Origin: Kibdelosporangium banguiense
Lineage (GTDB): Bacteria; Actinomycetota; Actinomycetes; Mycobacteriales; Pseudonocardiaceae
Direction of reading: 5' to 3'
Assembly (NCBI RefSeq): GCF_017876405.1
Contig: NZ_JAGINW010000001.1
Coordinates: 8,383,203 to 8,447,202, forward strand
Length of the DNA stretch: 64,000 nucleotides
This document shows, one piece after another, positions 1 to 64,000 of this stretch. Position 1 is the first letter of the stretch. Every line of letters begins with the position of its first letter. Under the pieces are notes generated by a model that saw only the letters and a list, made by a program, of their open reading frames with translations, was not told the DNA's origin and ran no database searches. Both the position numbers and the translations under genes were made by a program.

Positions 1-154
1 GGTCCCGCCTACCGCCAACCTGCACACTCCCGACCCGGAATGCGACCTGGACTATGTGCCGTTGACGGCCAGAGAGCACCCCATGGACACGATCCTGTCG
101 GTCGGTAGCGGATTCGGCGGTTTCCAGAGCGCGGTGGTGATCACCCGAGTGTGA
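1..154 (+). CDS. Ketosynthase (type II PKS KS-alpha-like), C-terminal end only
   Basis: The first 154 bases read, from base 2, as the last 50 codons of a beta-ketoacyl synthase with TGA at 152-154. The residues [14 protein letters not shown] and [15 protein letters not shown] are the C-terminal signature of FabF-like ketosynthases, and the DLDYVP block is typical of the alpha subunit of aromatic type II polyketide synthases. The catalytic Cys and His lie upstream of the window. A KS-alpha gene is normally followed at once by an overlapping chain-length-factor gene, but here the next gene is convergent and ends only 19 bp later. It may be the last gene of a polyketide cluster, a stand-alone KS, or a remnant. 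The family call is firm and the subtype is inferred. Confidence 0.75.
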
Positions 155-173
155 GTGTGGCGGCCTTTTCTTC

Positions 174-1919
174 TCACCCGTGCGAATGCGACAGCCCTAC
201 GGCATCCGTGCGCTGGTAGGCAGGTTTGACCACTATGTGGGTGTCCGGAGCCAGCCTGACCGACTGTTGCGCCACCTCGAGGTCCCAGGTCGGAGGCCAC
301 TGCGTGGTGCTGGACCACAGAACGCCGTCCAGCGGGAGGCCGTCGAGGTCGGCGCCGGTGAGATCGGCTCCTGTCATATCGGTTATCGCCTCGTGCAGGC
401 GTTCCACGGCCCGGCTGAGTCGTTTGAGGAATTCGTCGCCGCACACAGGCAGCAGCAGCCTGGCCAGATCCCGGTCCCACGCCTGAGCGAGTTTGCCGAT
501 CGCTGAGGTGTCATATGTCTGCAGCGCATGCGGACGAGCGGCCGTACTTGCCTCGACCTGGTCGATCACGAGCATCTGGTCGCTGTCCCTGGCCTCGTTC
601 AACACGTACACGAACAGATGCAGCCAGGAGGACCAGCCGGCCAGCGTCCGCTGCAGGTCGTCGAGACTCATGGCCAGTTCGTGCGCCATGTTCTTCATTT
701 CCTCGAGCATCACCTGGGCGGAGTCGCGCTCGTCGACGGGGCCTTCCTGCTGGGCTGCGGCCGCCAGCCTCGCGACGGACTTCAGGATTCCCAGTTCGGT
801 ACGCGGAAACCAGATCCGGGTAAGCAGCCGCTCATCGGGCGGCATCCGGGCGAACTCGTCGGCGAACGTGTCCAGTTCGGACTCCGGGGTCAGCTGGGCG
901 GCCACCCAGGCCTCGATCATCCCCGTCAGGGTCGCGATCTCGGTGCGAGCCGCGAAGAGCAGCTCGTCGAGCCATGCCGCGAACGCCTCGACACGTGCGT
1001 TGAACGACACGTCGAGCGACATGTGCGCGTCGGCGTCCAGCACTGTTTCTATCTCGGCGGCCGACTGTGGCTTGTTTCCGGTGACTTCCGCGAGGAACTC
1101 GTCGATGTAGGTGCGGTAATCAGGCTCACCCGCAATGCCGGCCGTCTGTTCGGCCGTAATGGGCCGGAACACCGAACTCGGCAGGGAGAACGCCTCCTGA
1201 AGCTGGCCGGCCCATTCCTGTGCGGCGACCAGCTCTCGCGTGAGCGCGACCCGGTTCTCCTCGGTGTGCCAAACTATCTCGTTTGTCGTTGCCAGCCGCT
1301 GCTGGAGCATGGTCAGTGAATTGCGCAGTATTTCCACGCGCCTTCTCGCCGCCACGTCACGCAATCTGCGCCTGCGCCGGTCGGGGGTGAACGAGGGAAC
1401 ACCTTGCTCCACCAGATCCTGCCGATACCGGTTGTACCGGCTCATCGAATCGGTGATCTCGTCGCACAGTTCGGTCTGGACCCGCAGAAGTGCCCGGATG
1501 GACTGCTCGTGCCCGGCGTTCTTCTCATCCAGCAGTTCGAGTTGCCGCACAGTGTTCTGCGTCACCGACACCAGCGACTCGTCGGCCGAGCCCCGGTTGA
1601 CGATCGGCCACGACTCGGCCGGGCTCGCGGCTTCCCAGAGCCTGCGGGCGTCGTCTGTCGCGGTGTGCTGGCGTAATGCATCCCCTGCCGTGCACTCGCG
1701 GACCAGAGCGGCCACGAACTCCCAGTCGGGCAGGGCCAGGGCGTCGACCCGGCGCGAGATGGTCTGTGCGCTGACCGACAGCGCGCCGGCGAGATCGTTC
1801 AAGGTCAGGCCACTGCGGCTGATCAGGTCACGCAGATGCTGCGCCAGCTGCCGGGTCTGCGGGGTGCCACCCTTGAAGTCGTTCCACTTGCCTGCACGGC
1901 TCCGATGTTGCATGGGCAC
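174..1919 (-). CDS. HTH-domain protein with coiled coil and C-terminal pentapeptide-like repeat
   Basis: A 581-residue cytoplasmic protein of unknown function. Residues about 30-65 form a helix-turn-helix of the XRE type (LTLNDLAGALSVSAQTISRR). The middle is rich in Glu, Arg, Leu and Gln and looks helical or coiled-coil. Residues about 515-533 contain a short run of ADLTGADLDGLPL pentapeptide-like units. The GTG start at 1919 is chosen because GGAGGA lies 8 bases upstream; ATG at 1913 would be too far from it. It is convergent with the ketosynthase end. Similar large HTH proteins occur in actinomycetes, but I know no assigned role. It could be a transcriptional regulator or an inactive-state scaffold. 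Confidence 0.75.
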   Translation of the reverse strand: MPMQHRSRAGKWNDFKGGTPQTRQLAQHLRDLISRSGLTLNDLAGALSVSAQTISRRVDALALPDWEFVAALVRECTAGDALRQHTATDDARRLWEAASPAESWPIVNRGSADESLVSVTQNTVRQLELLDEKNAGHEQSIRALLRVQTELCDEITDSMSRYNRYRQDLVEQGVPSFTPDRRRRRLRDVAARRRVEILRNSLTMLQQRLATTNEIVWHTEENRVALTRELVAAQEWAGQLQEAFSLPSSVFRPITAEQTAGIAGEPDYRTYIDEFLAEVTGNKPQSAAEIETVLDADAHMSLDVSFNARVEAFAAWLDELLFAARTEIATLTGMIEAWVAAQLTPESELDTFADEFARMPPDERLLTRIWFPRTELGILKSVARLAAAAQQEGPVDERDSAQVMLEEMKNMAHELAMSLDDLQRTLAGWSSWLHLFVYVLNEARDSDQMLVIDQVEASTAARPHALQTYDTSAIGKLAQAWDRDLARLLLPVCGDEFLKRLSRAVERLHEAITDMTGADLTGADLDGLPLDGVLWSSTTQWPPTWDLEVAQQSVRLAPDTHIVVKPAYQRTDAVGLSHSHG

Positions 1920-2131
1920 CTGGCCGTTCCTCCTGCCGTGTCACATGACGACTACATCCGCAGTCCACAGAGATCGATCATCCGACCTTACCGTCACCGG
2001 CCTGCCCCGGCTGGACGGCGGGTAGGCCGGTGAACTCCTTGAGTCGCACCGGGTCCGCGTGCTGAACGGGTGCAAGTGGATTGAGCCGAAAGCAGCTCGC
2101 GTTTCGCCGCGCGGCAATGCTGCAATGCCTT

Positions 2132-2362
2132 ATGAAACTGCGAAACCTGTTCATTGCCGCCTTACTCGGCGCCGGCCTGACTGTCATCCCGGCCGCCTCG
2201 GCAAATGCGATCGGTGGCCCCAACACACTCACCGTGATCGCCTACTACAGCGATGGCGGCAAACAGACTCTGGTCGGCCAGAAGTGGCTTGGCTGCAGCG
2301 GTCCGGGCGGTCAGTGGGGCGAGACCACCACATACATCAACCTGTTCTTCCCGCCCTGCTGA
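2132..2362 (+). CDS. Small secreted protein, DUF6289-like
   Basis: A 76-residue protein with a signal peptide (KLRNLFIAALLGAGLTVIPA then ANA), so a mature part of about 50 residues is exported. The mature sequence has the YYSDGGKQTLVGQ, a Cys, a WG, a TTTYI segment and a terminal PPC that I associate with the small actinobacterial DUF6289 family of unknown function. The ATG at 2132 fits the start of the signal peptide; upstream ATGs at 2081 and 2117 would add a non-signal extension, and no strong ribosome site helps decide. It is monocistronic and faces the kinase gene across a short hairpin. A second family member is at 6882. Confidence 0.6.
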   Translation: MKLRNLFIAALLGAGLTVIPAASANAIGGPNTLTVIAYYSDGGKQTLVGQKWLGCSGPGGQWGETTTYINLFFPPC

Positions 2363-2366
2363 CATA

Positions 2367-2385
2367 CGCGTCAACGGCTGACGCG
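2367..2385. terminator. Short bidirectional hairpin
   Basis: Arms CGCGTCA and TGACGCG are perfect complements over 7 bp around a 5-base loop. The hairpin sits between the convergent DUF6289-like gene and the kinase gene and overlaps the kinase stop codon (2371-2373). It probably ends transcription from both sides, although there is no U-run. Confidence 0.45.
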
Positions 2386-4392
2386 CCATAGACAAACACC
2401 GTTGTCATAGCTGATTGTGATGAGGGTTTGCCTGTCCGGGCCGAGTACCGCCGAGTCGACGCGTTCGCCAGGGATGTCGTGGCGGGACAGCAGGCCGAGG
2501 ACGGCAGGCCTGGCGGAGTCGGCCAGATCCCATAACTGGACTCCCTCTTTGGTATTGGCGACGCCGAGGGAGCGACCGTCGGGACTGAATCGCAGTGGTT
2601 CGGTCCGTATTCCACCGAAAACCGGCTCGGGCGGAAGTACGGCCGCCGGAGCCGGTGTGGCATTGGCGAGATCGGACACCTTCCACAGCTGGACAGCCTG
2701 ATCCCCGCCGACAGTCGCCACTGTGTCGCCGGCCGGGCTTACCGCGGCATAAGTGAACTTGACACCGCTGCTGGCGGAAAGGGACCGGTTCAACGCGGAT
2801 ACGCGTGTGGGCTCGGAGATGTCCCACAGTTGCACTGTTTCGGAAGTGGTCACGGTGAGCAGCGTGCGTCCGTCCGCCCCGAACACCATGGAGTCGACCG
2901 GTTTGTCCGCTGTGGCCGTGGCCAGGGTCGCGGGTCCGGCGGGAGTGGAGACATCCAGCAACTGGATTCGGGCGCTCTGGTCGGCGGTGGCGAGTTTTCG
3001 TCCGTCCGCGCTCAACGCGATCGCGCTGAAGCCGCTGCTGCCGGAAGGATGGGGGATCGGCTTGCCGAGCGGGGCGGGCCGCGCCGGATCGGTCACGTTC
3101 CACAGTCGCACCGCGTTCCCGTCGCTGATCGCGAGAGTTCTTGCATCGGCGGAGAACGCTGCCGAATGAGGGCTGGCCGACGCGGTGCCGAGGTCTGCGG
3201 CTTTGGCCGGATCGGACACGTCCCACAGCCGGATCGGCCCGTCGGTGACGATCGTGAGCAGAGTGCGTCCGTCCGGGCTGAGGACTGTCGCGTGCGTGAG
3301 TTTCGTCTGTGTGGTCATGGTGCTGCCGGTCAGCTGGAACCGGACGGCTGACGTCGTACTGGACGGTGACGCTGGTCCAGTTGGCTGAGCGTTGTTGGTG
3401 AAGACCGGAATGAGAAGGATCGTGCCGACGATGACCAGGACCGTTATCGCGCCGAGGATGAGATAACGGCGGACCCCGGTGTTCTCCTTGGCCGTGTACA
3501 CAGCCGTCGCGTTGTTGGCGTCCCGTGTGGGAGTTACCACCTGCGTGTCTTGTGAGTCCGCAGCAGGTTCGCTTGGTTCGAGCAGGTCCTGTGCTTGCCG
3601 GCTGGTCATCCGGCTGTCGATGTCGCGCGTGAGCAGACCGGTGATCACCGTGGCGAGTGGCGGCTGACAAGGCAGCGGAGGCAGCTCGTCATAGAGGATC
3701 GCGTGCAGGGTGGCGGCAGTGGAATCGCGGTCGAAAGGGCCGTGGCCGATGATCGCGTGGCAGAGCGTGGCGCCGACCGACCAGAGATCCGAGGCAGGCG
3801 CCGGGTCCTGGCCGTGGAACAACTCCGGCGCCATGTAACCTGTCGACCCCATGATCCCGTCGCGGGTCAGGCGGGTGTCGTCCATGGCGTGGGCGATGCC
3901 GAAGTCGATCAGTTTCACCTGGTCACCGGGCAGGACCATGATGTTGCCGGGCTTGACATCGCGGTGCACGACGCCGAGCCGGTGGGCGGCGTCCAACGCG
4001 GCCAGTATCCGCGCACCCAGCGTGAGCACCCGGTCTTCGGGCAGGGCACCGGTCTGGTTCAGGACGTCCGCGAGGGTCGGGGCCGTGACCAGCTCCATGA
4101 CGATGTAGATCGCGTCATCGTCGTCGCCGGCGGGCACGATGTCATGGATGGCGATCACGCCGGGGTGGTGAATCCGGCCTGCGGTCTGGGCTTCGCGCAG
4201 GGCCCGTCGGCTGACCAACGCCCGTTCGTCGGCACTGAGCCCGGCCGGTGGACGCAGTTCCTTGACCGCGACCGCCCGCCCGATCAGTTCGTCGGTGGCC
4301 TGCCAGACCGTGCCCATCCCGCCGCTGCCGGACAGGGTGCCCAGCCGGTACCGGTTTCCCACAAGCCTTGGCGTTGCCTGGGACCCCTCCAT
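2371..4392 (-). CDS. Transmembrane Ser/Thr protein kinase with C-terminal WD40 propeller
   Basis: A PknB-type receptor kinase of 673 residues from the ATG at 4392, preceded by GGGGGCGG. Residues about 14-270 are the kinase domain: glycine loop SGSGGMGTVW, VAVKEL lysine, catalytic loop HRDVKPGNIMV and DFGIA. A membrane helix (about 309-330, YLILGAITVLVIVG) follows. The outer part, about 345-673, repeats LSPDGRTL, FSADARTLA and FGADGRTLL with VQLWDIS-type ends, which is a seven-bladed WD40 propeller and probably a sensor or binding platform. It should phosphorylate Ser/Thr of cytoplasmic partners in response to an extracellular cue. An in-frame upstream ATG (4419) is possible. No cognate phosphatase or forkhead-domain partner is adjacent. 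Confidence 0.9.
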   Translation of the reverse strand: MEGSQATPRLVGNRYRLGTLSGSGGMGTVWQATDELIGRAVAVKELRPPAGLSADERALVSRRALREAQTAGRIHHPGVIAIHDIVPAGDDDDAIYIVMELVTAPTLADVLNQTGALPEDRVLTLGARILAALDAAHRLGVVHRDVKPGNIMVLPGDQVKLIDFGIAHAMDDTRLTRDGIMGSTGYMAPELFHGQDPAPASDLWSVGATLCHAIIGHGPFDRDSTAATLHAILYDELPPLPCQPPLATVITGLLTRDIDSRMTSRQAQDLLEPSEPAADSQDTQVVTPTRDANNATAVYTAKENTGVRRYLILGAITVLVIVGTILLIPVFTNNAQPTGPASPSSTTSAVRFQLTGSTMTTQTKLTHATVLSPDGRTLLTIVTDGPIRLWDVSDPAKAADLGTASASPHSAAFSADARTLAISDGNAVRLWNVTDPARPAPLGKPIPHPSGSSGFSAIALSADGRKLATADQSARIQLLDVSTPAGPATLATATADKPVDSMVFGADGRTLLTVTTSETVQLWDISEPTRVSALNRSLSASSGVKFTYAAVSPAGDTVATVGGDQAVQLWKVSDLANATPAPAAVLPPEPVFGGIRTEPLRFSPDGRSLGVANTKEGVQLWDLADSARPAVLGLLSRHDIPGERVDSAVLGPDRQTLITISYDNGVCLWRVSR

Positions 4393-4549
4393 GGCTGTGT
4401 TTCCGCCCCCGTACCGCATGTGGATGTTGCCGGCCCACGGTAGCGGAACGGGAGGTGGCGGCGCAGGTCGTCCGCCGAATGGATCAGGCCCGCTGCTCCG
4501 GTTCGCGGTCCATTGAGGACGATCCGGGTAACTCGGATGGCGGATTACC

Positions 4550-4563
4550 ATAACAGGTGTTAT
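4550..4563. promoter_or_regulatory. Inverted repeat between kinase and fucosidase
   Basis: ATAACA and TGTTAT are perfect 6-bp arms around a GG spacer. The repeat lies in the divergent 323-bp gap between the kinase start (4392) and the fucosidase start (4716), 153 bp before the latter. It may be an operator for either gene. The rest of the gap shows no gene; TTCGGTGACTGTACGAACG just before the fucosidase ribosome site also has weak dyad character. Confidence 0.3.
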
Positions 4564-4715
4564 CGATACGCTGGGTTACGTTGGGAGTGCTTTTCCTTGA
4601 GCCACTCCGGACAGTGAATCGCCTGCATGGCGCCGGATCGGTGACCACAAGGGATCGTCAGGCCGCGGTGATTTTAGTTCGTTCGGTGACTGTACGAACG
4701 ATTTGGAGGAACCCG

Positions 4716-6734
4716 ATGTCGTTCGGCTTGCGGCGTGCGGCCGCTGTCCTGCTCGTTGCCGGGGCGGTGACCGTGCCGGTGGCCGCGAGCGCTGCGGTGC
4801 CTGCCTCGGTCGTCGCGATCTCGGCGAACGACAGTGACGCGCAGATCCTGGCCAAGGCGGGCAGCGTCGGCCCGTCGGCACGGCAGAAGGCCTGGCAGCA
4901 GATGGAGCTGACGGCGTTCCACCACTTCGGCGTGAACACGTTCACCAACCGGGAGTGGGGGACCGGCACCGAGGACCCGGACGTCTTCAACCCCACCGCC
5001 CTGGACACCGACCAGTGGGCCCGAACGTTGCGGGACAACGGTTTCAAGCAGGCCATCCTGACCGCCAAGCACCACGACGGGTTCCTGCTCTACCCCACGA
5101 GGTACTCCCGCCACTCGGTGAAGTACAGCTCATGGCAGAACGGGACGGGCGACGTCGTCCGGTCGTTCATCACCTCCGCGCGCAAGTACGGCCTGAAGGT
5201 CGGTTTCTACCTGTCCCCGGCGGACCTGCACGAAGCCCAGCCGGGTGGCCGGTTCGGCAACAACAGTCCGTCGATCGAGACCAGCATCCCCGAGATCGGG
5301 CTCGACGGCACCCGCCCGGCCGGGCCGGCGTTCAAGGTCGTCGCCAACGACTACAACCGCTTCTACCTCAACACCATGTACGAACTGCTGTCGGACTACG
5401 GCCCGATCGACGAGGTGTGGTGGGACGGCGCCGACGCGGTGGGCGGCAACAAGGAGAAGTTCACCTACTCCGACTGGGTCCGGATCGTGCGTACGCTCCA
5501 GCCGAACGCCGTGATCTTCCAGGACGGCGGCCCGGACGTGCGGTGGGTCGGCAACGAGAGCGGTATCGCCCGGCCGGGTGAACACAGCGTGTTGCCGTTC
5601 CAGGGATCGGCCGACGGCGCCGAGGACAGGCTGACCAGGCCGGCCGACAACTCCGCCGGGGACCTGGGCAGCGACGCCCTGCTGACCCAGCGCGACCCGG
5701 ACGGCACAAGCCGCTGGGACTTCGTGAAGTGGCTGCCCGCCGAATGCGACACCCCGCTGCGACCGGGATGGTTCTGGCACGCCGACCAGACCCCCAAGTC
5801 CCTGGCCCAGCTGCAGTCGATCTACTACGGCTCGGTCGGCCGCAACTGCGTGCTGCTGCTCAACGTCGCCCCGGACAACACCGGCAGGCTGCCGGACGCC
5901 GATGTGACGCGACTGGCCGAGTTCACCCAATGGCGTTCCAAGGTGTTCACCAGAGACCTCGCGCGCGGGGCGCGGACAACCTGGCAGGCCGGGCCGTCGA
6001 ACACGGGCACACTGACCGTCGACCTCCGTTCGCCCAAGAAGGTCAACGTCCTGGGCCTGCAGGAGAACATCGACCTGGGCCAGCGGATCACGTCGTTCGC
6101 CGTGGACGCCTGGGACGGCACGGCTTGGCGCACCGTGGCTTCCGAGACAACCATCGGCTACAAGCGTCTGCTTCCGTTGAAGAACTCGGTGACCACACAG
6201 AAACTGCGGGTGCGAGTCACAGGGGCGCGAGCCCAACCGGTCATCGCCACCTTCTCCGCGTACGACGACGGCCGGGCGACAAACCTCGCGCTCAACCAGC
6301 CCGCGACCCAGTCAAGCACGCACACCACCGGCGCGGCCGCGAGCCGTGCCGTGGACGGCAACACCGACGGCAACTTCGCGAACGGATCCGTCACCCACAC
6401 AACAGACAGCGCGCCGGATCCGTTGCCCTGGTGGCAGGTCGACCTCGGCTCGGCCAAGCAGATCGGCACGATCAACATCCACAACCGCACAGACTGCTGC
6501 GCCCAGCGTCTGTCCGATTACTGGGTCTTCGTCTCGGAAAACCCGTTCGACACCACCAAGACCCCACAGGAACAAGCGCGGACCCCCGGCGTATGGAGCT
6601 CCCATCAAACCACCCGGGCAGGCAACCCGACCCAGATCCCCGTAGGCGCGCCAGGCCGCCACGTCATGGTGCGGCAGACAGGGCCGACCGTCCTGTCGTT
6701 GGCCGAGATCGAGGTCCTTTCCCAGGTACCCTGA
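4716..6734 (+). CDS. Secreted alpha-L-fucosidase (GH29) with C-terminal F5/8 type C domain
   Basis: A 672-residue exported enzyme that removes terminal alpha-L-fucose from glycans by a retaining mechanism. Residues 1-28 are a signal peptide (LRRAAAVLLVAGAVTVPVAA). The GH29 barrel follows at about 45-400, with LTAKHHDGFLLYPT and the nucleophile motif VWWDGAD, whose Asp is residue 237. From about 518 to the end the sequence (LNQPATQSSTHTTGAAASRA, VDGNTDGNF, WWQVDLGSAKQIGTI) is a discoidin/F5-8C carbohydrate-binding module. ATG 4716 has GGAGGA 5 bases upstream. The length is long for the core family because of the added module. It stands alone rather than in the later polysaccharide cluster. Confidence 0.92.
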   Translation: MSFGLRRAAAVLLVAGAVTVPVAASAAVPASVVAISANDSDAQILAKAGSVGPSARQKAWQQMELTAFHHFGVNTFTNREWGTGTEDPDVFNPTALDTDQWARTLRDNGFKQAILTAKHHDGFLLYPTRYSRHSVKYSSWQNGTGDVVRSFITSARKYGLKVGFYLSPADLHEAQPGGRFGNNSPSIETSIPEIGLDGTRPAGPAFKVVANDYNRFYLNTMYELLSDYGPIDEVWWDGADAVGGNKEKFTYSDWVRIVRTLQPNAVIFQDGGPDVRWVGNESGIARPGEHSVLPFQGSADGAEDRLTRPADNSAGDLGSDALLTQRDPDGTSRWDFVKWLPAECDTPLRPGWFWHADQTPKSLAQLQSIYYGSVGRNCVLLLNVAPDNTGRLPDADVTRLAEFTQWRSKVFTRDLARGARTTWQAGPSNTGTLTVDLRSPKKVNVLGLQENIDLGQRITSFAVDAWDGTAWRTVASETTIGYKRLLPLKNSVTTQKLRVRVTGARAQPVIATFSAYDDGRATNLALNQPATQSSTHTTGAAASRAVDGNTDGNFANGSVTHTTDSAPDPLPWWQVDLGSAKQIGTINIHNRTDCCAQRLSDYWVFVSENPFDTTKTPQEQARTPGVWSSHQTTRAGNPTQIPVGAPGRHVMVRQTGPTVLSLAEIEVLSQVP

Positions 6735-6881
6735 GTCTGATCGCCGTGACACCCTAGAACCCCGTCGCACCAACCCTTAGGGGACCGATCGGTGGTGTCC
6801 GCATGCTGCCCCCGGTGAGATCGTCATCAGCACGGCATACTCGCCGGATGTTGGAAAGTATTGCGGGGAAAGGAAAACACT

Positions 6882-7127
6882 GTGATCCGTCGCCTGCTGC
6901 TAGTCGCCGCCACCACCCTGGGTGTCGTCGCCGTGATGCCCGCCGCCCAGGCCCAGGCAATCCCCCAGTGCAGAAGCGGTTACACCTGCCTCTACCAGTG
7001 GTACCAGGACGCGGCACACACCGTTTTCGCGGGCTACCTCTCCGTCGACTGCCGAGGCAACTCAGCCAGCAGCGGCACCCGCACCCGCTACCTCGAATTC
7101 AACCAAGCCCGCTGCAACGACCTCTGA
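6882..7127 (+). CDS. Small secreted cysteine-containing protein, DUF6289-like
   Basis: An 81-residue protein from a GTG start, with AAAGG about 8 bases upstream. The first 26 residues are a signal peptide (IRRLLLVAATTLGVVAVMPA, then AQAQA). The mature 55 residues hold four cysteines, probably two disulfides, with CRSGYTCLYQWYQD, a central VDCRGN and a terminal ARCNDL. It resembles the protein at 2132 in size, export and the Y-x-D...C...T-x-Y-L/I layout, so both may belong to DUF6289, whose role is unknown. It is followed by a strong hairpin terminator. Possible roles include a protease inhibitor or a small antimicrobial or envelope factor, none of which is shown by the sequence. Confidence 0.65.
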   Translation: MIRRLLLVAATTLGVVAVMPAAQAQAIPQCRSGYTCLYQWYQDAAHTVFAGYLSVDCRGNSASSGTRTRYLEFNQARCNDL

Positions 7128-7144
7128 ACCCGGAATCCTCCTGT

Positions 7145-7174
7145 CCACTGAGGACCGCTGCGGGTCCTCAGTGG
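7145..7174. terminator. Bidirectional hairpin terminator
   Basis: CCACTGAGGACC and GGTCCTCAGTGG are perfect 12-bp arms with a 6-base loop. It separates the small secreted protein from the convergent GlxA-type regulator, and its right arm overlaps the regulator's last codons and stop. Confidence 0.75.
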
Positions 7175-8109
7175 CGGGAGAATGTGCGGCGGTAGTCGGT
7201 TGGGCCGACGCCGACGCCGCGGTGGAAGTGGTGGCGCAGCAGGGCGGCTGTGCCGAAGCCGCATTGGCGGGCGATTTCGTCGATGCTGAGGGTTGTTTCC
7301 TCCAGCAGGCGGCGGGCGTGCAGGACGCGTTGGCCGGTCAGCCATTTGTGGGGTGTGCTGCCGGTTTCGGCGGCGAACTTGCGGGCGAAGGTGCGTTCGG
7401 ACATCTGGGCGTGCCTGGCCAGGTTGGCGACTGTGTGGTCTTCGCCGAGGTGTTCCAGCATCCAGGTCAGGACTGGGTGCAGGGTGTCGGATTCGCAGAC
7501 CGGTAGTTCGATGTACTGGCGTTGGCCGCCGTCGCGTTGGGGGGATACGACCATGCGGCGGGCGATGACTGTAGCCGCGCGGGAGCCGAACTCGCGGCGG
7601 ACCAGGTGCAGGCATGCGTCTATTCCCGCGGCTGTGCCTGCGCTGGTGATGATGTTTCCGTCGTCGACGAAGAGCACGTCCGGGTCGAGTTTGGCCGCGG
7701 GGAAGCGTTGGGCGAACATGGTCGTGAAACGCCAGTGTGTTGTGCAGGGCCGATTGTCCAGCAGGCCGGCCGCGCCGAGCAGGAAGGCGCCGGTGCAGAC
7801 CGACAGCAGGGTCGCGCCGCGGTCGATGGCGGCACGCAGGGCGTCGAGTACCTCGGGCGGGTATTGGTCTCTGACGGTGCACGCGGGCAGGGCCACCAAA
7901 TCGGCCTCTGCCAAGGTGTTCAGGCCGAAGTAGGGGGTCGTGCGGATGCCGATGCTGGAACGCACCGGGGTTGCCGCCTGTTCACCGACCACACGGAAGT
8001 CGAACGCGGGAGCGCCGTCATCGGTGCGGTCCACGCCGAAGACCTCGCAGATCACGCCGAACTCGAACAGGGCGAAGTCCTCGATCAGCAACGCCGCGAC
8101 GGTCCTCAT
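7168..8109 (-). CDS. GlxA family transcriptional regulator (DJ-1/PfpI plus AraC HTH)
   Basis: A 313-residue cytoplasmic regulator. Residues 1-185 form a DJ-1/PfpI (class I glutamine amidotransferase-like) sensor domain, with the nucleophile-elbow segment LLSVCTGAFLLGAAGLL and TSAGTAAGIDACLHLV. Residues about 215-310 carry the two AraC helix-turn-helices (VANLARHAQMSERTFARKF and IDEIARQCGFGTAALLRHHF). ATG 8109 overlaps the stop of the LysE-type gene by ATGA, so the two are co-transcribed and translationally coupled. Such proteins often sense a small nitrogenous compound and control amino-acid or amidine catabolism or export. Here it probably regulates the exporter operon; the ligand is unknown. 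Confidence 0.9.
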   Translation of the reverse strand: MRTVAALLIEDFALFEFGVICEVFGVDRTDDGAPAFDFRVVGEQAATPVRSSIGIRTTPYFGLNTLAEADLVALPACTVRDQYPPEVLDALRAAIDRGATLLSVCTGAFLLGAAGLLDNRPCTTHWRFTTMFAQRFPAAKLDPDVLFVDDGNIITSAGTAAGIDACLHLVRREFGSRAATVIARRMVVSPQRDGGQRQYIELPVCESDTLHPVLTWMLEHLGEDHTVANLARHAQMSERTFARKFAAETGSTPHKWLTGQRVLHARRLLEETTLSIDEIARQCGFGTAALLRHHFHRGVGVGPTDYRRTFSRH

Positions 8110-8768
8110 GGCGTCGCCGAGGTCGCCAGGCTGACACCGAAGCCGATCAGGGCCACGCCGACCGCACCTTCCAGGATCTTGCGGCCGCGGGAACGCTGGA
8201 ACCACACGCGCACCTTGAGCAGCGTGTACACCACGACTACCAGCCATATCAGCGCCAGCCCGGCGTGCGTGCCCGCCAGGAGCAGGACCTGCGGCAATGC
8301 CGGCCTGCTGGTGTTGACGAACTGGGGAAGCAGCGAGAAGTAGAACGCCAGCACCTTGGGATTGGAGATGTTGGACAGAAAACCCTGGCGGAAAGCCTTG
8401 AAGAGGATTCGCGGAGTCGCCGGATCCGGCTGGTCCGACGGGCTGTCGTCCTCGGATCCCGCGTCACGACGGCGTGCCAGTGCGGATCGCAGTGACTGGA
8501 TGCCCAGGTAGGCCAGGTAGACCGCGCCCACGATCTTGAGCACGGTGAACGCCGTCTGGGACTGCACGATCAACGCCGCGACACCGAGCGCGGCGGCCAG
8601 GCCCTGCACCAGCAGGCTGGAGACGACGCCGAAACTGGTGTACAGCCCTGGCTGGTGGCCGTGCTTGCCATAAGCGAGGCTGTTCTTCATCACCACGGCG
8701 AAATCGGGTCCGGGCGCGATCACCACGAGGATCGCGAAACCGAAGTATGCCCAGTAGTTGACCGGCAT
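8106..8768 (-). CDS. LysE/RhtB-family amino-acid exporter
   Basis: A 220-residue inner-membrane protein with about six helices. The N-terminus WAYFGFAILVVIAPGPDFAV contains the APGPD signature of LysE/RhtB translocators, and FLSNISNPKVLAFYFSLLPQ is the second conserved block of the family. It exports amino acids or analogues using the proton gradient. ATG 8768 is preceded by GGGGAG; a longer reading from 8843 would put a non-membrane extension in front. It is the first gene of a two-gene operon with the GlxA-type regulator and is divergent from the SARP regulator. It may provide efflux for the neighbouring cluster's amino-acid-like product, which is inference from position only. Confidence 0.9.
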   Translation of the reverse strand: MPVNYWAYFGFAILVVIAPGPDFAVVMKNSLAYGKHGHQPGLYTSFGVVSSLLVQGLAAALGVAALIVQSQTAFTVLKIVGAVYLAYLGIQSLRSALARRRDAGSEDDSPSDQPDPATPRILFKAFRQGFLSNISNPKVLAFYFSLLPQFVNTSRPALPQVLLLAGTHAGLALIWLVVVVYTLLKVRVWFQRSRGRKILEGAVGVALIGFGVSLATSATP

Positions 8769-8957
8769 CGCAGCTCCCCTCGTATTCCGGCGGGCCGATT
8801 GCCAGTGTAGGTCTGGGCGATGACCTCCGCAGATCGAGTGCAATTGTCCACTGCGGACGATCTGTCAGCTGCGACGACAATTCTGTTCGGCAAGATTGAC
8901 CAGGACGTAGCAAAGTGGGAGGCAGGTTCATCGGGATAGTGGGAGGCGTGCCGGCTG

Positions 8958-11900
8958 ATGTCCGTGCATTCGATCACCGGCGACCGTTGTTTTCGTATCC
9001 TGGGAACGATCGAGGTGGACGCCGGGTGGCAGCGGCTCAGGGTGCCACCAGGTCGTCAGCAGATCATTCTCGGCGCGTTGCTGCTGGACGCCAACCGTGT
9101 CGTCGGCATGGATCAGCTGATCGACGCCGTCTGGGACGAACGCCCGCCGGCTACAGCGCGTAGTCAGATCCAGATCTGCGTTTCGGCGCTGCGCCAGTCC
9201 CTGGCTGGTCCAGGGGAGGCGCCGATCGTCACCATCGCGCCGGGATACCTCATCCGGGTCGCCGACAACGAGCTCGACCTGCACGTTTTCGAGCGGAACC
9301 TGGCCAAGGCCGACGTCGCGCAGCAGGAAGGCAGGCTGGCGGAGGCCGTACAGCTGCTGCGTGCCGCGTTGGCCCTCTGGCGTGGTGACGCGCTCGGCGG
9401 CGGGGTTGGCAGCCGTCAGTTGACGGCCTGTGCGGTCCGGTTGAACGAGCAACGGATGACCGCGCTGGAGAACTGCGTCGACCTGGAACTGAGGCTCGGC
9501 CGGCACCACGACCTGATCGCCGAGCTGACGGGTCTCGTCGAGGAGCACCCGCTGCGGGAACGGCTGCGTGGCCAGTTGATGCTGGCGTTGTACCGCTCCG
9601 GACGGCAGGCGGACGCGTTGGGCGCGTACCGGGCTGGCCGTGACGTGCTTGTCGACGAACTCGGCCTTGAGCCCAGCGAGGAACTGCAGGCCCTGGAGAG
9701 TGCGATTCTCGCCGGGGAACGGCAGGTCACGCCGACGAACGAGCCGGTTGGCCCGCCCGCCGGTCAGATCGTGCAGCCGAGGCAGCTGCCGGCTGACACC
9801 GCCGACTTCACCGGCCGCCGCGAGCCCGTGGCGGACCTGGTCGGCTGGATCGGCGGTGACCAGGGCGCCGTGCCGGTCGTGGTGATCACCGGGATGCCGG
9901 GAGTCGGCAAAAGCGCGCTCGCCGTGCACATCTCCCACCATGTCGCAGACCGGTTCCCGGACGGGCAGCTGTACGTCGACCTGCGCGGCAGCCAGCCACA
10001 GCCGGCCGATCCCGTCGACGTCCTGTGCCGGTTTCTACGCGCGCTCGGGGTGCCTGGCTCGGCGGTCCCCGAGGAGCTGGAGGAACGGGCCGAGATGTAC
10101 CGCAGCGTCATGGCCGATCGCAGGGTGCTGGTCGTGCTGGAGGACGCCGCGGCCGAGGCGCAGGTCCTGCCGTTGCTCCCGGGCGGTCCTGGCTGCGCGG
10201 TCGTCGTGACCAGCAGGTTCAGGCTGGCCGGGCTGCCGGGCGCACGGCTCTGCGAAGTCGAGGTCATGGACCAGGAGCAATCGCTGGAGCTGCTGGGCAA
10301 GGTGATCGGCCGGGACCGGATCGAGGCCGAGCCGGGTGTCGCCGAGGCGCTGGTCGGCACGGTCGGCGGGTTGCCGCTGGCGTTACGCGTGGTCTCCGCA
10401 CGATTGGTGGCCAGACCACACTGGTCGCTCGCGGCGATGATGGGGCTGCTGGCCGACGAACGCCATCGCCTGGACGAACTGTCACACGGCGAGATCATGG
10501 TCCGGGCCAGCCTGGCGCTCACCTACGAGGGCCTCAGCAAGCGCAGTCGCCGCTTGCTGCGGCTGCTCAGCCTGGTCGAGGCGGAGACGTTCTTGGGCTG
10601 GATCGCGGCCGCACTGCTGGACGAGCAGCCCGCCCGCGGTGCACACCTGATGGAAAGCCTGGTGGACGCCCAGATGCTCAACGTCGCAGGGGTGGACGTG
10701 GCCGGGTATCCCCGCTTCAAGTTCCACGATCTGGTCCGGGTGTTCGCGCGGGAACGCCTGACTGAGTCCGAGTCGCGTCAGGAGTGCCAGGACGCCGTCG
10801 AGAGGCTGGTCGGCGGCTGGCTTGCCTTGGCGCGTGAGGCGCACCGACGGCTGTACGGCGGCGACTACACCGTCCTGCACGGCAACGGCCTTCGATGGGA
10901 CGCCGACCCGTCATACGTCTCCGCAGCGCTCAAGGAACCCTTGCAATGGCTCGAAAGCGAGCAGGCCTGCCTGTGTTCGGCCGTGCGACAGGCCGCCGCG
11001 ACCGAGTTCGACGAGGCCTGCTGGGACCTCGCGGTCACCGCCGTGACGTTGTTCGAGACTCGTGGGTACTTCGACGACTGGCAGGAGACTCACGAAGTCG
11101 CGCTGAACGCGGTCCGGAAGGCCGGAAACTCTCGCGGTGTCGCGGCCGTGATGTGTTCACTCGGGTCGATGCACCTCAGCAGACGCCGTCTGGCACAGGC
11201 GGAGCTGATGCTCGAACCGGCGCTGGAGCTGTTCGACGAGCTCGCCGACGTGCACGGACGGGCCCTGGTCACCCGCAGCCTGGGGATCCTGGCGTACATC
11301 GAAGGCAGACCGGTCGCGGCGGCCGAGTTGTACGACCGGGCGCAGCACGGCTTCCAGCTGGCCGGTGACCGGATCGGCGAGGCCTACGTGCTCGGCCGCT
11401 TCGCCCAGCTCGACATCGGACGCACCCGCTACGACCAGGCGATCGAACGTCTGAGACAAGCCCTGGAGATCTGCCGGGAGACCGGCAACACGCGGCTGGA
11501 AGGCCAGTTGCTCTACCGGGTGGGCAGGGTGTTCCTGCTGCAGGGGAACTATGAGCAGGCCGAGCAGATGCTGATGACGGTGCTGGACATGGTCCACGCG
11601 ACCGGTGACGTGCTGGGGGAGAGTTTCACGCTGCACAGCCTCGGCACCGTCCATCTGCACATGCAGGAACTCGACAAGGCCGAGCCGATCCTGCGACATG
11701 CGCTGAGCCTGCGTGAGCGGCTTCGTGATCAGTTCGGCGCGAGCCGTGTACGGCTTGATCTGGCCGCGTTGCTCACGCAGCGTGGCGAGGTTCGTGAGGC
11801 GACCGGCTTGGTCCAGGAGGCGTTGCGGGTGTTCCAATCCCGCCGGCTTCCTGCCTGGGAGGACAAAGCCCGGACGGCTCTCGCCGATTTGTCCGGGCTG

Positions 11901-11963
11901 TCTGATTATCCTCACCAAGGCGTGTCGCCGGGCGGCATCCAGTCGCTCCCTTCAGGTCAGTAA
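8958..11963 (+). CDS. Large SARP (AfsR-type) transcriptional activator, BTAD-NB-ARC-TPR
   Basis: A 1001-residue regulator. Residues 1-95 are the OmpR-type winged-helix DNA-binding domain of SARPs (FRILGTIEV, LLLDANRVVGMDQLIDAVWD, ARSQIQICVSALRQSL). Residues about 96-250 form the bacterial transcriptional activation domain (BTAD). The central region has an NTPase of the NB-ARC/STAND type, with Walker A GMPGVGKSAL near residue 313. The C-terminal half (about 720-960) is TPR-like helical repeats. GGAGG lies 11 bases before the ATG. SARPs activate antibiotic clusters by binding 11-bp-period direct repeats next to the -35 region. Its + strand position just before the 12-27 kb gene train and the repeat at 11994 make it the likely cluster activator. 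Small-molecule or phosphorylation input is possible for this size class. Confidence 0.93.
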   Translation: MSVHSITGDRCFRILGTIEVDAGWQRLRVPPGRQQIILGALLLDANRVVGMDQLIDAVWDERPPATARSQIQICVSALRQSLAGPGEAPIVTIAPGYLIRVADNELDLHVFERNLAKADVAQQEGRLAEAVQLLRAALALWRGDALGGGVGSRQLTACAVRLNEQRMTALENCVDLELRLGRHHDLIAELTGLVEEHPLRERLRGQLMLALYRSGRQADALGAYRAGRDVLVDELGLEPSEELQALESAILAGERQVTPTNEPVGPPAGQIVQPRQLPADTADFTGRREPVADLVGWIGGDQGAVPVVVITGMPGVGKSALAVHISHHVADRFPDGQLYVDLRGSQPQPADPVDVLCRFLRALGVPGSAVPEELEERAEMYRSVMADRRVLVVLEDAAAEAQVLPLLPGGPGCAVVVTSRFRLAGLPGARLCEVEVMDQEQSLELLGKVIGRDRIEAEPGVAEALVGTVGGLPLALRVVSARLVARPHWSLAAMMGLLADERHRLDELSHGEIMVRASLALTYEGLSKRSRRLLRLLSLVEAETFLGWIAAALLDEQPARGAHLMESLVDAQMLNVAGVDVAGYPRFKFHDLVRVFARERLTESESRQECQDAVERLVGGWLALAREAHRRLYGGDYTVLHGNGLRWDADPSYVSAALKEPLQWLESEQACLCSAVRQAAATEFDEACWDLAVTAVTLFETRGYFDDWQETHEVALNAVRKAGNSRGVAAVMCSLGSMHLSRRRLAQAELMLEPALELFDELADVHGRALVTRSLGILAYIEGRPVAAAELYDRAQHGFQLAGDRIGEAYVLGRFAQLDIGRTRYDQAIERLRQALEICRETGNTRLEGQLLYRVGRVFLLQGNYEQAEQMLMTVLDMVHATGDVLGESFTLHSLGTVHLHMQELDKAEPILRHALSLRERLRDQFGASRVRLDLAALLTQRGEVREATGLVQEALRVFQSRRLPAWEDKARTALADLSGLSDYPHQGVSPGGIQSLPSGQ

Positions 11964-11993
11964 CGCGCCCTCAAGCGTCATTTCGGCCCATAG

Positions 11994-12013
11994 CGCTATC
12001 ACGTCGCTATCAC
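11994..12013 (+). promoter_or_regulatory. Candidate SARP box (11-bp-period direct repeat)
   Basis: CGCTATCAC occurs twice, at 11994-12002 and 12005-12013, exactly 11 bases apart and in direct orientation. SARP activators such as ActII-ORF4 and AfsR are known to bind direct heptamer repeats spaced by 11 bp. The site lies just after the SARP gene and 117 bp before the first biosynthetic gene start. No clear -10 hexamer can be fixed by eye. Confidence 0.5.
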
Positions 12014-12130
12014 GGCGGTTATTCCAGGTGACCGGCTTGGCGGAGCCGGAACGATAGTGTCGCGATACCCGATATCCGGACTGTTGTTCGCAGGGCCCTC
12101 CCGATCGACATGAGCTAGGGAGAAACGCGA

Positions 12131-13516
12131 ATGACTGTAGCGTCCACGACGCACGTACCAGCTGGTCTCGACGATTATCTGGCGGCCAACCAGGATCGGT
12201 TCGTCGACGAGCTGTGCGATTTCATCCGGATTCCCGGCGTCGCCGCCGACGATGCGGCGGCCGTGCACGACACGGCCGATGCTGTCGCCACAAAATGTGA
12301 ACGCGCCGGTCTGACCACGCATTTGGAGCAGACCGCGGGCAACCCTGTTGTCCGTGCGACCGCAGGCCCTGAGGACGCGCCGGTGCGACTGCTCACCTAC
12401 GGCCATTACGACGTGTTCCCGGTCGCCGGCCAAGACGGCTGGGAGACCGAGCCGTTCGAACCGGTGATCCGCGGTGACCGCATCTTCGCGCGTGGATCCG
12501 GCGACAACAAGGGCCAGTTCCTCGCGCATCTGAACGCCTACGAGTGGTGGCAGCGAGAGCGTGGCGGCCTGCCGATCCGGCTCACCATGATCCTGGAGGG
12601 CGAGGAGGAGATCGGCAGCCCGAACCTGCCCGCGTACATCGAGGCACACCGGGACGACCTGCGGGCCGATCTGTGCGTGTACTCCGACGGCCCGATGCTC
12701 GGCGGCGACCAGCCGGCGATCCTGTTCGGCTCCCGCGGTGCGCTGTGCATGGAATTCCGTGCGCACGGACCGTCGCGTCCGTTGCACTCCGGGAACTTCG
12801 GCGGCACGGTAACCAACCCGATCGCGCGGCTGTCCCGGCTGTTCTCGGAGATGATCGCGCCCAACGGTGATCTGCTCGTGCCCGGCGCCGAGAAGGGCAT
12901 GCCCGAGGTGACCGACGCCGAACGAGCCGCGCTGGAAGGCATGGCGTTCGACGCGGACGCCTTCGCCAAGCAGACCGGCCAGCAGCCGCTGCCGATGAAG
13001 TTCGGCGAGGCGTACTACGAACGGCTGCTGTACAAGCCGAGTTTCAACATCGCCGGGATGAGCGGCGGACACACCGACCAGCTCAAGACGCTCGTGCCGA
13101 CCGACGCCGTCGCCAAAGTCGACCTCCGGCTGGTCGGCAAGCAGGATCCGGACGCCGTGCTCGCCGCGATCCAGAAGTTCATTCATGACAACGGGTACGA
13201 CGACGTCGAGGTCATCAAGCTGTTCAGCCAGCCGCCGTCCCGTACGCCGATCGACCACCCGCAGGCAGACGTCGTGCAGCAGGCATTGCAGGCCGCTTTC
13301 GGCCGCGAGCCCGCCCGGGTTCCGAGCCTGGCGGGCACCACGCCGGACTGGGTCTTCACCAAACTGCTCGGCCTGCCCACGTTCATGGTCCCGTTCGGGC
13401 CGGTCGACGAGAACCACCACGGTCCCAACGAGTCGATGAGGACCTCGCTGCTGCTCGGCGGCACCCGGTCGATCGCCACCCTCGTTTCCCTGCTGGCAGA
13501 GAGGACATCCGCATGA
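12131..13516 (+). CDS. M20 family metallopeptidase (dipeptidase/amidohydrolase)
   Basis: A 461-residue di-zinc hydrolase of the M20 family, closest in layout to CNDP-type dipeptidases. The metal-site motifs are intact: GHYDVFPV (about residue 92), RGSGDNKGQ (about 122), catalytic Glu and bridging ligand in EGEEEIGS (about 157), YSDGPM, and the late His in ENHHGPNES (about 428). SGGHTDQLKT belongs to the dimerisation/active-site lid. It should hydrolyse an amide, for example a dipeptide, N-acyl or carbamoyl group. ATG has GGGAGAAA upstream. It is the first gene of the putative cluster and its stop overlaps the methyltransferase start by ATGA. A deprotection step for the acetylated intermediate made by the nearby acetyltransferase is one possible role. 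Confidence 0.9.
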   Translation: MTVASTTHVPAGLDDYLAANQDRFVDELCDFIRIPGVAADDAAAVHDTADAVATKCERAGLTTHLEQTAGNPVVRATAGPEDAPVRLLTYGHYDVFPVAGQDGWETEPFEPVIRGDRIFARGSGDNKGQFLAHLNAYEWWQRERGGLPIRLTMILEGEEEIGSPNLPAYIEAHRDDLRADLCVYSDGPMLGGDQPAILFGSRGALCMEFRAHGPSRPLHSGNFGGTVTNPIARLSRLFSEMIAPNGDLLVPGAEKGMPEVTDAERAALEGMAFDADAFAKQTGQQPLPMKFGEAYYERLLYKPSFNIAGMSGGHTDQLKTLVPTDAVAKVDLRLVGKQDPDAVLAAIQKFIHDNGYDDVEVIKLFSQPPSRTPIDHPQADVVQQALQAAFGREPARVPSLAGTTPDWVFTKLLGLPTFMVPFGPVDENHHGPNESMRTSLLLGGTRSIATLVSLLAERTSA

Positions 13517-14529
13517 CCGTCCAGACGTTCGACGTCGTCGACCTTTCCCCGGAGGAGATGGAACGCTCCTACCTGGAGTACCGGCGCGCCTGCTACGACA
13601 TCGTGTACCGCAACGCTGTCGACCGTGGCGTGCTGAAGGTGCTCGACAAGCCGGTCACACTGGCCCAGTTCGCCGAGAAGTTCCATGTCGTGCCGGACAA
13701 GGTCGATGTGGCCGGCCTGCTGCTCAAGGCTCTGGTCAAGCACGGCGCGGTCAAGCACGACCCGGACAAGGACACCTACACCGCAGTCGCCGAGCCGCCT
13801 ACTCATGAGCTGGACATCGACCTGATCCGGCAGGCGACCGGACGAGACTCGTTCGAAGAACTGCGGCACAGCGAGAACTACGCGGGCATCATCGACGCAC
13901 TGACCACCGACGCCAACCCCGTCGCCACCACATTCGACAGCGACCACCTGCCGGTGTGGGAAGAAGTGCTGCAGGCGCCGTTCTACCGCTACTCGCGGGT
14001 GCAGGCCGTGCGTGAGATCGGTGGCACTGGCCCCCATCTGCTGGACTTGGCGTGCGGCCCGGGCTTCGGGCTCGGTGAACTGGCGGAGTTCGCGCCCACC
14101 GACGGAACCGTGTTCGGTGTGGAGATCTCCACCGACTTCGTCGCCTCGGCCACCCAGCGCAACGCCGCGGACGAGCGGATCCGGGTCACCAGGGGAGACG
14201 TCACCCAGCCGCTGGACTTCCTGCAGGAAGGCTACTTCGACGGCGCCATGATCGTCGGTGCCTACCACTTCCTGCGCAACCCGGAGCCGTTGTGGGACAA
14301 CGTGGCCCGGCTGCTGCGCAAGGGTGGCACGTTCTGCGTGTCCTATGTGCTGTCCAAGGTGGGCACCATCGACCAGGAGATCATGGACCTCAGGTTCGCC
14401 CTGCGCCGTCCGGTGTCCTACCAGCCGACCCGCCAGCAGGTCCTGGATCTGGCCGAGGCCAAGGGATTCGAGCTCATCCGCGAGTACGGGCTCGGCGCCT
14501 GGCGCTGGTACTCCTTCAGCCGCAAGTGA
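13513..14529 (+). CDS. SAM-dependent methyltransferase (class I, O-methyltransferase-like architecture)
   Basis: A 338-residue protein with an N-terminal helical/winged-helix-like region (about 20-160) and a C-terminal Rossmann-type SAM domain. Motif I is LLDLACGPGFGLGEL near residue 177; GVEISTDFVASA and GDVTQPLDF follow, and YHFLRNPEPLWDNVARLLRKGG is the post-motif segment. The two-domain plan is that of natural-product O/N-methyltransferases. The substrate is not evident. It overlaps both neighbours' reading frames closely (ATGA with the peptidase). Methionine adenosyltransferase, adenosine kinase and AdoHcy hydrolase genes at the end of the same train would supply SAM and remove S-adenosylhomocysteine for this enzyme. 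Confidence 0.85.
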   Translation: MTVQTFDVVDLSPEEMERSYLEYRRACYDIVYRNAVDRGVLKVLDKPVTLAQFAEKFHVVPDKVDVAGLLLKALVKHGAVKHDPDKDTYTAVAEPPTHELDIDLIRQATGRDSFEELRHSENYAGIIDALTTDANPVATTFDSDHLPVWEEVLQAPFYRYSRVQAVREIGGTGPHLLDLACGPGFGLGELAEFAPTDGTVFGVEISTDFVASATQRNAADERIRVTRGDVTQPLDFLQEGYFDGAMIVGAYHFLRNPEPLWDNVARLLRKGGTFCVSYVLSKVGTIDQEIMDLRFALRRPVSYQPTRQQVLDLAEAKGFELIREYGLGAWRWYSFSRK

Positions 14530-14536
14530 CACGGCG

Positions 14537-15322
14537 ATGGCTTCCCCCATCCTGCTCGGCGACGAACTGACCAAGTCCGTGCGAGCACAGTTCGATCCAG
14601 TGCTGGTGGTGCTGTCACCGCCCCGTTCCGGCTCCACCGCACTGGCCCGGGCCTTCTGGCCGCATCCGGCGTTCCGGTGGTACGTGCACGAACCGTACGA
14701 CCTTTTCTACCACCAGGACGCGGGCTCGCGGACCGTGCTCGACGCGTTGCGTGGCCCGGTCGAGGTCGGTCGCTCCGGCGCGAACGGCTTGGTGGTCAAG
14801 GAGATGACCTTCCAGGCCGGACGTTACGCCGGGGAACTCGCCGCGGCCGCGACCCTGCCCGTCGCGGTCGCCCTCCGGGATCCGCGGCTGGCAATCGAGT
14901 CACGGATGCGTCAGCGGCAACGGGCTGGCCGGCGGCCGTCCTTCCCGCACCGGGAATCCGGCTGGGCAGACCTGGTGGCGATCCTGGAGCAGTTGCGGGC
15001 CAACGAAACGAGGTACGTCATTGTGGACACGACAAGGTTGAGGGCCGAACCCGAACCGACCCTGATGACGCTCTGTGAACTGCTCGGCCTGCCCTACACG
15101 GCGGACATGCTCACCTGGCGGGACGCCGAAGACGTGCAGCTGGGCCAGCTCGCCGACGAACAGTCCCACTGGTACGACCGTGTACTGCGGTCCTGCGGAC
15201 TGCAACCGCCCACGGAGAAAGTGCCTGACGTGGAGGACTTCCCACCGCCGATGCGGACCCATGTCGAGGAATGCCTTGAGGTGTACCACGACCTGCGTGA
15301 CGATCCGGAGGTGCTGCCGTGA
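14537..15322 (+). CDS. PAPS-dependent sulfotransferase
   Basis: A 261-residue soluble sulfotransferase. The PAPS 5'-phosphosulfate loop is LSPPRSGSTALARAF (about residues 25-39) and the 3'-phosphate-binding segment is VALRDPRLAIESR (about 112-124). KEMTFQAG near residue 92 may place acid-base residues. It should transfer a sulfo group from PAPS to a hydroxyl or amine. ATG 14537 follows the methyltransferase stop by 7 bases. A longer reading frame to 14258 lies inside the methyltransferase and is a shadow. The stop overlaps the next GTG. The presence of CysC, CysD and CysN genes in the same train strongly supports a PAPS-using role. The acceptor is unknown. Confidence 0.85.
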   Translation: MASPILLGDELTKSVRAQFDPVLVVLSPPRSGSTALARAFWPHPAFRWYVHEPYDLFYHQDAGSRTVLDALRGPVEVGRSGANGLVVKEMTFQAGRYAGELAAAATLPVAVALRDPRLAIESRMRQRQRAGRRPSFPHRESGWADLVAILEQLRANETRYVIVDTTRLRAEPEPTLMTLCELLGLPYTADMLTWRDAEDVQLGQLADEQSHWYDRVLRSCGLQPPTEKVPDVEDFPPPMRTHVEECLEVYHDLRDDPEVLP

Positions 15323-15861
15323 CCGGCACGATCAACACGGTACGCATGCGGGCCGCCCAGGAGACGGATGTCCCCGCGATCAACGACATCTACAACGAGG
15401 CTGTCGCCGACCAGGTCGCCACCTGTGACCTCAGCAATGTCCCGGTCGACGAACGACGTGACTGGCTTGCCCGGCAACGCCATCCCTATGGGGTCTGGGT
15501 CGCCGTGGACAGTGCCGGTGTCGAGGGCTGGGTCGGGCTCTTTCCCTACGACTCGAAGCCCTGTTTCCACCGCACCGCCACGTTCGCCACCTACGTCCGC
15601 CGTTCCGCGCGAGGCAAGGGAGTCGGGAGACAGCTGCGCGCGTGGATGATCGACCGGGCCCGTGAGCACGGTTTCCACACGATCGTCAACCGCGTCTGGG
15701 CCACCAACGACGCGTCGATCGCGCTGGCCAAGCGGTTCGGCTTCGTCGAAGTCGGCCGGATGCGTGAGCTCGTCGACGTCGACGGCACCTACGTCGACTG
15801 TGTGTTCTTCCAGCTGGTGCTGGAGGCGGGCGAGGACGACGACGATTGGGGAGTGGGATGA
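15319..15861 (+). CDS. GNAT acetyltransferase, phosphinothricin-acetyltransferase-like
   Basis: A 180-residue GNAT protein. The acetyl-CoA pyrophosphate loop is RRSARGKGVGRQL (about residues 94-106), and the start RMRAAQETDVPAINDIYNEA followed by the C-terminal WATNDASIALAKRFGFVEVG resembles the PAT/Bar and methionine-sulfoximine acetyltransferase group. These N-acetylate amino-acid analogues and often serve as self-resistance. GTG 15319 overlaps the sulfotransferase TGA. In this train it could acetylate the alpha-amino group of a toxic amino-acid intermediate, either for protection or as a biosynthetic step that the M20 enzyme later reverses. The substrate is inferred only from family and context. 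Confidence 0.85.
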   Translation: MTGTINTVRMRAAQETDVPAINDIYNEAVADQVATCDLSNVPVDERRDWLARQRHPYGVWVAVDSAGVEGWVGLFPYDSKPCFHRTATFATYVRRSARGKGVGRQLRAWMIDRAREHGFHTIVNRVWATNDASIALAKRFGFVEVGRMRELVDVDGTYVDCVFFQLVLEAGEDDDDWGVG

Positions 15862-16916
15862 CCGCACTGCTCACCGCCGCCCCGCACAGCTGGGAGGAGT
15901 TCGCCGGCCGGCTGGGACGCACACCGCTGGTCCCGGTGCACACCAGCCTGCGCGGGCGTGAGCACGTCCTGCTGCTGAAGCTGGAGGGCGGCAACCCTTT
16001 TGGCTCCATCAAGGACAGAACGGCCTACGGATTGCTCGACGCGATGGAGCAACGCAGCGGGTACGACGGGCCGCTGGCTGTCGTGGAGTCCACTTCCGGC
16101 AACCTCGGCGTCGCGCTCGCCGCGCTCTGCCGGTTGCGCGGGCACACCTTTGTGGCAGTGATCGACCCGAAGGTCCAGACCGAGAACCTGACCCTGATGG
16201 CCGAGCTCGGCGCCGAGCTCGAGCTGGTGACCGAGGCCGATGAGAACAACAACTACCTGGCTGGACGCCTGGCCAGGGTGCATGAGCTGCTCGCGGCCGA
16301 TCACCGGCTGATGTGGACCAACCAGTACGGCAACGTGGCCAATCCGCTGGCGCACGCGAGGTCCACCGCGCCGGAGATCCACGAGCAGGCCGGTCATGTC
16401 GAGATCGTCTTCGCCCCGGTGTCCACCGGCGGTATCGCCGCCGGGCTCTGCACCTACTTCCGGTGCTCCAGGCAGCCCACCCGGGTGATCGCGGTCGACG
16501 TGAGCGGCTCGGTGGCCATCGGCGGCTGTCCCGGCCCGCGGTACCTGACCGGGATCGGCGCGAATGTGCGGTCCCGGTTCGTGCGCCCGGACGCGCCGGT
16601 GCCGATCCAGTCCAACGTGGACGGAAAGGTCTGGGCATCCGACGCGGACGCGGTGGCGTTGTGCCGCAAGCTCAAGGACGAGACCGGCCTGGAAGTCGGT
16701 GGCTCCAGCGGTGCGGCGCTCGCGGCCTGTCTCGACCACTTGCGGGCGCATCCGGCCACCGTCCGGCCGGTCTGTGTCTGCCCGGACAGCGGCTGGAAGT
16801 ACTGGGATTCGGTCTACGACGACGGCTGGGCCGGCCGCAACGGCCTGGACATCGCCGAGGCGTCGGCCCGGTTCTCCGACGAAGGGATCCGATTCTCGTG
16901 TTCGACTTCCATGTGA
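15858..16916 (+). CDS. SbnA-like PLP enzyme, 2,3-diaminopropionate pathway
   Basis: A 352-residue cysteine-synthase-fold enzyme. The PLP lysine is Lys52 in GGNPFGSIKDR. ESTSGNLGVALAAL binds the substrate carboxylate, PVSTGGIAAGL the phosphate, and VGGSSGAALAA closes the site. Its nearest functional family is SbnA, which joins O-phospho-L-serine and L-glutamate to give N-(1-amino-1-carboxyl-2-ethyl)-glutamate. The call rests on the paired SbnB-type gene immediately downstream (19-bp overlap), since cysteine synthases do not have that partner. ATG 15858 overlaps the preceding stop by ATGA; an upstream in-frame TTG is less likely. The predicted product route is L-2,3-diaminopropionate. Confidence 0.85.
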   Translation: MTALLTAAPHSWEEFAGRLGRTPLVPVHTSLRGREHVLLLKLEGGNPFGSIKDRTAYGLLDAMEQRSGYDGPLAVVESTSGNLGVALAALCRLRGHTFVAVIDPKVQTENLTLMAELGAELELVTEADENNNYLAGRLARVHELLAADHRLMWTNQYGNVANPLAHARSTAPEIHEQAGHVEIVFAPVSTGGIAAGLCTYFRCSRQPTRVIAVDVSGSVAIGGCPGPRYLTGIGANVRSRFVRPDAPVPIQSNVDGKVWASDADAVALCRKLKDETGLEVGGSSGAALAACLDHLRAHPATVRPVCVCPDSGWKYWDSVYDDGWAGRNGLDIAEASARFSDEGIRFSCSTSM

Positions 16917-17908
16917 TCGACGGCACCGCGGTGCGCCAGATCGTCGCCGATGACCGCGCGCACCTGACCAATCTGATCAGAGAGGCCTATCTGGCTCACC
17001 ACGCGGGTGATTTCCGCAATCCCGGCAGCGGCTTCCTGCGGTTCCCGGACCGGCCGGACTGCCGGATCATCGCGCTGCCTGCCCACCTCGGCGGCGACTA
17101 CGACATCGCCGGGCTGAAGTGGATCGCCAGCTTCCCGTCCAACATCACCGCCAACGTGCCGCGCGCATCGGCAGTGCTGCTGCTCAACGACGGGGCGACC
17201 GGGTATCCGTTCGCCTGTCTGGAGGCCGCGCAGATCAGTGCGGCCCGGACAGCGGCGTCGGCAGCGGTCGCCGCGGAGGCGCTGCACGGCAGCCACACAG
17301 TCGACCGTGTCGCGGTCGTCGGCGCCGGTGTGATCGCCCGGACCATCATCGACTTCCTGGCCGCCCGTGAATGGAAGATCGGCCGGATCGACATCCATGA
17401 CCTGAACAGCGACTACGCCGCCCTGCTGGCCCAGCATGCCACTGCGGCACACGGATACGAAGCGGCCGTGGCGAACTCGATCAGCGACGCCGACATCGTG
17501 ATCTTCGCGACCACCGCGGGCGAGCCGCACGTGACCGATCCGAAGACCTTCCGGCCCGGCCGGCTGGTGCTGAACATCTCGCTGCGCGACCTGGCGCCGG
17601 AGATCATCGTCGAAGCGGACAACATACTCGACTCGGTCGAGCACTGCCTGACCGCGAACACGTCTCCCCATCTGGCCGAACAACGCTACGGCCATCGGGA
17701 CTTCGTCACCGGCACCCTGGCCCAGGTACTGCTCGGGCAGGTGAAGCCGGCCGGCGACCGGCCGGTGATCTTCTCCCCGTTCGGGATGGGCGTGCTCGAC
17801 CTCGTGGTCGGGTGGCACGTGTTCCGAGGCGCCGTCGCGGCGGACCGCACCCACACCATTACCGACTTCTTCGGCCAGACCGAACGATGGGCGACGACCC
17901 ATGCGTGA
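16898..17908 (+). CDS. SbnB-like dehydrogenase, 2,3-diaminopropionate pathway
   Basis: A 336-residue member of the ornithine cyclodeaminase/mu-crystallin family. ASFPSNITANVPRASAVLLL and CLEAAQISAARTAASAAVAA are the family's substrate-binding blocks, and VAVVGAGVIARTIIDFLAA near residue 140 is the Rossmann NAD(H) loop. SbnB oxidatively cleaves the SbnA product to L-2,3-diaminopropionate, 2-oxoglutarate and ammonia. The GTG at 16898 is chosen because GAAGGGA lies about 10 bases upstream and the protein then begins like SbnB; a far longer reading frame runs inside the SbnA-like gene. It overlaps the APS kinase gene by 8 bp. Confidence 0.87.
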   Translation: MFDFHVIDGTAVRQIVADDRAHLTNLIREAYLAHHAGDFRNPGSGFLRFPDRPDCRIIALPAHLGGDYDIAGLKWIASFPSNITANVPRASAVLLLNDGATGYPFACLEAAQISAARTAASAAVAAEALHGSHTVDRVAVVGAGVIARTIIDFLAAREWKIGRIDIHDLNSDYAALLAQHATAAHGYEAAVANSISDADIVIFATTAGEPHVTDPKTFRPGRLVLNISLRDLAPEIIVEADNILDSVEHCLTANTSPHLAEQRYGHRDFVTGTLAQVLLGQVKPAGDRPVIFSPFGMGVLDLVVGWHVFRGAVAADRTHTITDFFGQTERWATTHA

Positions 17909-18491
17909 CTCCTGCGGTCAATCCATCCTGCTCACCGGCCTGTCCGGCGCGGGCAAGACCACGCTGGCCAACGCGGTCGCCGCACGTCTGACGCAGCGCG
18001 GGCAGCCCGCCGAGGTGCTCGACGGCGACACGGTCCGGCGGCAGCTTTGGCCTGAACTCGGCCTGTCGCGTGAGGACAGAGAACAGAATCTCCACCGCAT
18101 CGCGACTGTCGCGTGCCTGCTGGCCCGCAACGGAGTCGTCGTGCTGGTCTCGGCCATCGCACCGTACGCCCAGGCGCGTCATGACCTGCGCGTCTCGCAC
18201 GCCGAAGCCGGCGTGGGGTTCGCGGAGGTCCACGTGGCCACGCCGTTGGACGTGTGCCGGCAACGGGACGTCAAAGGCCTGTACGCCAGGTGCGATCGAG
18301 GCGAGATCTCCGGGCTGACCGGTGTCGACGCGGTCTATGAACAGCCCGAGTCGCCCGAACTGCGGCTGGACACATCGTGGGAGACCGTCGAGCAGTCGGC
18401 GAGCCGCCTGACCGCGTTCATCAGCACCGCGTTCACCGACACTGCGTTCACGGGCACGGGGCATCGACCAGTTGTGAGGGCAGCCCAATGA
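17901..18491 (+). CDS. cysC: Adenylylsulfate (APS) kinase
   Basis: A 196-residue kinase that phosphorylates APS at the 3'-OH with ATP to give PAPS. Walker A is LTGLSGAGKTTLANAV (about residues 11-26), followed by the APS-binding segments LDGDTVRRQLWPELGLSRED and the lid motif YARCDRGEISGLTGVDAVYE. It is full length for single-domain CysC. The last 25 residues are a Thr/Ala-rich tail (STAFTDTAFTGTG). Its neighbours CysD and CysN make APS. No PAPS reductase gene is next to it, so PAPS is probably meant for the sulfotransferase upstream in the same train. Confidence 0.93.
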   Translation: MRDSCGQSILLTGLSGAGKTTLANAVAARLTQRGQPAEVLDGDTVRRQLWPELGLSREDREQNLHRIATVACLLARNGVVVLVSAIAPYAQARHDLRVSHAEAGVGFAEVHVATPLDVCRQRDVKGLYARCDRGEISGLTGVDAVYEQPESPELRLDTSWETVEQSASRLTAFISTAFTDTAFTGTGHRPVVRAAQ

Positions 18492-19393
18492 CCACTGCAC
18501 TGAAGACCGACAACCTCACCGTGCTTGAGTCCGAGGCGATCCACATCTTCCGGGAGGTGGCCGGCGAGTTCGAACGGCCGGTGATCCTTTTCTCGGGCGG
18601 CAAGGACTCCGCTGTACTGGTGCACCTGGCGTTGAAGGCGTTCTGGCCGGGCACCATCCCGTTTCCGCTGTTGCATGTGGACACTGGGCACAACTTCGCC
18701 GAGGTGCTGCGCTTCCGTGACGAGGTCGTGCAGCGGCACGGCCTGCAGCTGATGGTGGCCGAAGTACAACGCTGGATCAACGACGGGCGCCTGGCCGAAC
18801 GCGCTGACGGCACGCGCAATCCGCTGCAGAGCGTGCCGTTGCTGGACACGATCGCCGAGCAGAAGTTCGACGCCGTCTTCGGCGGCGGTCGCCGTGACGA
18901 GGACCGTGCCCGCGCCAAGGAACGGATCTTCAGCCTGCGCAACGCCTTCGGGCAGTGGGATCCCAAGCGCCAGCGGCCCGAGCTGTGGAACCTGTACAAC
19001 GGCAGGCACCGTCCCGGCGAGCACGTCCGGGTGTTCCCGCTGTCGAACTGGACTGAGCTGAACATCTGGCGTTACATCGAACGCGAGGACATCAGCCTGC
19101 CGCCGATCTACTTCGCCCATCGCCGCCAGGTGTACCAACGCGACGGCATGTGGCTGACGTCCGGGCCGTGGGGCGGCCCACGCCGCGGCGAGGTCGTCTC
19201 CGAACGATCCGTGCGATACCGGACTGTCGGCGACGGCTCGTGCACCGGCGCGGTCGCCTCCACCGCCGCCACGGTCGCGGACGTCGTGGCCGAAGTGCAG
19301 GCCAGCCGGCTCACCGAGCGCGGCGCCACCAGGGCCGACGACCGGCTGTCCACCGCGGCGATGGAGGACCGCAAACGGGAAGGGTACTTCTAG
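18488..19393 (+). CDS. cysD: Sulfate adenylyltransferase subunit 2
   Basis: A 301-residue PP-loop ATPase that adenylates sulfate to APS in complex with CysN. The pyrophosphatase loop is LFSGGKDSAVLVHLALKAF (near residue 36), with LHVDTGHNFAEVLRFRDE, FGGGRRDEDRARAKERIFS and the C-terminal ATMEDRKREGYF-like end (AAMEDRKREGYF) all as in CysD. The ATG overlaps the cysC stop. The internal HRRQVYQRDGMWL segment is also conserved. It is complete and looks functional. Confidence 0.95.
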   Translation: MTTALKTDNLTVLESEAIHIFREVAGEFERPVILFSGGKDSAVLVHLALKAFWPGTIPFPLLHVDTGHNFAEVLRFRDEVVQRHGLQLMVAEVQRWINDGRLAERADGTRNPLQSVPLLDTIAEQKFDAVFGGGRRDEDRARAKERIFSLRNAFGQWDPKRQRPELWNLYNGRHRPGEHVRVFPLSNWTELNIWRYIEREDISLPPIYFAHRRQVYQRDGMWLTSGPWGGPRRGEVVSERSVRYRTVGDGSCTGAVASTAATVADVVAEVQASRLTERGATRADDRLSTAAMEDRKREGYF

Positions 19394-20652
19394 TGAGCGA
19401 TCTGCTGAGACTCGCCACCGCGGGAGACGTCGACGACGGCAAGTCGACCCTCGTCGGGCGGCTGCTCTACGACACCAAGTCGGTGCTGGCCGACCAGCTC
19501 GACGCCGTCACCGCCGACTCCGCTTTGTCCACACCGGATCTCGCCTTGCTGGTGGACGGACTGCGGTCGGAACGGGAACAAGGCATCACGATCGACGTGG
19601 CATACCGATACTTCGCCACGCCTCGGCGCAGCTTCGTGCTCGCCGACACGCCAGGACATGTGCAGTACACACGCAACACAGTCACCGGCGCCTCGACAGC
19701 GCAACTGGCGATCCTGCTGGTCGACGCCCGCAAAGGCATCCGTGGCCAGACCCGGCGGCACGCGGCCGTACTGGCGTTGCTGGGTGTGCGGCATCTGGTC
19801 CTCGCGGTGAACAAGATCGATCTCGTCGGGTATGACGAGAGCACGTTCACCGTGATGGCAAAGCAGTTCGCCGCGCATGCCGCCGGGCTCGGCTATCCCA
19901 GGGACGCGGTCACCGCGATCCCGATCTCGGCCCTGCGGGGCGACAACGTGGTGGATCGTGGTGGCCGGACGTCCTGGTATACCGGGCCGACGTTGCTCGA
20001 ACACCTGGAATCCGTCCACACAGCACCGGATCCCGATCAGACGCCACTGCGTTTCCCCGTGCAGTACGTCATCCGTCCGCGCTCTGCCGGATGCCCGGAC
20101 TACCGTGGATACGCTGGACAGGTCGCCGCCGGAGTCGTCCGCTGCGGGGACGAGGTCGCGGTTCTGCCGTCCGGTCTGCGCACAACAGTCGCAGGGATAG
20201 ACACACCGGACGGCAGGCTGGTCGAGGCGCCGGCAGGCCAGTCCGTGACGCTGCTGCTTGAGCATGACCTGGACGTATCCCGTGGCGACATGATCACCGC
20301 GGCGGACGCACCGCCTGCCCTGACCGACGAGTTCGACGCGACTTTGTGCTGGCTGGGCGACCGTCCGCTGCGGCGTGGCACCCGGCTCCTGGTCAAACAC
20401 GGCACCAGGACCATCCCGGCGATCGCCCAGGAACTACTGGTACGCCTGGACGAACAGGCGCTGAGCCTGTGCGGGCAGCCGGGAGAGTTGGTACTCAACG
20501 ACATCGGCCTGGTCCGGCTGCGTACTGCCGAACACGTCCCGATCGACGACTACGACACCTCGCGGGCGACAGGTTCGTTCATCGTCATCGACCCGGCCGA
20601 CGGCAGCACGCTGGCCGCGGGTCTGGTCGGTGCGGACCTGCCCATCCAGTGA
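19393..20652 (+). CDS. cysN: Sulfate adenylyltransferase subunit 1 (GTPase)
   Basis: A 419-residue EF-Tu-like GTPase that drives APS formation by the CysD subunit. G1 is TAGDVDDGKSTLVGRLL (starting near residue 9), G3 DTPGHVQYTRN and G4 NKIDLVGYD. The two following beta-barrel domains run to about residue 419. It lacks the fused C-terminal APS-kinase domain found in some actinobacterial CysNC proteins, consistent with a separate cysC here. The start is GTG at 19393, which shares its G with the cysD stop (TAGTG), implying tight coupling. Confidence 0.94.
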   Translation: MSDLLRLATAGDVDDGKSTLVGRLLYDTKSVLADQLDAVTADSALSTPDLALLVDGLRSEREQGITIDVAYRYFATPRRSFVLADTPGHVQYTRNTVTGASTAQLAILLVDARKGIRGQTRRHAAVLALLGVRHLVLAVNKIDLVGYDESTFTVMAKQFAAHAAGLGYPRDAVTAIPISALRGDNVVDRGGRTSWYTGPTLLEHLESVHTAPDPDQTPLRFPVQYVIRPRSAGCPDYRGYAGQVAAGVVRCGDEVAVLPSGLRTTVAGIDTPDGRLVEAPAGQSVTLLLEHDLDVSRGDMITAADAPPALTDEFDATLCWLGDRPLRRGTRLLVKHGTRTIPAIAQELLVRLDEQALSLCGQPGELVLNDIGLVRLRTAEHVPIDDYDTSRATGSFIVIDPADGSTLAAGLVGADLPIQ

Positions 20653-20668
20653 CCAGGAAGGATCGATG

Positions 20669-21643
20669 ATGAGAATCCTCGCGGTACTGGCCGTCCTCGC
20701 GGTGCTCGCCGGGTGTTCGAGGATCGACCGCGGCGAGGACTCGGCGGCCGACCGCGGCCCGGCAACCGAGGTCCGGCTCGGATACTTCCCCAACGTCACG
20801 CACGCCACCGCGCTGATCGGTGTCCGAAATGGATTCTTCACCCGTGAGCTCGGCCAGACCAGGTTGACCACCCAGCTGTTCGACGCCGGCCCCGACGAAG
20901 CCGGTGGCATGCTGGGCGGCTCGATCGACGTGGCGTTCATCGGCCCTGGCCCGGCGATCAACGCGTACACGAAATCCGACGGGAAGTCCGTGCGGGTAGT
21001 GGCCGGAGCGGCATCCGGCGGGGCACAGCTCGTCGCCCGGCCTGGGGTCGGCTCGTTGGCCGGCAAGACCGTGGCCACGCCTCAGCTGGGCAATACGCAA
21101 GACGTCGCGCTCAAGAAGTGGCTGCGTGAGAACAACGTCCCAGACGTGCGGATTCTCAACTCGGACAACGCACAGACGCTGAGCGCTTTCCGAGCCGGTG
21201 ACATCGACGCGGCCTGGGTACCGGAGCCGTGGGCCTCACGGCTGGTGGTGGAAGCAGGCGGCCGGGTCCTGGTCAACGAGCGGGACCTGTGGCCTCAGGG
21301 CCGATTCCCGGCCACCGTGATCCTGGCACGCACGCGTTTCCTCGCCGAACACGGCCAGACCGTGCAAGCGATGCTGCGAGGCGCCGCCAATGCCACGCAA
21401 TGGGCCCGTGACAACGAATCCCAGGCTCAGACGGTGGTGAACGACAGCCTGGCCGAGCACACCGGCAAACCGCTCGCCGGGCCGGTGATCGAGCGGGCCT
21501 TCCGGGAGATCGAGCTGAGCCCCGAGGTGTTGCCCGACCGGCTGCAGCAGATGGCCCGCGACGCCGTCACCGCCGGTGTGGCGGCCAAAACGCCGGACCT
21601 CAAGGACTTCGTGGACTCGTCGACACGCGTCAGGAGCGGCTGA
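20669..21643 (+). CDS. ABC substrate-binding lipoprotein, NitT/TauT (sulfonate/sulfate-type)
   Basis: A 324-residue exported lipoprotein. The signal RILAVLAVLAVLAGC ends in a lipobox with Cys16. The mature part (VRLGYFPNVTHATALIGVRN, FDAGPDEAGGMLGGSIDVAF, AAWVPEPWASRLV) is the SsuA/TauA/NrtA-type periplasmic-binding fold. AGGAAGG lies 7 bases before ATG 20669; ATG 20666 is an alternative. It sits between cysN and the transporter ATPase. In Streptomyces primary sulfate-assimilation operons a similar lipoprotein-ATPase-permease set follows cysN, so sulfate or an organosulfur compound is the likely ligand. This is inferred from context. Confidence 0.85.
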   Translation: MRILAVLAVLAVLAGCSRIDRGEDSAADRGPATEVRLGYFPNVTHATALIGVRNGFFTRELGQTRLTTQLFDAGPDEAGGMLGGSIDVAFIGPGPAINAYTKSDGKSVRVVAGAASGGAQLVARPGVGSLAGKTVATPQLGNTQDVALKKWLRENNVPDVRILNSDNAQTLSAFRAGDIDAAWVPEPWASRLVVEAGGRVLVNERDLWPQGRFPATVILARTRFLAEHGQTVQAMLRGAANATQWARDNESQAQTVVNDSLAEHTGKPLAGPVIERAFREIELSPEVLPDRLQQMARDAVTAGVAAKTPDLKDFVDSSTRVRSG

Positions 21644-22434
21644 TGACCATGATCACGCAGCAGACCTGGCCGGTGCCGCGGCAGCGGGATGCCGGGCCGG
21701 TGGTCCGGCTGGACGGCGTGTCCAAGGCCTTCGGCGAGGTGACCGCGCTGGCGGAGTTCGATCTCGAGGTGCACGCGGGGGAGTTCGTGTGCCTGATCGG
21801 CGCCTCCGGCTGTGGCAAGTCCACGCTGCTGAACCTGCTGGCCGGCCTGGAATCGCTCACCGAGGGCAGGATCACCCGGGCCACCTCCCAGCCCGCCGTG
21901 ATGTTCCAGGACCCGGCCCTGATGCCGTGGCTCACGGCGGCCCGCAACGTCGAGCTCGCCCTGCAGCTGGCCGGAGTCGGCCGCGCTGACCGTAAAACCA
22001 GGACCAACGAGTTCCTGGAACTGGTCCGTCTCGGCGGACTCGGCGACAAACGGCCGCACGAGCTGTCCGGCGGCATGCGCCAGCGGGTCGCACTGGCCAG
22101 GGCGCTTGCCAGCGCGTCGATCGGTGCTGAGAACGACGGCCCTTGCCTGTTGCTGATGGACGAACCGTTCGCCGCACTCGACGCCATCACCAGGGACGTG
22201 CTGCAACAGGAGTTGCTGCGCATCTGGCGGGCGACTTCTCCGGCGGTGTTGTTCGTGACTCATGACGTCCGTGAAGCGGTCCGGCTCGGGCAGCGAGTGG
22301 TGCTGTTGTCCTCGCGTCCGGGGCGAGTGGTCCAGCAATGGTCCGCCGACGGCGTGCCGGAGTCGGCACTGGTCGGCCAGATCAACGCACGGCTGCGGGA
22401 GGTGATCGGCTGCCATGGCAATGGTTCGGGATGA
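21643..22434 (+). CDS. ABC transporter ATPase, sulfonate/nitrate/taurine type
   Basis: A 263-residue ABC ATPase. Walker A is GASGCGKSTLLNLLAG (near residue 48), the signature is ELSGGMRQRVALARAL, Walker B is LLLMDEPFAALDAITRD and the switch His is in VLFVTHDVREAV. The sequence groups with SsuB/TauB-type ATPases. Its ATG overlaps the lipoprotein stop, and its 3' end overlaps the permease gene by 20 bp. It powers import through the adjacent permease. Confidence 0.9.
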   Translation: MTMITQQTWPVPRQRDAGPVVRLDGVSKAFGEVTALAEFDLEVHAGEFVCLIGASGCGKSTLLNLLAGLESLTEGRITRATSQPAVMFQDPALMPWLTAARNVELALQLAGVGRADRKTRTNEFLELVRLGGLGDKRPHELSGGMRQRVALARALASASIGAENDGPCLLLMDEPFAALDAITRDVLQQELLRIWRATSPAVLFVTHDVREAVRLGQRVVLLSSRPGRVVQQWSADGVPESALVGQINARLREVIGCHGNGSG

Positions 22435-23278
22435 CCGCTCGATCCAGGACGATCTGGACGCGCTGGACACGCCACTGGAGTCCGCACCGCCGAGCCGGTG
22501 GCGCCGGATCATACGGGTGGTGTTGCCACCGCTGGTCGCCTTCGTGCTGTTCATCGCGGTGTGGCAGGCGTTGTGGGCTTTGGCGTTCTGGCCCGAGTAC
22601 CAGTTGCCCGCGCCGCTGACTGTCTGGGCGGCGATCTCGGACCGGTTCGCCGACGGTGAGGCGCTGAGCATCCTGTGGACGTCACTGCACAGGGCGGTGC
22701 TCGGCTTCGGTGTGGCGGTGTTGATCGCGACTCCGTTGGGCCTGGTAGTGGCGAAGGTCAAGGTCGTGCGTGCGGCGATCGGGCCGCTGCTGAGCGGACT
22801 GCAGTCGTTGCCGTCCGTGGCGTGGGTGCCCGCCGCGATCCTCTGGTTCGGCCTCACCGACAGCGCGATCTACATGGTGGTGCTGCTCGGCGCGGTGCCG
22901 TCGATCGCCAACGGCCTGGTGGCCGGGATCGACCAGATCCCGCCGATCCTGCCCAAGGTGGCCCACGTGCTGTCGGCCGGGCGGTGGGCGCTGGCTCGGC
23001 ATGTGCTGTTGCCCGCGGCGTTGCCCGGCTACCTGGCAGGGCTCAAACAGGGCTGGGCGTTCTCCTGGCGGTCGCTGATGGCCGCCGAACTGATCGCGGT
23101 GTCCCCGCAGCTGGGCTTCGGGCTGGGCGCATTGCTGGACAACGGCCGCGCGCTCAACGACATGCCGATGGTGATCGCCGCGATCTGCCTGATCCTCCTC
23201 GTCGGTATCGGCGTGGACCTCCTGGTTTTCCGGCCGCTGGAGCGGGCCGTGCTGCGTGCCCGTGGCCTCGGCTGCTGA
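22415..23278 (+). CDS. ABC transporter permease, sulfonate/nitrate/taurine type
   Basis: A 287-residue inner-membrane protein with about six helices ([20 protein letters not shown] is the first). The EAA-like coupling loop is at about residues 190-215 ([20 protein letters not shown]), as in SsuC/TauC. It forms the channel with the ATPase before it. ATG 22415 gives a 20-bp overlap; ATG 22421 is also possible. It ends 20 bp before the metK start. Substrate as for the lipoprotein: sulfate or a sulfonate by context. Confidence 0.9.
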
Positions 23279-23298
23279 GAAGAGAAAGGACTGTGACC

Positions 23299-24453
23299 AT
23301 GAACAGCCGGCTGTTCACGAGTGAGTCGGTGACCGAAGGACATCCGGACAAGATCTGCGACGCGATCAGCGACGCGGTCCTGGACGCCTTACTGGAGCGC
23401 GACCCCCACAGCCGTGTGGCGGTCGAGACCCTGGTGACCACCGGACAGGTGCACGTGGTGGGCGAGGTGACCACCGACGCGTACGTCGACGTGCCCACCC
23501 TGGCGCGGGAAGTCGTGCTGGACATCGGGTACGACTCCTCGGCCAAGGGCTTCGACGGCAACTCCTGCGGCGTCAACGTGGCGATCGGCGCCCAGTCGCC
23601 GGACATCGCGATGGGCGTGGACGCCGAAGACCAGGGCGCGGGCGACCAGGGCCTGATGTTCGGCCACGCGTGCACGGACACGCCGGAGCTGATGCCGTTG
23701 CCGATCGCCCTGGCACACAGGCTTTCCCGTCGGCTGACCCATGTCCGCAAGCAGGGCCTGCTGCCCTTCCTGCGCCCGGACGGCAAGACACAGGTGACTG
23801 TCGAGTACCTCGGTGACCGGCCGGTCCGGCTGGACACCGTGGTCCTGTCCACTCAGCACGCCGGTGACGTCGACCTGGCCAAGACGCTCGAACCGGATGT
23901 CCGTGAATCGATCATCGACCCCGTGCTCGCCGACCTCGAACTGGACACATCCGGGGTGCGCGTGCTGGTCAACCCGACTGGGCGGTTCGTGATCGGCGGA
24001 CCGATGGGCGACGCGGGCCTGACCGGCCGCAAGATCATCGTCGACACCTACGGCGGGATGGCCCGGCACGGCGGCGGAGCGCTGTCGGGCAAGGATCCGT
24101 CCAAGGTGGACCGTTCGGCCGCCTACGCGATGCGATGGGTGGCCAAGAACCTTGTGGCGGCGGGCCTGGCTTCGCGCGTGGAGGTGCAGGTCGCGTACGC
24201 GATCGGCAAGCCCGCGCCTGTCGGGCTGTTCCTGGAGACGTTCGGCACGGAGACCGTCGATCCGTCGAAGATCCAGTCCGCCATCCAGGCCGTCTTCGAT
24301 CTGCGGCCCGGCTCGATCATCCGTGATCTCGGCCTGCTGTGCCCGATCTACCGGGACACCGCCGCCTACGGCCACTTCGGCCGTACCGATGTCGACCTGC
24401 GGTGGGAACGCCTCGACCGGGTTGCCGCACTGCGCGACGCGACCGGGACCTGA
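23299..24453 (+). CDS. metK: S-adenosylmethionine synthetase
   Basis: A 384-residue enzyme that makes SAM from methionine and ATP. Conserved blocks are [20 protein letters not shown] (ATP and metal site), [16 protein letters not shown], the P-loop-like [19 protein letters not shown], and [13 protein letters not shown] near the C-terminus. It is a little shorter than the usual 395-405 residues but no motif is missing. ATG 23299 has AAAGGA 8 bases upstream; the GTG at 23293 would be too close. A housekeeping copy is expected elsewhere in the genome, so this is probably a dedicated cluster paralogue feeding the methyltransferase at 13513. Confidence 0.95.
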
Positions 24454-24468
24454 CCGGAGGAGGAGCAG

Positions 24469-25449
24469 ATGTCCATCACTGTCACCGGATCCATCGCCAC
24501 GGACCACCTCATGGTGTTCCCAGGCTCGTTCCGTGAGCAGCTCGTCGACGACCGGCTGGACCGGATCTCGCTGTCCTTCCTGGTCGACGACCTGCAAGTG
24601 CGGCGCGGCGGCGTGGCGGCCAACATCGCGTTCGGCCTGGGCTGCCTGGGCATGGCGCCGATCCTGGTCGGCGCGGTGGGCCCGGACTTCGCCGAATACC
24701 AGCTGTGGCTGAAACACCACGGTGTCGACACCGATTCCGTGCACGTCTCCAGCAGCCGGCACACTGCCAGGTTCGTGTGCACGACCGACGCACACGACAA
24801 CCAGATCGCGTCGTTCTATCCGGGCGCCATGACCGAGTCCAAGCAGATCGACCTCGGCCCGATCGTCGGGCGGGCCGGTCCGGACATCGTGCTGATCTGC
24901 CCGGACGACCCGGATGCGATGCTGCTGCACACCAGGCAATGCCGTGACCTGCAGGTCCCGTTCGCCGCCGATCCGTCCCAGCAACTCGCCCGGCTCGGCG
25001 GCGACGCGATCCGATCCCTTGTCGACGGTGCGGAGTACTTGTTCACCAACGACTACGAGGCCGGTCTGCTGCAGGCCAAGACCGGGTGGAACACCGCGGA
25101 GATACTCAGTCGCGTCGGTGCCTGGCTGGTGACACTCGGCCCGGACGGCGTGGACGTCCTGCGCAGCGATCATTCGAATGTGCGTGTCGCCGCGCCGAAG
25201 GAACAGCGACGGGCCGACCCGACCGGCGTCGGAGACGCTTTCCGCGCAGGTTTCCTGGCGGGCCGCTCCTGGGGCCTGTCCGACGAACGAGCCGCGCAGC
25301 TGGGCTGCACGCTGGCGACGCTCGTGATCGAGGTCGTGGGCACGCAGGAGTACTGGCAGGGCTCGGACGTCCTCGCGGTGCGAATCGCCGAAGCGTACGG
25401 ACCAGAGGCCGCCGCGGACATCACGCCGTTGCTGAACGACTGGGAATGA
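24469..25449 (+). CDS. Adenosine kinase (PfkB family)
   Basis: A 326-residue PfkB-family kinase. The N-terminus [17 protein letters not shown] and the active-site motif [18 protein letters not shown] match mycobacterial-type adenosine kinase (AdoK), which phosphorylates adenosine to [20 protein letters not shown] is the first PfkB signature. The ATG follows GGAGGAGGA. Placed between metK and ahcY, it would remove the adenosine released by AdoHcy hydrolase and so pull that reversible reaction forward. Another nucleoside substrate is possible, but the match to AdoK is strong. Confidence 0.9.
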
Positions 25450-25459
25450 GGTTTTACCC

Positions 25460-26881
<1,422 letters not shown>

Positions 26882-26882
26882 C

Positions 26883-27716
26883 TCACTTGAGGTGGTTGGC
26901 GAGGGAGATCCTCTGGTCGCGTAGGGCCTTGGCGACGACACGGGCGATCTGCAGCGCGCCGGCCGCCTCGAAGTGGGTGTGGTCGTTGCAGAAGAAGGCG
27001 CCCACGGCACCCTTGGTGTAGTCGCCGTCGTTGGGGCAGAGTTTGAGGGTGTTGTAGAGGGTGTAGCTCAGTTTGTGGAGGTCGATCACCGGGACCTGGC
27101 CGGCACTGCCGGTTTGGGTCGTCTCGGTGAGGAATCCACGGTTGCCGACGGCTGTGTTGCCGCTGCATGTGATCGCGGCGACCGGAGTCAGGAAGATGGC
27201 CTGGACGCCACGGGCCTTGGCTGCTGTGGCCATCGTCGTGAGCAACTCGCGGTATCGGGCGGAACCCACGTGCCGGGGGCAGTTGCGATCGCCGTCGTTG
27301 ATCCCGAACTGGATCATCAGGTAGTCGCCGGCCTTCATGCCGATGGCCGGGTCGAGCATGTCACGCCACCGCTGGGCGTACGTTTTCGGGCTCACCACGC
27401 ACTCGCCGGCGGAGTCCTTGGTGGCGGTGACATTGGACTCGTACAGCCAAGTCTGGATGCTCCGGCCTGCCACCGCGTTGTTGACCACTGTCACGTTGTC
27501 GTTGAACAGCGGGTCGAACTGGCTGCCCCAGCCGACCGGGCAGCCGGAACGCGGGTTGGCCATCGTCGAGTCGCCCGCGAGCCAGACCTTGACGGCCGCG
27601 GCCTGCTGGTTCCCGGCGGCGGGGGAGCAGGACGGCTGATCGGCCGAGACCGAGCCGGTGCTGACGATCATCGGCACCGCGATGAGCACGGCCAATGCCA
27701 GAAGGCGTTTCCTCAC
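26883..27716 (-). CDS. Secreted SGNH esterase, rhamnogalacturonan acetylesterase-like
   Basis: A 277-residue exported hydrolase. Residues 1-25 are a signal peptide (LLALAVLIAVPMIV). The catalytic Ser is in WLAGDSTMAN (block I), QFGINDGDRN is block III, and the Asp-His pair is in CNDHTHFEAAGA near the C-terminus. The DST and DxTHF forms are those of CE12 rhamnogalacturonan acetylesterases, which remove O-acetyl groups from pectin. GTG 27716 has GGAGAA upstream. It is divergent from the CE2-like gene across a palindromic operator. Other acetylated polysaccharides are possible substrates. Confidence 0.85.
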   Translation of the reverse strand: MRKRLLALAVLIAVPMIVSTGSVSADQPSCSPAAGNQQAAAVKVWLAGDSTMANPRSGCPVGWGSQFDPLFNDNVTVVNNAVAGRSIQTWLYESNVTATKDSAGECVVSPKTYAQRWRDMLDPAIGMKAGDYLMIQFGINDGDRNCPRHVGSARYRELLTTMATAAKARGVQAIFLTPVAAITCSGNTAVGNRGFLTETTQTGSAGQVPVIDLHKLSYTLYNTLKLCPNDGDYTKGAVGAFFCNDHTHFEAAGALQIARVVAKALRDQRISLANHLK

Positions 27717-27797
27717 GAGTTTCTCCAGACGTGCAGGGTGGTCTGATGAGGACTCCGAGAGACATGCGTTGCCATCTTACCTCTTGCGCGCGGAAGT

Positions 27798-27811
27798 GGA
27801 AAGCGCTTTCC
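27798..27811. promoter_or_regulatory. LacI-type operator palindrome
   Basis: GGAAAGCGCTTTCC is a perfect 14-bp palindrome with the central CG of LacI/GalR-family operators. It sits between the divergent esterase genes, 32 bp before the start at 27843 and 82 bp before the one at 27716, so it could repress both. No LacI-family gene is in the window. Confidence 0.6.
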
Positions 27812-27842
27812 TGGCATCGGGTCCCCGGCGATGGAGGGCGAC

Positions 27843-28847
27843 ATGTCCCGACTGATCACAACCCTGCTGGCAGTGGTCCTCGTGCTGACCGGGCTGACGG
27901 GGACGCAGGCGTGGGCCGCGACCGGCGACGGCTCGGCAGGCGATTCGAACATCAGGTACTTCGGCCGGTGGGACACCCGGTCATCGAGCGCCTACGTGTC
28001 GGAGTGGGCAGGTGCGTACGTTCTGATCGGCTTCACCGGGACGACGGTGAAACTACGGCAGCGTGGGGCGATCGATCTGTTCGCCAGTATCGACGGCGGG
28101 CCTGATGTGTCCTATGTGAACGTCAGCGGAACCGTGAACCTGACGCCCCGGCCGCTCGCGTCGGGCACCCACGTGTTGCGGGTGTCGTACCGTCCGGTCG
28201 CCGGTTCCTATCACGGGGACGCGGTGTTCCAGGGCGTGACCCTCGACGCGGGCGCGCGGACGGTCGTGCCGCGGACTCCGTCGCGGATCATCGAGTTCAT
28301 CGGCGACTCGATCACTGTCGGGCAGCGTTCGTCCAAACAGGCCTTGACCGCGTACGGCTGGCTTGTCGGTGAACGCCTTGGCGCCGGGCACACCCAGATC
28401 GCGGTCGGTGGCGCCTGCCTGTTCCCCGCGTCCGACGGATGCATCGGGATGAGCGAACGGTTCCTGCGCACCGGGCTGGCCACGAACTCGCCGAACTGGG
28501 ACTTCGGTCGGTACCAGGCGGCCACGGTGGTGATCAACCTGGGCACCAACGACGTCGGGCACGGCGTGACCTCAGCCCAGTTCCGCAGCGCCTACATCAC
28601 CTTGCTGCGCAACGTCCGGGCGAAGTATCCGAACGCGACCATCCACGCGATGCAGACGTTCCGCAAGCGGTACATCGCCGAAACACAGGCGGCGGTCAAG
28701 ACCCTCACGGATGCCGGTGACACCAAGGTGCGTTACATCAACACCGACGGGTGGATCAACGAGGCCACCGACACGGCGGACAACGTCCACCCCAACGACA
28801 CCGGGCACCGCAAGATCGCCGACCGGCTTGCCCCGCTGCTGGGGTGA
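27843..28847 (+). CDS. Secreted carbohydrate esterase, CE2-like SGNH hydrolase
   Basis: A 334-residue exported protein. The signal peptide is TTLLAVVLVLTGLTGTQAWA. Residues about 30-140 form an N-terminal beta-sandwich (YFGRWDTRSSSAYVSEWAGA), as in CE2 acetyl esterases, and about 145-334 the SGNH domain with EFIGDSITVGQR (Ser), NLGTNDVGHG and DNVHPNDTGHRK (Asp and His). It probably deacetylates plant polysaccharides outside the cell. ATG 27843 is preceded by GGAGGG. It lies 33 bp before the beta-helix gene and is likely co-transcribed with it. Confidence 0.87.
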   Translation: MSRLITTLLAVVLVLTGLTGTQAWAATGDGSAGDSNIRYFGRWDTRSSSAYVSEWAGAYVLIGFTGTTVKLRQRGAIDLFASIDGGPDVSYVNVSGTVNLTPRPLASGTHVLRVSYRPVAGSYHGDAVFQGVTLDAGARTVVPRTPSRIIEFIGDSITVGQRSSKQALTAYGWLVGERLGAGHTQIAVGGACLFPASDGCIGMSERFLRTGLATNSPNWDFGRYQAATVVINLGTNDVGHGVTSAQFRSAYITLLRNVRAKYPNATIHAMQTFRKRYIAETQAAVKTLTDAGDTKVRYINTDGWINEATDTADNVHPNDTGHRKIADRLAPLLG

Positions 28848-28880
28848 GCCGTGATTCCCGGGGCCGAGAAAGAGACTCAG

Positions 28881-30047
28881 ATGACATCAACGACAAGGAC
28901 GTCGTTGCGGCGAACAGGTCTTGCCGCCGCGATCGCGGCCCTGACCTGCGGCGTTCTGGCAGGTCTGGCACCTGCGCCGGCGGACGCCGTCCTGGCGTGC
29001 GGCGACAGGACGTTCAACGCGGAAGCGGTCCTGAGCGGCAGCACATGGACCGCCCGCAACGGCAGCAGTACGGTTTACACCGGTGGGGACATGCGAGCGG
29101 CAGCGCAAGCCGCGATCAACAGCCTCACATCCGGTCGCACCACCAAACAGTGGGTGCTGATAAGGGGTTCCGGCACGGTGAGCGCGGGCTCGCGGATCTC
29201 GCTGCCGAGCTTCACCGGCCTGGATGTCTGCGGCACCATCAACGTCACCGGATCCGGGTCCGGCGACCAGGCCCCGATCTACTCCCGGGGAACACGTGAC
29301 ATCGAGGTGCGCTACCTCAACGTGACCGGTGCCCCGCTGTACGGCATCTTCATGCGTAACGTCCAGAACGTCATCCTCGGGCAGATCGACATGCGCCTGT
29401 CCGGCGGTCTCGGTGTACGCATCGACAACCGGGGCGACACCAGCGTTCGTAGCCGGAACATCCGTATCGACAACGTATTCGTCTCCGGCGCGGGCAGCCA
29501 CGCCGTCGAGACCTATGGCGTGGACGGGATCACGATCGGCACCGTGATGGCCCGGAACGTCGGGCATTCCGGCCTGCTGCTCAACGACACCATCAACGCC
29601 ACTGTGACCACAGTGGACGCCGAGAACGCCGGCGCGGGAACGGGATACGCGGCGTTCCGCGTGGCCAACCGCAACGGCCGGATCGGCAGCGCATATCCCA
29701 CGAACGTCCGCGTCGGTACCGTGCGGGCGCGCGGCGGAGGCCGTGGCGTCTTCTGCGTTTCGGAAAGCGGTGGCCTTGTCATCGATCGGATCGACGTCGC
29801 CAACACCGGCAACAACGCGATCCTCGTGGAGAACTGCTACAACGTGAACATCGCAGCCGCCAGCGGCACGGTCTCGGGTGGCGGTGAGATCAGGCTCGCC
29901 GCCCGTTCGGAGTTCCCCGGCAACTCCGACATCATGATCCAGAACCTGAGGGTGACCAACTCGTCGGTCCGCGAAAGCCCATGCGGCACGAACACGACGT
30001 TCCGCAACATCACGCTGAACAACAGCTCGATGAACGTCTGTAGTTGA
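28881..30047 (+). CDS. Secreted right-handed beta-helix protein, pectate-lyase-like fold
   Basis: A 388-residue exported protein. A signal peptide ends near ADA at residue 36. The rest shows repeating strands of the form IEVRYLNVTGAPLYGIFMRN, VILGQIDMRLSGG, IRIDNVFVSGAGSHAVET and ITIGTVMARNVGHSGLLL, a parallel beta-helix as in pectate lyases and polygalacturonases. I see no complete GH28 or PL1 catalytic motif, so the reaction is uncertain: it may be a polysaccharide lyase, hydrolase or binding protein. ATG 28881 follows GAAAGAGA. Its neighbours point to pectin or another acetylated, rhamnose-containing polymer. Confidence 0.75.
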   Translation: MTSTTRTSLRRTGLAAAIAALTCGVLAGLAPAPADAVLACGDRTFNAEAVLSGSTWTARNGSSTVYTGGDMRAAAQAAINSLTSGRTTKQWVLIRGSGTVSAGSRISLPSFTGLDVCGTINVTGSGSGDQAPIYSRGTRDIEVRYLNVTGAPLYGIFMRNVQNVILGQIDMRLSGGLGVRIDNRGDTSVRSRNIRIDNVFVSGAGSHAVETYGVDGITIGTVMARNVGHSGLLLNDTINATVTTVDAENAGAGTGYAAFRVANRNGRIGSAYPTNVRVGTVRARGGGRGVFCVSESGGLVIDRIDVANTGNNAILVENCYNVNIAAASGTVSGGGEIRLAARSEFPGNSDIMIQNLRVTNSSVRESPCGTNTTFRNITLNNSSMNVCS

Positions 30048-30084
30048 CGCTTCCGGCCGCGTCGCCGCGAGCCGGCGGCGCGGC

Positions 30085-33075
30085 TCAGGACCTCAATCGA
30101 GTGTGGCCCGAGCCGACCGTGACTGTCCGGCCGCTGGGCAGTGCAACAGTCGCGGTGACGTTCACCGGGATGTCCACGTCGAGCGCGATCCCTTGTCCTG
30201 TGCGCGTCCATCCGATGCCGATCGGGCCGCGTTCAGTCCACACCGTTCCCCGGGCATGCCGTAATCCGTTGGCAGGCGGGGCGATCCGTACGGTGGCTGC
30301 GCCGGGCGACGTCACCTCAAGACCGAGCAAGGACCGCAGGATCCCGCTGATACCGGCACCGCCCCAGCCATGCGAGAAGCTCTCGCTGCTGGTCTGATTG
30401 ACCTGCGCCCCAGTGCATCCGGCGACTGTGCAGCCTGGCGTCCATTGCTCCCACATGAACGTGCCGCCCTCGGCAAGTGTCCTGGCGGGGCCGTCGGCCG
30501 TCGGGTTGGTCAGCAGTCTGACGATTGCCTCGGGCTGGCCGGTTCTGTGCAGCGCGGCGAGGAGTTGACGAAGTGTCATCGGGCCCTGCCGCATACCAAG
30601 CTCGCGGATGTAGGCGCCGAGCCCGGGATAGGACGAGGCGGGGGCCACGCCATAGGCCACGGGAAAACTCTGGGCGTGCTGCGAGAAATTCGGGATCTGC
30701 GCGCCGGTGGACAGAGCGAGTCCGTCGGTGTAACGACCAGAAGCGGGGTCACGCAACTGTGCGTTCATAGCTGAGGTCAGGGAGCCTGCACGTCGGCGGT
30801 GTTCTTCTGCCGCAGCGGTGTCACCCACAATGACGGCCGCGTCGGCAACCGCGCGCATAGCACCGACGGCCAACGCGTTGACGACTGTCCTGGAACCATT
30901 GTCCTGGACGACAGTGTCGTAACGCATCGCGGGCGGCCAGTCGATGATCCCATTCGCGTACTGCCCGCTTCCGCCAGGCAGTTGATGAACCAGCCCAGTG
31001 GAGTCCACAGCGGACCAGATGTACCCCGCGACTCGCCGCATCGTCGGGAATGCCAGGGCGACGAGTGAATCGTCACCGGTCACCTGGTGGTACCGCATCA
31101 CCCATTCCGGGAACATCTCGGTGTAGTCGGGGATGTCCCGTTTGCCGTCCCCGTTCGGGTAGACCGCGTTGAGGGCGCCGTTCGGCCAGTACCGGTCCTG
31201 CGAGTGGATGAACTCGGCAATGGCCTGCCGGGTGAGGCTGCGTTCGCCCAGCGAGTCCATCGTCGCGAAGGACTGGTCGATCGTGTCACCGAGGAACTGA
31301 CCTTTCTCCCGCGTCGGCGTGTCGAGGAAGACGTTCTGCGCCGACAGCAACGCCGACCGCTGCATGAGCTGGAATACCGCGTCGAGTGTCGGGCTGCTGC
31401 TGGAGAACGTGGCCGCCTCGGCTGGACGCACATCGGTCGCCTGCGTGACCGCGGCGATCCGGTCGGCGGAGAGATCCTCGCCGGGGTCGCTGATCTGGAG
31501 ATAACGCCAGGCCCAGTACGTGAACGGCTCTGCGGTCTGACGCCCATCCTTCTGGACGTAGTGGAAACGCATGTCGCTGCCCTGGGTGTCGAGCCCAGAC
31601 GTGCCGGCCCGCGAGTTCTCCACCCACGCACCGGCACTGTGCGAACGAGCCAAGGGCGCGTCGACCACAACACCTTGTGGGTTGACTGACACGACAGTGC
31701 GGGTTTCCGGAGCGCCAGGGCCGTATCCGTTGGCGGGAGCGTCGATTGTGATCTCGTCGCCGATGTGCACATTGGACACCGATGCGAGGCCGACCTCCTG
31801 CTTGCCTGCCTCGACAGGTGCCGTGAGTGTGGTGTTGTTACGCCGATAGCTCGTGGTCACAGTGATCGCGCGACCGGTCTTGCCTGCCAGGAAGCTGATT
31901 CGCGGCACTGCCGCGACCACCTTTCCCATGTCGGCGAACACCGTTCCGTCCGGCAGTCTGATCACCGAGACCGGACGGGCGACCTGGTAGGCGATGTGTG
32001 CCTGCTGAGCGGAAAGGCGAGTGAACGCGCAGGGTGCGGAGCCGGCGCAGGAGGCCGGGTTCGACCTGGGGTGCAGGCCGATGACCGACGCGGGCGCCCA
32101 GCCGGGATCGTCGAACGACGGTGTGTCCCACCGGGCGATCTCCTGGGTGGCGTCGTAGCGCTCGACTCGGTCTCCGGCGTCCGAGTTGCGGTAGGTGGGC
32201 GTGGTGATGTCCCGTGCCGTGTCGCGCGTGAGACGCCAGGAATCATCCGAGACAACCACTTCCCGGCTGCCGTCCGCATGTTCGATGACGACCTTGACAA
32301 GCAGGCCGGACGGACCTTCGGGCGCTGCAGGACCGTTCGCGCGCCCCTGACAGCGACATGTCCAGTAGTGGTAGCGCACCCCCACCGCCAATGCGGCGCC
32401 CGCTCGCACGTCTTTCAGGTCGGTGACGTCGTAGTATCCCTCACCCGGATAGCCGTACGAGGAGCCACGGCCCACCGCGGCTCCGTTCACGTGCAGTGTC
32501 CAGTCGCTGGTCGCGGAGACGTAGGCACGGGCCTGGATCACAGGGCTTCTGCCGACGTGGATTACCTTGCGCGCCAGGGTCCACTCGTCCAGCGCGTCGT
32601 TTCCTTCGGTCTGACGCCGGATCCACGCCGCACCGGACCAATCGCCGTCACCCAAGCCAGTATCGAACGAAGCCTTGTCGGCGTAAGGCGAGACCGCGCC
32701 GCGCCGATCCCAGGTGCGGACAGTCCAACGGTAGGTCGTTCCAGCAGCCATCGCCGGACCGGCGTAGCGGACCCAGGACTGTCGTGAGGACGCGACCCGA
32801 CCGCTGTCCCACACGCGGGTGTCGCCGCGCAGCACGAGGATCTGGTACGCGGTCTGCACCTCATTGCTGTCCCGATCCCTCGGCAGCCAGCCGAATGCGG
32901 GGACGCCGTCGACAGCCGGCGGGTCCGTGCGGTCGTTGACAGTCAGCCGCGCCGGGGCATCCGGAGAACGATTCCGGCCACCCGGCGACGCGGCTGAGAT
33001 GCCACCCTGGACCAGCGTTGCCAGCAGTACGACGATCGCGACGATCAGACCTGGACTCCGTCGTCCACGAGACAT
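30085..33075 (-). CDS. Secreted alpha-L-rhamnosidase (GH78)
   Basis: A 996-residue exported enzyme that removes alpha-L-rhamnose from pectin side chains or glycosides. A signal peptide occupies the first 30 residues (GLIVAIVVLLATLVQG). The N-terminal Ig-like and beta-sandwich domains follow (AFGWLPRDRDSNEVQTAYQI, the standard GH78 start). The (alpha/alpha)6 barrel contains DTPTREKGQFLGD near residue 585, the GH78 catalytic-region motif, and WEQWTPGC near 890. A C-terminal beta domain closes the protein. ATG 33075 has GGGAGGT upstream. It is downstream of the GH27 gene on the same strand, with a LacI-type palindrome between them. Confidence 0.92.
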   Translation of the reverse strand: MSRGRRSPGLIVAIVVLLATLVQGGISAASPGGRNRSPDAPARLTVNDRTDPPAVDGVPAFGWLPRDRDSNEVQTAYQILVLRGDTRVWDSGRVASSRQSWVRYAGPAMAAGTTYRWTVRTWDRRGAVSPYADKASFDTGLGDGDWSGAAWIRRQTEGNDALDEWTLARKVIHVGRSPVIQARAYVSATSDWTLHVNGAAVGRGSSYGYPGEGYYDVTDLKDVRAGAALAVGVRYHYWTCRCQGRANGPAAPEGPSGLLVKVVIEHADGSREVVVSDDSWRLTRDTARDITTPTYRNSDAGDRVERYDATQEIARWDTPSFDDPGWAPASVIGLHPRSNPASCAGSAPCAFTRLSAQQAHIAYQVARPVSVIRLPDGTVFADMGKVVAAVPRISFLAGKTGRAITVTTSYRRNNTTLTAPVEAGKQEVGLASVSNVHIGDEITIDAPANGYGPGAPETRTVVSVNPQGVVVDAPLARSHSAGAWVENSRAGTSGLDTQGSDMRFHYVQKDGRQTAEPFTYWAWRYLQISDPGEDLSADRIAAVTQATDVRPAEAATFSSSSPTLDAVFQLMQRSALLSAQNVFLDTPTREKGQFLGDTIDQSFATMDSLGERSLTRQAIAEFIHSQDRYWPNGALNAVYPNGDGKRDIPDYTEMFPEWVMRYHQVTGDDSLVALAFPTMRRVAGYIWSAVDSTGLVHQLPGGSGQYANGIIDWPPAMRYDTVVQDNGSRTVVNALAVGAMRAVADAAVIVGDTAAAEEHRRRAGSLTSAMNAQLRDPASGRYTDGLALSTGAQIPNFSQHAQSFPVAYGVAPASSYPGLGAYIRELGMRQGPMTLRQLLAALHRTGQPEAIVRLLTNPTADGPARTLAEGGTFMWEQWTPGCTVAGCTGAQVNQTSSESFSHGWGGAGISGILRSLLGLEVTSPGAATVRIAPPANGLRHARGTVWTERGPIGIGWTRTGQGIALDVDIPVNVTATVALPSGRTVTVGSGHTRLRS

Positions 33076-33102
33076 GCGCAGACCTCCCGCGCAGCAGGGG
33101 AT

Positions 33103-33114
33103 TGAAACGTTTTA
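33103..33114. promoter_or_regulatory. LacI-type operator-like palindrome
   Basis: TGAAACGTTTTA contains the perfect 8-bp palindrome AAACGTTT, with one mismatched flanking pair. It lies 28 bp before the rhamnosidase start in the 93-bp gap after the GH27 gene. The shape resembles the operators at 27798 and 37781. Confidence 0.45.
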
Positions 33115-33168
33115 GTCACGTCTCGACCACGCTAGCGCGCACAGCCGCCGAGCGATAGGGCCAAGTTG

Positions 33169-34803
33169 TCACTGGAGGTTCCACTTCTGGTTGTCGCCGG
33201 TTCCGCACGACGACAGCACGATCTTCGTGCCGTTGGCGGTGCCGGAGTTCACCCCGGACAGGCAGAGTCCGGATTGGACACCCCGGATGGTGCCGTCCGC
33301 GGCGAGTTCCCAGCGCTGGTTCGACTGGCCGTTGCAGTCCCAGATCACCACCTGCGTGCCGTTGACGGTGCCCTGGTTGTACGCGTCCAGGCACTTGGTG
33401 CCGTTGTAGATCGTGAGCTGGCCGCTTGTGGTGCTGGTCCAGCGCTGGTTGGTCTGGCCGTTGCAGTCCCACAGCTGAGCCTGCGTGCCGTTGGTCGTCG
33501 AGGAATTGTTGATGTCCAGGCAACGCTGGGATTGCCTGCCGATGAGCGCCCCGGTCCTGGAACCGCCCGACGAGTCGGTTCCGGTGACCGTCAGCAGGAC
33601 TGCCTCACGCGCGGGCACGTTGACCGTGTAGCTCGTGGTCTTGGTGCCCAGGTCGGTTGCGTTCCAGACGTTGCGGACATTCGCTGTGGCGGCGAGGCCG
33701 AGGTCGGCGAACCGGACGGTGATGTCGCTGGGGGAGTTGGTGCGGTTGAGCGCGACCACGGCGCGACGGCCGTTTCCGGTGAGCACCTTGCTGTACACCT
33801 GCCGGCCCGCCTGGCTCTCGGCCACCTTCACGCCCTGCTTTCCCAGCGCGTCCTGGTCGATCGCGATGACCTCCCGGTTGGCCAGGATGTCCCTCGTCTG
33901 AGTGCTCATCGTGGCGAGGTTGTTGCCTGCCAGCAGAGGCGCGCCGGAGACCGCCCACAGGCTCATGTGCGTCCGGTTCTGGGCCGCGGTGAAGCCTGGC
34001 ATGCCGGCGATCAGCATGTCCGGATCGTTGTAGTGCCCGGGACTCTGCGCTTCGGGGTGCTGTGCGGAGTCGAAGTTGGCGAGCACGCGGTCCATGGACG
34101 GGCTTTCGCCCCAGTAGATGATGTCCGCACTGGTACGCCACATCGTCGACATGCCCGGCGCCCACGTCCACGGGTTCTGCTTGCCCCAGTTGCACACCGA
34201 CAGCACCAGCTGCCGACCGGTCTGAGCGGTGGCGCGGGCGATCGAGTTGCTGATGGCCTGATAGGTGCTGCGCGGGTCCAGTTTCTCGGCGTCGCCGCCG
34301 CACCAGTCGACCTTGACGAAGTCGAACCCCCACTGGGAGAACTGCAGGAAGTCCTGGTCGTAGTGGCCCTCACTGCCCGATCCCGGTGCGGCGGGACGGC
34401 CGGTGGGGAAGTAGTAGCCGCAGCCGTCCCGGCCTGCGTCGGTGTAGATGCCCGCCTTCAGGCCCTTGCTGTGGATGTAGTCGGCGATGGCCTGCATGCC
34501 GCCCGGCCATTCCCGTGTGTCGACGGTGATGTTGCCCGCCGGGTCGCGGGTTCCCTGCCACCAGCCCTCGTCGATGTTGACGTACTGGTAGCCCGCGTCC
34601 CGCAGCCCACTGGAGACGATCGCGTCCACCTGCGCCTTGATCACGTTGTAGTCGATCCTGGCGGCGAAGCTGTTCCAGGAGGCCCAGCCCATCGGCGGGG
34701 CCGTGACCGCCTGCGTGGTCACGGCCCCGGCCGGCGCGGTGGCCGGACTGATCGCCAGAGCGGCCAGCGCCGCTGCGAGTCCTAACGCGAGTCTGCGCTT
34801 CAT
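33169..34803 (-). CDS. Secreted alpha-galactosidase (GH27) with ricin-B-type lectin domain
   Basis: A 544-residue exported retaining glycosidase for alpha-galactosides. Residues 1-27 are a signal peptide. The GH27 barrel starts PPMGWASWNSF and has the nucleophile motif VKVDWCGG (Asp near residue 164) and the acid/base motif DPDMLIAGMPG (near 260). A beta-sandwich domain follows, then from about 419 a trefoil lectin (CBM13) with NQRWTS, NQRWEL and NQKWNL repeats that should bind galactose or xylan. ATG 34803 has AAAGGA 7 bases upstream; the in-frame GTG just before it is less well spaced. Confidence 0.94.
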   Translation of the reverse strand: MKRRLALGLAAALAALAISPATAPAGAVTTQAVTAPPMGWASWNSFAARIDYNVIKAQVDAIVSSGLRDAGYQYVNIDEGWWQGTRDPAGNITVDTREWPGGMQAIADYIHSKGLKAGIYTDAGRDGCGYYFPTGRPAAPGSGSEGHYDQDFLQFSQWGFDFVKVDWCGGDAEKLDPRSTYQAISNSIARATAQTGRQLVLSVCNWGKQNPWTWAPGMSTMWRTSADIIYWGESPSMDRVLANFDSAQHPEAQSPGHYNDPDMLIAGMPGFTAAQNRTHMSLWAVSGAPLLAGNNLATMSTQTRDILANREVIAIDQDALGKQGVKVAESQAGRQVYSKVLTGNGRRAVVALNRTNSPSDITVRFADLGLAATANVRNVWNATDLGTKTTSYTVNVPAREAVLLTVTGTDSSGGSRTGALIGRQSQRCLDINNSSTTNGTQAQLWDCNGQTNQRWTSTTSGQLTIYNGTKCLDAYNQGTVNGTQVVIWDCNGQSNQRWELAADGTIRGVQSGLCLSGVNSGTANGTKIVLSSCGTGDNQKWNLQ

Positions 34804-34997
34804 CACCCATTCCTTTCACTCGTCAGCAAATAACTTCAGGCCAGGTCGAAACCGCCGATGTCCCGATTGTTCGCATCGGTTCTGTTTCGTTCCCGCGCCT
34901 GTACAGAGGGCTTTGGCCGATGTAGCGTCCGTTACGGGCGCCCGTCGTGAGTCTTTGCCGGTTACTCTCCTTTCCTGCACGAAGATGTGAGGGCTCG

Positions 34998-36521
34998 ATG
35001 ATGTGTCCTGTCTCGTCAAGGCGGTCGCGACTGATCCCGTGGTTGTCCGCGGGTTCGCTGGCCGCCGCGCTGGTCATGGTGGTGCCTGCCGGTCAGGCCG
35101 ATGCCGCCGTGGCCTTTGCCAGTACGGTGGTCAACCAGGGCAACGGGAACTGTGCCGATGTGCCGGGCGGCGCCGGCACGAATGCGTTGCAGCTCGTTCA
35201 GAAGTCCTGTACTTCCGGCACGAACCAGTCCTTCTCGTTCAATCCGGTGGCGGGCGGCGGTGACACGTACACCGTCGCGACGCTGACCGCCGGGAGTTGT
35301 CTCGACATTTCCGGGGCGTCCGGCAACGACAATGCCGCGGTCATCCAGTACACGTGTCATTCCGGGACGAATCAGCAGTTCCGTTTGCAGCCGGTGAGCG
35401 GTGCCGCCAACACGTTCAACGTCGTGGCAGTCAGCTCCGGCAAGTGCGTGGTTCCGTCCGGCGACAACGCCGCGGTCAACACACCGTTGGTGCAGTTGCC
35501 ATGCACGGCCGCCACCAGCAGGGCCTGGCGGATTCCCGGATACACCGGCGGTGGCGGCGGCGGAGCCACCTTCACCAACCCGCTGGACCGCAACGGCCCG
35601 GACCCCTGGCTGCAGTACTACAACGGCTACTACTACCTGGCCTCCACGACCTGGAACTCGACCATCACCATGCGCAAGTCGCGCACGCTGGGCGGGCTGC
35701 TGAACGCGCCGGAGACCGTCATCTTCAACCTGACCAGGCCCAACGGCGCGGGGACGATGTGGGCACCGGAGTTCCACCTGCTCGACGGCCCCAACGGCAA
35801 ACGCTGGTATTTCTACTACACGGCCGGCCGGGAACCGTTCGACCTTGGCAGCCAACGCATCCACGTGCTCGAAAGCGCCGGGACCGACCCGATGGGGCCC
35901 TACAGCTTCAAGGCCGACATGCTGGATCCCCAGCAGGACAACACCTGGGAGCTCGATCCGGGCATCCTGCAGCTGAACGGCAGGCTTTACCTGCTCGGCA
36001 CGTTCTACAACGGATCCCAGCCGAACTTCATCCGCCCGCTGTCCAACCCGTGGACCGCCAGCGGCACCAGGCACATCCTGTCCACGCCGACCTACAACTG
36101 GGAGACCGTGGGCGGTGCGGTCAACGAGGGGGCCGAGGTCATTCAGCGCAACGGCAAGACCTTCATCGTGTTCTCCGCCAGTCACTGCTCCACTCCCGAC
36201 TACAAGCTGGGCATCCTGACCTACAACGGCGGCGACCCGCTGCAGCAGTCCTCGTGGGTCAAGTCCAGCCAGCCGGTGTTCCAGCGCAACAACGCCAACG
36301 GCGTGTACGCCCCGGGGCACAACGGCTTCTTCAAGTCCCCTGACGGCACTGAGGACTGGATCGTGTATCACGCCAACAGTTCCGCCAGTGGTGGTTGTGA
36401 CATGAACCGGTCCACCCGCGCTCAGAAGATCACCTGGAACGCCGACGGGACGCCGAACTTCGGCACCCCGGTCGCACTGGGAACGAGGCTCGCCGTTCCG
36501 TCCGGTGAGCCCGCCTCGTAA
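34998..36521 (+). CDS. Secreted GH43-type glycosidase with N-terminal trefoil-like domain
   Basis: A 507-residue exported enzyme. The signal peptide ends near ADA. Residues about 38-178 are a ricin-like beta-trefoil (CHSGTNQQFRLQPV, CVVPSGDNAAVN), followed by a GGGGGG linker. Residues about 190-505 are a five-bladed propeller of GH43: RNGPDPWLQYYNGYYYLAST with the base Asp, MWAPEFHLL, TWELDPGIL with the pKa-setting Asp, and NEGAEVIQRNGK with the acid Glu. Alpha-L-arabinofuranosidase or endo-arabinanase activity is likely. The trefoil is nearly identical to that of the metalloprotease at 36584. ATG 34998 or 35001 may be used; the leader TGTGAGGGCTCG before them resembles that of the metalloprotease. 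The 194-bp gap upstream holds no obvious perfect palindrome. Confidence 0.9.
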   Translation: MMCPVSSRRSRLIPWLSAGSLAAALVMVVPAGQADAAVAFASTVVNQGNGNCADVPGGAGTNALQLVQKSCTSGTNQSFSFNPVAGGGDTYTVATLTAGSCLDISGASGNDNAAVIQYTCHSGTNQQFRLQPVSGAANTFNVVAVSSGKCVVPSGDNAAVNTPLVQLPCTAATSRAWRIPGYTGGGGGGATFTNPLDRNGPDPWLQYYNGYYYLASTTWNSTITMRKSRTLGGLLNAPETVIFNLTRPNGAGTMWAPEFHLLDGPNGKRWYFYYTAGREPFDLGSQRIHVLESAGTDPMGPYSFKADMLDPQQDNTWELDPGILQLNGRLYLLGTFYNGSQPNFIRPLSNPWTASGTRHILSTPTYNWETVGGAVNEGAEVIQRNGKTFIVFSASHCSTPDYKLGILTYNGGDPLQQSSWVKSSQPVFQRNNANGVYAPGHNGFFKSPDGTEDWIVYHANSSASGGCDMNRSTRAQKITWNADGTPNFGTPVALGTRLAVPSGEPAS

Positions 36522-36529
36522 GGCGCTGT

Positions 36530-36565
36530 CCGCCGCTGTGCGTGGAAATCCACCCACAGCGGCGG
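36530..36565. terminator. Strong bidirectional terminator hairpin
   Basis: CCGCCGCTGTG (36530-36540) pairs perfectly with CACAGCGGCGG (36555-36565). An inner GTGG-AAAT-CCAC stem extends it. It separates the convergent GH43 and metalloprotease genes. Confidence 0.8.
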
Positions 36566-36583
36566 AGACCGGGCGGCCAGGAC

Positions 36584-37750
36584 TCACGACAGGAAGCTGC
36601 TGTACGGCCCGTTCAGGATGTTGTTCTTCTGGCTCTGGTTGAAATGGGTGTTCGGGTAGTTGTAGAACGACGCGGACATCGGGGTGCCGTCGGTGTACGA
36701 CGAGTCCGGCAGACCGAACGCGTGCCCGAGTTCGTGCACCATGCCGCCGTACCAACGGTTCATCGGACCGTTGATGCCCGCCGCGCCGTCGGCGTCGTGC
36801 TGGCAGAGGATCACCCAGCCGTTGCCGCCACCGCCGCCCGCGCCGGGGCCTTCGGCGATGACCTCACCGACATTGAGCCATCGGCTGTCCGGTGCGCCGA
36901 GGGAGAACCTGCGCAACAGCTCCTGTTGCATGTTGAACACCGACCACCAGTAGCGATCGGGGCCGTTGGGCGTGTTCTCGTACCAGCTCTTGGTGTGCTC
37001 GCCGGCCACTACCTGCACGACAGGCCCGTTGAGCTTGAAGGTCTTGCCGAGCTCCTGCTGGTAGTACCGCTGCGCCTCACGCATCACGTTGGCGATTCCG
37101 TCCGGGTAGCGCTGGTCGAAGGGCACGTCGGACGGACGCAGCAGGAACACCCGCACGGTCCTGGCCGGTGGATCCTGGCCAGGAGCGTTGCTGTAGCTGG
37201 GAATCCGCCATACCCGGCTGAGTGCGTTCGTGCAGGACAGCTGGACCAGTGCGGTGTTGCCGGCGGAGTTGTCCCCGAGCGGGGCCAGGCACTTGCCCGA
37301 ACCGACCGACGCCAGGTTGAAGGTGTTGGTCGCGCCGGGCACGTTGACCGGCTGCAGCCGGAACTGCTGGTTGGTCCCGGAGTGGCATCCATATTGGATT
37401 ACCGCGGCGTTGTCGGCACTTGACGCGCCGTAGATGTCGACGCAACTGCCTGAAGTCAGGGTGCCGACGGTGTACGTGTCGGAGGATCCGGACACTGGGG
37501 TGAAAGCGAACGACTGCCCGGCCGCGGCCGAGCATGTCGATTGGACCAGCTGCAGGCCGCTGGTAGGAGCCCCGTTGGGGACCGTGGTGCAGTTGTTGTT
37601 CGCCTGGTTGACAACGGTGCTGGTGAACGCGTTCGCGGCCCATGCGGTGCCCGAGGGCAGCACCGCGATCACACTGGCCACGAGTCCCAGCACGATCAGC
37701 GTCACCAGCCGCGCGAATCCGCGCGGTGGACGGTGGACAGGACGCATCAT
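36584..37750 (-). CDS. Secreted zinc metalloprotease-like protein with N-terminal trefoil-like domain
   Basis: A 388-residue exported protein. A signal peptide of about 38 residues is followed by a trefoil-like domain (about 39-187), which shares CHSGTNQQFRLQPV and the whole repeat pattern with the GH43 enzyme. The C-terminal part (about 200-388) has the metzincin-like zinc motif HELGHAFGLPD near residue 337, with His, Glu, His and a likely third ligand Asp, as in snapalysin-type sites. A later GTPMSAS supplies a Met turn. The protease family is otherwise not clear to me. ATG 37750 is chosen since GAGGA lies 4 bases upstream; ATG 37747 is also possible. A palindromic operator is 31 bp upstream. 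Confidence 0.8.
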   Translation of the reverse strand: MMRPVHRPPRGFARLVTLIVLGLVASVIAVLPSGTAWAANAFTSTVVNQANNNCTTVPNGAPTSGLQLVQSTCSAAAGQSFAFTPVSGSSDTYTVGTLTSGSCVDIYGASSADNAAVIQYGCHSGTNQQFRLQPVNVPGATNTFNLASVGSGKCLAPLGDNSAGNTALVQLSCTNALSRVWRIPSYSNAPGQDPPARTVRVFLLRPSDVPFDQRYPDGIANVMREAQRYYQQELGKTFKLNGPVVQVVAGEHTKSWYENTPNGPDRYWWSVFNMQQELLRRFSLGAPDSRWLNVGEVIAEGPGAGGGGGNGWVILCQHDADGAAGINGPMNRWYGGMVHELGHAFGLPDSSYTDGTPMSASFYNYPNTHFNQSQKNNILNGPYSSFLS

Positions 37751-37780
37751 TGAGTCCTCACAATCCATTTCCCTGGGTAG

Positions 37781-37794
37781 TGTTAGCGCTAACA
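37781..37794. promoter_or_regulatory. LacI-type operator palindrome
   Basis: TGTTAGCGCTAACA is a perfect 14-bp palindrome with a central CG, positioned 31-44 bp before the metalloprotease start, where a repressor would block the promoter. Confidence 0.6.
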
Positions 37795-37935
37795 TTCTGG
37801 GGAACGGCTGCAGGGCCGTGCCCGGTGGGTACAGGGGGTGCGTAACACAGGCTGGGCTGAGCCGGGCGCGGACACAGTCCGTCAGAGATGCCCTCTTCAG
37901 CCCTGAGGGGTCCGGACTGAGACCACGCGATGAAT

Positions 37936-37953
37936 CTGGAAAGCCTTTTCCAG
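37936..37953. promoter_or_regulatory. Second palindrome upstream of the metalloprotease
   Basis: CTGGAAA and TTTCCAG are perfect 7-bp arms around a GCCT spacer. It lies in the 250-bp gap between the metalloprotease start and the end of the cyclase-like gene. It resembles the GGAAAGCGCTTTCC site at 27798 and may be an auxiliary operator. Confidence 0.4.
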
Positions 37954-38000
37954 TCAAACGTAAGGGTGCCGTTCGGCTACTGTCAAGAATCCGGCGCGCC

Positions 38001-38621
38001 TCAGGCCTGCACGAGGTTGAGGCCGGCCCGGTCGACCGGCACGCCCGACGCGGCACGCGGGATATGGATCCAGCCGAGCTCGCGCCGGTCGCCGACGGCT
38101 GTGGCGACCGAAGGCTCGTAGGCGTCCCGATCGATCCCGGGATATCCGTGCCGGACGACCGACTGGTAGATGTGATCGGACACGACCAGCACCAGCGGAG
38201 CCGGGGTGGCGCGCAACGCGGCCTTGGTCTCCGGGGCGTCGAGCAGGCGGAAGGCCAGATCCAGTGCGTCGGAGTAGCAGCCGTGCTCGTCGTAGTGGAC
38301 CTCCCCGGCGTGCATGACCATTCGCATCCTGAGGCCGTCGTGGTCCCGGGCGAGCAGCCGGCTGAGGGTGGGCGCGACCTGGCCGAGCAGCAGGGTTTTC
38401 GGCACCTCGTCGGCGGGGTGGACAAGCGTCAGGACTCCGTCGCCCCTGTCGAAGAAGGGATCGCGGCGTTGCTCTGTGACACTCGCGGCAAGGAAAGCCT
38501 CTTCGCACACCTGGTACATCGTGTCGCGCAACCGGCTCTTGGCCTGGTTGGTCCTCATCGTGCTGGCTTGCGCGTCGACCGCGATGATGCTGCGGTAGCA
38601 GGGCTGTTGGGGGATCTTCAC
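38001..38621 (-). CDS. Class III nucleotidyl-cyclase-like domain protein
   Basis: A 206-residue soluble protein consisting of a single domain. RSIIAVDAQAST and the hairpin DRGDGVLTLVHP match the two places where class III adenylyl/guanylyl cyclases keep their metal-binding aspartates, and both Asp residues are present. The Lys/Asp specificity and Asn/Arg transition-state residues are not obvious to me. Actinomycetes hold many such stand-alone domains with no proven activity. The reading frame opens with GTG at 38621 with only a weak ribosome site. It lies downstream of the response-regulator gene (61 bp) on the same strand and may share its transcript. Confidence 0.6.
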   Translation of the reverse strand: MKIPQQPCYRSIIAVDAQASTMRTNQAKSRLRDTMYQVCEEAFLAASVTEQRRDPFFDRGDGVLTLVHPADEVPKTLLLGQVAPTLSRLLARDHDGLRMRMVMHAGEVHYDEHGCYSDALDLAFRLLDAPETKAALRATPAPLVLVVSDHIYQSVVRHGYPGIDRDAYEPSVATAVGDRRELGWIHIPRAASGVPVDRAGLNLVQA

Positions 38622-38682
38622 CCCGAAGAGTGTTCTGTGCCCGGTGTCCCGGGCGGCAGATGCCGGTGTCCCTGATGGTCAA

Positions 38683-39357
38683 CTAGAGCCGGGGTTTCAC
38701 GCCCGCGTCCCGTGCCTTGGCGATCAGCTCAGCCCGGTTACAGACACCGATCTTCTGGAAGATCAGCGACGTGTTGTTGCGGATCGTCTTGGGGGACAGG
38801 CACATTCGGTGGGCGATGGGGTCGTTGCCGAGACCGGCCACAATGTACTCGAGGATCGTGCGCTGTTGCGGGGTCAGGGCGGGGAAAGGGAACGAAGTGG
38901 ACTGCGCGGTGCTGATGACGTCCCGCAGCCGGGCCATGACGCCGCCGCTGATCACGGTGGTACCGTCCATCGCGACCAGGAGCTTGGCCATGATGTCGGT
39001 GTCGTCGCGTTCCTTGACCAGGAACCCGTTCGCGCCGGCGCTCAGTGCGGCGGCCACCTGGTCGTCGTCGGCGTACATCGTCAGCGCGACGATCACGATC
39101 TCCGGGTGATCGTGCCGGATCTGCTTGATCGCGGTGACGCCTTGGTAGGTGACCTCGTGCCCATTCGCACGGGGCAGGCGGAGGTCCATGAGGATCAGTG
39201 ACGGCCGTAACGTGCGGGCGGCCAGCACTGCCTCATCAGCAGTGCTGGCCTCGCCGACGACTTCGACGCCGCCCGCCGCGATGAACTGAGCGCGCAACCC
39301 GGCTCGGTAGACCGCGTGGTCGTCGACGATCAGTACTCGAAGCGGTTCGTCACCCAC
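38683..39357 (-). CDS. NarL/LuxR-type response regulator
   Basis: A 224-residue transcription factor. The receiver domain (1-120) shows RVLIVDDHAVYRAGL and the phospho-acceptor Asp in LILMDLRLP, with Lys in FLVKERDD. The LuxR HTH (about 155-220) reads LTPQQRTILEYIVAGLGND then LSPKTIRNN. GTG 39357 is chosen for AGGAG 7 bases upstream; the frame could run further back but only into the kinase gene. It starts 10 bp after the sensor kinase and is certainly its partner. Targets are unknown. Confidence 0.92.
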   Translation of the reverse strand: MGDEPLRVLIVDDHAVYRAGLRAQFIAAGGVEVVGEASTADEAVLAARTLRPSLILMDLRLPRANGHEVTYQGVTAIKQIRHDHPEIVIVALTMYADDDQVAAALSAGANGFLVKERDDTDIMAKLLVAMDGTTVISGGVMARLRDVISTAQSTSFPFPALTPQQRTILEYIVAGLGNDPIAHRMCLSPKTIRNNTSLIFQKIGVCNRAELIAKARDAGVKPRL

Positions 39358-39367
39358 TGTGTTGCTC

Positions 39368-41341
39368 CTACGAATACGTCGGCCGGCCGATCGGGAGGTT
39401 GGCGACGACCGCTGTCCCGCGCGGCGGATGGTTGGTGATGGAGAAGGTGCCGCCCAGCTCCTCGCACCGCTGTCGCATCGATACGAGGCCAAGGCCGCCA
39501 CCTGCGGACGGTTCGATCCCGCTGCCGTCGTCGATCACTTCCAACGACAGGTTTTCCTTGCCGTACAACCGGATGTGACAGTGCGACGCACCCGAGTGCG
39601 TGATGGTGTTGGCCACGGCCTCGCGTGCGATGCGGTACACCGCGGTCTCGACCGCCGCCGGCACCTCCTGTACGTCCTTTGTGCACACTTCGACGGCGAA
39701 GTCCGGACTGGTGAACTTCTCGGCCAACGCGCGCAACGCCTCGGACAGGCCATGGCGCAGTTGCGTGGGCCAGATGCGCTCGATCAGTTGGCGGATGTCG
39801 AGCTGTGTCGCCCTGATGTGTTCGATCACGCTTGCCAGGAGGTCATGTGCCTGGCCGTCCTTGTCCTGCACCATCCTACGCGCCGCGTCCACCTGCAACA
39901 GGGCGCCCGCCAGGCTGGGCCCGATCTCGTCGTGCAGGTCCTGCATGGTCCGGCGGGCGTTCTCCTCCAGGTCCTGGATGAACTTCTGCCGTGCCCGCCG
40001 TAGATCCTGGGAGAGCTGTTCGGACCATGCGGACGGCGCGACCTGCCGGGCCAGGTCGTGCAGGAGACGTTGCTCCCGGCCGCCGAGCCGTTCCTCCGGC
40101 GACCGGACCTCCACGATCAGTTCGCCCACCTGCTTGCAGTCGTACGTCATGGGAACCGACACCTGCTGCCAGCCCCGGTTTCGCCCGGACTCGGCCACGA
40201 GGCTGCGCCGGTCGTCGGTGCCCACGTAGACCGCGACATACGGCAGCCGCAACGCGACCGCGACCGTGTTGGCCACTGCCACCAAAGGCTCGGAGATCGG
40301 GTTCTCCAAGCGTTCGGACAGGCTGGACAACGCGATGTACGGATCGGCGCGGTGGCCGAACAACCGTCGGTCCAGCCTGCGCAACAACGTGCGGTACAGC
40401 GGCGCGAGCATGATGACCACGGCGACTGTGGCGATCTCCTCGGCCTGATGCGGAAAGGGACGCATCGCCAGCGTCACGACGACCGTGTACGTCAGCACAA
40501 GACCGGCGATCAGCAAGCAGTACAACAAAGTCCGGTGCACGATCAGGTCGATGTCGTAGAGCCCGTACCGCATGATCGCCACCGATGCCACCACTGGGAT
40601 CGCGACCGCGCTGACCGCCCACGCGCCCCACATCACACCCAGCATCTCCGTGATGGCCGCGAGCAGCAGGATCACCGTGGACACCAGGGCGAGCAGCACG
40701 ACACGACGCTGGTCGCCGGAGACCCGGCGGCTACGGATCACCAGAGCCGCGATCGCCAGCAGGGCGGTCACTGCCGTGCCCGCCAGGCCGACGACCGCGA
40801 TCACCAGCGGCAGACCGCGCTGAGTTCCGGCGCCGGGGTCGTCGACGCCGGTCCAGAAGCTGTCCGGCGAGGACCAGGAGGCCCAGCCGATACCGATCAC
40901 GGCCAGGGCGGTGGCCACGCTCCCGCCGACCAGCACCGGCGACCACCGCCGTGACAACAGCTTCCCGGTCGGGAAGAGCAACGCCAGCAAGGGCAGCAGT
41001 CCGTAGGTCAGCCAGCAGGACCACGTCCCGATCCACGACATCGGGGTGATACCGGGCCAGGCCTCGGCAGCGACCGTGATCGCTCCGCTCAGACCGGTGA
41101 CCAGCAGCAGCCAGCCGACCCGGTTGCCCGGCACGTGGCCGATCACCCGCATCCCCAACAGGGTGAAGGCGATCGCCACGACCCAGTTGCGTGGATGCGA
41201 ACCGATCCACTCGCCCGGCAGCGTCAACCGGGCGACAGCGACTGCCACGCAGGCCGCGGCGAGCCCGCCGATCACGCGTGACAGCAGGACCTCCCGGCCG
41301 GACCACCAGGCCCGGCCGGCCACCATTGTTCGGAGCAACAC
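39368..41341 (-). CDS. NarL-family sensor histidine kinase, multi-span membrane
   Basis: A 657-residue sensor. The N-terminal half has about eight to ten membrane helices with no large external loop. A GAF-like region (about 350-440: LRLPYVAVYVGTDDRRSLVA) comes next, then the HisKA_3 phospho-acceptor in MQDLHDEIGPSLAG (near 470) and an HATPase with EAVANTITHSGA, DDGSGIEP and GGGLGLVSMRQR. GTG 41341 is preceded by GGGGGAG at good spacing; a TTG further out is less likely. It autophosphorylates and passes phosphate to the response regulator at 38683. The signal is unknown. Confidence 0.92.
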   Translation of the reverse strand: MLLRTMVAGRAWWSGREVLLSRVIGGLAAACVAVAVARLTLPGEWIGSHPRNWVVAIAFTLLGMRVIGHVPGNRVGWLLLVTGLSGAITVAAEAWPGITPMSWIGTWSCWLTYGLLPLLALLFPTGKLLSRRWSPVLVGGSVATALAVIGIGWASWSSPDSFWTGVDDPGAGTQRGLPLVIAVVGLAGTAVTALLAIAALVIRSRRVSGDQRRVVLLALVSTVILLLAAITEMLGVMWGAWAVSAVAIPVVASVAIMRYGLYDIDLIVHRTLLYCLLIAGLVLTYTVVVTLAMRPFPHQAEEIATVAVVIMLAPLYRTLLRRLDRRLFGHRADPYIALSSLSERLENPISEPLVAVANTVAVALRLPYVAVYVGTDDRRSLVAESGRNRGWQQVSVPMTYDCKQVGELIVEVRSPEERLGGREQRLLHDLARQVAPSAWSEQLSQDLRRARQKFIQDLEENARRTMQDLHDEIGPSLAGALLQVDAARRMVQDKDGQAHDLLASVIEHIRATQLDIRQLIERIWPTQLRHGLSEALRALAEKFTSPDFAVEVCTKDVQEVPAAVETAVYRIAREAVANTITHSGASHCHIRLYGKENLSLEVIDDGSGIEPSAGGGLGLVSMRQRCEELGGTFSITNHPPRGTAVVANLPIGRPTYS

Positions 41342-41374
41342 CTGAACTCCCCCGTTCAAGGTCGACGGGACCGG

Positions 41375-41704
41375 TCAGCCGTTGATCCAGTGCCAGAAAT
41401 TGTGCAGGGGAGACCCGTTGTCTTTGATGGACACCTGCCCGTTGCCTGCCGGGTTCTCCAGTTCGGCCAACGTCGGCAGCGGGTGGCGGGCGAGTGCCTC
41501 GGCATGGTTGTCGTGCAGCCAGGTCAGGCCGAGCCGGACCCGGTCCAGGTCGGCCTTGACGGCCGCCACGTGCGGGCCGTGGAAGTACTGGTTCCCGGGT
41601 TGGGCGGCCGCGGCGTAACGCACCAGCGCGTCGTACCACTGGGCGAGGTTCTCGGGTTCGAAGTACCCGCGTGAAGAGTTGTCGTTCTCGACCGGAATGG
41701 CCAT
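41375..41704 (-). CDS. Small hypothetical soluble protein
   Basis: A 109-residue protein that I do not recognise. It has no signal peptide or membrane segment. It is rich in His, Trp and Asn (QYFHGPHVAAVKADLDRVRL, then a terminal NFWHWING). ATG 41704 has AGGGGTC 6 bases upstream. It is 33 bp before the sensor kinase on the same strand, so it is probably the first gene of the kinase/regulator operon and might modulate or be modulated by it. The codon pattern fits its neighbours. Confidence 0.6.
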   Translation of the reverse strand: MAIPVENDNSSRGYFEPENLAQWYDALVRYAAAAQPGNQYFHGPHVAAVKADLDRVRLGLTWLHDNHAEALARHPLPTLAELENPAGNGQVSIKDNGSPLHNFWHWING

Positions 41705-41846
41705 TGTTGACCCCTTCGAGGATCGTCGTATGTGGACGTGGTTGTGACGCAACCATTCCGTGCACCCGGTCCCGGGAACCAGAGGCGGGTGTCCCGGCTG
41801 CCCGGGCGGGGGCGTTCCCATCTGAGCCCACTGTGGACAGATCACC

Positions 41847-42665
41847 TCATGTCCGGCTGGGCCGGTGATCGGCCAGGACGGCCGCGGCCTTCGCCCGCGC
41901 GATCCGGTGCGCGTTGCCGATCTGGCGGGAGAGCACCGAATACACCAGCGCGGCGGGAATGATGCTGAGCAACAGCGCCGACCGATCGTCCACGCCTCGC
42001 ATCCCCGCGATCGTGCCGTCGCCGGCGATCATCATCACGACTGCCAGCACGGCCATGACCGCCGGCATCAGCGCCGGAAAGCTGAGCCAGTCACGCAGCC
42101 GGCGTAACCACGTCCCTTCCGGCTGCTGCCGGTGGCGGCCGGTGGGACGCCTGGCCGGCACCGGGTCCGGCGCTTCTGGGGCGTCTCTGGAGATCGGCGC
42201 AGGCGGCTCGGGCGGTGAGGCGGCGACCGGGCGCAGGCGGACGGTCGTCTCCTTCGCCAGCTTCATGTCCTGCTTGATCCGCTGCCATTCCGCGACCCAG
42301 GCCCGCACTTCGGCCTCCGGCCGTCCGCACCCACGCACGAAGAGCTCGACCAGTTCGGCGCGGGCCGGCAGCCGGGTCAGCTCGGGGTGTTCGGCGATCT
42401 TGGCCATGTAGTGGGCGGTGCTCTTGGGCAGCTTGCCGTGCGCGGTGTTGGCGATCTGCTGGAAGGACCGGCTGGCGTCCTCCCGCAGCCATCGCAGTGC
42501 CTGCACGAACGGCAGCGGCCGGTCGGCGGCCTGGGCCTGCGCCAGCGGGCTGCCGAAGACGCGGTCCCGCTCGGCGTTCTCCGGCGGCACAGCCGGGTCC
42601 GTGCGCCGGGCCGGTAAGCCAGGGCCGGGCGGTGGTTCGTCCGGGGCGGTCATCGGCTCGTCCAT
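41847..42665 (-). CDS. Hypothetical DNA-binding-like protein with C-terminal membrane helices
   Basis: A 272-residue protein. Residues about 40-100 (LPFVQALRWLREDASRSF, then IANTAHGKLPKSTAHYMAKI) look like a helix-turn-helix of the kind found in actinomycete regulators that also count cell-envelope cues. A Pro/Arg-rich linker follows, and residues about 195-250 contain two hydrophobic segments (ALMPAVMAVLAVVMMIAGDG and SALLLSIIPAALVYSVL), so it is probably membrane-anchored by its C-terminus. ATG 42665 is taken; ATG 42653 is possible. No function is known to me. Confidence 0.65.
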   Translation of the reverse strand: MDEPMTAPDEPPPGPGLPARRTDPAVPPENAERDRVFGSPLAQAQAADRPLPFVQALRWLREDASRSFQQIANTAHGKLPKSTAHYMAKIAEHPELTRLPARAELVELFVRGCGRPEAEVRAWVAEWQRIKQDMKLAKETTVRLRPVAASPPEPPAPISRDAPEAPDPVPARRPTGRHRQQPEGTWLRRLRDWLSFPALMPAVMAVLAVVMMIAGDGTIAGMRGVDDRSALLLSIIPAALVYSVLSRQIGNAHRIARAKAAAVLADHRPSRT

Positions 42666-43495
42666 CCGCCGACGGCCGCCCCACCGGCACCTGTCCCGCC
42701 GGCCGTGGGGCCCCGGAACGAATCTGGGTATGGCAGCGGCATCCGCCACCTGGCGGGGGTCAACACGGGCAATCCTCCGTCTCCAACCGTGACCTGGGCA
42801 TCCGAATCCGCCTCTGGCCCGCGGGGAAAGTCGATCAGAGGCCAATCCGATCGGGCGGGTGTGAAGAAGAAGATCCGTTGGTTTGGCAGAGAGCGTATCT
42901 CCCACTGGCAACAAAGTCGCGCTGACTCAACCCAAGCTCGCCTGCTGCCACGCCGCGCCGTTATGTGGACGGCGGGGTCGCGCATTTACCGAACGGGGGC
43001 GCCGGAAACAAGGTCAAATGACACATCGGAAGCGGATCCTGGACGAAAAAAATCTTTGGACGGCACATCGCCCGATCGGCCGATCAAGGCCCGAGTGGTC
43101 TGCGGAAACTTGGTCTCCCGTGCCCTGCTCACCCCCGCCTAGCTGGACGAACAGCCGATATTGGACGCCGTCGAACTAGAGGTGATCTTTGTTCCTGGTT
43201 ACGTTGTGAGCGCACCCTTCCTTCGGGGATCCGAGGCGGGGGTGGGCACATCACTCCTTGTCCCTGACCTGGGCATGGTCCGTGTGTCGTGGCGGGTGCC
43301 CGTCGGCCAAACGGGTGCCCGCCACAATCCCCGGAAGTGAATTCGCTGGTCAGTGACCCTTCTGGACGTGTGGATGCCCGCTGTGTGCGCAGCTGCGGCA
43401 TATGACTGGGCAGCGTCTGCCGGTAGTCGAATTGTCCGTTTGTGATCACTCGGCGACCCTTGGGCGCGATCTTCGGGACAACGATTACCCGACGA

Positions 43496-43513
43496 GTGTG
43501 ACTGACATCACAC
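43496..43513. promoter_or_regulatory. CRP/GlxR-type site
   Basis: GTGTGA-CTGACA-TCACAC has perfect 6-bp arms and fits the CRP-family consensus TGTGA-N6-TCACA exactly. It is 332 bp upstream of the hypothetical gene at 43828. CRP-family regulators are common in actinobacteria; none is encoded in this window. Confidence 0.5.
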
Positions 43514-43584
43514 TTACCTTGGTAAACCTTTCAGCGAGGCGACCTGTCCCCGCGTGAGTGTTCACATTCCTCCGGCTGGTAATG

Positions 43585-43596
43585 GTAAGCGCTTTC
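43585..43596. promoter_or_regulatory. Operator-like palindrome
   Basis: GTAAGCGCTTTC contains the perfect core AAGCGCTT (43587-43594) and has the same centre as the LacI-type site at 27798. It is about 230 bp before the gene at 43828. Confidence 0.35.
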
Positions 43597-43671
43597 TGTG
43601 TAGCATGATAAGCATTCGCTCACGGTAGATGCCCTGATAAGGCCTTTGGTGGCAGTGTGTGCCACAAGAGA

Positions 43672-43688
43672 TGTCACACTTTGTGACA
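43672..43688. promoter_or_regulatory. Inverted repeat with CRP-like half sites facing outward
   Basis: TGTCACA and TGTGACA are perfect 7-bp arms around CTT. It lies 140 bp before the GTG at 43828 and may be an operator. Confidence 0.35.
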
Positions 43689-43827
43689 CCTGATGGCTGT
43701 CCCGTAATTGCGTTCTCAGGTCAGCCGGGATATGTGTGCTGCTCGTGCGAGCCGCCCCGCATTGGTGATTTCCGTCTTTTCAAACCCGGCCCGCAATGGT
43801 GCCCTGTTGGCGAGGGAAAGCGGGTTC

Positions 43828-44373
43828 GTGAGATGGGGGGTGCGGCCGGTGGCGATCCGGTTGAAGATGGGCGGATACGCGAGAGTCGACAACGACCCGC
43901 TGGGCCGGTCGTTCGTCGGGTACTTCCCCCGGATGACCGAAGCGGAGGCCTGGGAGGTCGGCCGGGGCATGTGGCGTATGAACGCCGGGAAGGCACGGCG
44001 GCAACGTTTCGCGATCATCGTGGGGGAGGGCCTTGTCCGCGCGGTCGCCGAGATCAGCGCCGTGACGGTCCACGGCGACCGTGCGGCCCTCGAAGGTGCC
44101 GTCCTGGCCGAGGGGCACTCGGTGCGCGATGTCCTGATCGGTCAACCGGATCCGGTGGTCAACCGCTCGCAGAACCCGGTCGGCTACCGCGAACTGTTGG
44201 TGGAGAAGCAGTTCGTCTACCGCCTCTGCGCGTGTGGATGCGGCGGCCGCACCGACCGGGACTTCCTGGCGGGCCACGACGTCCGGGCGATCCAGGCCCG
44301 TGTCCGTGAGCACTTCGGCGGATCTCAGCTGAGGTTCGTCCGATGGGTCGACAGGCAGCTGGCCACGGACTGA
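43828..44373 (+). CDS. Hypothetical protein with C-terminal CxCGCG motif
   Basis: A 181-residue soluble protein. Residues about 15-125 form a mixed alpha/beta region (YARVDNDPLGRSFVGYFPRM, FAIIVGEGLVRAVAEISAVT), and the C-terminus has CACGCGGRTDRDFLAGHDVR, whose three cysteines and His could bind zinc; I have seen this FLxGHDxxA pattern at the end of several actinobacterial proteins of unknown function. GTG 43828 is chosen with GAGGGA 10 bases upstream; GTG 43849 after a G-run is an alternative. It stands alone behind a long regulatory region. Confidence 0.6.
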   Translation: MRWGVRPVAIRLKMGGYARVDNDPLGRSFVGYFPRMTEAEAWEVGRGMWRMNAGKARRQRFAIIVGEGLVRAVAEISAVTVHGDRAALEGAVLAEGHSVRDVLIGQPDPVVNRSQNPVGYRELLVEKQFVYRLCACGCGGRTDRDFLAGHDVRAIQARVREHFGGSQLRFVRWVDRQLATD

Positions 44374-44448
44374 CCCAGGTTTTGGTTCGCCACATCGGGG
44401 GTACGACTCTCTTTTGGGCTGGGGGCCCGATGGTGGAAAGGGAATCTT

Positions 44449-44640
44449 GTGCTTCGACCTGCCATGGATCTGCCGTCAACCGCGCTCGTCACAACAAGTC
44501 TCGTGCTGGGTGTCCACGGACTACTCGCACTCGCCGGGCTCGACTTCATCGTGTCGGGCCCGGCCCTCACGCCGGGGCAGTGCTTCGCCGCGGCCGGCGT
44601 CTGCCTGATCAGACACCTCGCTAGGCGGAACTGGAGGTGA
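44449..44640 (+). CDS. Possible small membrane protein
   Basis: A 63-residue frame beginning at GTG 44449 with GGAAAGGGA upstream. Residues 11-35 are hydrophobic (TALVTTSLVLGVHGLLALAG), enough for one membrane helix, and the C-terminus is basic (RHLARRNWR). Its 3' end overlaps the convergent MFS gene by 20 bp. I do not recognise it; the good ribosome site is the main support. Confidence 0.35.
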   Translation: MLRPAMDLPSTALVTTSLVLGVHGLLALAGLDFIVSGPALTPGQCFAAAGVCLIRHLARRNWR

Positions 44641-46093
44641 CCTGCCGAGCCGACAACGGTGTCGCGACGTCTTCCAGGGAACGCTTGGCCGCTTCAACAC
44701 CAAGCACCAGCTCGGCGATCCCACCGATGATCATCACGCCGGCGCCGATGCAGTAGCCGAGTGCGACGTTGCCAGGATCCCCGCTCTCCACCAGAACACT
44801 GAACAGGACGGGCCCGACGATGCCGCCGACACCGGTCCCGACGGCGTAGAACAGCGCGATACACATCGCGCGGATCTCCATCGGGAAGATCTCCGACACA
44901 GTCAGGTAGGCGGCGCTCGCCCCGGACGAGGCGAAGAAGAAGATCACCGCCCACGCCCCGGCCAACGTCCACGCCGACAGCACGCCCGCTGAGAACATCC
45001 ACGCGGTCGCGAGCAGCAACAGCCCGGAGCCGAGATAGCTGACGCTGATCATCGTGCGACGCCCGACACTGTCGAACAGCCGCCCGAGCACAAGCGGCCC
45101 GATCAGACTGCCAAGGGCCAGCGGGATGAGGTACAGCCCGGACTGGGCGCTCGGGACACCGAAGAAGGTCGCGAGTACCAACGCGAACGTGAAGTAGACG
45201 GCGTTGTAAAGGAACGCCTGTCCGATGAAGAGAGCCAGCCCAAGCAGGCTCCGCCGGGGATAGGTCCGCAGCACGGTCCGGGCGATCTCGCCGAACCCGG
45301 TGCTCGCCCGTTGCCGCACCCGCAACGAATCCCGGACAGGTTCCAGCTTCGTGTTGGTCTCCCGCTCGATCTCGTGCTCGATCGAACCGACCAGTTCCTC
45401 GGCGGCTCCGTTGTGCCCATGGGTGTAGAGCCATCGCGGACTCTCCGGAAGATGGCGGCGCACAAGAAGGATCACCAAACCAAGGACGGCACCCAGTCCA
45501 AACGCGACACGCCAGCCGACGTCGGCGGGGAAGATCGTGGGATCAAGCAGAAGAAGCGTGAGCGCGGCCCCGGCAGCGGCCCCACCCCAGTACGACCCAT
45601 TGACCGCAAGCGAAACCGTCGCCCGCAACCGGGCCGGGACAAGCTCATCAATGGCCGAATTGATCGCAGCGTACTCCCCGCCGATCCCAGCCCCGGTAAG
45701 AAATCGCATCACAACAAAGAACCACGCGTCAAAAGAGAACGCGGTCGCGGTAGTCGCAGCCAGGTAAAGCCCAAGCGTGGCCAGAAACAGCTTCTTACGC
45801 CCCAACCGATCAGTCAGATAACCGAACAGCAGCGAACCCACCACGGCCCCGGCCACATACATCGACGCAGCCAGCCCCACCTCCGAGTCACTGAGCCCAA
45901 GCCCACTCTCGGGTTCGGTGAGCCGCTCGGCCAACGCCCCCACAATAGTGACCTCAAGCCCATCCAGGATCCAAACAGTCCCAAGCCCAGCCAGCACAAG
46001 CCAATGCCACCGCGCCCACGGCAACCGATCCATCCGAGCCGGCACATCAGTATCAACGGTCTCCAACGACCGTCCACCCTGCTTCACAGCCAT
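44621..46093 (-). CDS. MFS transporter, metabolite/sugar:proton symporter type
   Basis: A 490-residue inner-membrane carrier with 12 helices. The A-motif after helix 2 is GYLTDRLGRKKLF, and FLTGAGIGGEYAAINSAIDE with VPARLRATVSLAVNG is the pattern of the sugar/metabolite porter subfamily (SP/MHS). A repeat of the A-motif occurs at GRLFDSVGRRTM. ATG 46093 is used; no strong ribosome site is seen. The substrate could be a sugar, aromatic acid or organic acid. Only 23 bp separate it from the frameshifted end of the NACHT gene upstream. Confidence 0.87.
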   Translation of the reverse strand: MAVKQGGRSLETVDTDVPARMDRLPWARWHWLVLAGLGTVWILDGLEVTIVGALAERLTEPESGLGLSDSEVGLAASMYVAGAVVGSLLFGYLTDRLGRKKLFLATLGLYLAATTATAFSFDAWFFVVMRFLTGAGIGGEYAAINSAIDELVPARLRATVSLAVNGSYWGGAAAGAALTLLLLDPTIFPADVGWRVAFGLGAVLGLVILLVRRHLPESPRWLYTHGHNGAAEELVGSIEHEIERETNTKLEPVRDSLRVRQRASTGFGEIARTVLRTYPRRSLLGLALFIGQAFLYNAVYFTFALVLATFFGVPSAQSGLYLIPLALGSLIGPLVLGRLFDSVGRRTMISVSYLGSGLLLLATAWMFSAGVLSAWTLAGAWAVIFFFASSGASAAYLTVSEIFPMEIRAMCIALFYAVGTGVGGIVGPVLFSVLVESGDPGNVALGYCIGAGVMIIGGIAELVLGVEAAKRSLEDVATPLSARQVTSSSA

Positions 46094-46116
46094 AACCGAA
46101 GAATTGCCCAGCCAGT

Positions 46117-46347
46117 TCAACCTGAAACGCAGCTGGCCAGTACGGCCCGGGCCTCGTCGACACACAACTCACTCCACCGGGCAAGATCGCGGGCAGCCCG
46201 TTGACGTATGTGGGTCGGCACAGTTTCGTCCCGCATCACGTCCCGCGCGGCGACAGCGGCACGTTCCCGGTCAAAGCGCCGCAGTTTGACCACGGCTTCG
46301 GCGGATCTCAGCCGCGCCAAGGCGCTGAGGCGTTGGTCCCGCATCAT
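46117..46347 (-). pseudogene. Out-of-frame 3' end of the NACHT/helical-repeat gene
   Basis: This 76-residue frame is not an independent gene. It continues the helical repeats of the protein encoded upstream: removing one C from the CCC at 46395-46397 (one G of ATGGGC on the coding strand) lets the upstream protein run on as LMAIAEVDLATAVPDLEQM and then into RDQRLSALARLRSAEA to a natural end at 46117. It has no ribosome site of its own. Confidence 0.7.
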
Positions 46348-49300
46348 CTGTTCCAGGTCTGGGACGGCGGTAGCGAGGTCGACCTCGGCGATTGCCCATC
46401 AGAACCTGTATGCGGTGCAAGGGTTTCGCGGTGGTCAGGAGGGTGTTGAGTTGTTTCAACACCATTCGGCGGTCGGATGGCGACCGTATGAAGAGGAGGC
46501 GCGCTGCTTCCGCGCGAACGGCTCCGGAAGCGGATTCATCGGTTAGGAGGGAGTGCAGCGCTGGGACTGATAGGTCCCGGACGGCTTGGCCGAAGTTGTC
46601 GAGCTCGCGAGCAGCGAACAGACGCAGAGCAGGATGGCACGAGGAGTCGGTGGCCAGATCGTTTAGAAGCCGGGCGCCAACGGCTCGATCAGACACATCA
46701 AAGTTGGCCAGGTGAACAGCGGCTTGCACGCGTGTACCCGGTGATCGGCGCACCTCATCGCGGACAGCACGTACTGCATCGAGACCATTAGTTGTACGAA
46801 GCGCGTACAGTGCGGTGAGTTGGTCACGATCTGAGGTTCGCTCGTCGGTAGCGATTTGGAGTAGGAAATCGGACACCTCACCCGGCAAGAACGTCACCAG
46901 ATCACCGACGAGGAAACTCGCGCGTGACCGGGCGCGTGTGGCCTGTGCTTCGTCGCGCACAAGGTCCAGCGTCTCGGCGATCACATGGTCGAAGTGCTTC
47001 TGCCCCAGGGATGCGAGTTCTTTGCGAGCAGCTGTCGCGCATTGCTGACCTGGAAGGAAACCTCGCAGGAAGGCGGCTGCCTCCGGCACGAATGCGAGCG
47101 AGAGCTGTGCAAGCGCGACTGCCGCCTTGATCCGTTCGCTTGCTGAGGATTCAGGTGCGTCGATCACTGCGCGGATGGCTTGTTCAGCTTCGTCTGCCAG
47201 AGGGTTGTCGTCCCATACATCAGTGTCTGGCACTCGTTCGTCGATAGGCGCCGATCGATTGTGGAGCAGATCGTGCTCCAGCCGAGTGCGTGCCTTTCGC
47301 CCCAGCCGGTTCACAGCTGCTCGGACCCGCCAGGATTCCACGCCGTGAAGCCGGGTGATTGTTCCAGTCGTGCTGGTCTCGTTGAGCAGGCGTTGCAATT
47401 CAGTAGCCGCCTCGTGGACGAACTCTGGCGACAGCTTGGCGAGAGATCTGACGGACCGGCCGACGGCCACCGCAGTTGTACGTGGAGCCGCGATCGTTGA
47501 TCGAAGGTGCCGGATCGCCCGGTCGCGGAAGTCGAGACCGAACTCGGCGATCTGGTCTGCGCCCCACCATCGATCGTTCCCGGTCAATCCAGGTTCAGCC
47601 AGGATTGACTCGACATGGTCGACTGCGGCGTTCCGGTGTTGGGGACCGAGGTCACCAAGGACTCTCGCGAGGTCGAAGCGGTCAGTACTAGACCGACGGC
47701 GGTCGATGATCAGAGTGTTCACCAATGAAACCGCTTCTGCTGCTTGAGCGGGACCGAGCGAAACCAGGCCGAGTGCTGCGTCGCGACGGCCTACGGTGCT
47801 GAGCACCGGGTCGCGAAGCACTTGGCGGAAGATGGCCGCCGCCTGGTCGTGGAACTCCGGGCCGATCTCGACCAAGCCGGTGGCGGCCTCCACAAGATCT
47901 GTCACCGGACTGTCGTCGGTGAGCAGCGAGGTCAACGTATTGATCGCGAACTCCCGGGCGTGGCCGCCGAATACTGCCAGGGTCACTGCTGCGGTTCTGT
48001 ATTGAAGGCCGGTTGCCCGAGGATTTGAAAGCACAGCGCGGAGGCCGCGTTCGGCTGCGGTAAGTCGTTGCTCGATCGACGTGTCGACATCGTCCACGAC
48101 ATCTGACAGATAGGTGACTGCTTCGCGGAAGTGCTTTCCGTGCAGGCGGGTCGCCAGCGCTGCTGCAGCCTCGGTGCGTGACTGCCAGGGGGCGTCTTCG
48201 GTGTGCATCAACCCCAACAGCCACTCGGCCAGACCTGGGTAGTGGGTGGCGCGGCTGGCTTGGGACAGGATTTCGCCGCTGAAGGCGGTGGTGGTCATGG
48301 CCCTCGCTCGAACCGTGGCAAGGAAGGCGGTCATGACCGCATGGCTTGCCGGGACTCGTTTTGCGAGGAGACGCGCTGCCAGCAGGTGTTGCTCAGTTCC
48401 ACCTGTGTGGAGCCAACATACGAGGGGATCAGCCTCGTCGGGGTGCAGGCGTGTGTAGTGGAGCAGCACGGACCGGGCGTACTCACCGCGTTCCTTGGGG
48501 CGAGCCGCGTACAAGAGCCGCGCGAAATCGTCGTTTGAGGAGTCGAAGTGCTCGGGCAGTAACCGGGCTTGGGCGGTGGCGGCGAGGTGCTCGGCGAAGC
48601 TGTGGTGGAGGAAGCTGAGGTCGTTGCCGCGCATGACCAGAAGGCCGCCTGAGATCAGATAGGCGGTCAAGTCCTCGGACCAGCCGTGTGGCAGTTGGTC
48701 GACTGAGCGGCGGATCCAGTCGCGGGCCGCTCCCACCAGGGATGTGTCGGTTTCGGATCTGGTTTTGCCGAGGTGTTCCAGCAGGGCTGTGTGGTGGGGT
48801 TCGAAGATGCTGCTCGATTTACGGGCTGATCGCAGGAATGCCAGGTATGACTCGTAGAGCTCGTACTGGTTGTCCGGCAGGGGGCGGTCTTCTTGTTGGA
48901 AGATGATCGCGGCGATGGTGGCCAGGAGGGGGACTCGGACCAGCTCGTCGAGGTGGGCGTCGCGGATTTGGCGGACGAACCGGTGGGCGTGGTCCAGGCC
49001 TTCCTCGTCGAACCAGTTCTCTGCGAATCGGATCAGTGCCTGTTCGTCGAATGGTTGTAGCTCGTAGCGGGCGGCCTTGATGCGTTGCAGTGGGGCCAGA
49101 GCGGCGCCTTCGATCGGCCGGGTGGTGACCACGACTCGGTATGGCGATTCGGGGGCTGAGGCCCAGGCGGCGAGGACGTCCGCCAGGCTGTCGCGGTCGG
49201 CGGCGTCTGCTACTTCGTCGAGTCCGTCCACCAGCAGGAGCCAGCGGCAGCCCAAGGCGCGGTCGCTCACCAGGTCTGATTGGAGGGGTGCGCCGAGGAG

Positions 49301-49945
49301 GGCGCCGCATTCGGCGTTGGCGCTGTCTGCAAGGGCTTGGGCGAACGGGAGGTCGAGGCGGGCGGCCAGTTCGCGCGCTGACAGGCGGAGGGGGATGACT
49401 GGTTCGGTCAGGGGGTCGTCCGCCGCCGAGTCATACCAACGGGATGCGGTGTCCGCGGCTAGTCGGAGGGAGAGCGTTGACTTTCCCTGGCCTGCGCCGC
49501 CGGTGACGATGAGGTGTTCGTTGGCGTCCAAGGCTTCGCGGACGGTTCGGGCGGGTGGGCGTACTGCCACGCGCACGGTTGGGGCCCGTAGGACCTCGAC
49601 GAGTTGGCCGTGGTCGTCGAGGACCGGAGTCGGGCGGCTGGTTTCTGACCGCTGCTCTTCCGTGCCGCTGCTCAAGTCCTGGCGGACGTAGACCGTGGCC
49701 AACGACGGCCGGCGGGCGCCGGGCAGCCGGTAGGGAAGTTTGTGGGCCGCTTGCATTTGGGCGTTGAGAACCGAACGGATCTCGTCCGGCGGTTCTGTGA
49801 TCTTTTCCCAGGCCGCTACCGGCTCGTGTTCTGGGCGTGGGGGAGCCGCGGATGTCGCGTTGAGGACGAACTGCACGCCCCCTTCTATCGAACCGGCCTG
49901 GAGGGCTTGGCCCCAGACGTTTCCCTCGATGCGGTTGTCGGTCAT
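46271..49945 (-). CDS. NACHT-family NTPase with long helical-repeat C-terminus (NLR-like), 3' frameshift
   Basis: A protein of 1224 residues as read. Residues 3-22 (DNRIEGNVWGQALQAGSIEG) resemble the short Asn/Gly/Gln amyloid-signalling motifs found at the start of actinobacterial NLR-like proteins. Walker A is TGGAGQGKSTLSL (near residue 160), Walker B LLLVDGLDEVAD and the sensor VVVTTRP, as in NACHT ATPases; many HEAT/ARM-like repeats follow to the end. NACHT proteins of this plan often act in anti-phage defence. ATG 49945 has GAAGGG 7 bases upstream. Near 46396 the frame slips, so the last 45 residues as read (GNRRGRPRYRRPRPG onward) are spurious and the true protein should end at 46117. 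No effector gene is recognised beside it. Confidence 0.82.
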   Translation of the reverse strand: MTDNRIEGNVWGQALQAGSIEGGVQFVLNATSAAPPRPEHEPVAAWEKITEPPDEIRSVLNAQMQAAHKLPYRLPGARRPSLATVYVRQDLSSGTEEQRSETSRPTPVLDDHGQLVEVLRAPTVRVAVRPPARTVREALDANEHLIVTGGAGQGKSTLSLRLAADTASRWYDSAADDPLTEPVIPLRLSARELAARLDLPFAQALADSANAECGALLGAPLQSDLVSDRALGCRWLLLVDGLDEVADAADRDSLADVLAAWASAPESPYRVVVTTRPIEGAALAPLQRIKAARYELQPFDEQALIRFAENWFDEEGLDHAHRFVRQIRDAHLDELVRVPLLATIAAIIFQQEDRPLPDNQYELYESYLAFLRSARKSSSIFEPHHTALLEHLGKTRSETDTSLVGAARDWIRRSVDQLPHGWSEDLTAYLISGGLLVMRGNDLSFLHHSFAEHLAATAQARLLPEHFDSSNDDFARLLYAARPKERGEYARSVLLHYTRLHPDEADPLVCWLHTGGTEQHLLAARLLAKRVPASHAVMTAFLATVRARAMTTTAFSGEILSQASRATHYPGLAEWLLGLMHTEDAPWQSRTEAAAALATRLHGKHFREAVTYLSDVVDDVDTSIEQRLTAAERGLRAVLSNPRATGLQYRTAAVTLAVFGGHAREFAINTLTSLLTDDSPVTDLVEAATGLVEIGPEFHDQAAAIFRQVLRDPVLSTVGRRDAALGLVSLGPAQAAEAVSLVNTLIIDRRRSSTDRFDLARVLGDLGPQHRNAAVDHVESILAEPGLTGNDRWWGADQIAEFGLDFRDRAIRHLRSTIAAPRTTAVAVGRSVRSLAKLSPEFVHEAATELQRLLNETSTTGTITRLHGVESWRVRAAVNRLGRKARTRLEHDLLHNRSAPIDERVPDTDVWDDNPLADEAEQAIRAVIDAPESSASERIKAAVALAQLSLAFVPEAAAFLRGFLPGQQCATAARKELASLGQKHFDHVIAETLDLVRDEAQATRARSRASFLVGDLVTFLPGEVSDFLLQIATDERTSDRDQLTALYALRTTNGLDAVRAVRDEVRRSPGTRVQAAVHLANFDVSDRAVGARLLNDLATDSSCHPALRLFAARELDNFGQAVRDLSVPALHSLLTDESASGAVRAEAARLLFIRSPSDRRMVLKQLNTLLTTAKPLHRIQVLMGNRRGRPRYRRPRPGTDDAGPTPQRLGAAEIRRSRGQTAAL

Positions 49946-50129
49946 CCGACGGCCCTTCGCGCGCGGCTTTCCCGGCATGTTCCCACACCTCTGGAACGAT
50001 CTTTATCGGGATTCTGCCGCCGGGCCGTCAAAGGACCTGACTGGGGGAACGGCACGACCCGTTTGGCTCATGACTCTTACTCCCCGCATGTCCGGGCCTG
50101 GGAAAGGACTTTTCAAGATTCCGGATGGA

Positions 50130-51014
50130 TTACCAGGCTCCGGAGGCTTCTCGGGCGGCCGTGTTGTGCTTTGGATGCTGGGCCGGGATCTTGGGGGTAC
50201 TGGGCAGTCCGGCGGCCAGGGATTTCAGGTGTTTCCGGGTTTCGGCCGGGCTCAGTGCTTGGGCGGTCAGATCTTCGAGGACTTGTTTTATCGTTGCCGT
50301 CCGTTCCTGGTCCTGCGTTTCCTGCAGGCCGATCAGCGATTCGGTGAAGGCTATGTCGGGTTCGTTGGGGTCGTTGAAGGACAGCAGGATCAACGGGCTC
50401 TGCAATCCTTCGTGGTAGCGGTCCTGGGGAACTATCTGCAGGGTGACGTTCGGCAGCTCCGCCTGGTCGAGCAGGTGGTGCAGCTGGGCCCGGTCGACGC
50501 CCTGGTGCAGGGCCGGGGCGTGGATCAGGGCGTGCAGGGCGAGGGGCGGGTCGTTGGTGAGGCGGTCCTGCTGGCGCATGCGGACCTCGGTCATGGTCTT
50601 GACGGTCTTCTTGCTGCTGCGCGGGAAGGTCGCCCGGGCGTACGCCGGTGTCTGCAGCAGGGTGGGAATCTGGCCCAGCTGAAACTCGTATTTGTGATCG
50701 GCCTCGTCCTCCATTCTTATGTAACGGGTTTCCTTGAGGTGGTAGTCACGCCACCAGGCGCGCTTTTTGGCCAGTTCCCAGAGCTCAAGGTAGGGCGCGT
50801 AGTCGTTGCTCAATACCCCGTATGCGTCAAGGAGCATCACCAGTTCGTGGTAGCTGGGCAGTTGTCGGCGTTCCATCCGGCTGAGCTTCCGGAACTCGAT
50901 GTGCACGCGCTCGCCCGCTTCCTGCTGGGTCAGCCGGGCCTGCTCACGCAGTTTCTTGATTTCACGCTGGAGTTGGCGGCCGTGGTAATTCGGCTCAGGG
51001 GTCACGCCGGTCAT
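50130..51014 (-). CDS. XRE-type HTH regulator, Scr1/DUF5753 family
   Basis: A 294-residue cytoplasmic protein. Residues about 15-70 are an XRE helix-turn-helix (IKKLREQARLTQQEAGERVH, IEFRKLSRMER). The rest is the DUF5753/Scr1-type ligand or partner domain: LGQIPTLLQTPAYARA, a RQQDRL helix, the LPNVTLQIVPQDRYHEGLQS strand pair and FTESLIGL. Such regulators are often paired with small DUF397 proteins. ATG 51014 faces a second, related regulator across an 89-bp gap containing GTAC palindromes, so mutual control is likely. Confidence 0.87.
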   Translation of the reverse strand: MTGVTPEPNYHGRQLQREIKKLREQARLTQQEAGERVHIEFRKLSRMERRQLPSYHELVMLLDAYGVLSNDYAPYLELWELAKKRAWWRDYHLKETRYIRMEDEADHKYEFQLGQIPTLLQTPAYARATFPRSSKKTVKTMTEVRMRQQDRLTNDPPLALHALIHAPALHQGVDRAQLHHLLDQAELPNVTLQIVPQDRYHEGLQSPLILLSFNDPNEPDIAFTESLIGLQETQDQERTATIKQVLEDLTAQALSPAETRKHLKSLAAGLPSTPKIPAQHPKHNTAAREASGAW

Positions 51015-51033
51015 GGTCAAGAAGATAGCTGGG

Positions 51034-51086
51034 GTACGTACATTGTTGGGATCACCTGATCGTGTACTGTATGTACGTACGTACGG
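51034..51086. promoter_or_regulatory. GTAC-repeat operator region between divergent HTH genes
   Basis: GTACGTAC occurs at 51034-51041 and a longer self-complementary run, GTACGTACGTAC, at 51073-51084, both inside the 89-bp divergent gap. The two are separated by about three to four helical turns. They are probable binding sites for one or both flanking regulators. Confidence 0.5.
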
Positions 51087-51103
51087 TATTGCAGAATATC
51101 GAC

Positions 51104-51946
51104 ATGGAAGACACCGATGACCTGAGTCCCGGCTCGTTGGTCCGCCGCTGGCGCCTGGGCAAACGGCTTCGTCAAATCCGCGAGGAAGTGGGGCGGACCA
51201 TGGACGAGGCAGCAGCATACATCGGGGTGCGACGCCCCACGATCAGCAGGATAGAGACAGGCCGGCAGGCCATTTTGCCGAAAAATGTGAAGTTTCTTTG
51301 TCAGTTCTACGACGTCGGGCCGTCGGACACAGGGCTGATGATGCGCCAGGCGGAGGAGTCGAACGAGCGTGGCTGGTGGATGGCCTACTCGGGCACCATG
51401 CCGGACTGGTTCGAGAACTATGTCGGGTACGAGGCCGATGCCAAGGCGATCTGGACCTATTCGTCCGAGCTGGTGCCGGGCCTGCTGCAGACCCAGAGCT
51501 ATCTCCAGGGCCTCAACGAGTCGCTCAAGACCAAGGCGGGCGCGCTGGAGAGGGTGCTCGCCTTCCGGCTGGACCGCCAGAAACGCCTGGCGGCACGGGG
51601 AACCGACTATCGGGTGGTTCTCAACGAAGCCGTCGTGCGGCGGCCGGTCGGGGACATGCGGGAGCAGCTTCGCCACCTGCTGCTGATGGCCGACCGGGAG
51701 TACATCTCCTTGCAGATCCTCACGTTCGAGTCAGGGCCGCACCGCTCGATGATCGGTCCCTTCAACATGCTGACGTTGCCGGAGGAGGAAAAGCCGAACT
51801 TCGTCTATCTCGAACAGCGGGACGGAGCGGTCTACCTCGAGCGACAGTCGGACCTGGGCAAGTACACCGCTACCTTCGAGGCTTTGGCAGAACAGGCGCT
51901 GCCGGTGGATGAGACTCGCGATTTCCTGGCTACCCTTGTGAAGTAA
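51104..51946 (+). CDS. XRE-type HTH regulator, Scr1/DUF5753 family
   Basis: A 280-residue regulator. The HTH is at about 20-75 (RLRQIREEVGRTMDEAAAYI, GVRRPTISRIETGR). The DUF5753 domain follows, with WTYSSELVPGLLQTQSYLQG, RLDRQKRLAARG, YISLQILTFESGPHRSMIGP and VYLEQRDGAVYLE. ATG 51104 is used; a farther upstream ATG at 51062 lies within the operator region. The gene is followed 30 bp later by a DUF397 gene, the usual partner; such pairs behave like regulator/antagonist units in Streptomyces (BldB/WhiJ-type context). It is paralogous to the divergent gene at 50130. Confidence 0.9.
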   Translation: MEDTDDLSPGSLVRRWRLGKRLRQIREEVGRTMDEAAAYIGVRRPTISRIETGRQAILPKNVKFLCQFYDVGPSDTGLMMRQAEESNERGWWMAYSGTMPDWFENYVGYEADAKAIWTYSSELVPGLLQTQSYLQGLNESLKTKAGALERVLAFRLDRQKRLAARGTDYRVVLNEAVVRRPVGDMREQLRHLLLMADREYISLQILTFESGPHRSMIGPFNMLTLPEEEKPNFVYLEQRDGAVYLERQSDLGKYTATFEALAEQALPVDETRDFLATLVK

Positions 51947-51976
51947 CTCAGGGGGCTAGCGGAGGGATCACGAATC

Positions 51977-52147
51977 GTGGATCGCGAATCGGCGTGGCGC
52001 AAGAGCAGCTTCAGCGATGCCAACGGCGGTGACTGTGTCGAGGTGCACCACGATCTCAGGGCTGTCCGTGACTCCAAGAATCCCGCAGGTGCGGTGCTGA
52101 CCGGCGATCTTGCCCGGTTGGTCGCGGCGGTCAGGGCCGGCTTGTAG
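51977..52147 (+). CDS. DUF397 small protein
   Basis: A 56-residue protein from GTG 51977, with GGAGGG 10 bases upstream. WRKSSFSDANGGDCVEVHHD followed by VRDSKNPAGAVL is the diagnostic DUF397 sequence. These proteins accompany Scr1-type HTH regulators and are thought to oppose them. It lies 30 bp after such a gene and so probably forms an operon with it. Confidence 0.9.
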   Translation: MDRESAWRKSSFSDANGGDCVEVHHDLRAVRDSKNPAGAVLTGDLARLVAAVRAGL

Positions 52148-52182
52148 CTGACTTGTATGTGCGCCGGTCACTGTCTGGCGGC

Positions 52183-53010
52183 ATGAGACGCACACTGTTC
52201 AGCAAAGTGGTGGTCGCGGCAGCGGCCATCTCGTTGAGCCTGGTGGCGGCGCCGAGTGCGGCAGCCTTGCCGGTGGTCGACATGGAAGCGGTGCTCAAAG
52301 CGGCGCAGATCGACCCGCGCCGGGCCGACAGCGCGATCACGCCGGGCAGCAAGGACAGCGTCCTGGCCGTCGAGCAGGCGTTGGACGCCAAGGGGTACCT
52401 GGCCACACAGTACGTCGACGGACACTTCGGCACGTCGACCATCGCGGCGTATTCGGCGTACCAGAAGTCGTTGGGGTACACCGGGATCGACGCGTCGGGC
52501 CTGCCCGGTCCGACCTCGCTCAGGCAGCTGGGCACCGACCGGTACACCGTCAGCAACGTCGTGACCGCGGGCGCCAAGCTGACCTACCACGGCAAGACGA
52601 TGAACACCCGGACCAAGACGATGCTGGTGGAGGCCGAGCGGTTGCTGGGTATCCAGTTGGGCATCACCCAGGGCTCGTACAACGCTGGTGGTGTCGGCGC
52701 GTCAGCCGGCACGCACGACGGTGGCGGTGCCCTGGACATCTCGGTGTCCGGCATGTCCGTGGCCACGCGCAACAACGTGGCCAAGCAGCTGCGCATCGTC
52801 GGATTCGCCGCGTGGGTCCGTACTCCCGCCCAAGGCGACTGGGGTTACCACATCCACGCGATCGCGATCTCCGACCCGGACCAGTCGTCCGGCGCGCAGC
52901 ACCAGTCCGGCGACTACTACCTCGGCAAGAACGGCCTCGCCAACCGTGGCGCCGATGACGGCCCGGCCGTCAGCCCGAAGCGGACTTGGGAGGAGTACCA
53001 GCGGATGTGA
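52183..53010 (+). CDS. Secreted peptidoglycan-binding protein with M15-like peptidase site
   Basis: A 275-residue exported protein. Signal peptide 1-27. Residues about 50-120 (VLAVEQALDAKGYL, GHFGTSTIAAYSAYQKSLGY) are a PG_binding_1 domain. The C-terminal domain has GTHDGGGALDI, which fits the H-x2-G-x-A-x-D zinc motif of M15 (VanY/D-Ala-D-Ala peptidase) enzymes, and WGYHIHAIA, which supplies the third His and a preceding acid. It probably trims cell-wall peptides. ATG 52183 is 36 bp after the DUF397 stop. Its 3' end overlaps the convergent DUF6191 gene by 41 bp. Confidence 0.82.
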   Translation: MRRTLFSKVVVAAAAISLSLVAAPSAAALPVVDMEAVLKAAQIDPRRADSAITPGSKDSVLAVEQALDAKGYLATQYVDGHFGTSTIAAYSAYQKSLGYTGIDASGLPGPTSLRQLGTDRYTVSNVVTAGAKLTYHGKTMNTRTKTMLVEAERLLGIQLGITQGSYNAGGVGASAGTHDGGGALDISVSGMSVATRNNVAKQLRIVGFAAWVRTPAQGDWGYHIHAIAISDPDQSSGAQHQSGDYYLGKNGLANRGADDGPAVSPKRTWEEYQRM

Positions 53011-53308
53011 TGCCGTCGCTGGCCACGGCCGAGTCCGTGGCCAGCCGCACCACCCCGCGATCCAGATCGACACCCATCTTCGGCGGCGCGCCCTGCGCCT
53101 CCTCCTCACGCATCATCGACACGGTGTCCCGATGTTCCAGCTCGTTGCGCTTTGTGCCGTACCAGAACGCGGTGAACTCGTCGGCCACCGAGGCCGCCAT
53201 CGGCGTGCCTGTCTGCTTTTTCCGTTTCACCCGGATCAGCTCGTAGCTCCCCACCAGGATCAACAGCAGCACAGCCGCAGGCCCGGACAGCGCCAAGGTC
53301 GTTTCCAC
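52970..53308 (-). CDS. DUF6191 family protein with N-terminal membrane helix
   Basis: A 112-residue protein. Residues about 6-25 are a membrane helix (LSGPAAVLLLILVGSYELIR) followed by a basic KRKKQ. The cytoplasmic part has FTAFWYGTKRNELEHRDT and GVDLDRGVVRL, the conserved elements of the small actinobacterial family DUF6191, function unknown. GTG 53308 is chosen because it gives the typical short N-terminus; the open frame extends far upstream without similarity. It overlaps the peptidase gene tail to tail. Confidence 0.65.
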   Translation of the reverse strand: METTLALSGPAAVLLLILVGSYELIRVKRKKQTGTPMAASVADEFTAFWYGTKRNELEHRDTVSMMREEEAQGAPPKMGVDLDRGVVRLATDSAVASDGITSAGTPPKSASG

Positions 53309-53395
53309 ACTCGCGCAACGATCACGCGGTGACCCGGGTTCCCTGCCCGGAATCTGGGAGTGCTGCGGGATCCGGTGGGTCCGCAATACCCTGCG

Positions 53396-54391
53396 ATGGT
53401 GAGTACACCGCTTCCGCTGGTCGACGTCGCCCGGTTCCGCGGGCCTGACCGTGACGAGTTTCTGGCCGAGCTGCGGCGCGCTGCCCACGAGGTGGGCTTC
53501 TTCTATGTTGTGGGGCATGGTGTCCCGGAGCGGCTGACCACGGGGATCTTCGAAGTGGCGCGGCGGTTCTTCGGGTTGCCGATCGAGCAGCGGCTGGCGA
53601 TCGAGAACATCAACTCGCCGCAGTTCCGCGGATACACACGAACGGGTTACGAGTACACCGGCGGGCAGCCTGACTGGCGGGAGCAGATCGATATCGGTCC
53701 TGAGCGCGAGGCCCTGCCGCGGGATGGGGACGCGCCCGCGTGGAAACGGTTGATCGGGCCCAATCAATGGCCTGATGGGCTGCCTGAGCTGCGGGAAACC
53801 GTGCTCGCGTGGCAGGCGGAGGCGTTGCGGGTCAGCCGGGAGGTGCTGCGGGCGTTGGCGGCGGCGTTGGGGCAGGACGTAGGGTACTTCGACGCCTGGT
53901 TCGACGAGGAGGCGTCCACCCACATCAAGATCGTCCGCTATCCCGGGCGGGATGACGCCGACCAGGGCGTGGGTGCGCACAAGGACTACGGCTATCTCGC
54001 CTTGCTGCAGCAGGACGACATAGGCGGGCTGCAGGTACAGGCGCAGGACGGCAGTTGGATCGATGCCACGCCGATTCCCGGCAGCTTCGTGTTCAACATC
54101 GGCGAGATGCTGGAGATCGCGACGCAGGGCTACCTGACCGCGACCAGGCACCGCGTGCTCAGCCCGCCCGCCGGCGTCGAGCGGTTCTCGGTGCCGTTCT
54201 TTCTTGGGCCGCGGCTGGATGCGGTCGTGGAGGCGTTGCAGCTGCCGGAGGAGCTGGCGGCTCAGGCCCGGGGCGTCAGTGATGAGAAGGACAACCCGCT
54301 GCACGCTCAGTTCGGGGCGAACGCGCTGGTCGGCTGGCTGCGGTCGCATCCCAAGGTGGCTGAGCGCTGGTGGTCGGACGTGCTCGCATGA
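53396..54391 (+). CDS. Isopenicillin-N-synthase-family Fe(II)/2-oxoglutarate oxygenase
   Basis: A 331-residue non-haem iron oxygenase. The N-terminal DIOX_N part (PLPLVDVARFRG, EVGFFYVVGHGVP) and the jelly-roll core are both present. Iron ligands are His and Asp in AHKDYGYLALLQQD (near residue 195) and the second His in TATRHRVLSPP (near 252); RFSVPFFLGP carries the Arg-x-Ser that binds the 2-oxoglutarate carboxylate. It is not isopenicillin N synthase itself, as no ACV synthetase is present. The substrate is unknown. Its stop overlaps the MetY-like gene start by ATGA, so the two are coupled. GTG 53399 is an alternative start. Confidence 0.9.
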   Translation: MVSTPLPLVDVARFRGPDRDEFLAELRRAAHEVGFFYVVGHGVPERLTTGIFEVARRFFGLPIEQRLAIENINSPQFRGYTRTGYEYTGGQPDWREQIDIGPEREALPRDGDAPAWKRLIGPNQWPDGLPELRETVLAWQAEALRVSREVLRALAAALGQDVGYFDAWFDEEASTHIKIVRYPGRDDADQGVGAHKDYGYLALLQQDDIGGLQVQAQDGSWIDATPIPGSFVFNIGEMLEIATQGYLTATRHRVLSPPAGVERFSVPFFLGPRLDAVVEALQLPEELAAQARGVSDEKDNPLHAQFGANALVGWLRSHPKVAERWWSDVLA

Positions 54392-55647
54392 CGCGGTGGT
54401 CGTTCGAGACCCGGCAGATCCATGCCGGTGCGCGGCCTGACCCCACGACGGGTGCCCGCGCGACGCCGCTGTATCAGACGACGTCGTACGTCTTCGACAA
54501 TGCTGATCATGCGGCTGCGGCGTTCGCGTTGCGGGATCTGGAAACGCACGCGTACAGCAGGCTTTCCAACCCGACGACCGCGGTTGTGGAGGAACGTCTG
54601 GCAGACCTGGAGAACGGGTACGCGGCTGTCGCGGTTGCCAGTGGGCAGGCTGCGTCGACGCTCGCTCTGCTGAACATCGCGAGAGCCGGTGACCACATCG
54701 TCTCGGCGGCGACCCTGTACGGCGGGACGTACAACCTGTTCGCGTACACGTTCAAGGACTTGGGGATCTCGGTCACGTTCGTCGATCCGGATGATCTCGG
54801 CCAATGGCGGGCCGCGGTCCGCCCGGAGACCAAGGCCTTCTACGCCGAGAGCATCGGCAACCCGCTGGGCAACGTGCTTGACGTGGCCGTGGTTGCCGAG
54901 ATCGCGCATTCCGCCGGTGTGCCGCTGGTTGTCGACAACACTGTGCCGACGCCCTATCTGTCGCGGCCGATCGACCATGGCGCGGATCTGGTGGTGCATT
55001 CGACGACCAAGTTCCTGTCCGGGCACGGCACCGGGATCGGTGGCGTGATCATCGACAGTGGACAGTTCGACTTCAGCTCCTGGTCGCAGTTCAGCGAACC
55101 CGACCCAAGCTACAACGGCCTGAAGTTCTCGTCCTTCGGCAAGCTCGCTTACGCTCTGCGGCTGCGTACCAAGCTTGTCCGTGACCTCGGACCGGCGGTG
55201 TCGCCGTTCAACAGTTTCCTTCTGCTACAAGGCATTGAGACGCTCTCGCTCAGAATGCAACGGCACGTCGCCAATGCGCAGGCCATTGCCGAGTGGCTGT
55301 CGGAGCGTGTCGAGCGGGTGCACTACGCGGGGCTTCCCGACAATCGGTGGCACGATGCGGCCAAGCGCTACATGCCCGACGGAGTGGGTGCTGTGGTCGC
55401 CTTCGAGCTGGCCGGGCTGGACGAGGGCAAGCGGTTCGTGGACCGGCTGGAACTGTTCAGCCACCTGGCGAATATCGGTGACGTGCGCAGTCTCGTGATC
55501 CATCCGGCCTCGACCACACACGCTCAGCTCACCGAGGAGCAGCAACGGGCCAGCGGGGTGACGCCGGGACTCATCCGGCTGTCGGTCGGTCTCGAAGGAC
55601 TGGCAGACCTGATAGCCGATCTGGAACGGGGATCCGACCATGGGTGA
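54388..55647 (+). CDS. O-acetylhomoserine sulfhydrylase-like PLP enzyme
   Basis: A 419-residue Cys/Met-metabolism PLP enzyme of the MetY (O-acetyl-L-homoserine aminocarboxypropyltransferase) group. ETRQIHAGARPDPTTGARA and TTSYVFDNADHAAAAF are typical MetY starts; the PLP lysine is in VHSTTKFLSGHGTGIGG near residue 207. It would make homocysteine from O-acetylhomoserine and sulfide, or a related gamma-replacement. It overlaps the oxygenase before it and the broken hydrolase after it. A primary metabolic or a specialised role are both possible. Confidence 0.9.
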   Translation: MTRWSFETRQIHAGARPDPTTGARATPLYQTTSYVFDNADHAAAAFALRDLETHAYSRLSNPTTAVVEERLADLENGYAAVAVASGQAASTLALLNIARAGDHIVSAATLYGGTYNLFAYTFKDLGISVTFVDPDDLGQWRAAVRPETKAFYAESIGNPLGNVLDVAVVAEIAHSAGVPLVVDNTVPTPYLSRPIDHGADLVVHSTTKFLSGHGTGIGGVIIDSGQFDFSSWSQFSEPDPSYNGLKFSSFGKLAYALRLRTKLVRDLGPAVSPFNSFLLLQGIETLSLRMQRHVANAQAIAEWLSERVERVHYAGLPDNRWHDAAKRYMPDGVGAVVAFELAGLDEGKRFVDRLELFSHLANIGDVRSLVIHPASTTHAQLTEEQQRASGVTPGLIRLSVGLEGLADLIADLERGSDHG

Positions 55648-56434
55648 GTTCGCGGGCAACGCCGGCAAGATCCACTATCGCAGCTGGATACCGGACGACC
55701 CGACGGCGGTTGTCGTGTTCTTCCACGGGCTCGGGGAACACATCGGCAGCTACGAGCCCTTCGCAGCGGCGCTCAACGAAGCGGGCCTCGCGCTCTGGGC
55801 GCACGATCACGCCGGGCACGGCCGCAGCGAAGGCGTGCGGGTCCTGATCAACGACATCGACGACCTGCTCGACGACGCCAGCATCCTGCTCGATCACGCT
55901 CGCTCGGCACACGACGCTCTGCCTTTGATCCTGATTGGACACTAGCTCGGTTCCACCGTGGCCACCTTGCTCACGGGCGAACGACTCCTGCCCGCGGGTA
56001 CGCCGCCCGTGAAGCTCGTCCTGGCCGGATCGAGCCTGGTCCCCAGCGCGGACAACGGATTGGTCGCATTGCTGTCCACCGGCGTCGACCCGATGGATCT
56101 GCGCAAAGACCCGGGCGAGATGACCCGCAACACCGGCTACGCCGAGCAGATCCGTAACGACCCGTTCACCTGGCAGGGCGGTATCCGCCTGGAAACCCTG
56201 CAGGCCCTGGGTGTCGCGGCCGGGCGAGTGTCCACTGTGCTCCCGTCGATCGACGTGCCGGTCCTGCTCGTGCACGGGGCCAAGGACGACATGGCACCTG
56301 TCTCGGGTGCCGAACAGGCCGCGAAAGTGCTGCCAGACGCCCGTACCGCCATCTTCGCCGACGACCTGCACAACATCCTCAACGAACTGGACCGGGACGA
56401 CGTCTACCGGACGATCATCGAGTTCATCCGATAG
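55640..56434 (+). pseudogene. Alpha/beta hydrolase (monoacylglycerol-lipase-like) with amber codon at the nucleophile
   Basis: A 264-codon frame overlapping the MetY-like gene by 8 bp. VVVFFHGLGEHIGSYEPF and ALWAHDHAGHGRSEG are the oxyanion-loop and early motifs of monoacylglycerol lipases, and later VPVLLVHGAKDDMAPVSGAE and ADDLHNILNELDRD give the Asp and His of the triad. The nucleophile elbow reads GH-stop-LGS: TAG at 55943-55945 takes the exact place of the catalytic Ser of GHSLG, one base from the Ser codon TCG. The frame is otherwise open and conserved to TAG at 56432-56434. Translation from 55640 alone gives a 101-residue inactive fragment. Confidence 0.8.
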
Positions 56435-56484
56435 TGTTCCCGCTGAGTGGGAATCGGGTCAAATGGTGGGATCTTTGGCATACC

Positions 56485-57531
56485 ATGCCGCGCATGTCGC
56501 CTCGAACCTTGTCGCGGGCTGGTGTGGCTGTGGTCGTCGTCGCTTCGGTGGCGGCTTGCAACGCGTCCAAGTCGCCGGACGGGCAGCAGCCCGCGGGTGG
56601 GCCGGCCCTGGTGCTGGTCACGCCGAACCCGGTCGGTGTCAACGACTTCCTGAAGCTGGCGGTGCAGGGCGTCGAGGAGTCGGCCAAGAAGCACAACGGC
56701 AGCCAGAAGGTCTTCCAGAGCACCGACCCGGCCTCGATCCAGCAGAACCTGGCCGCGGCGGTGCGGGAGAAGCCCGCCGTGGTGGTGGCGGTCGGATTCA
56801 ACTTCGCGGACGCCATCGCGAGCGAGGCCGAGCAGAACCCGCAGCAGAAGTTCCTGTTCGTGGACTCGTGCACCGCGAAGCCGTTCCCCAATGTCACGTG
56901 CGCGGTGTTCCGTGAACACGAAGGCAGTTACCTCGCGGGTGCCGAGGCTGGGTTGCTGAGCAAGACCGGCAAGATCGGGGCGGTAGTGGTGCTGGACACG
57001 CCGCAGTTCCGCCGGTTCTCCGTGCCGTTCGGGCAGGGCGCCGAGAAGGCCAAGCCGGGCACCACGTTGACGCCGCTGTACATCGGTGGTGCGAACCCGT
57101 TCAACGACCCGGCGCGGGCCAAGGCCTTGGCGGCGACGCTCGCAGGGCAGGGCGTGGACCAGGTGATGGGCGCTGCCTCCGCGGCCGGTAATCCGGGCGT
57201 GTTCGAGGCAGCCAAGCAGGGCGGGTTCTTCGCGTACGGCGTCGACGTCAACCAGTGCCCGCTCAGCCCTGGGCAGGTCGTGGACAACGTCGTCAAGCGG
57301 ACCAACGTCGTGATCACCGACGGCGTCGATTCGATCCTCAGTGGACAAAGCGGCTCGACGAAGTCGTACGGGCTCAAGGAGAACGGGGTCTCACTGACCG
57401 GGCTGCAACCGGATGTCGCGTCCTCGCAGTGTGTGGTGGCGCAGAACCAGGACGTGCTGACAAAGGTCGGCGCGCTGCGTGACCAGATCGTCTCGGGCGC
57501 GATCACCGTCGATGACCCAGCCAAGTCCTGA
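56485..57531 (+). CDS. BMP-family nucleoside-type ABC binding lipoprotein
   Basis: A 348-residue lipoprotein of the BMP/PnrA family. The signal ends in VASVAACN with the lipidated Cys near residue 30. The mature part has GVNDFLKLAVQGVEESAKKH, VAVGFNFADAIASEAE, KFLFVDSCTAKP, FREHEGSYLAGAEAG and FAYGVDVNQCPLSP, all characteristic of BMP proteins that bind nucleosides or related purine compounds. ATG 56485 or 56494 may be used. It leads an operon of binding protein, ATPase and two permeases. Confidence 0.88.
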   Translation: MPRMSPRTLSRAGVAVVVVASVAACNASKSPDGQQPAGGPALVLVTPNPVGVNDFLKLAVQGVEESAKKHNGSQKVFQSTDPASIQQNLAAAVREKPAVVVAVGFNFADAIASEAEQNPQQKFLFVDSCTAKPFPNVTCAVFREHEGSYLAGAEAGLLSKTGKIGAVVVLDTPQFRRFSVPFGQGAEKAKPGTTLTPLYIGGANPFNDPARAKALAATLAGQGVDQVMGAASAAGNPGVFEAAKQGGFFAYGVDVNQCPLSPGQVVDNVVKRTNVVITDGVDSILSGQSGSTKSYGLKENGVSLTGLQPDVASSQCVVAQNQDVLTKVGALRDQIVSGAITVDDPAKS

Positions 57532-58894
57532 CGCCGTCGAGCTGCGGGGAATCACCAAGCGGTTTCCCGGCGTGCTCGCCAACTCGGATGTCTCCCTCTC
57601 GGTGCGGGCCGGCGAGATCCACGCGCTGATGGGGGAGAACGGCGCGGGCAAGTCCACGCTGATGTCGATCCTGTACGGGCTCCACCAGCCGGACGCCGGC
57701 ACGATCGCACTGCACGGGCGTGAAGTCTCGTTCACGTCGCCCGCGCAGGCGATCTCGACCGGGGTCGGCATGGTGCACCAGGACTTCGCCCTGTTCCCGC
57801 AGCTGACCGTCACCGAGAACGTGATCTTCGGGCGGGAGCCCATCCGCCGTGGCTTCCTCTCACGTAAAGCTGCGAGGGCCGCGGTGGCCTCCTTGATCGA
57901 CAAGCACGAATTGCGGCTGCGGCCCGATACCCGGATCGCCGATCTACCGGTCGGTCTGCGCCAACAGGTCGAGATCCTCAAGCTGCTCTACCGCGAGGCC
58001 TCGATCCTGATCCTGGACGAGCCGACCGCGGTCCTGACGCCCGCGGAGACGTCGAGGCTGTTCGGGGTGCTCCGGGATCTCGCGGCGGCAGGCAAGACCG
58101 TGCTGTTCGTGTCGCACAAGCTGCAGGAAGTCCTTGAGGTCAGCGACAACGTGACCGTGCTTCGGGACGGCGAGGTCACCGCACGCGGGGCAACTTCGTC
58201 TTTCACGGGTCCCGCGCTGGCGTCGGCGATGACCGGCCGCGCGGTGGACCTGGATCGGACCTATCCTGCAGGATCGCCCGGCAAAGTGGTGCTCGAGATT
58301 CCCGGCCTGACGGTATATGCCGGGGAGATCGTGGGGATCGCGGGAAATGGGCAGGCCGAACTGGTCGAGTCGATCACCACGGGTGTGCACGACGAGGTCG
58401 CCCACGTGCCCGAATCACGTTCCGAGGTGGGCTCGGCGCCGCATGCGCCCCTCGCGGCGAACCTGGCCGTGGGGTTCCAGCGTCGCCTGGCGAACAAGGG
58501 ATTTCTGCGGCCGTCCGCGATCAGGGAGCATGCCGGCAAGATCATCGCCAGGTTCGACGTCCGCGGGACCGGCTCGACGATGGACACGTTGTCCGGCGGT
58601 AACCAGCAGAAAGCCATTCTCGGCCGGGAACTCACGCATGGCGCGCCGCTGCTTGTGGTCGAACAACCGACCCGCGGTGTGGATGTCGGCGCGATCGAGA
58701 ACATCCACGCGCAGCTGATCGCCTACCGGGACGCCGGGCACGGCGTGCTGCTGGTCTCGGCGGAACTGAGCGAGATCCTGGCGCTCTCGGACCGGATTCT
58801 GGTGATGTACGGGGGCCGGTTCGTGGCCGAGTTCGACCGGGAGAACGCCGATCCCGGCCAGATCGGCCTCGCGATGGCCGGTGGTGCCCGATGA
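57512..58894 (+). CDS. Dual-domain ABC ATPase of a nucleoside/sugar-type importer
   Basis: A 460-residue protein with two ABC halves. The first has Walker A GENGAGKSTLMSIL, signature DLPVGLRQQVEIL and Walker B ILILDEPTAVLTP. The second has a degenerate Walker A (VGIAGNGQAELVES), signature TLSGGNQQKAILGREL and LLVVEQPTRGVDVGA, the usual pattern of RbsA/YufO-type ATPases. It is about 40 residues shorter than common members because the region between the two sites of the second half (after GVHDEVAHVPE) is compact. ATG 57512 lies inside the binding-protein gene, a 20-bp overlap. Confidence 0.9.
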   Translation: MTQPSPDAVELRGITKRFPGVLANSDVSLSVRAGEIHALMGENGAGKSTLMSILYGLHQPDAGTIALHGREVSFTSPAQAISTGVGMVHQDFALFPQLTVTENVIFGREPIRRGFLSRKAARAAVASLIDKHELRLRPDTRIADLPVGLRQQVEILKLLYREASILILDEPTAVLTPAETSRLFGVLRDLAAAGKTVLFVSHKLQEVLEVSDNVTVLRDGEVTARGATSSFTGPALASAMTGRAVDLDRTYPAGSPGKVVLEIPGLTVYAGEIVGIAGNGQAELVESITTGVHDEVAHVPESRSEVGSAPHAPLAANLAVGFQRRLANKGFLRPSAIREHAGKIIARFDVRGTGSTMDTLSGGNQQKAILGRELTHGAPLLVVEQPTRGVDVGAIENIHAQLIAYRDAGHGVLLVSAELSEILALSDRILVMYGGRFVAEFDRENADPGQIGLAMAGGAR

Positions 58895-59815
58895 ATCGGC
58901 GTATCCGGGCCATCGGCATTCCCTTGGTCGCTGCCTTGCTGCTGGGCGCGCTTTTGTTGCTCGCGACTGGAGTTGATCCGCTCGACGCGTATGGCGCGAT
59001 TCTGTCCGGGGCGTTCGGGCCGGACGGGTTCGCCGACACCCTTTCCTATGTGATTCCCGTGGCGGGTCTGGCCACGGCGTTGGCGATTCCACTGCGGGCC
59101 GGAATGGTCAATCTCGGTGGCGAAGGTCAGCTTGTGCTGGGTGCGATCAGTGCGATCGCGGCCGGGTTGTACACGCCAGGGCCTGGATGGGTGAAGGTCC
59201 TGGTCGCGTTGGTGGCCGCGATTCTTGCGGGCGGGGCGTACGCGGCATTGGCGGCAGTGTGTGAGAACAGATTCGGTGTGCCGCTGCTGATCAGTACTCT
59301 GCTGCTGAGTTATCCGGCGATGTCGCTGGCCGGTTATCTGGTCCGGTTTCCGATGAAAGACGAAGGATCGAGCCTGCCGCAGAGCGCGCAACTCCCGCCT
59401 GGCGCACGGCTGCCGGAACTGGTGGGACTGGGGATTGTTCTGCTTGTCGTCATGGTTCGAGACCAAGGTGACCGGGTGGAACCCGAGGTTCGCGGCCTAC
59501 GCGGGAATCGACCGGCCGAAGCTCACACTCGGATTGCTCGCGTGCTCCGGGGCGACCGCCGGGCTCACCGGGGCTATTGTGGCGATGGACTTTCCGTACC
59601 GGTTCATCGACGGTGCCCTGATCACACCGCAGTACACCTGGATCGGGTTGCTGGCGGCATTGCTGGCCAGGGCGAATCCCGTCGCGACACTGCTGGCGGC
59701 GGTGTTCTTCGCGACGCAGGTGCCACGGGAACTGACAGCGGTACTGCAGGCCGTGCTGATTCTGTTCCTGGCGGCGGCATCGGGACTTCTGCGCAAGCGA
59801 GGTGCCCGTGTTTGA
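58891..59815 (+). pseudogene. Nucleoside ABC permease (first subunit), frameshifted
   Basis: A BMP-type (YufP-like) permease gene. The first part runs in the frame of ATG 58891 (IGIPLVAALLLGALLLLA, LRAGMVNLGGEGQLVLGAI, VPLLISTLLLSYPAMSLAGY) to LGIVLLVV near 59450. The second part is in the next frame and reads WFETKVTGWNPRFAAYAGI, TLGLLACSGATAGLTGAIVA and YTWIGLLAALLARANP to TGA at 59813-59815. Removing one base, for example A59452, joins the two as LLVVWFETKVTGWNP, so a one-base insertion explains it. Left as is, the protein would lose its last three helices. A sequencing error is as likely as a real mutation. Confidence 0.82.
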
Positions 59816-60683
59816 CCTCAGCCTGATCTCGTCGGCGCTCACCGCGCTGACGCCGATTCTCTTCGCGGCTTTGGCGGGCGCGTTGTCGCAACGCGCCGGT
59901 GTGTTCAACATTTCGCTCGAAGGCACGATGCTGATCGGGTGTTTCGGTGCGGTCGCGGGCAGTTGGTACACCGGAAGTGCCTGGATAGGTGTGCTCGTCG
60001 GGGTGATCGCGGCAGCCGCGTATTCCCTGATCCTGGCGATCGGCACGGTCACGTTCGGCGGAGACCCGATTGTCATCGGCGTGGCGGTGAATCTGCTTGC
60101 CGTCGGCCTGACGAGTTTCCTGATCCGTACCGTGTTCGGCACCAAAGGCTCGTTCAGTGATCCTGCTTTGCAGGGACTGCAGCCGATTCTGTGGGACCAC
60201 TCGGCGCTGGTGTACCTGTCGTGGCTGGCTGTGGCCGGCATGGCGATTCTGCTGTACCGGCATCCGTGGGGGCTGCGACTGCGAGGCCTCGGGGAAAACC
60301 CCAGTGCGGCAACGAGTCTGGGTGTCAGCGTGACCCGGTACCGATACTGGGTGATCATCGCCGGGGGAGCGCTGTGCGGCTTGGGCGGCGCCCAGTTGGC
60401 GTTGGGCTCGGTCACGTTGTTCGCGGAGAACATGACTGCCGGGCGTGGCTGGATCGCGGTCGTGGCCGTGATGCTGGGCCGGGCGGCACCGGCCGGTGTC
60501 CTGCTTGCGGCTCTGTTGTTCGGGCTCGCGGAGGCCCTCGGCTTCCGGTTGCAGGGGCTGGGACTGCCGCAGCAGGCCACCGACGCGGCGCCGTACCTGG
60601 TCACGCTGGTGGCGTTGTTCGTGTCCGGCTCAAGCTGGTACGCAGCAGCAAAACGCCGTAGGACCGGAAAACAGACATCGTGA
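59802..60683 (+). CDS. Nucleoside ABC permease (second subunit)
   Basis: A 293-residue inner-membrane permease of the YufQ/BMP type, with about eight helices. ALTPILFAALAGALSQRAGV and FNISLEGTMLIGCFGAVAGS are the conserved N-terminal blocks, and GLGENPSAATSLGVSVTRYR is the cytoplasmic coupling loop. GTG 59802 overlaps the first permease's end; GTG 59808 is also possible. The last 83 bp overlap the convergent DUF4185 gene. Confidence 0.88.
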   Translation: MPVFDLSLISSALTALTPILFAALAGALSQRAGVFNISLEGTMLIGCFGAVAGSWYTGSAWIGVLVGVIAAAAYSLILAIGTVTFGGDPIVIGVAVNLLAVGLTSFLIRTVFGTKGSFSDPALQGLQPILWDHSALVYLSWLAVAGMAILLYRHPWGLRLRGLGENPSAATSLGVSVTRYRYWVIIAGGALCGLGGAQLALGSVTLFAENMTAGRGWIAVVAVMLGRAAPAGVLLAALLFGLAEALGFRLQGLGLPQQATDAAPYLVTLVALFVSGSSWYAAAKRRRTGKQTS

Positions 60684-61689
60684 ACCAGATGTCCGGCCCG
60701 TCATTCCACAGTGGAGTGATATACGGCGAGTACAGCGACGGGTACTGTGCCGAGGTCGTGACGATCTTGGGGTCGGACCACGGGCCGGTGAGCTGGGCCG
60801 CGGTCCGCAGGTGGATCTGGCCGTTGGGGTCGTCGAGGTACATCATCAGCCAGCGGCGGTAGTACGAGTTCCACCGGACGGACAACTCGCCGACATTGGG
60901 CGGCACGATGGTCGCCGCCGAGGCCCGGGAGCGCGTCCACCACTGTCCGTCCCAGTACTCGTAGTCCTCGTGGGCCAGAATCCGGTGCGGGTGCACGCGG
61001 GCCAGTTGGACGCCCGCGTACCGGCCACCGGGAATGCCGAAGAAATAGAGGAAGCCGCGCGATTCGACGATCGCGACCTGGCCGAAGTTGCTGTCACCCG
61101 GCCAGATCAGGTCCTTGTCCTTGGTCCAGTTCTGGCCGTTGTCGTCGGAGTACGCCAGCCCGGAGTGGTTCAGCGTCCAGTGTCCCGGCGCACCCCACTG
61201 TTTGACGGACATGTAGTGCAGAAACAGCCGGTCCCGGACGGCGACGCCGTAGGTGGGGATGACGGTCGTCTCATCGCCGTCGACTTTCTTGGAGGATAAG
61301 AGTTCCTTCGCGTGTCCCGGTCTGTCGGTGACCATCTCGGACAACAGCAGTCCCTTGCCGGGGGAACTCGGCGGGTCGATCCACGCCATGCAGTTGCTGC
61401 GCCAGTCCTCGTGCGGCACCGACCAGAAGTCGTCGGCCGCCGGGCCGCCGAGCGTGTCGCCGAAGACCATGGCGATCCGGCCCTTGTGCATGAACATGTG
61501 CCCGAGATCCGTGCCGTGGATGCCCCACTTGGTGTCGGTCGCGTTCAACGCGCCCTGACCGGCTGTCAGCCGCGCTATTTCGGTGACCCCCAGCTGATCA
61601 GGCGCCGCGAACGCGTTCCCAGCCCCGACCCCCAGCCCCAGTAACGTGCCACCTGCGCCCACGAGTAAGCGTCGTCGGTTGACGTTCAA
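60601..61689 (-). CDS. Secreted DUF4185 protein, Tat-type signal
   Basis: A 362-residue exported protein. The N-terminus NRRRLLVGAGGTLLGLGVGA resembles a Tat signal. The remainder is a beta-propeller-like DUF4185 domain: HMFMHKGRIAMVFGDTLGG, RSNCMAWIDPPSSPG, YSDDNGQNWTKDKDLIW, ESRGFLYFFGIPGGRYAG and RWLMMYLDDPNGQIHL. Its plan resembles GH43/32-like five-bladed propellers and may bind or cut arabinan-like sugars, but no catalytic set is clear. The 3' end overlaps the permease gene tail to tail. Confidence 0.8.
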   Translation of the reverse strand: MNVNRRRLLVGAGGTLLGLGVGAGNAFAAPDQLGVTEIARLTAGQGALNATDTKWGIHGTDLGHMFMHKGRIAMVFGDTLGGPAADDFWSVPHEDWRSNCMAWIDPPSSPGKGLLLSEMVTDRPGHAKELLSSKKVDGDETTVIPTYGVAVRDRLFLHYMSVKQWGAPGHWTLNHSGLAYSDDNGQNWTKDKDLIWPGDSNFGQVAIVESRGFLYFFGIPGGRYAGVQLARVHPHRILAHEDYEYWDGQWWTRSRASAATIVPPNVGELSVRWNSYYRRWLMMYLDDPNGQIHLRTAAQLTGPWSDPKIVTTSAQYPSLYSPYITPLWNDGPDIWFTMSVFRSYGVLLLRTSLSRTRTTPPA

Positions 61690-61744
61690 GCGATGCCCCT
61701 TCCGGGTAGGGAATTCCCGACGATCGTGGCATCGAACGATTGAT

Positions 61745-62266
61745 CTACCAACCCTTTTCGGCTTGGTGGAAATAGAACACCCGCGGCTCGTCCCGCTGGT
61801 TGCGGAACTGTTCGCCGCGCTGCCATCCGGCCGAGTCGTAGAGCGCGCGGGCCGGTGCGTCGGGATGGGTGACGAGCCACCCGGCGCTGTGCTGTTTCAT
61901 GTATCGGGTGAGCAGTTCACGGCCGATGCCTTTGCCCTGGTGATCGGGGTGCACCATCAGTTCGGCCACGCCCACCGCCGGGGCGACGACATGCGGCAAC
62001 GCCGAAGCGGGCAGTGAACGGTGGAACGGGGTGTCCGGGACCTCGGCGGGCGCTGGCCAGCCGTAGATGACGCCGATCAGGTCAGTGCCCGCACGGGCGG
62101 CGAAGACGGTGAGCCCCGGGTCGGCGAGGTGCTTGTCCACCACGTCGAGATAGATCTCGGTGAGGTTCTCGTTCCAGGGCGGGCCGGAGAAGCAGCGCCC
62201 GTAGAGGTCCAGCAGCGGCTCACGGAGCCCGGCCAGCCCGGCGGGAGTCAGTTGATCAATCTGCAT
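61745..62266 (-). CDS. GNAT family acetyltransferase
   Basis: A 173-residue GNAT protein. The acetyl-CoA loop is VHPDHQGKGIGRELLTRYM (about residues 111-129) and the preceding strand is VGVAELMV. GVIYGWPAPAEVPDTP belongs to the substrate side. ATG 62266 is only 7 bp downstream of the TetR gene's stop on the same strand, so the two are one transcript. The substrate is unknown. Confidence 0.83.
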   Translation of the reverse strand: MQIDQLTPAGLAGLREPLLDLYGRCFSGPPWNENLTEIYLDVVDKHLADPGLTVFAARAGTDLIGVIYGWPAPAEVPDTPFHRSLPASALPHVVAPAVGVAELMVHPDHQGKGIGRELLTRYMKQHSAGWLVTHPDAPARALYDSAGWQRGEQFRNQRDEPRVFYFHQAEKGW

Positions 62267-62273
62267 GGCGAGA

Positions 62274-62906
62274 TTATTGCCAAAGATGTGCAATAACGCG
62301 AGCCTGTTCCCGGACCGCAGCGACGTCCGTCCCACCTGCGATCCGGACACCGGCGTCGGCGCCGGCACTGGCGAACGACTCCACGTCGGGGATCGTTTTC
62401 CACTGCCGCGTCAGCACCACGCCTTCGACCATGCCGAACACCAGGTCAGCGGCCAGTTCGTCGGCCCCGGAGTCGAGCACCAGCCGGCGGTAGCGGTCGC
62501 GTAGTTCGGCCCGTTCGGCGTGGAATCCGGCGAACCGGGGCGACTGGATCTCCGGGCGCAGGTACAGCACGCCGAGGTTGTGCGGGCCGCCGCACAGCAA
62601 CGCGAGGTCGAACCGGCACAACGCCCAGAGCTTTGCCAACGGTGGCACAGGGGTTTCGATCAGGGCATGCGCTGTGTGCAGCGACGGCCGGACGGTGCCT
62701 TCGAGCAGGACCGCGAGGATGTCTTCCTTGCCGTTGAAGTAGTGGTACAGCGACGCCTGGCGCAGTCCGGCGCGGTCGGCGACGGCCCGCGTGGACGTCG
62801 CTGTGAAGCCGTGCTCGATGAACAACTCGGCAGCCGCGTCCAGCAGGTCCTGCCGCGAATCGCGGTCGCCCGCCGACTCGCCGGTTGCTCTCGGTCGGCC
62901 GGCCAT
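62274..62906 (-). CDS. TetR family transcriptional regulator
   Basis: A 210-residue regulator. The N-terminal HTH (about 18-65) has ELFIEHGFTATSTRAVADRA then GLRQASLYHYFNGKEDILAV, typical of TetR. The C-terminal ligand domain is unrevealing. ATG 62906 gives a normal length; the longer frame lies over the divergent promoter. It is divergent from the UAAP1/UAAP2 operon, with a palindrome between, and probably represses that operon and its own. Confidence 0.92.
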   Translation of the reverse strand: MAGRPRATGESAGDRDSRQDLLDAAAELFIEHGFTATSTRAVADRAGLRQASLYHYFNGKEDILAVLLEGTVRPSLHTAHALIETPVPPLAKLWALCRFDLALLCGGPHNLGVLYLRPEIQSPRFAGFHAERAELRDRYRRLVLDSGADELAADLVFGMVEGVVLTRQWKTIPDVESFASAGADAGVRIAGGTDVAAVREQARVIAHLWQ

Positions 62907-62940
62907 ACTGTGATCCTGCCACGGGGCGTTCCCTCCGGCG

Positions 62941-62968
62941 CGGATTTCTGTCAAGCTATAGAAATCCG
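62941..62968. promoter_or_regulatory. Palindromic operator for the TetR regulator
   Basis: CGGATTTCT and AGAAATCCG are perfect 9-bp arms around a 10-base spacer (62941-62949 and 62960-62968). The site lies in the middle of the 95-bp gap between the divergent TetR and UAAP1 genes, 34 bp before the latter's start. Confidence 0.75.
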
Positions 62969-63001
62969 TGACCTGCGACGACAGCATGGAGGGTCCCCGC
63001 C

Positions 63002-63718
63002 TTGAGCACCTCGACGACCTACGGCGCCCGCGATCACGCGCGGGCGCAGGAGATACCTGTGGAAGCGCCGGACATGCCGGCCAACGGTGTCTGGGCGGAG
63101 CACGTGGCCCCCGGCGGCTACACGCACAAGGTGATCGCACGCGGCACGGCCGTCCGTCTGGCCAACCCTTTGGGTGGCGCCTGCGCGCATGTCCTGCTGT
63201 ACAACTCCGACCAGCCGTGGGAACGCCTGAACGTGGCCGACACGGTCAAGGTGCAGTGGAACGCCTACCTGAACCAGGGCAACCTGCTGCTGTCCGACCA
63301 GGGACGCGTACTCGCGTCAATTCTGGAGGCCGACGGTGAGCACGACGCGTTGTGCGGCACCAGCCCGGCGGGACGCGCACTGTTCACGCTGGCTGCGGCC
63401 AAGAACGGCCTGACCAAGCGGGACCTGCCGCCGAGCCTGTCCTTCTTCCAGAGCGTGCGGGTACAGCCTGATGGCTCGCTCTCACACGAAGGAGCGTCCG
63501 GCACGAGCGTGGTCCTTCGCGCGGAGTTGCCGCTGGTCATCCTGATCGCCAACACCGCGCACCCGTTGGACGCCGAAGGAACATGCACCCGCCTGGAGGT
63601 CACCGCCTGGCGAGATCAAGCCACCGGACCAGACGACCCGCTGTGGACGGCAACGCCGGAAGGGCGCCGCGCCTTCGAGAACAACGCCGACTACCTGACC
63701 GCCAGGGGGATCGCATGA
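63002..63718 (+). CDS. Urea amidolyase-associated protein 1 (DUF1989)
   Basis: A 238-residue soluble protein of the UAAP1 family (DUF1989), usually found with urea carboxylase and allophanate hydrolase and thought to act on guanidine- or urea-linked compounds. GGYTHKVIARGTAVRLANPLGGACAHVLLYN, SLSFFQSVRVQPDGSL and LIANTAHPLDAEGTCT are family blocks. TTG 63002 is the start, with GGAGGG about 8 bases upstream. It overlaps UAAP2 by ATGA. Confidence 0.88.
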   Translation: MSTSTTYGARDHARAQEIPVEAPDMPANGVWAEHVAPGGYTHKVIARGTAVRLANPLGGACAHVLLYNSDQPWERLNVADTVKVQWNAYLNQGNLLLSDQGRVLASILEADGEHDALCGTSPAGRALFTLAAAKNGLTKRDLPPSLSFFQSVRVQPDGSLSHEGASGTSVVLRAELPLVILIANTAHPLDAEGTCTRLEVTAWRDQATGPDDPLWTATPEGRRAFENNADYLTARGIA

Positions 63719-64000
63719 GTACCGTACCTGCGAATGTCGGCTGGTCGGCCAAGGTCGAGAAGGGACAGACGCTGTCGATCGTCGACCTGGAGGGCAACCA
63801 GGCCGTCGACTTCCTCGTCTACAGCGCGCACGACACCGCCGAGCGCTACAGCGCGGCGGACACGATCGCGGTGCAGGGCAACATCTTCCTCACCACCGGC
63901 AGCGTTCTGATGTCCAACGAACGCAACCCGTTGATGACGGTCGTCGAAGACACCTGCGGACGTCACGACACGATCGGTGGCGCGTGCAGCAAGGAATCCA
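63715..64000 (+). CDS. Urea amidolyase-associated protein 2 (DUF1989), cut by window end
   Basis: The first 95 codons of a UAAP2-type protein. LSIVDLEGNQAVDFLVYSAH, YSAADTIAVQGNIFLTTGSV and CGRHDTIGGACSKES match the DUF1989 paralogue that follows UAAP1 in urea carboxylase operons. The rest, and probably urea carboxylase/allophanate hydrolase genes, should lie beyond position 64000. Confidence 0.87.
   Translation, partial: MSTVPANVGWSAKVEKGQTLSIVDLEGNQAVDFLVYSAHDTAERYSAADTIAVQGNIFLTTGSVLMSNERNPLMTVVEDTCGRHDTIGGACSKES

What the first reader, a model, noticed from the sequence alone, without database searches (positions are those of the whole stretch)
55943..55945. Amber codon exactly at the catalytic serine of an otherwise intact alpha/beta hydrolase
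The elbow should be GHSLG but reads GH-TAG-LG. The rest of the 264-codon frame, including the Asp and His of the triad, is undamaged, so the change is recent, an error, or a case of recoding. A C-to-A change in TCG explains it. The position is striking, since of all codons the nucleophile is hit.
Basis: seen in the sequence. Interest (0 to 1): 0.6.

Follow-up and report, generated by a model that had tools for sequence, protein, structure and literature searches.

The report
Recently broken hydrolase gene
A soil actinomycete carries a single premature stop in an otherwise normal hydrolase gene, at the codon for its catalytic serine; the evidence points to an ordinary, recent loss of the gene and not to any special reading of the stop.

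Summary
In the frame 55640-56434 (+), codon 102 is TAG at 55943-55945, where relatives have the serine of GHSLG. Of 27 homologues (E<=1e-50) found in 390 family genomes, only this copy has a stop. In 14 orthologues read codon by codon, all have Ser there: TCG in 10, TCC in 3, TCA in 1.

Recoding is not supported. None of the genome's 68 tRNA matches has a CTA anticodon, release factor 1 is present, the PylS model finds nothing above its cut-off, and TAG is an ordinary terminator (it also ends this gene).

The rest of the gene shows no significant excess of change over intact orthologues, so the stop is recent. A base-call error cannot be excluded without reads. Against it, 6 flags among 121 genes of a 200-kb control region all proved to be false, and a neighbouring permease carries a 35-bp frame-shifting deletion, so gene decay is real here. 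A congener's annotation (298 pseudogenes in 12.05 Mb) scales to about 1.6 per 64 kb.

Verdict: most likely a recent nonsense pseudogene, last in a conserved three-gene block. Hitting the nucleophile codon is about a 1-in-50 coincidence. Ordinary.

The parts
55943..55945 (+). In-frame TAG at codon 102, the nucleophile-elbow position of the hydrolase
   Evidence: Direct reading; orthologues have Ser there
55640..56434 (+). Hydrolase reading frame (Hydrolase_4 / S33-type alpha/beta hydrolase) broken by the amber; its own terminator is also TAG
   Evidence: Pfam PF12146 1e-42; orthologues 67-69% identical in 6 of 7 congeners
54370..55647 (+). Cys/Met-metabolism PLP enzyme (O-acetylhomoserine sulfhydrylase-like, name recalled), open frame that overlaps the start of the hydrolase by 8 bases
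   Evidence: PF01053 8.5e-132; found next to the hydrolase in 10 of 11 relatives examined
53396..54391 (+). 2OG-Fe(II) oxygenase, open frame, first gene of the conserved three-gene block
   Evidence: PF14226 and PF03171; found in 9 of 11 relatives, one of them cut by a contig end
58891..59815 (+). Second broken gene nearby: ABC permease with a net 35-bp deletion near 59453 that shifts the frame
   Evidence: DNA alignment with G007, G002 and G003, 35 gap positions in own in each, in one gap or a few; two PF02653 halves in different frames

Best explanation
The gene is a recent nonsense pseudogene. A single base substitution turned the nucleophile serine codon of a Hydrolase_4-type alpha/beta hydrolase into TAG. 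Translation stops after 101 residues, before the nucleophile and the rest of the catalytic apparatus, so no active enzyme is made. The gene is last of a conserved block (2OG-Fe(II) oxygenase, Cys/Met PLP enzyme, hydrolase), so losing it leaves the two genes before it untouched. Shown: the stop, its absence from the relatives examined, TAG as a live stop, no amber tRNA found. Inferred: that the base is real, and that the product is lost.
For: Only this copy of 27 homologues at E<=1e-50 in 390 family genomes has an internal stop. 14 of 14 orthologues read have Ser, TCG in 10. None of 12 relative-rate comparisons of the hydrolase is significant, lowest p 0.177, and pN and pS are alike before and after the stop, so the loss is recent. 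No CTA-anticodon tRNA among 68 matches. RF1 present. The gene looks dispensable: no match in 1 of 7 congeners (G001), and none at E<=1e-50 in 363 of 390 family genomes. A neighbouring permease is also broken, by a 35-bp deletion. A congener has 298 annotated pseudogenes in 12.05 Mb (PMC9022495, passages read), about 1.6 per 64 kb.
Against: One substitution with no other lesion in the frame is also what a base-call error would look like. In 10 of the 12 hydrolase comparisons own has more private changes than its partner, though not significantly; they are not independent. Own departs at 8 of 104 columns strictly conserved in 11 relatives, the Ser included; without the Ser it is 7, against 5 for G006, 2 for G007, 1 for G003 and 0 for the other three. 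A little relaxation before the stop is therefore possible.
Confidence: 0.8

Rival explanations
1. Base-call or assembly error: the strain's gene is intact and only the deposited sequence has TAG.
For: Single substitution; otherwise normal gene with no significant sign of decay. No reads available.
Against: In 200 kb around rpoB, 121 genes (39,427 aa) compared with a congener gave 6 flags, none of which I judge a lesion inside a gene. The neighbouring 35-bp deletion is not a typical base-call error (inference).
Confidence: 0.15
2. Recoding: TAG is read as serine or another residue and the full enzyme is made.
For: The frame downstream is as conserved as the frame upstream.
Against: No CTA-anticodon tRNA found; RF1 present; no PylS above cut-off; TAG ends 14-25% of the ORFs picked in three regions and this gene itself; no relative examined shares the amber. 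Near-cognate readthrough of UAG usually inserts Gln, Tyr or Lys (recalled), which would not serve as this nucleophile.
Confidence: 0.02
3. The two halves are made as separate polypeptides (101 aa, then restart at GTG 55958) and keep a non-catalytic role.
For: A GTG begins at 55958, 12 bases past the stop codon, and opens a 158-codon frame; both halves show similar constraint.
Against: The nucleophile is absent from both halves; none of the 26 other homologues has a stop; I saw no clear ribosome-binding site before the GTG (by eye).
Confidence: 0.03

Closest known systems
Hydrolase_4 (PF12146, serine aminopeptidase S33 type alpha/beta hydrolases)
   Same: Match over residues 20-251 of 264, positions 2-239 of 239 in the profile, with elbow context GHxLG and later conserved HG..DD and D[LR]HN stretches
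   Different: The nucleophile codon is a stop, so the allele cannot encode an active member by the standard code
Pseudogenes of large actinomycete genomes, e.g. 298 annotated in Kibdelosporangium philippinense (PMC9022495, passages read)
   Same: Isolated lesion in a dispensable gene with intact orthologues
   Different: The lesion happens to fall on the nucleophile codon; the paper's count is for a draft assembly and may include genes cut by contig ends

Membership tests
Hydrolase_4 / S33 alpha/beta hydrolase | Profile match over the curated cut-off | tested here: met
   146.6 bits, cut-off 27, protein read with X at the amber
Hydrolase_4 / S33 alpha/beta hydrolase | Catalytic Ser in the nucleophile elbow | tested here: not met
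   Codon is TAG; 14 of 14 orthologues read have Ser
Nonsense pseudogene | Stop inside a frame whose orthologues are uninterrupted | tested here: met
   26 of 26 other homologues listed have no stop
Nonsense pseudogene | No functional product | not testable with these tools
   Needs expression or proteome data
Programmed amber readthrough or recoding | A tRNA that decodes UAG | tested here: not met
   None with a CTA anticodon among 68 tRNA matches; a tRNA that the Rfam model misses is not excluded
Programmed amber readthrough or recoding | Stop position conserved in relatives | tested here: not met
   0 of 26 other homologues has a stop

The most novel reading that the evidence does not exclude
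The amber is a genuine allele whose read-through at a low level, with serine inserted by a mischarged or mutant tRNA not seen here, gives a trace of active hydrolase.
Probability: 0.01. Interest if true: 0.7.

Novelty: new member of a known kind. Interest (0 to 1): 0.08.

Why it matters
It matters little beyond annotation: the gene should be marked as a pseudogene, or the base checked. It shows that a stop at a catalytic codon is not by itself evidence of recoding. The conserved oxygenase / PLP enzyme / hydrolase block it belongs to may deserve study in strains where it is whole.

Tried and rejected
Recoding by a suppressor tRNA: an Rfam tRNA search of the whole genome gave 68 matches at E<=0.001. 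The 30 given as loci, and 28 stretches fetched to hold the other 38, were read by ARAGORN: no CTA anticodon. Two matches that ARAGORN did not call (in L108 and L122) and two with irregular loops (L120, L121) were looked at by eye or in the covariance alignment: none shows CTA as anticodon. A pattern for a CTA loop plus T arm gave 5 matches (reversed-pattern control 2). ARAGORN reads a tRNA with another anticodon at 4 of the 5 and no tRNA at the fifth.

Pyrrolysine: the best PylS match is 22.7 bits, E 2.7e-4, below the cut-off of 178.15; 13 of 14 control genomes also ring at that loose level, 1 over the cut-off.

Bad assembly: the first control stretch (bases 1-200,000 of G000 and of G002) gave 0 comparable genes. 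The rpoB region was used instead. A crude scan there flagged 42 of 134 genes in own and 37 of 130 in the congener; the flags I examined later came from upstream extensions and gene junctions. A stricter scan flagged 6 of 121 in own and 1 of 111 in the congener. Of the 6, five were aligned as DNA. Three (12770, 46796, 171318) were tested for codon-position bias, and their stops lie where third-position bias is absent, ahead of the biased part. The other three, read from the alignments, are at gene junctions or just upstream of a gene. The congener's single flag was not followed up. The stricter scan is not fully sensitive: it flagged the known amber in the window against G002, G005 and G003 but not against G007. 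Against G003 it also flagged stops at 54280-54361 (ahead of the PLP enzyme's start) and at 74648 of the joined stretch (at a gene border); neither was followed up.

Relative rates: the hydrolase gave no significant test of 12. Of 12 tests on the neighbouring PLP enzyme, 2 had p below 0.05, both with own slower than G007.

Closer strains: none found; the nearest orthologue is 69% identical, and the collections hold one genome per species. One search scored only the best 6 candidates per genome.

Literature: two searches. I saw the listings only (2 of 2 and 10 of 51 papers); no title or abstract start shown there is about this gene. For PMC9022495 I read the passages on pseudogenes. For PMC3711429 I saw the abstract and outline and did not use it.

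Full report
Observation. The window is 8,383,203-8,447,202 of a 12,808,207-base single contig. Two more, G003 and G004, match records titled Actinosynnema sp. and Rhodococcus rhodnii. I therefore take the genus to be Kibdelosporangium, by inference. TAG lies in frame at 55943-55945, codon 102 of the frame 55640-56434, which itself ends in TAG. The product, read with X there, matches Pfam Hydrolase_4 at 1e-42.

Is it more than chance? In the frame, 42 of the other 263 codons are one base away from a stop, by 49 single changes (less the amber codon itself). A nonsense change falls on the nucleophile codon about once in 50. Several other positions would have looked equally notable to a reader, so the coincidence is weak (inference).

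Comparison. Six of seven congeners carry an orthologue 67-69% identical, without a stop; the seventh, G001, has no match. In 390 genomes of the family, 27 have a homologue at E<=1e-50; this is the only one with an internal stop (best 6 candidates scored per genome). I read the elbow codon in 14 orthologues: six and eight, leaving out four loci that are the same places as ones. They have TCG in 10, TCC in 3, TCA in 1. That script looked for GHS[LM]G and so for a Ser, but it found the elbow in all 14, and the alignment shows them in register. The amber is private to this genome among those examined.

Age. If the gene had been dead for long, it would have drifted. Relative-rate comparisons of own against G006, G002 and G007 with four outgroups gave 12 tests for the hydrolase, the lowest p 0.177; own has the larger count in 10 of the 12, which are not independent. 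Own-to-congener pN is 0.184-0.209, against 0.170-0.182 for G006 to the other five; the values before and after the stop are alike. At 104 columns strictly conserved in 11 relatives, own departs at 8, the Ser included. By the like measure without the Ser, own has 7, G006 5, G007 2, G003 1 and the other three 0. This is mild. The stop is recent on the scale of these species, or is an error.

Recoding. The whole-genome Rfam search gave 68 tRNA matches. ARAGORN gives none of them a CTA anticodon, and the four irregular or uncalled ones do not show one either. A loop pattern found nothing further. RF1 is present at 496.1 bits, cut-off 423.25. PylS is not found above cut-off. TAG ends 6 of 42 mechanically picked ORFs in the window (two of them the halves of this gene), 23 of 147 around rpoB and 35 of 142 in the first 200 kb. 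These picks include some false ORFs, but TAG is plainly an ordinary stop. Near-cognate decoding of UAG in bacteria usually gives Gln, Tyr or Lys (recalled, no call), which would not restore a serine hydrolase.

Error. No reads are held. As a control I compared 200 kb around rpoB with congener G002: 121 genes, 39,427 residues, 6 flags. Five flags were aligned as DNA and three were tested for codon-position bias. I judge all six to lie at gene junctions or upstream of the true coding part, so I count no true lesion. The scan is not fully sensitive: in the window it flagged the known amber against three of four congeners. Within that limit, the assembly does not scatter false stops or frameshifts at a noticeable rate. 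This does not exclude one wrong base.

Neighbourhood. Upstream lie an open 2OG-Fe(II) oxygenase frame and an open Cys/Met PLP enzyme frame. The PLP enzyme was found beside the hydrolase in 10 of 11 relatives examined, the oxygenase in 9 of 11, one of them (G006) cut by a contig end. The hydrolase is last in this block, so its loss should not disturb the other two (inference). Downstream, an ABC permease frame is broken near 59453 by a net 35-bp deletion relative to three congeners; it matches PF02653 in two halves in different frames. K. philippinense has 298 annotated pseudogenes in 12,054,556 bp (PMC9022495, passages read), which scales to about 1.6 per 64 kb. Two broken genes in this window are unremarkable; I did not survey the whole window for more.

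Conclusion. Most likely a recent nonsense pseudogene (0.8), next a base-call error (0.15). Recoding or a split function is very unlikely. Interest is low.

Noticed in passing
window 58891-59815: ABC permease gene with a net 35-bp frame-shifting deletion relative to three congeners, between an open ATPase frame and an open second permease frame of what looks like the same transporter.
   Followed up: yes
window 53396-56434: Block of 2OG-Fe(II) oxygenase, Cys/Met PLP enzyme and Hydrolase_4 hydrolase found in Kibdelosporangium, Amycolatopsis and Saccharothrix; its pathway was not worked out.
   Followed up: partly
L120 51-127: tRNA match with an enlarged loop that ARAGORN reads as a four-base anticodon (cccg); perhaps a pseudo-tRNA.
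   Followed up: partly
L096, L098, L103, L116: Clusters of further tRNA genes, many lower-scoring, away from the best-scoring ones; possibly of mobile-element origin (guess).
   Followed up: no
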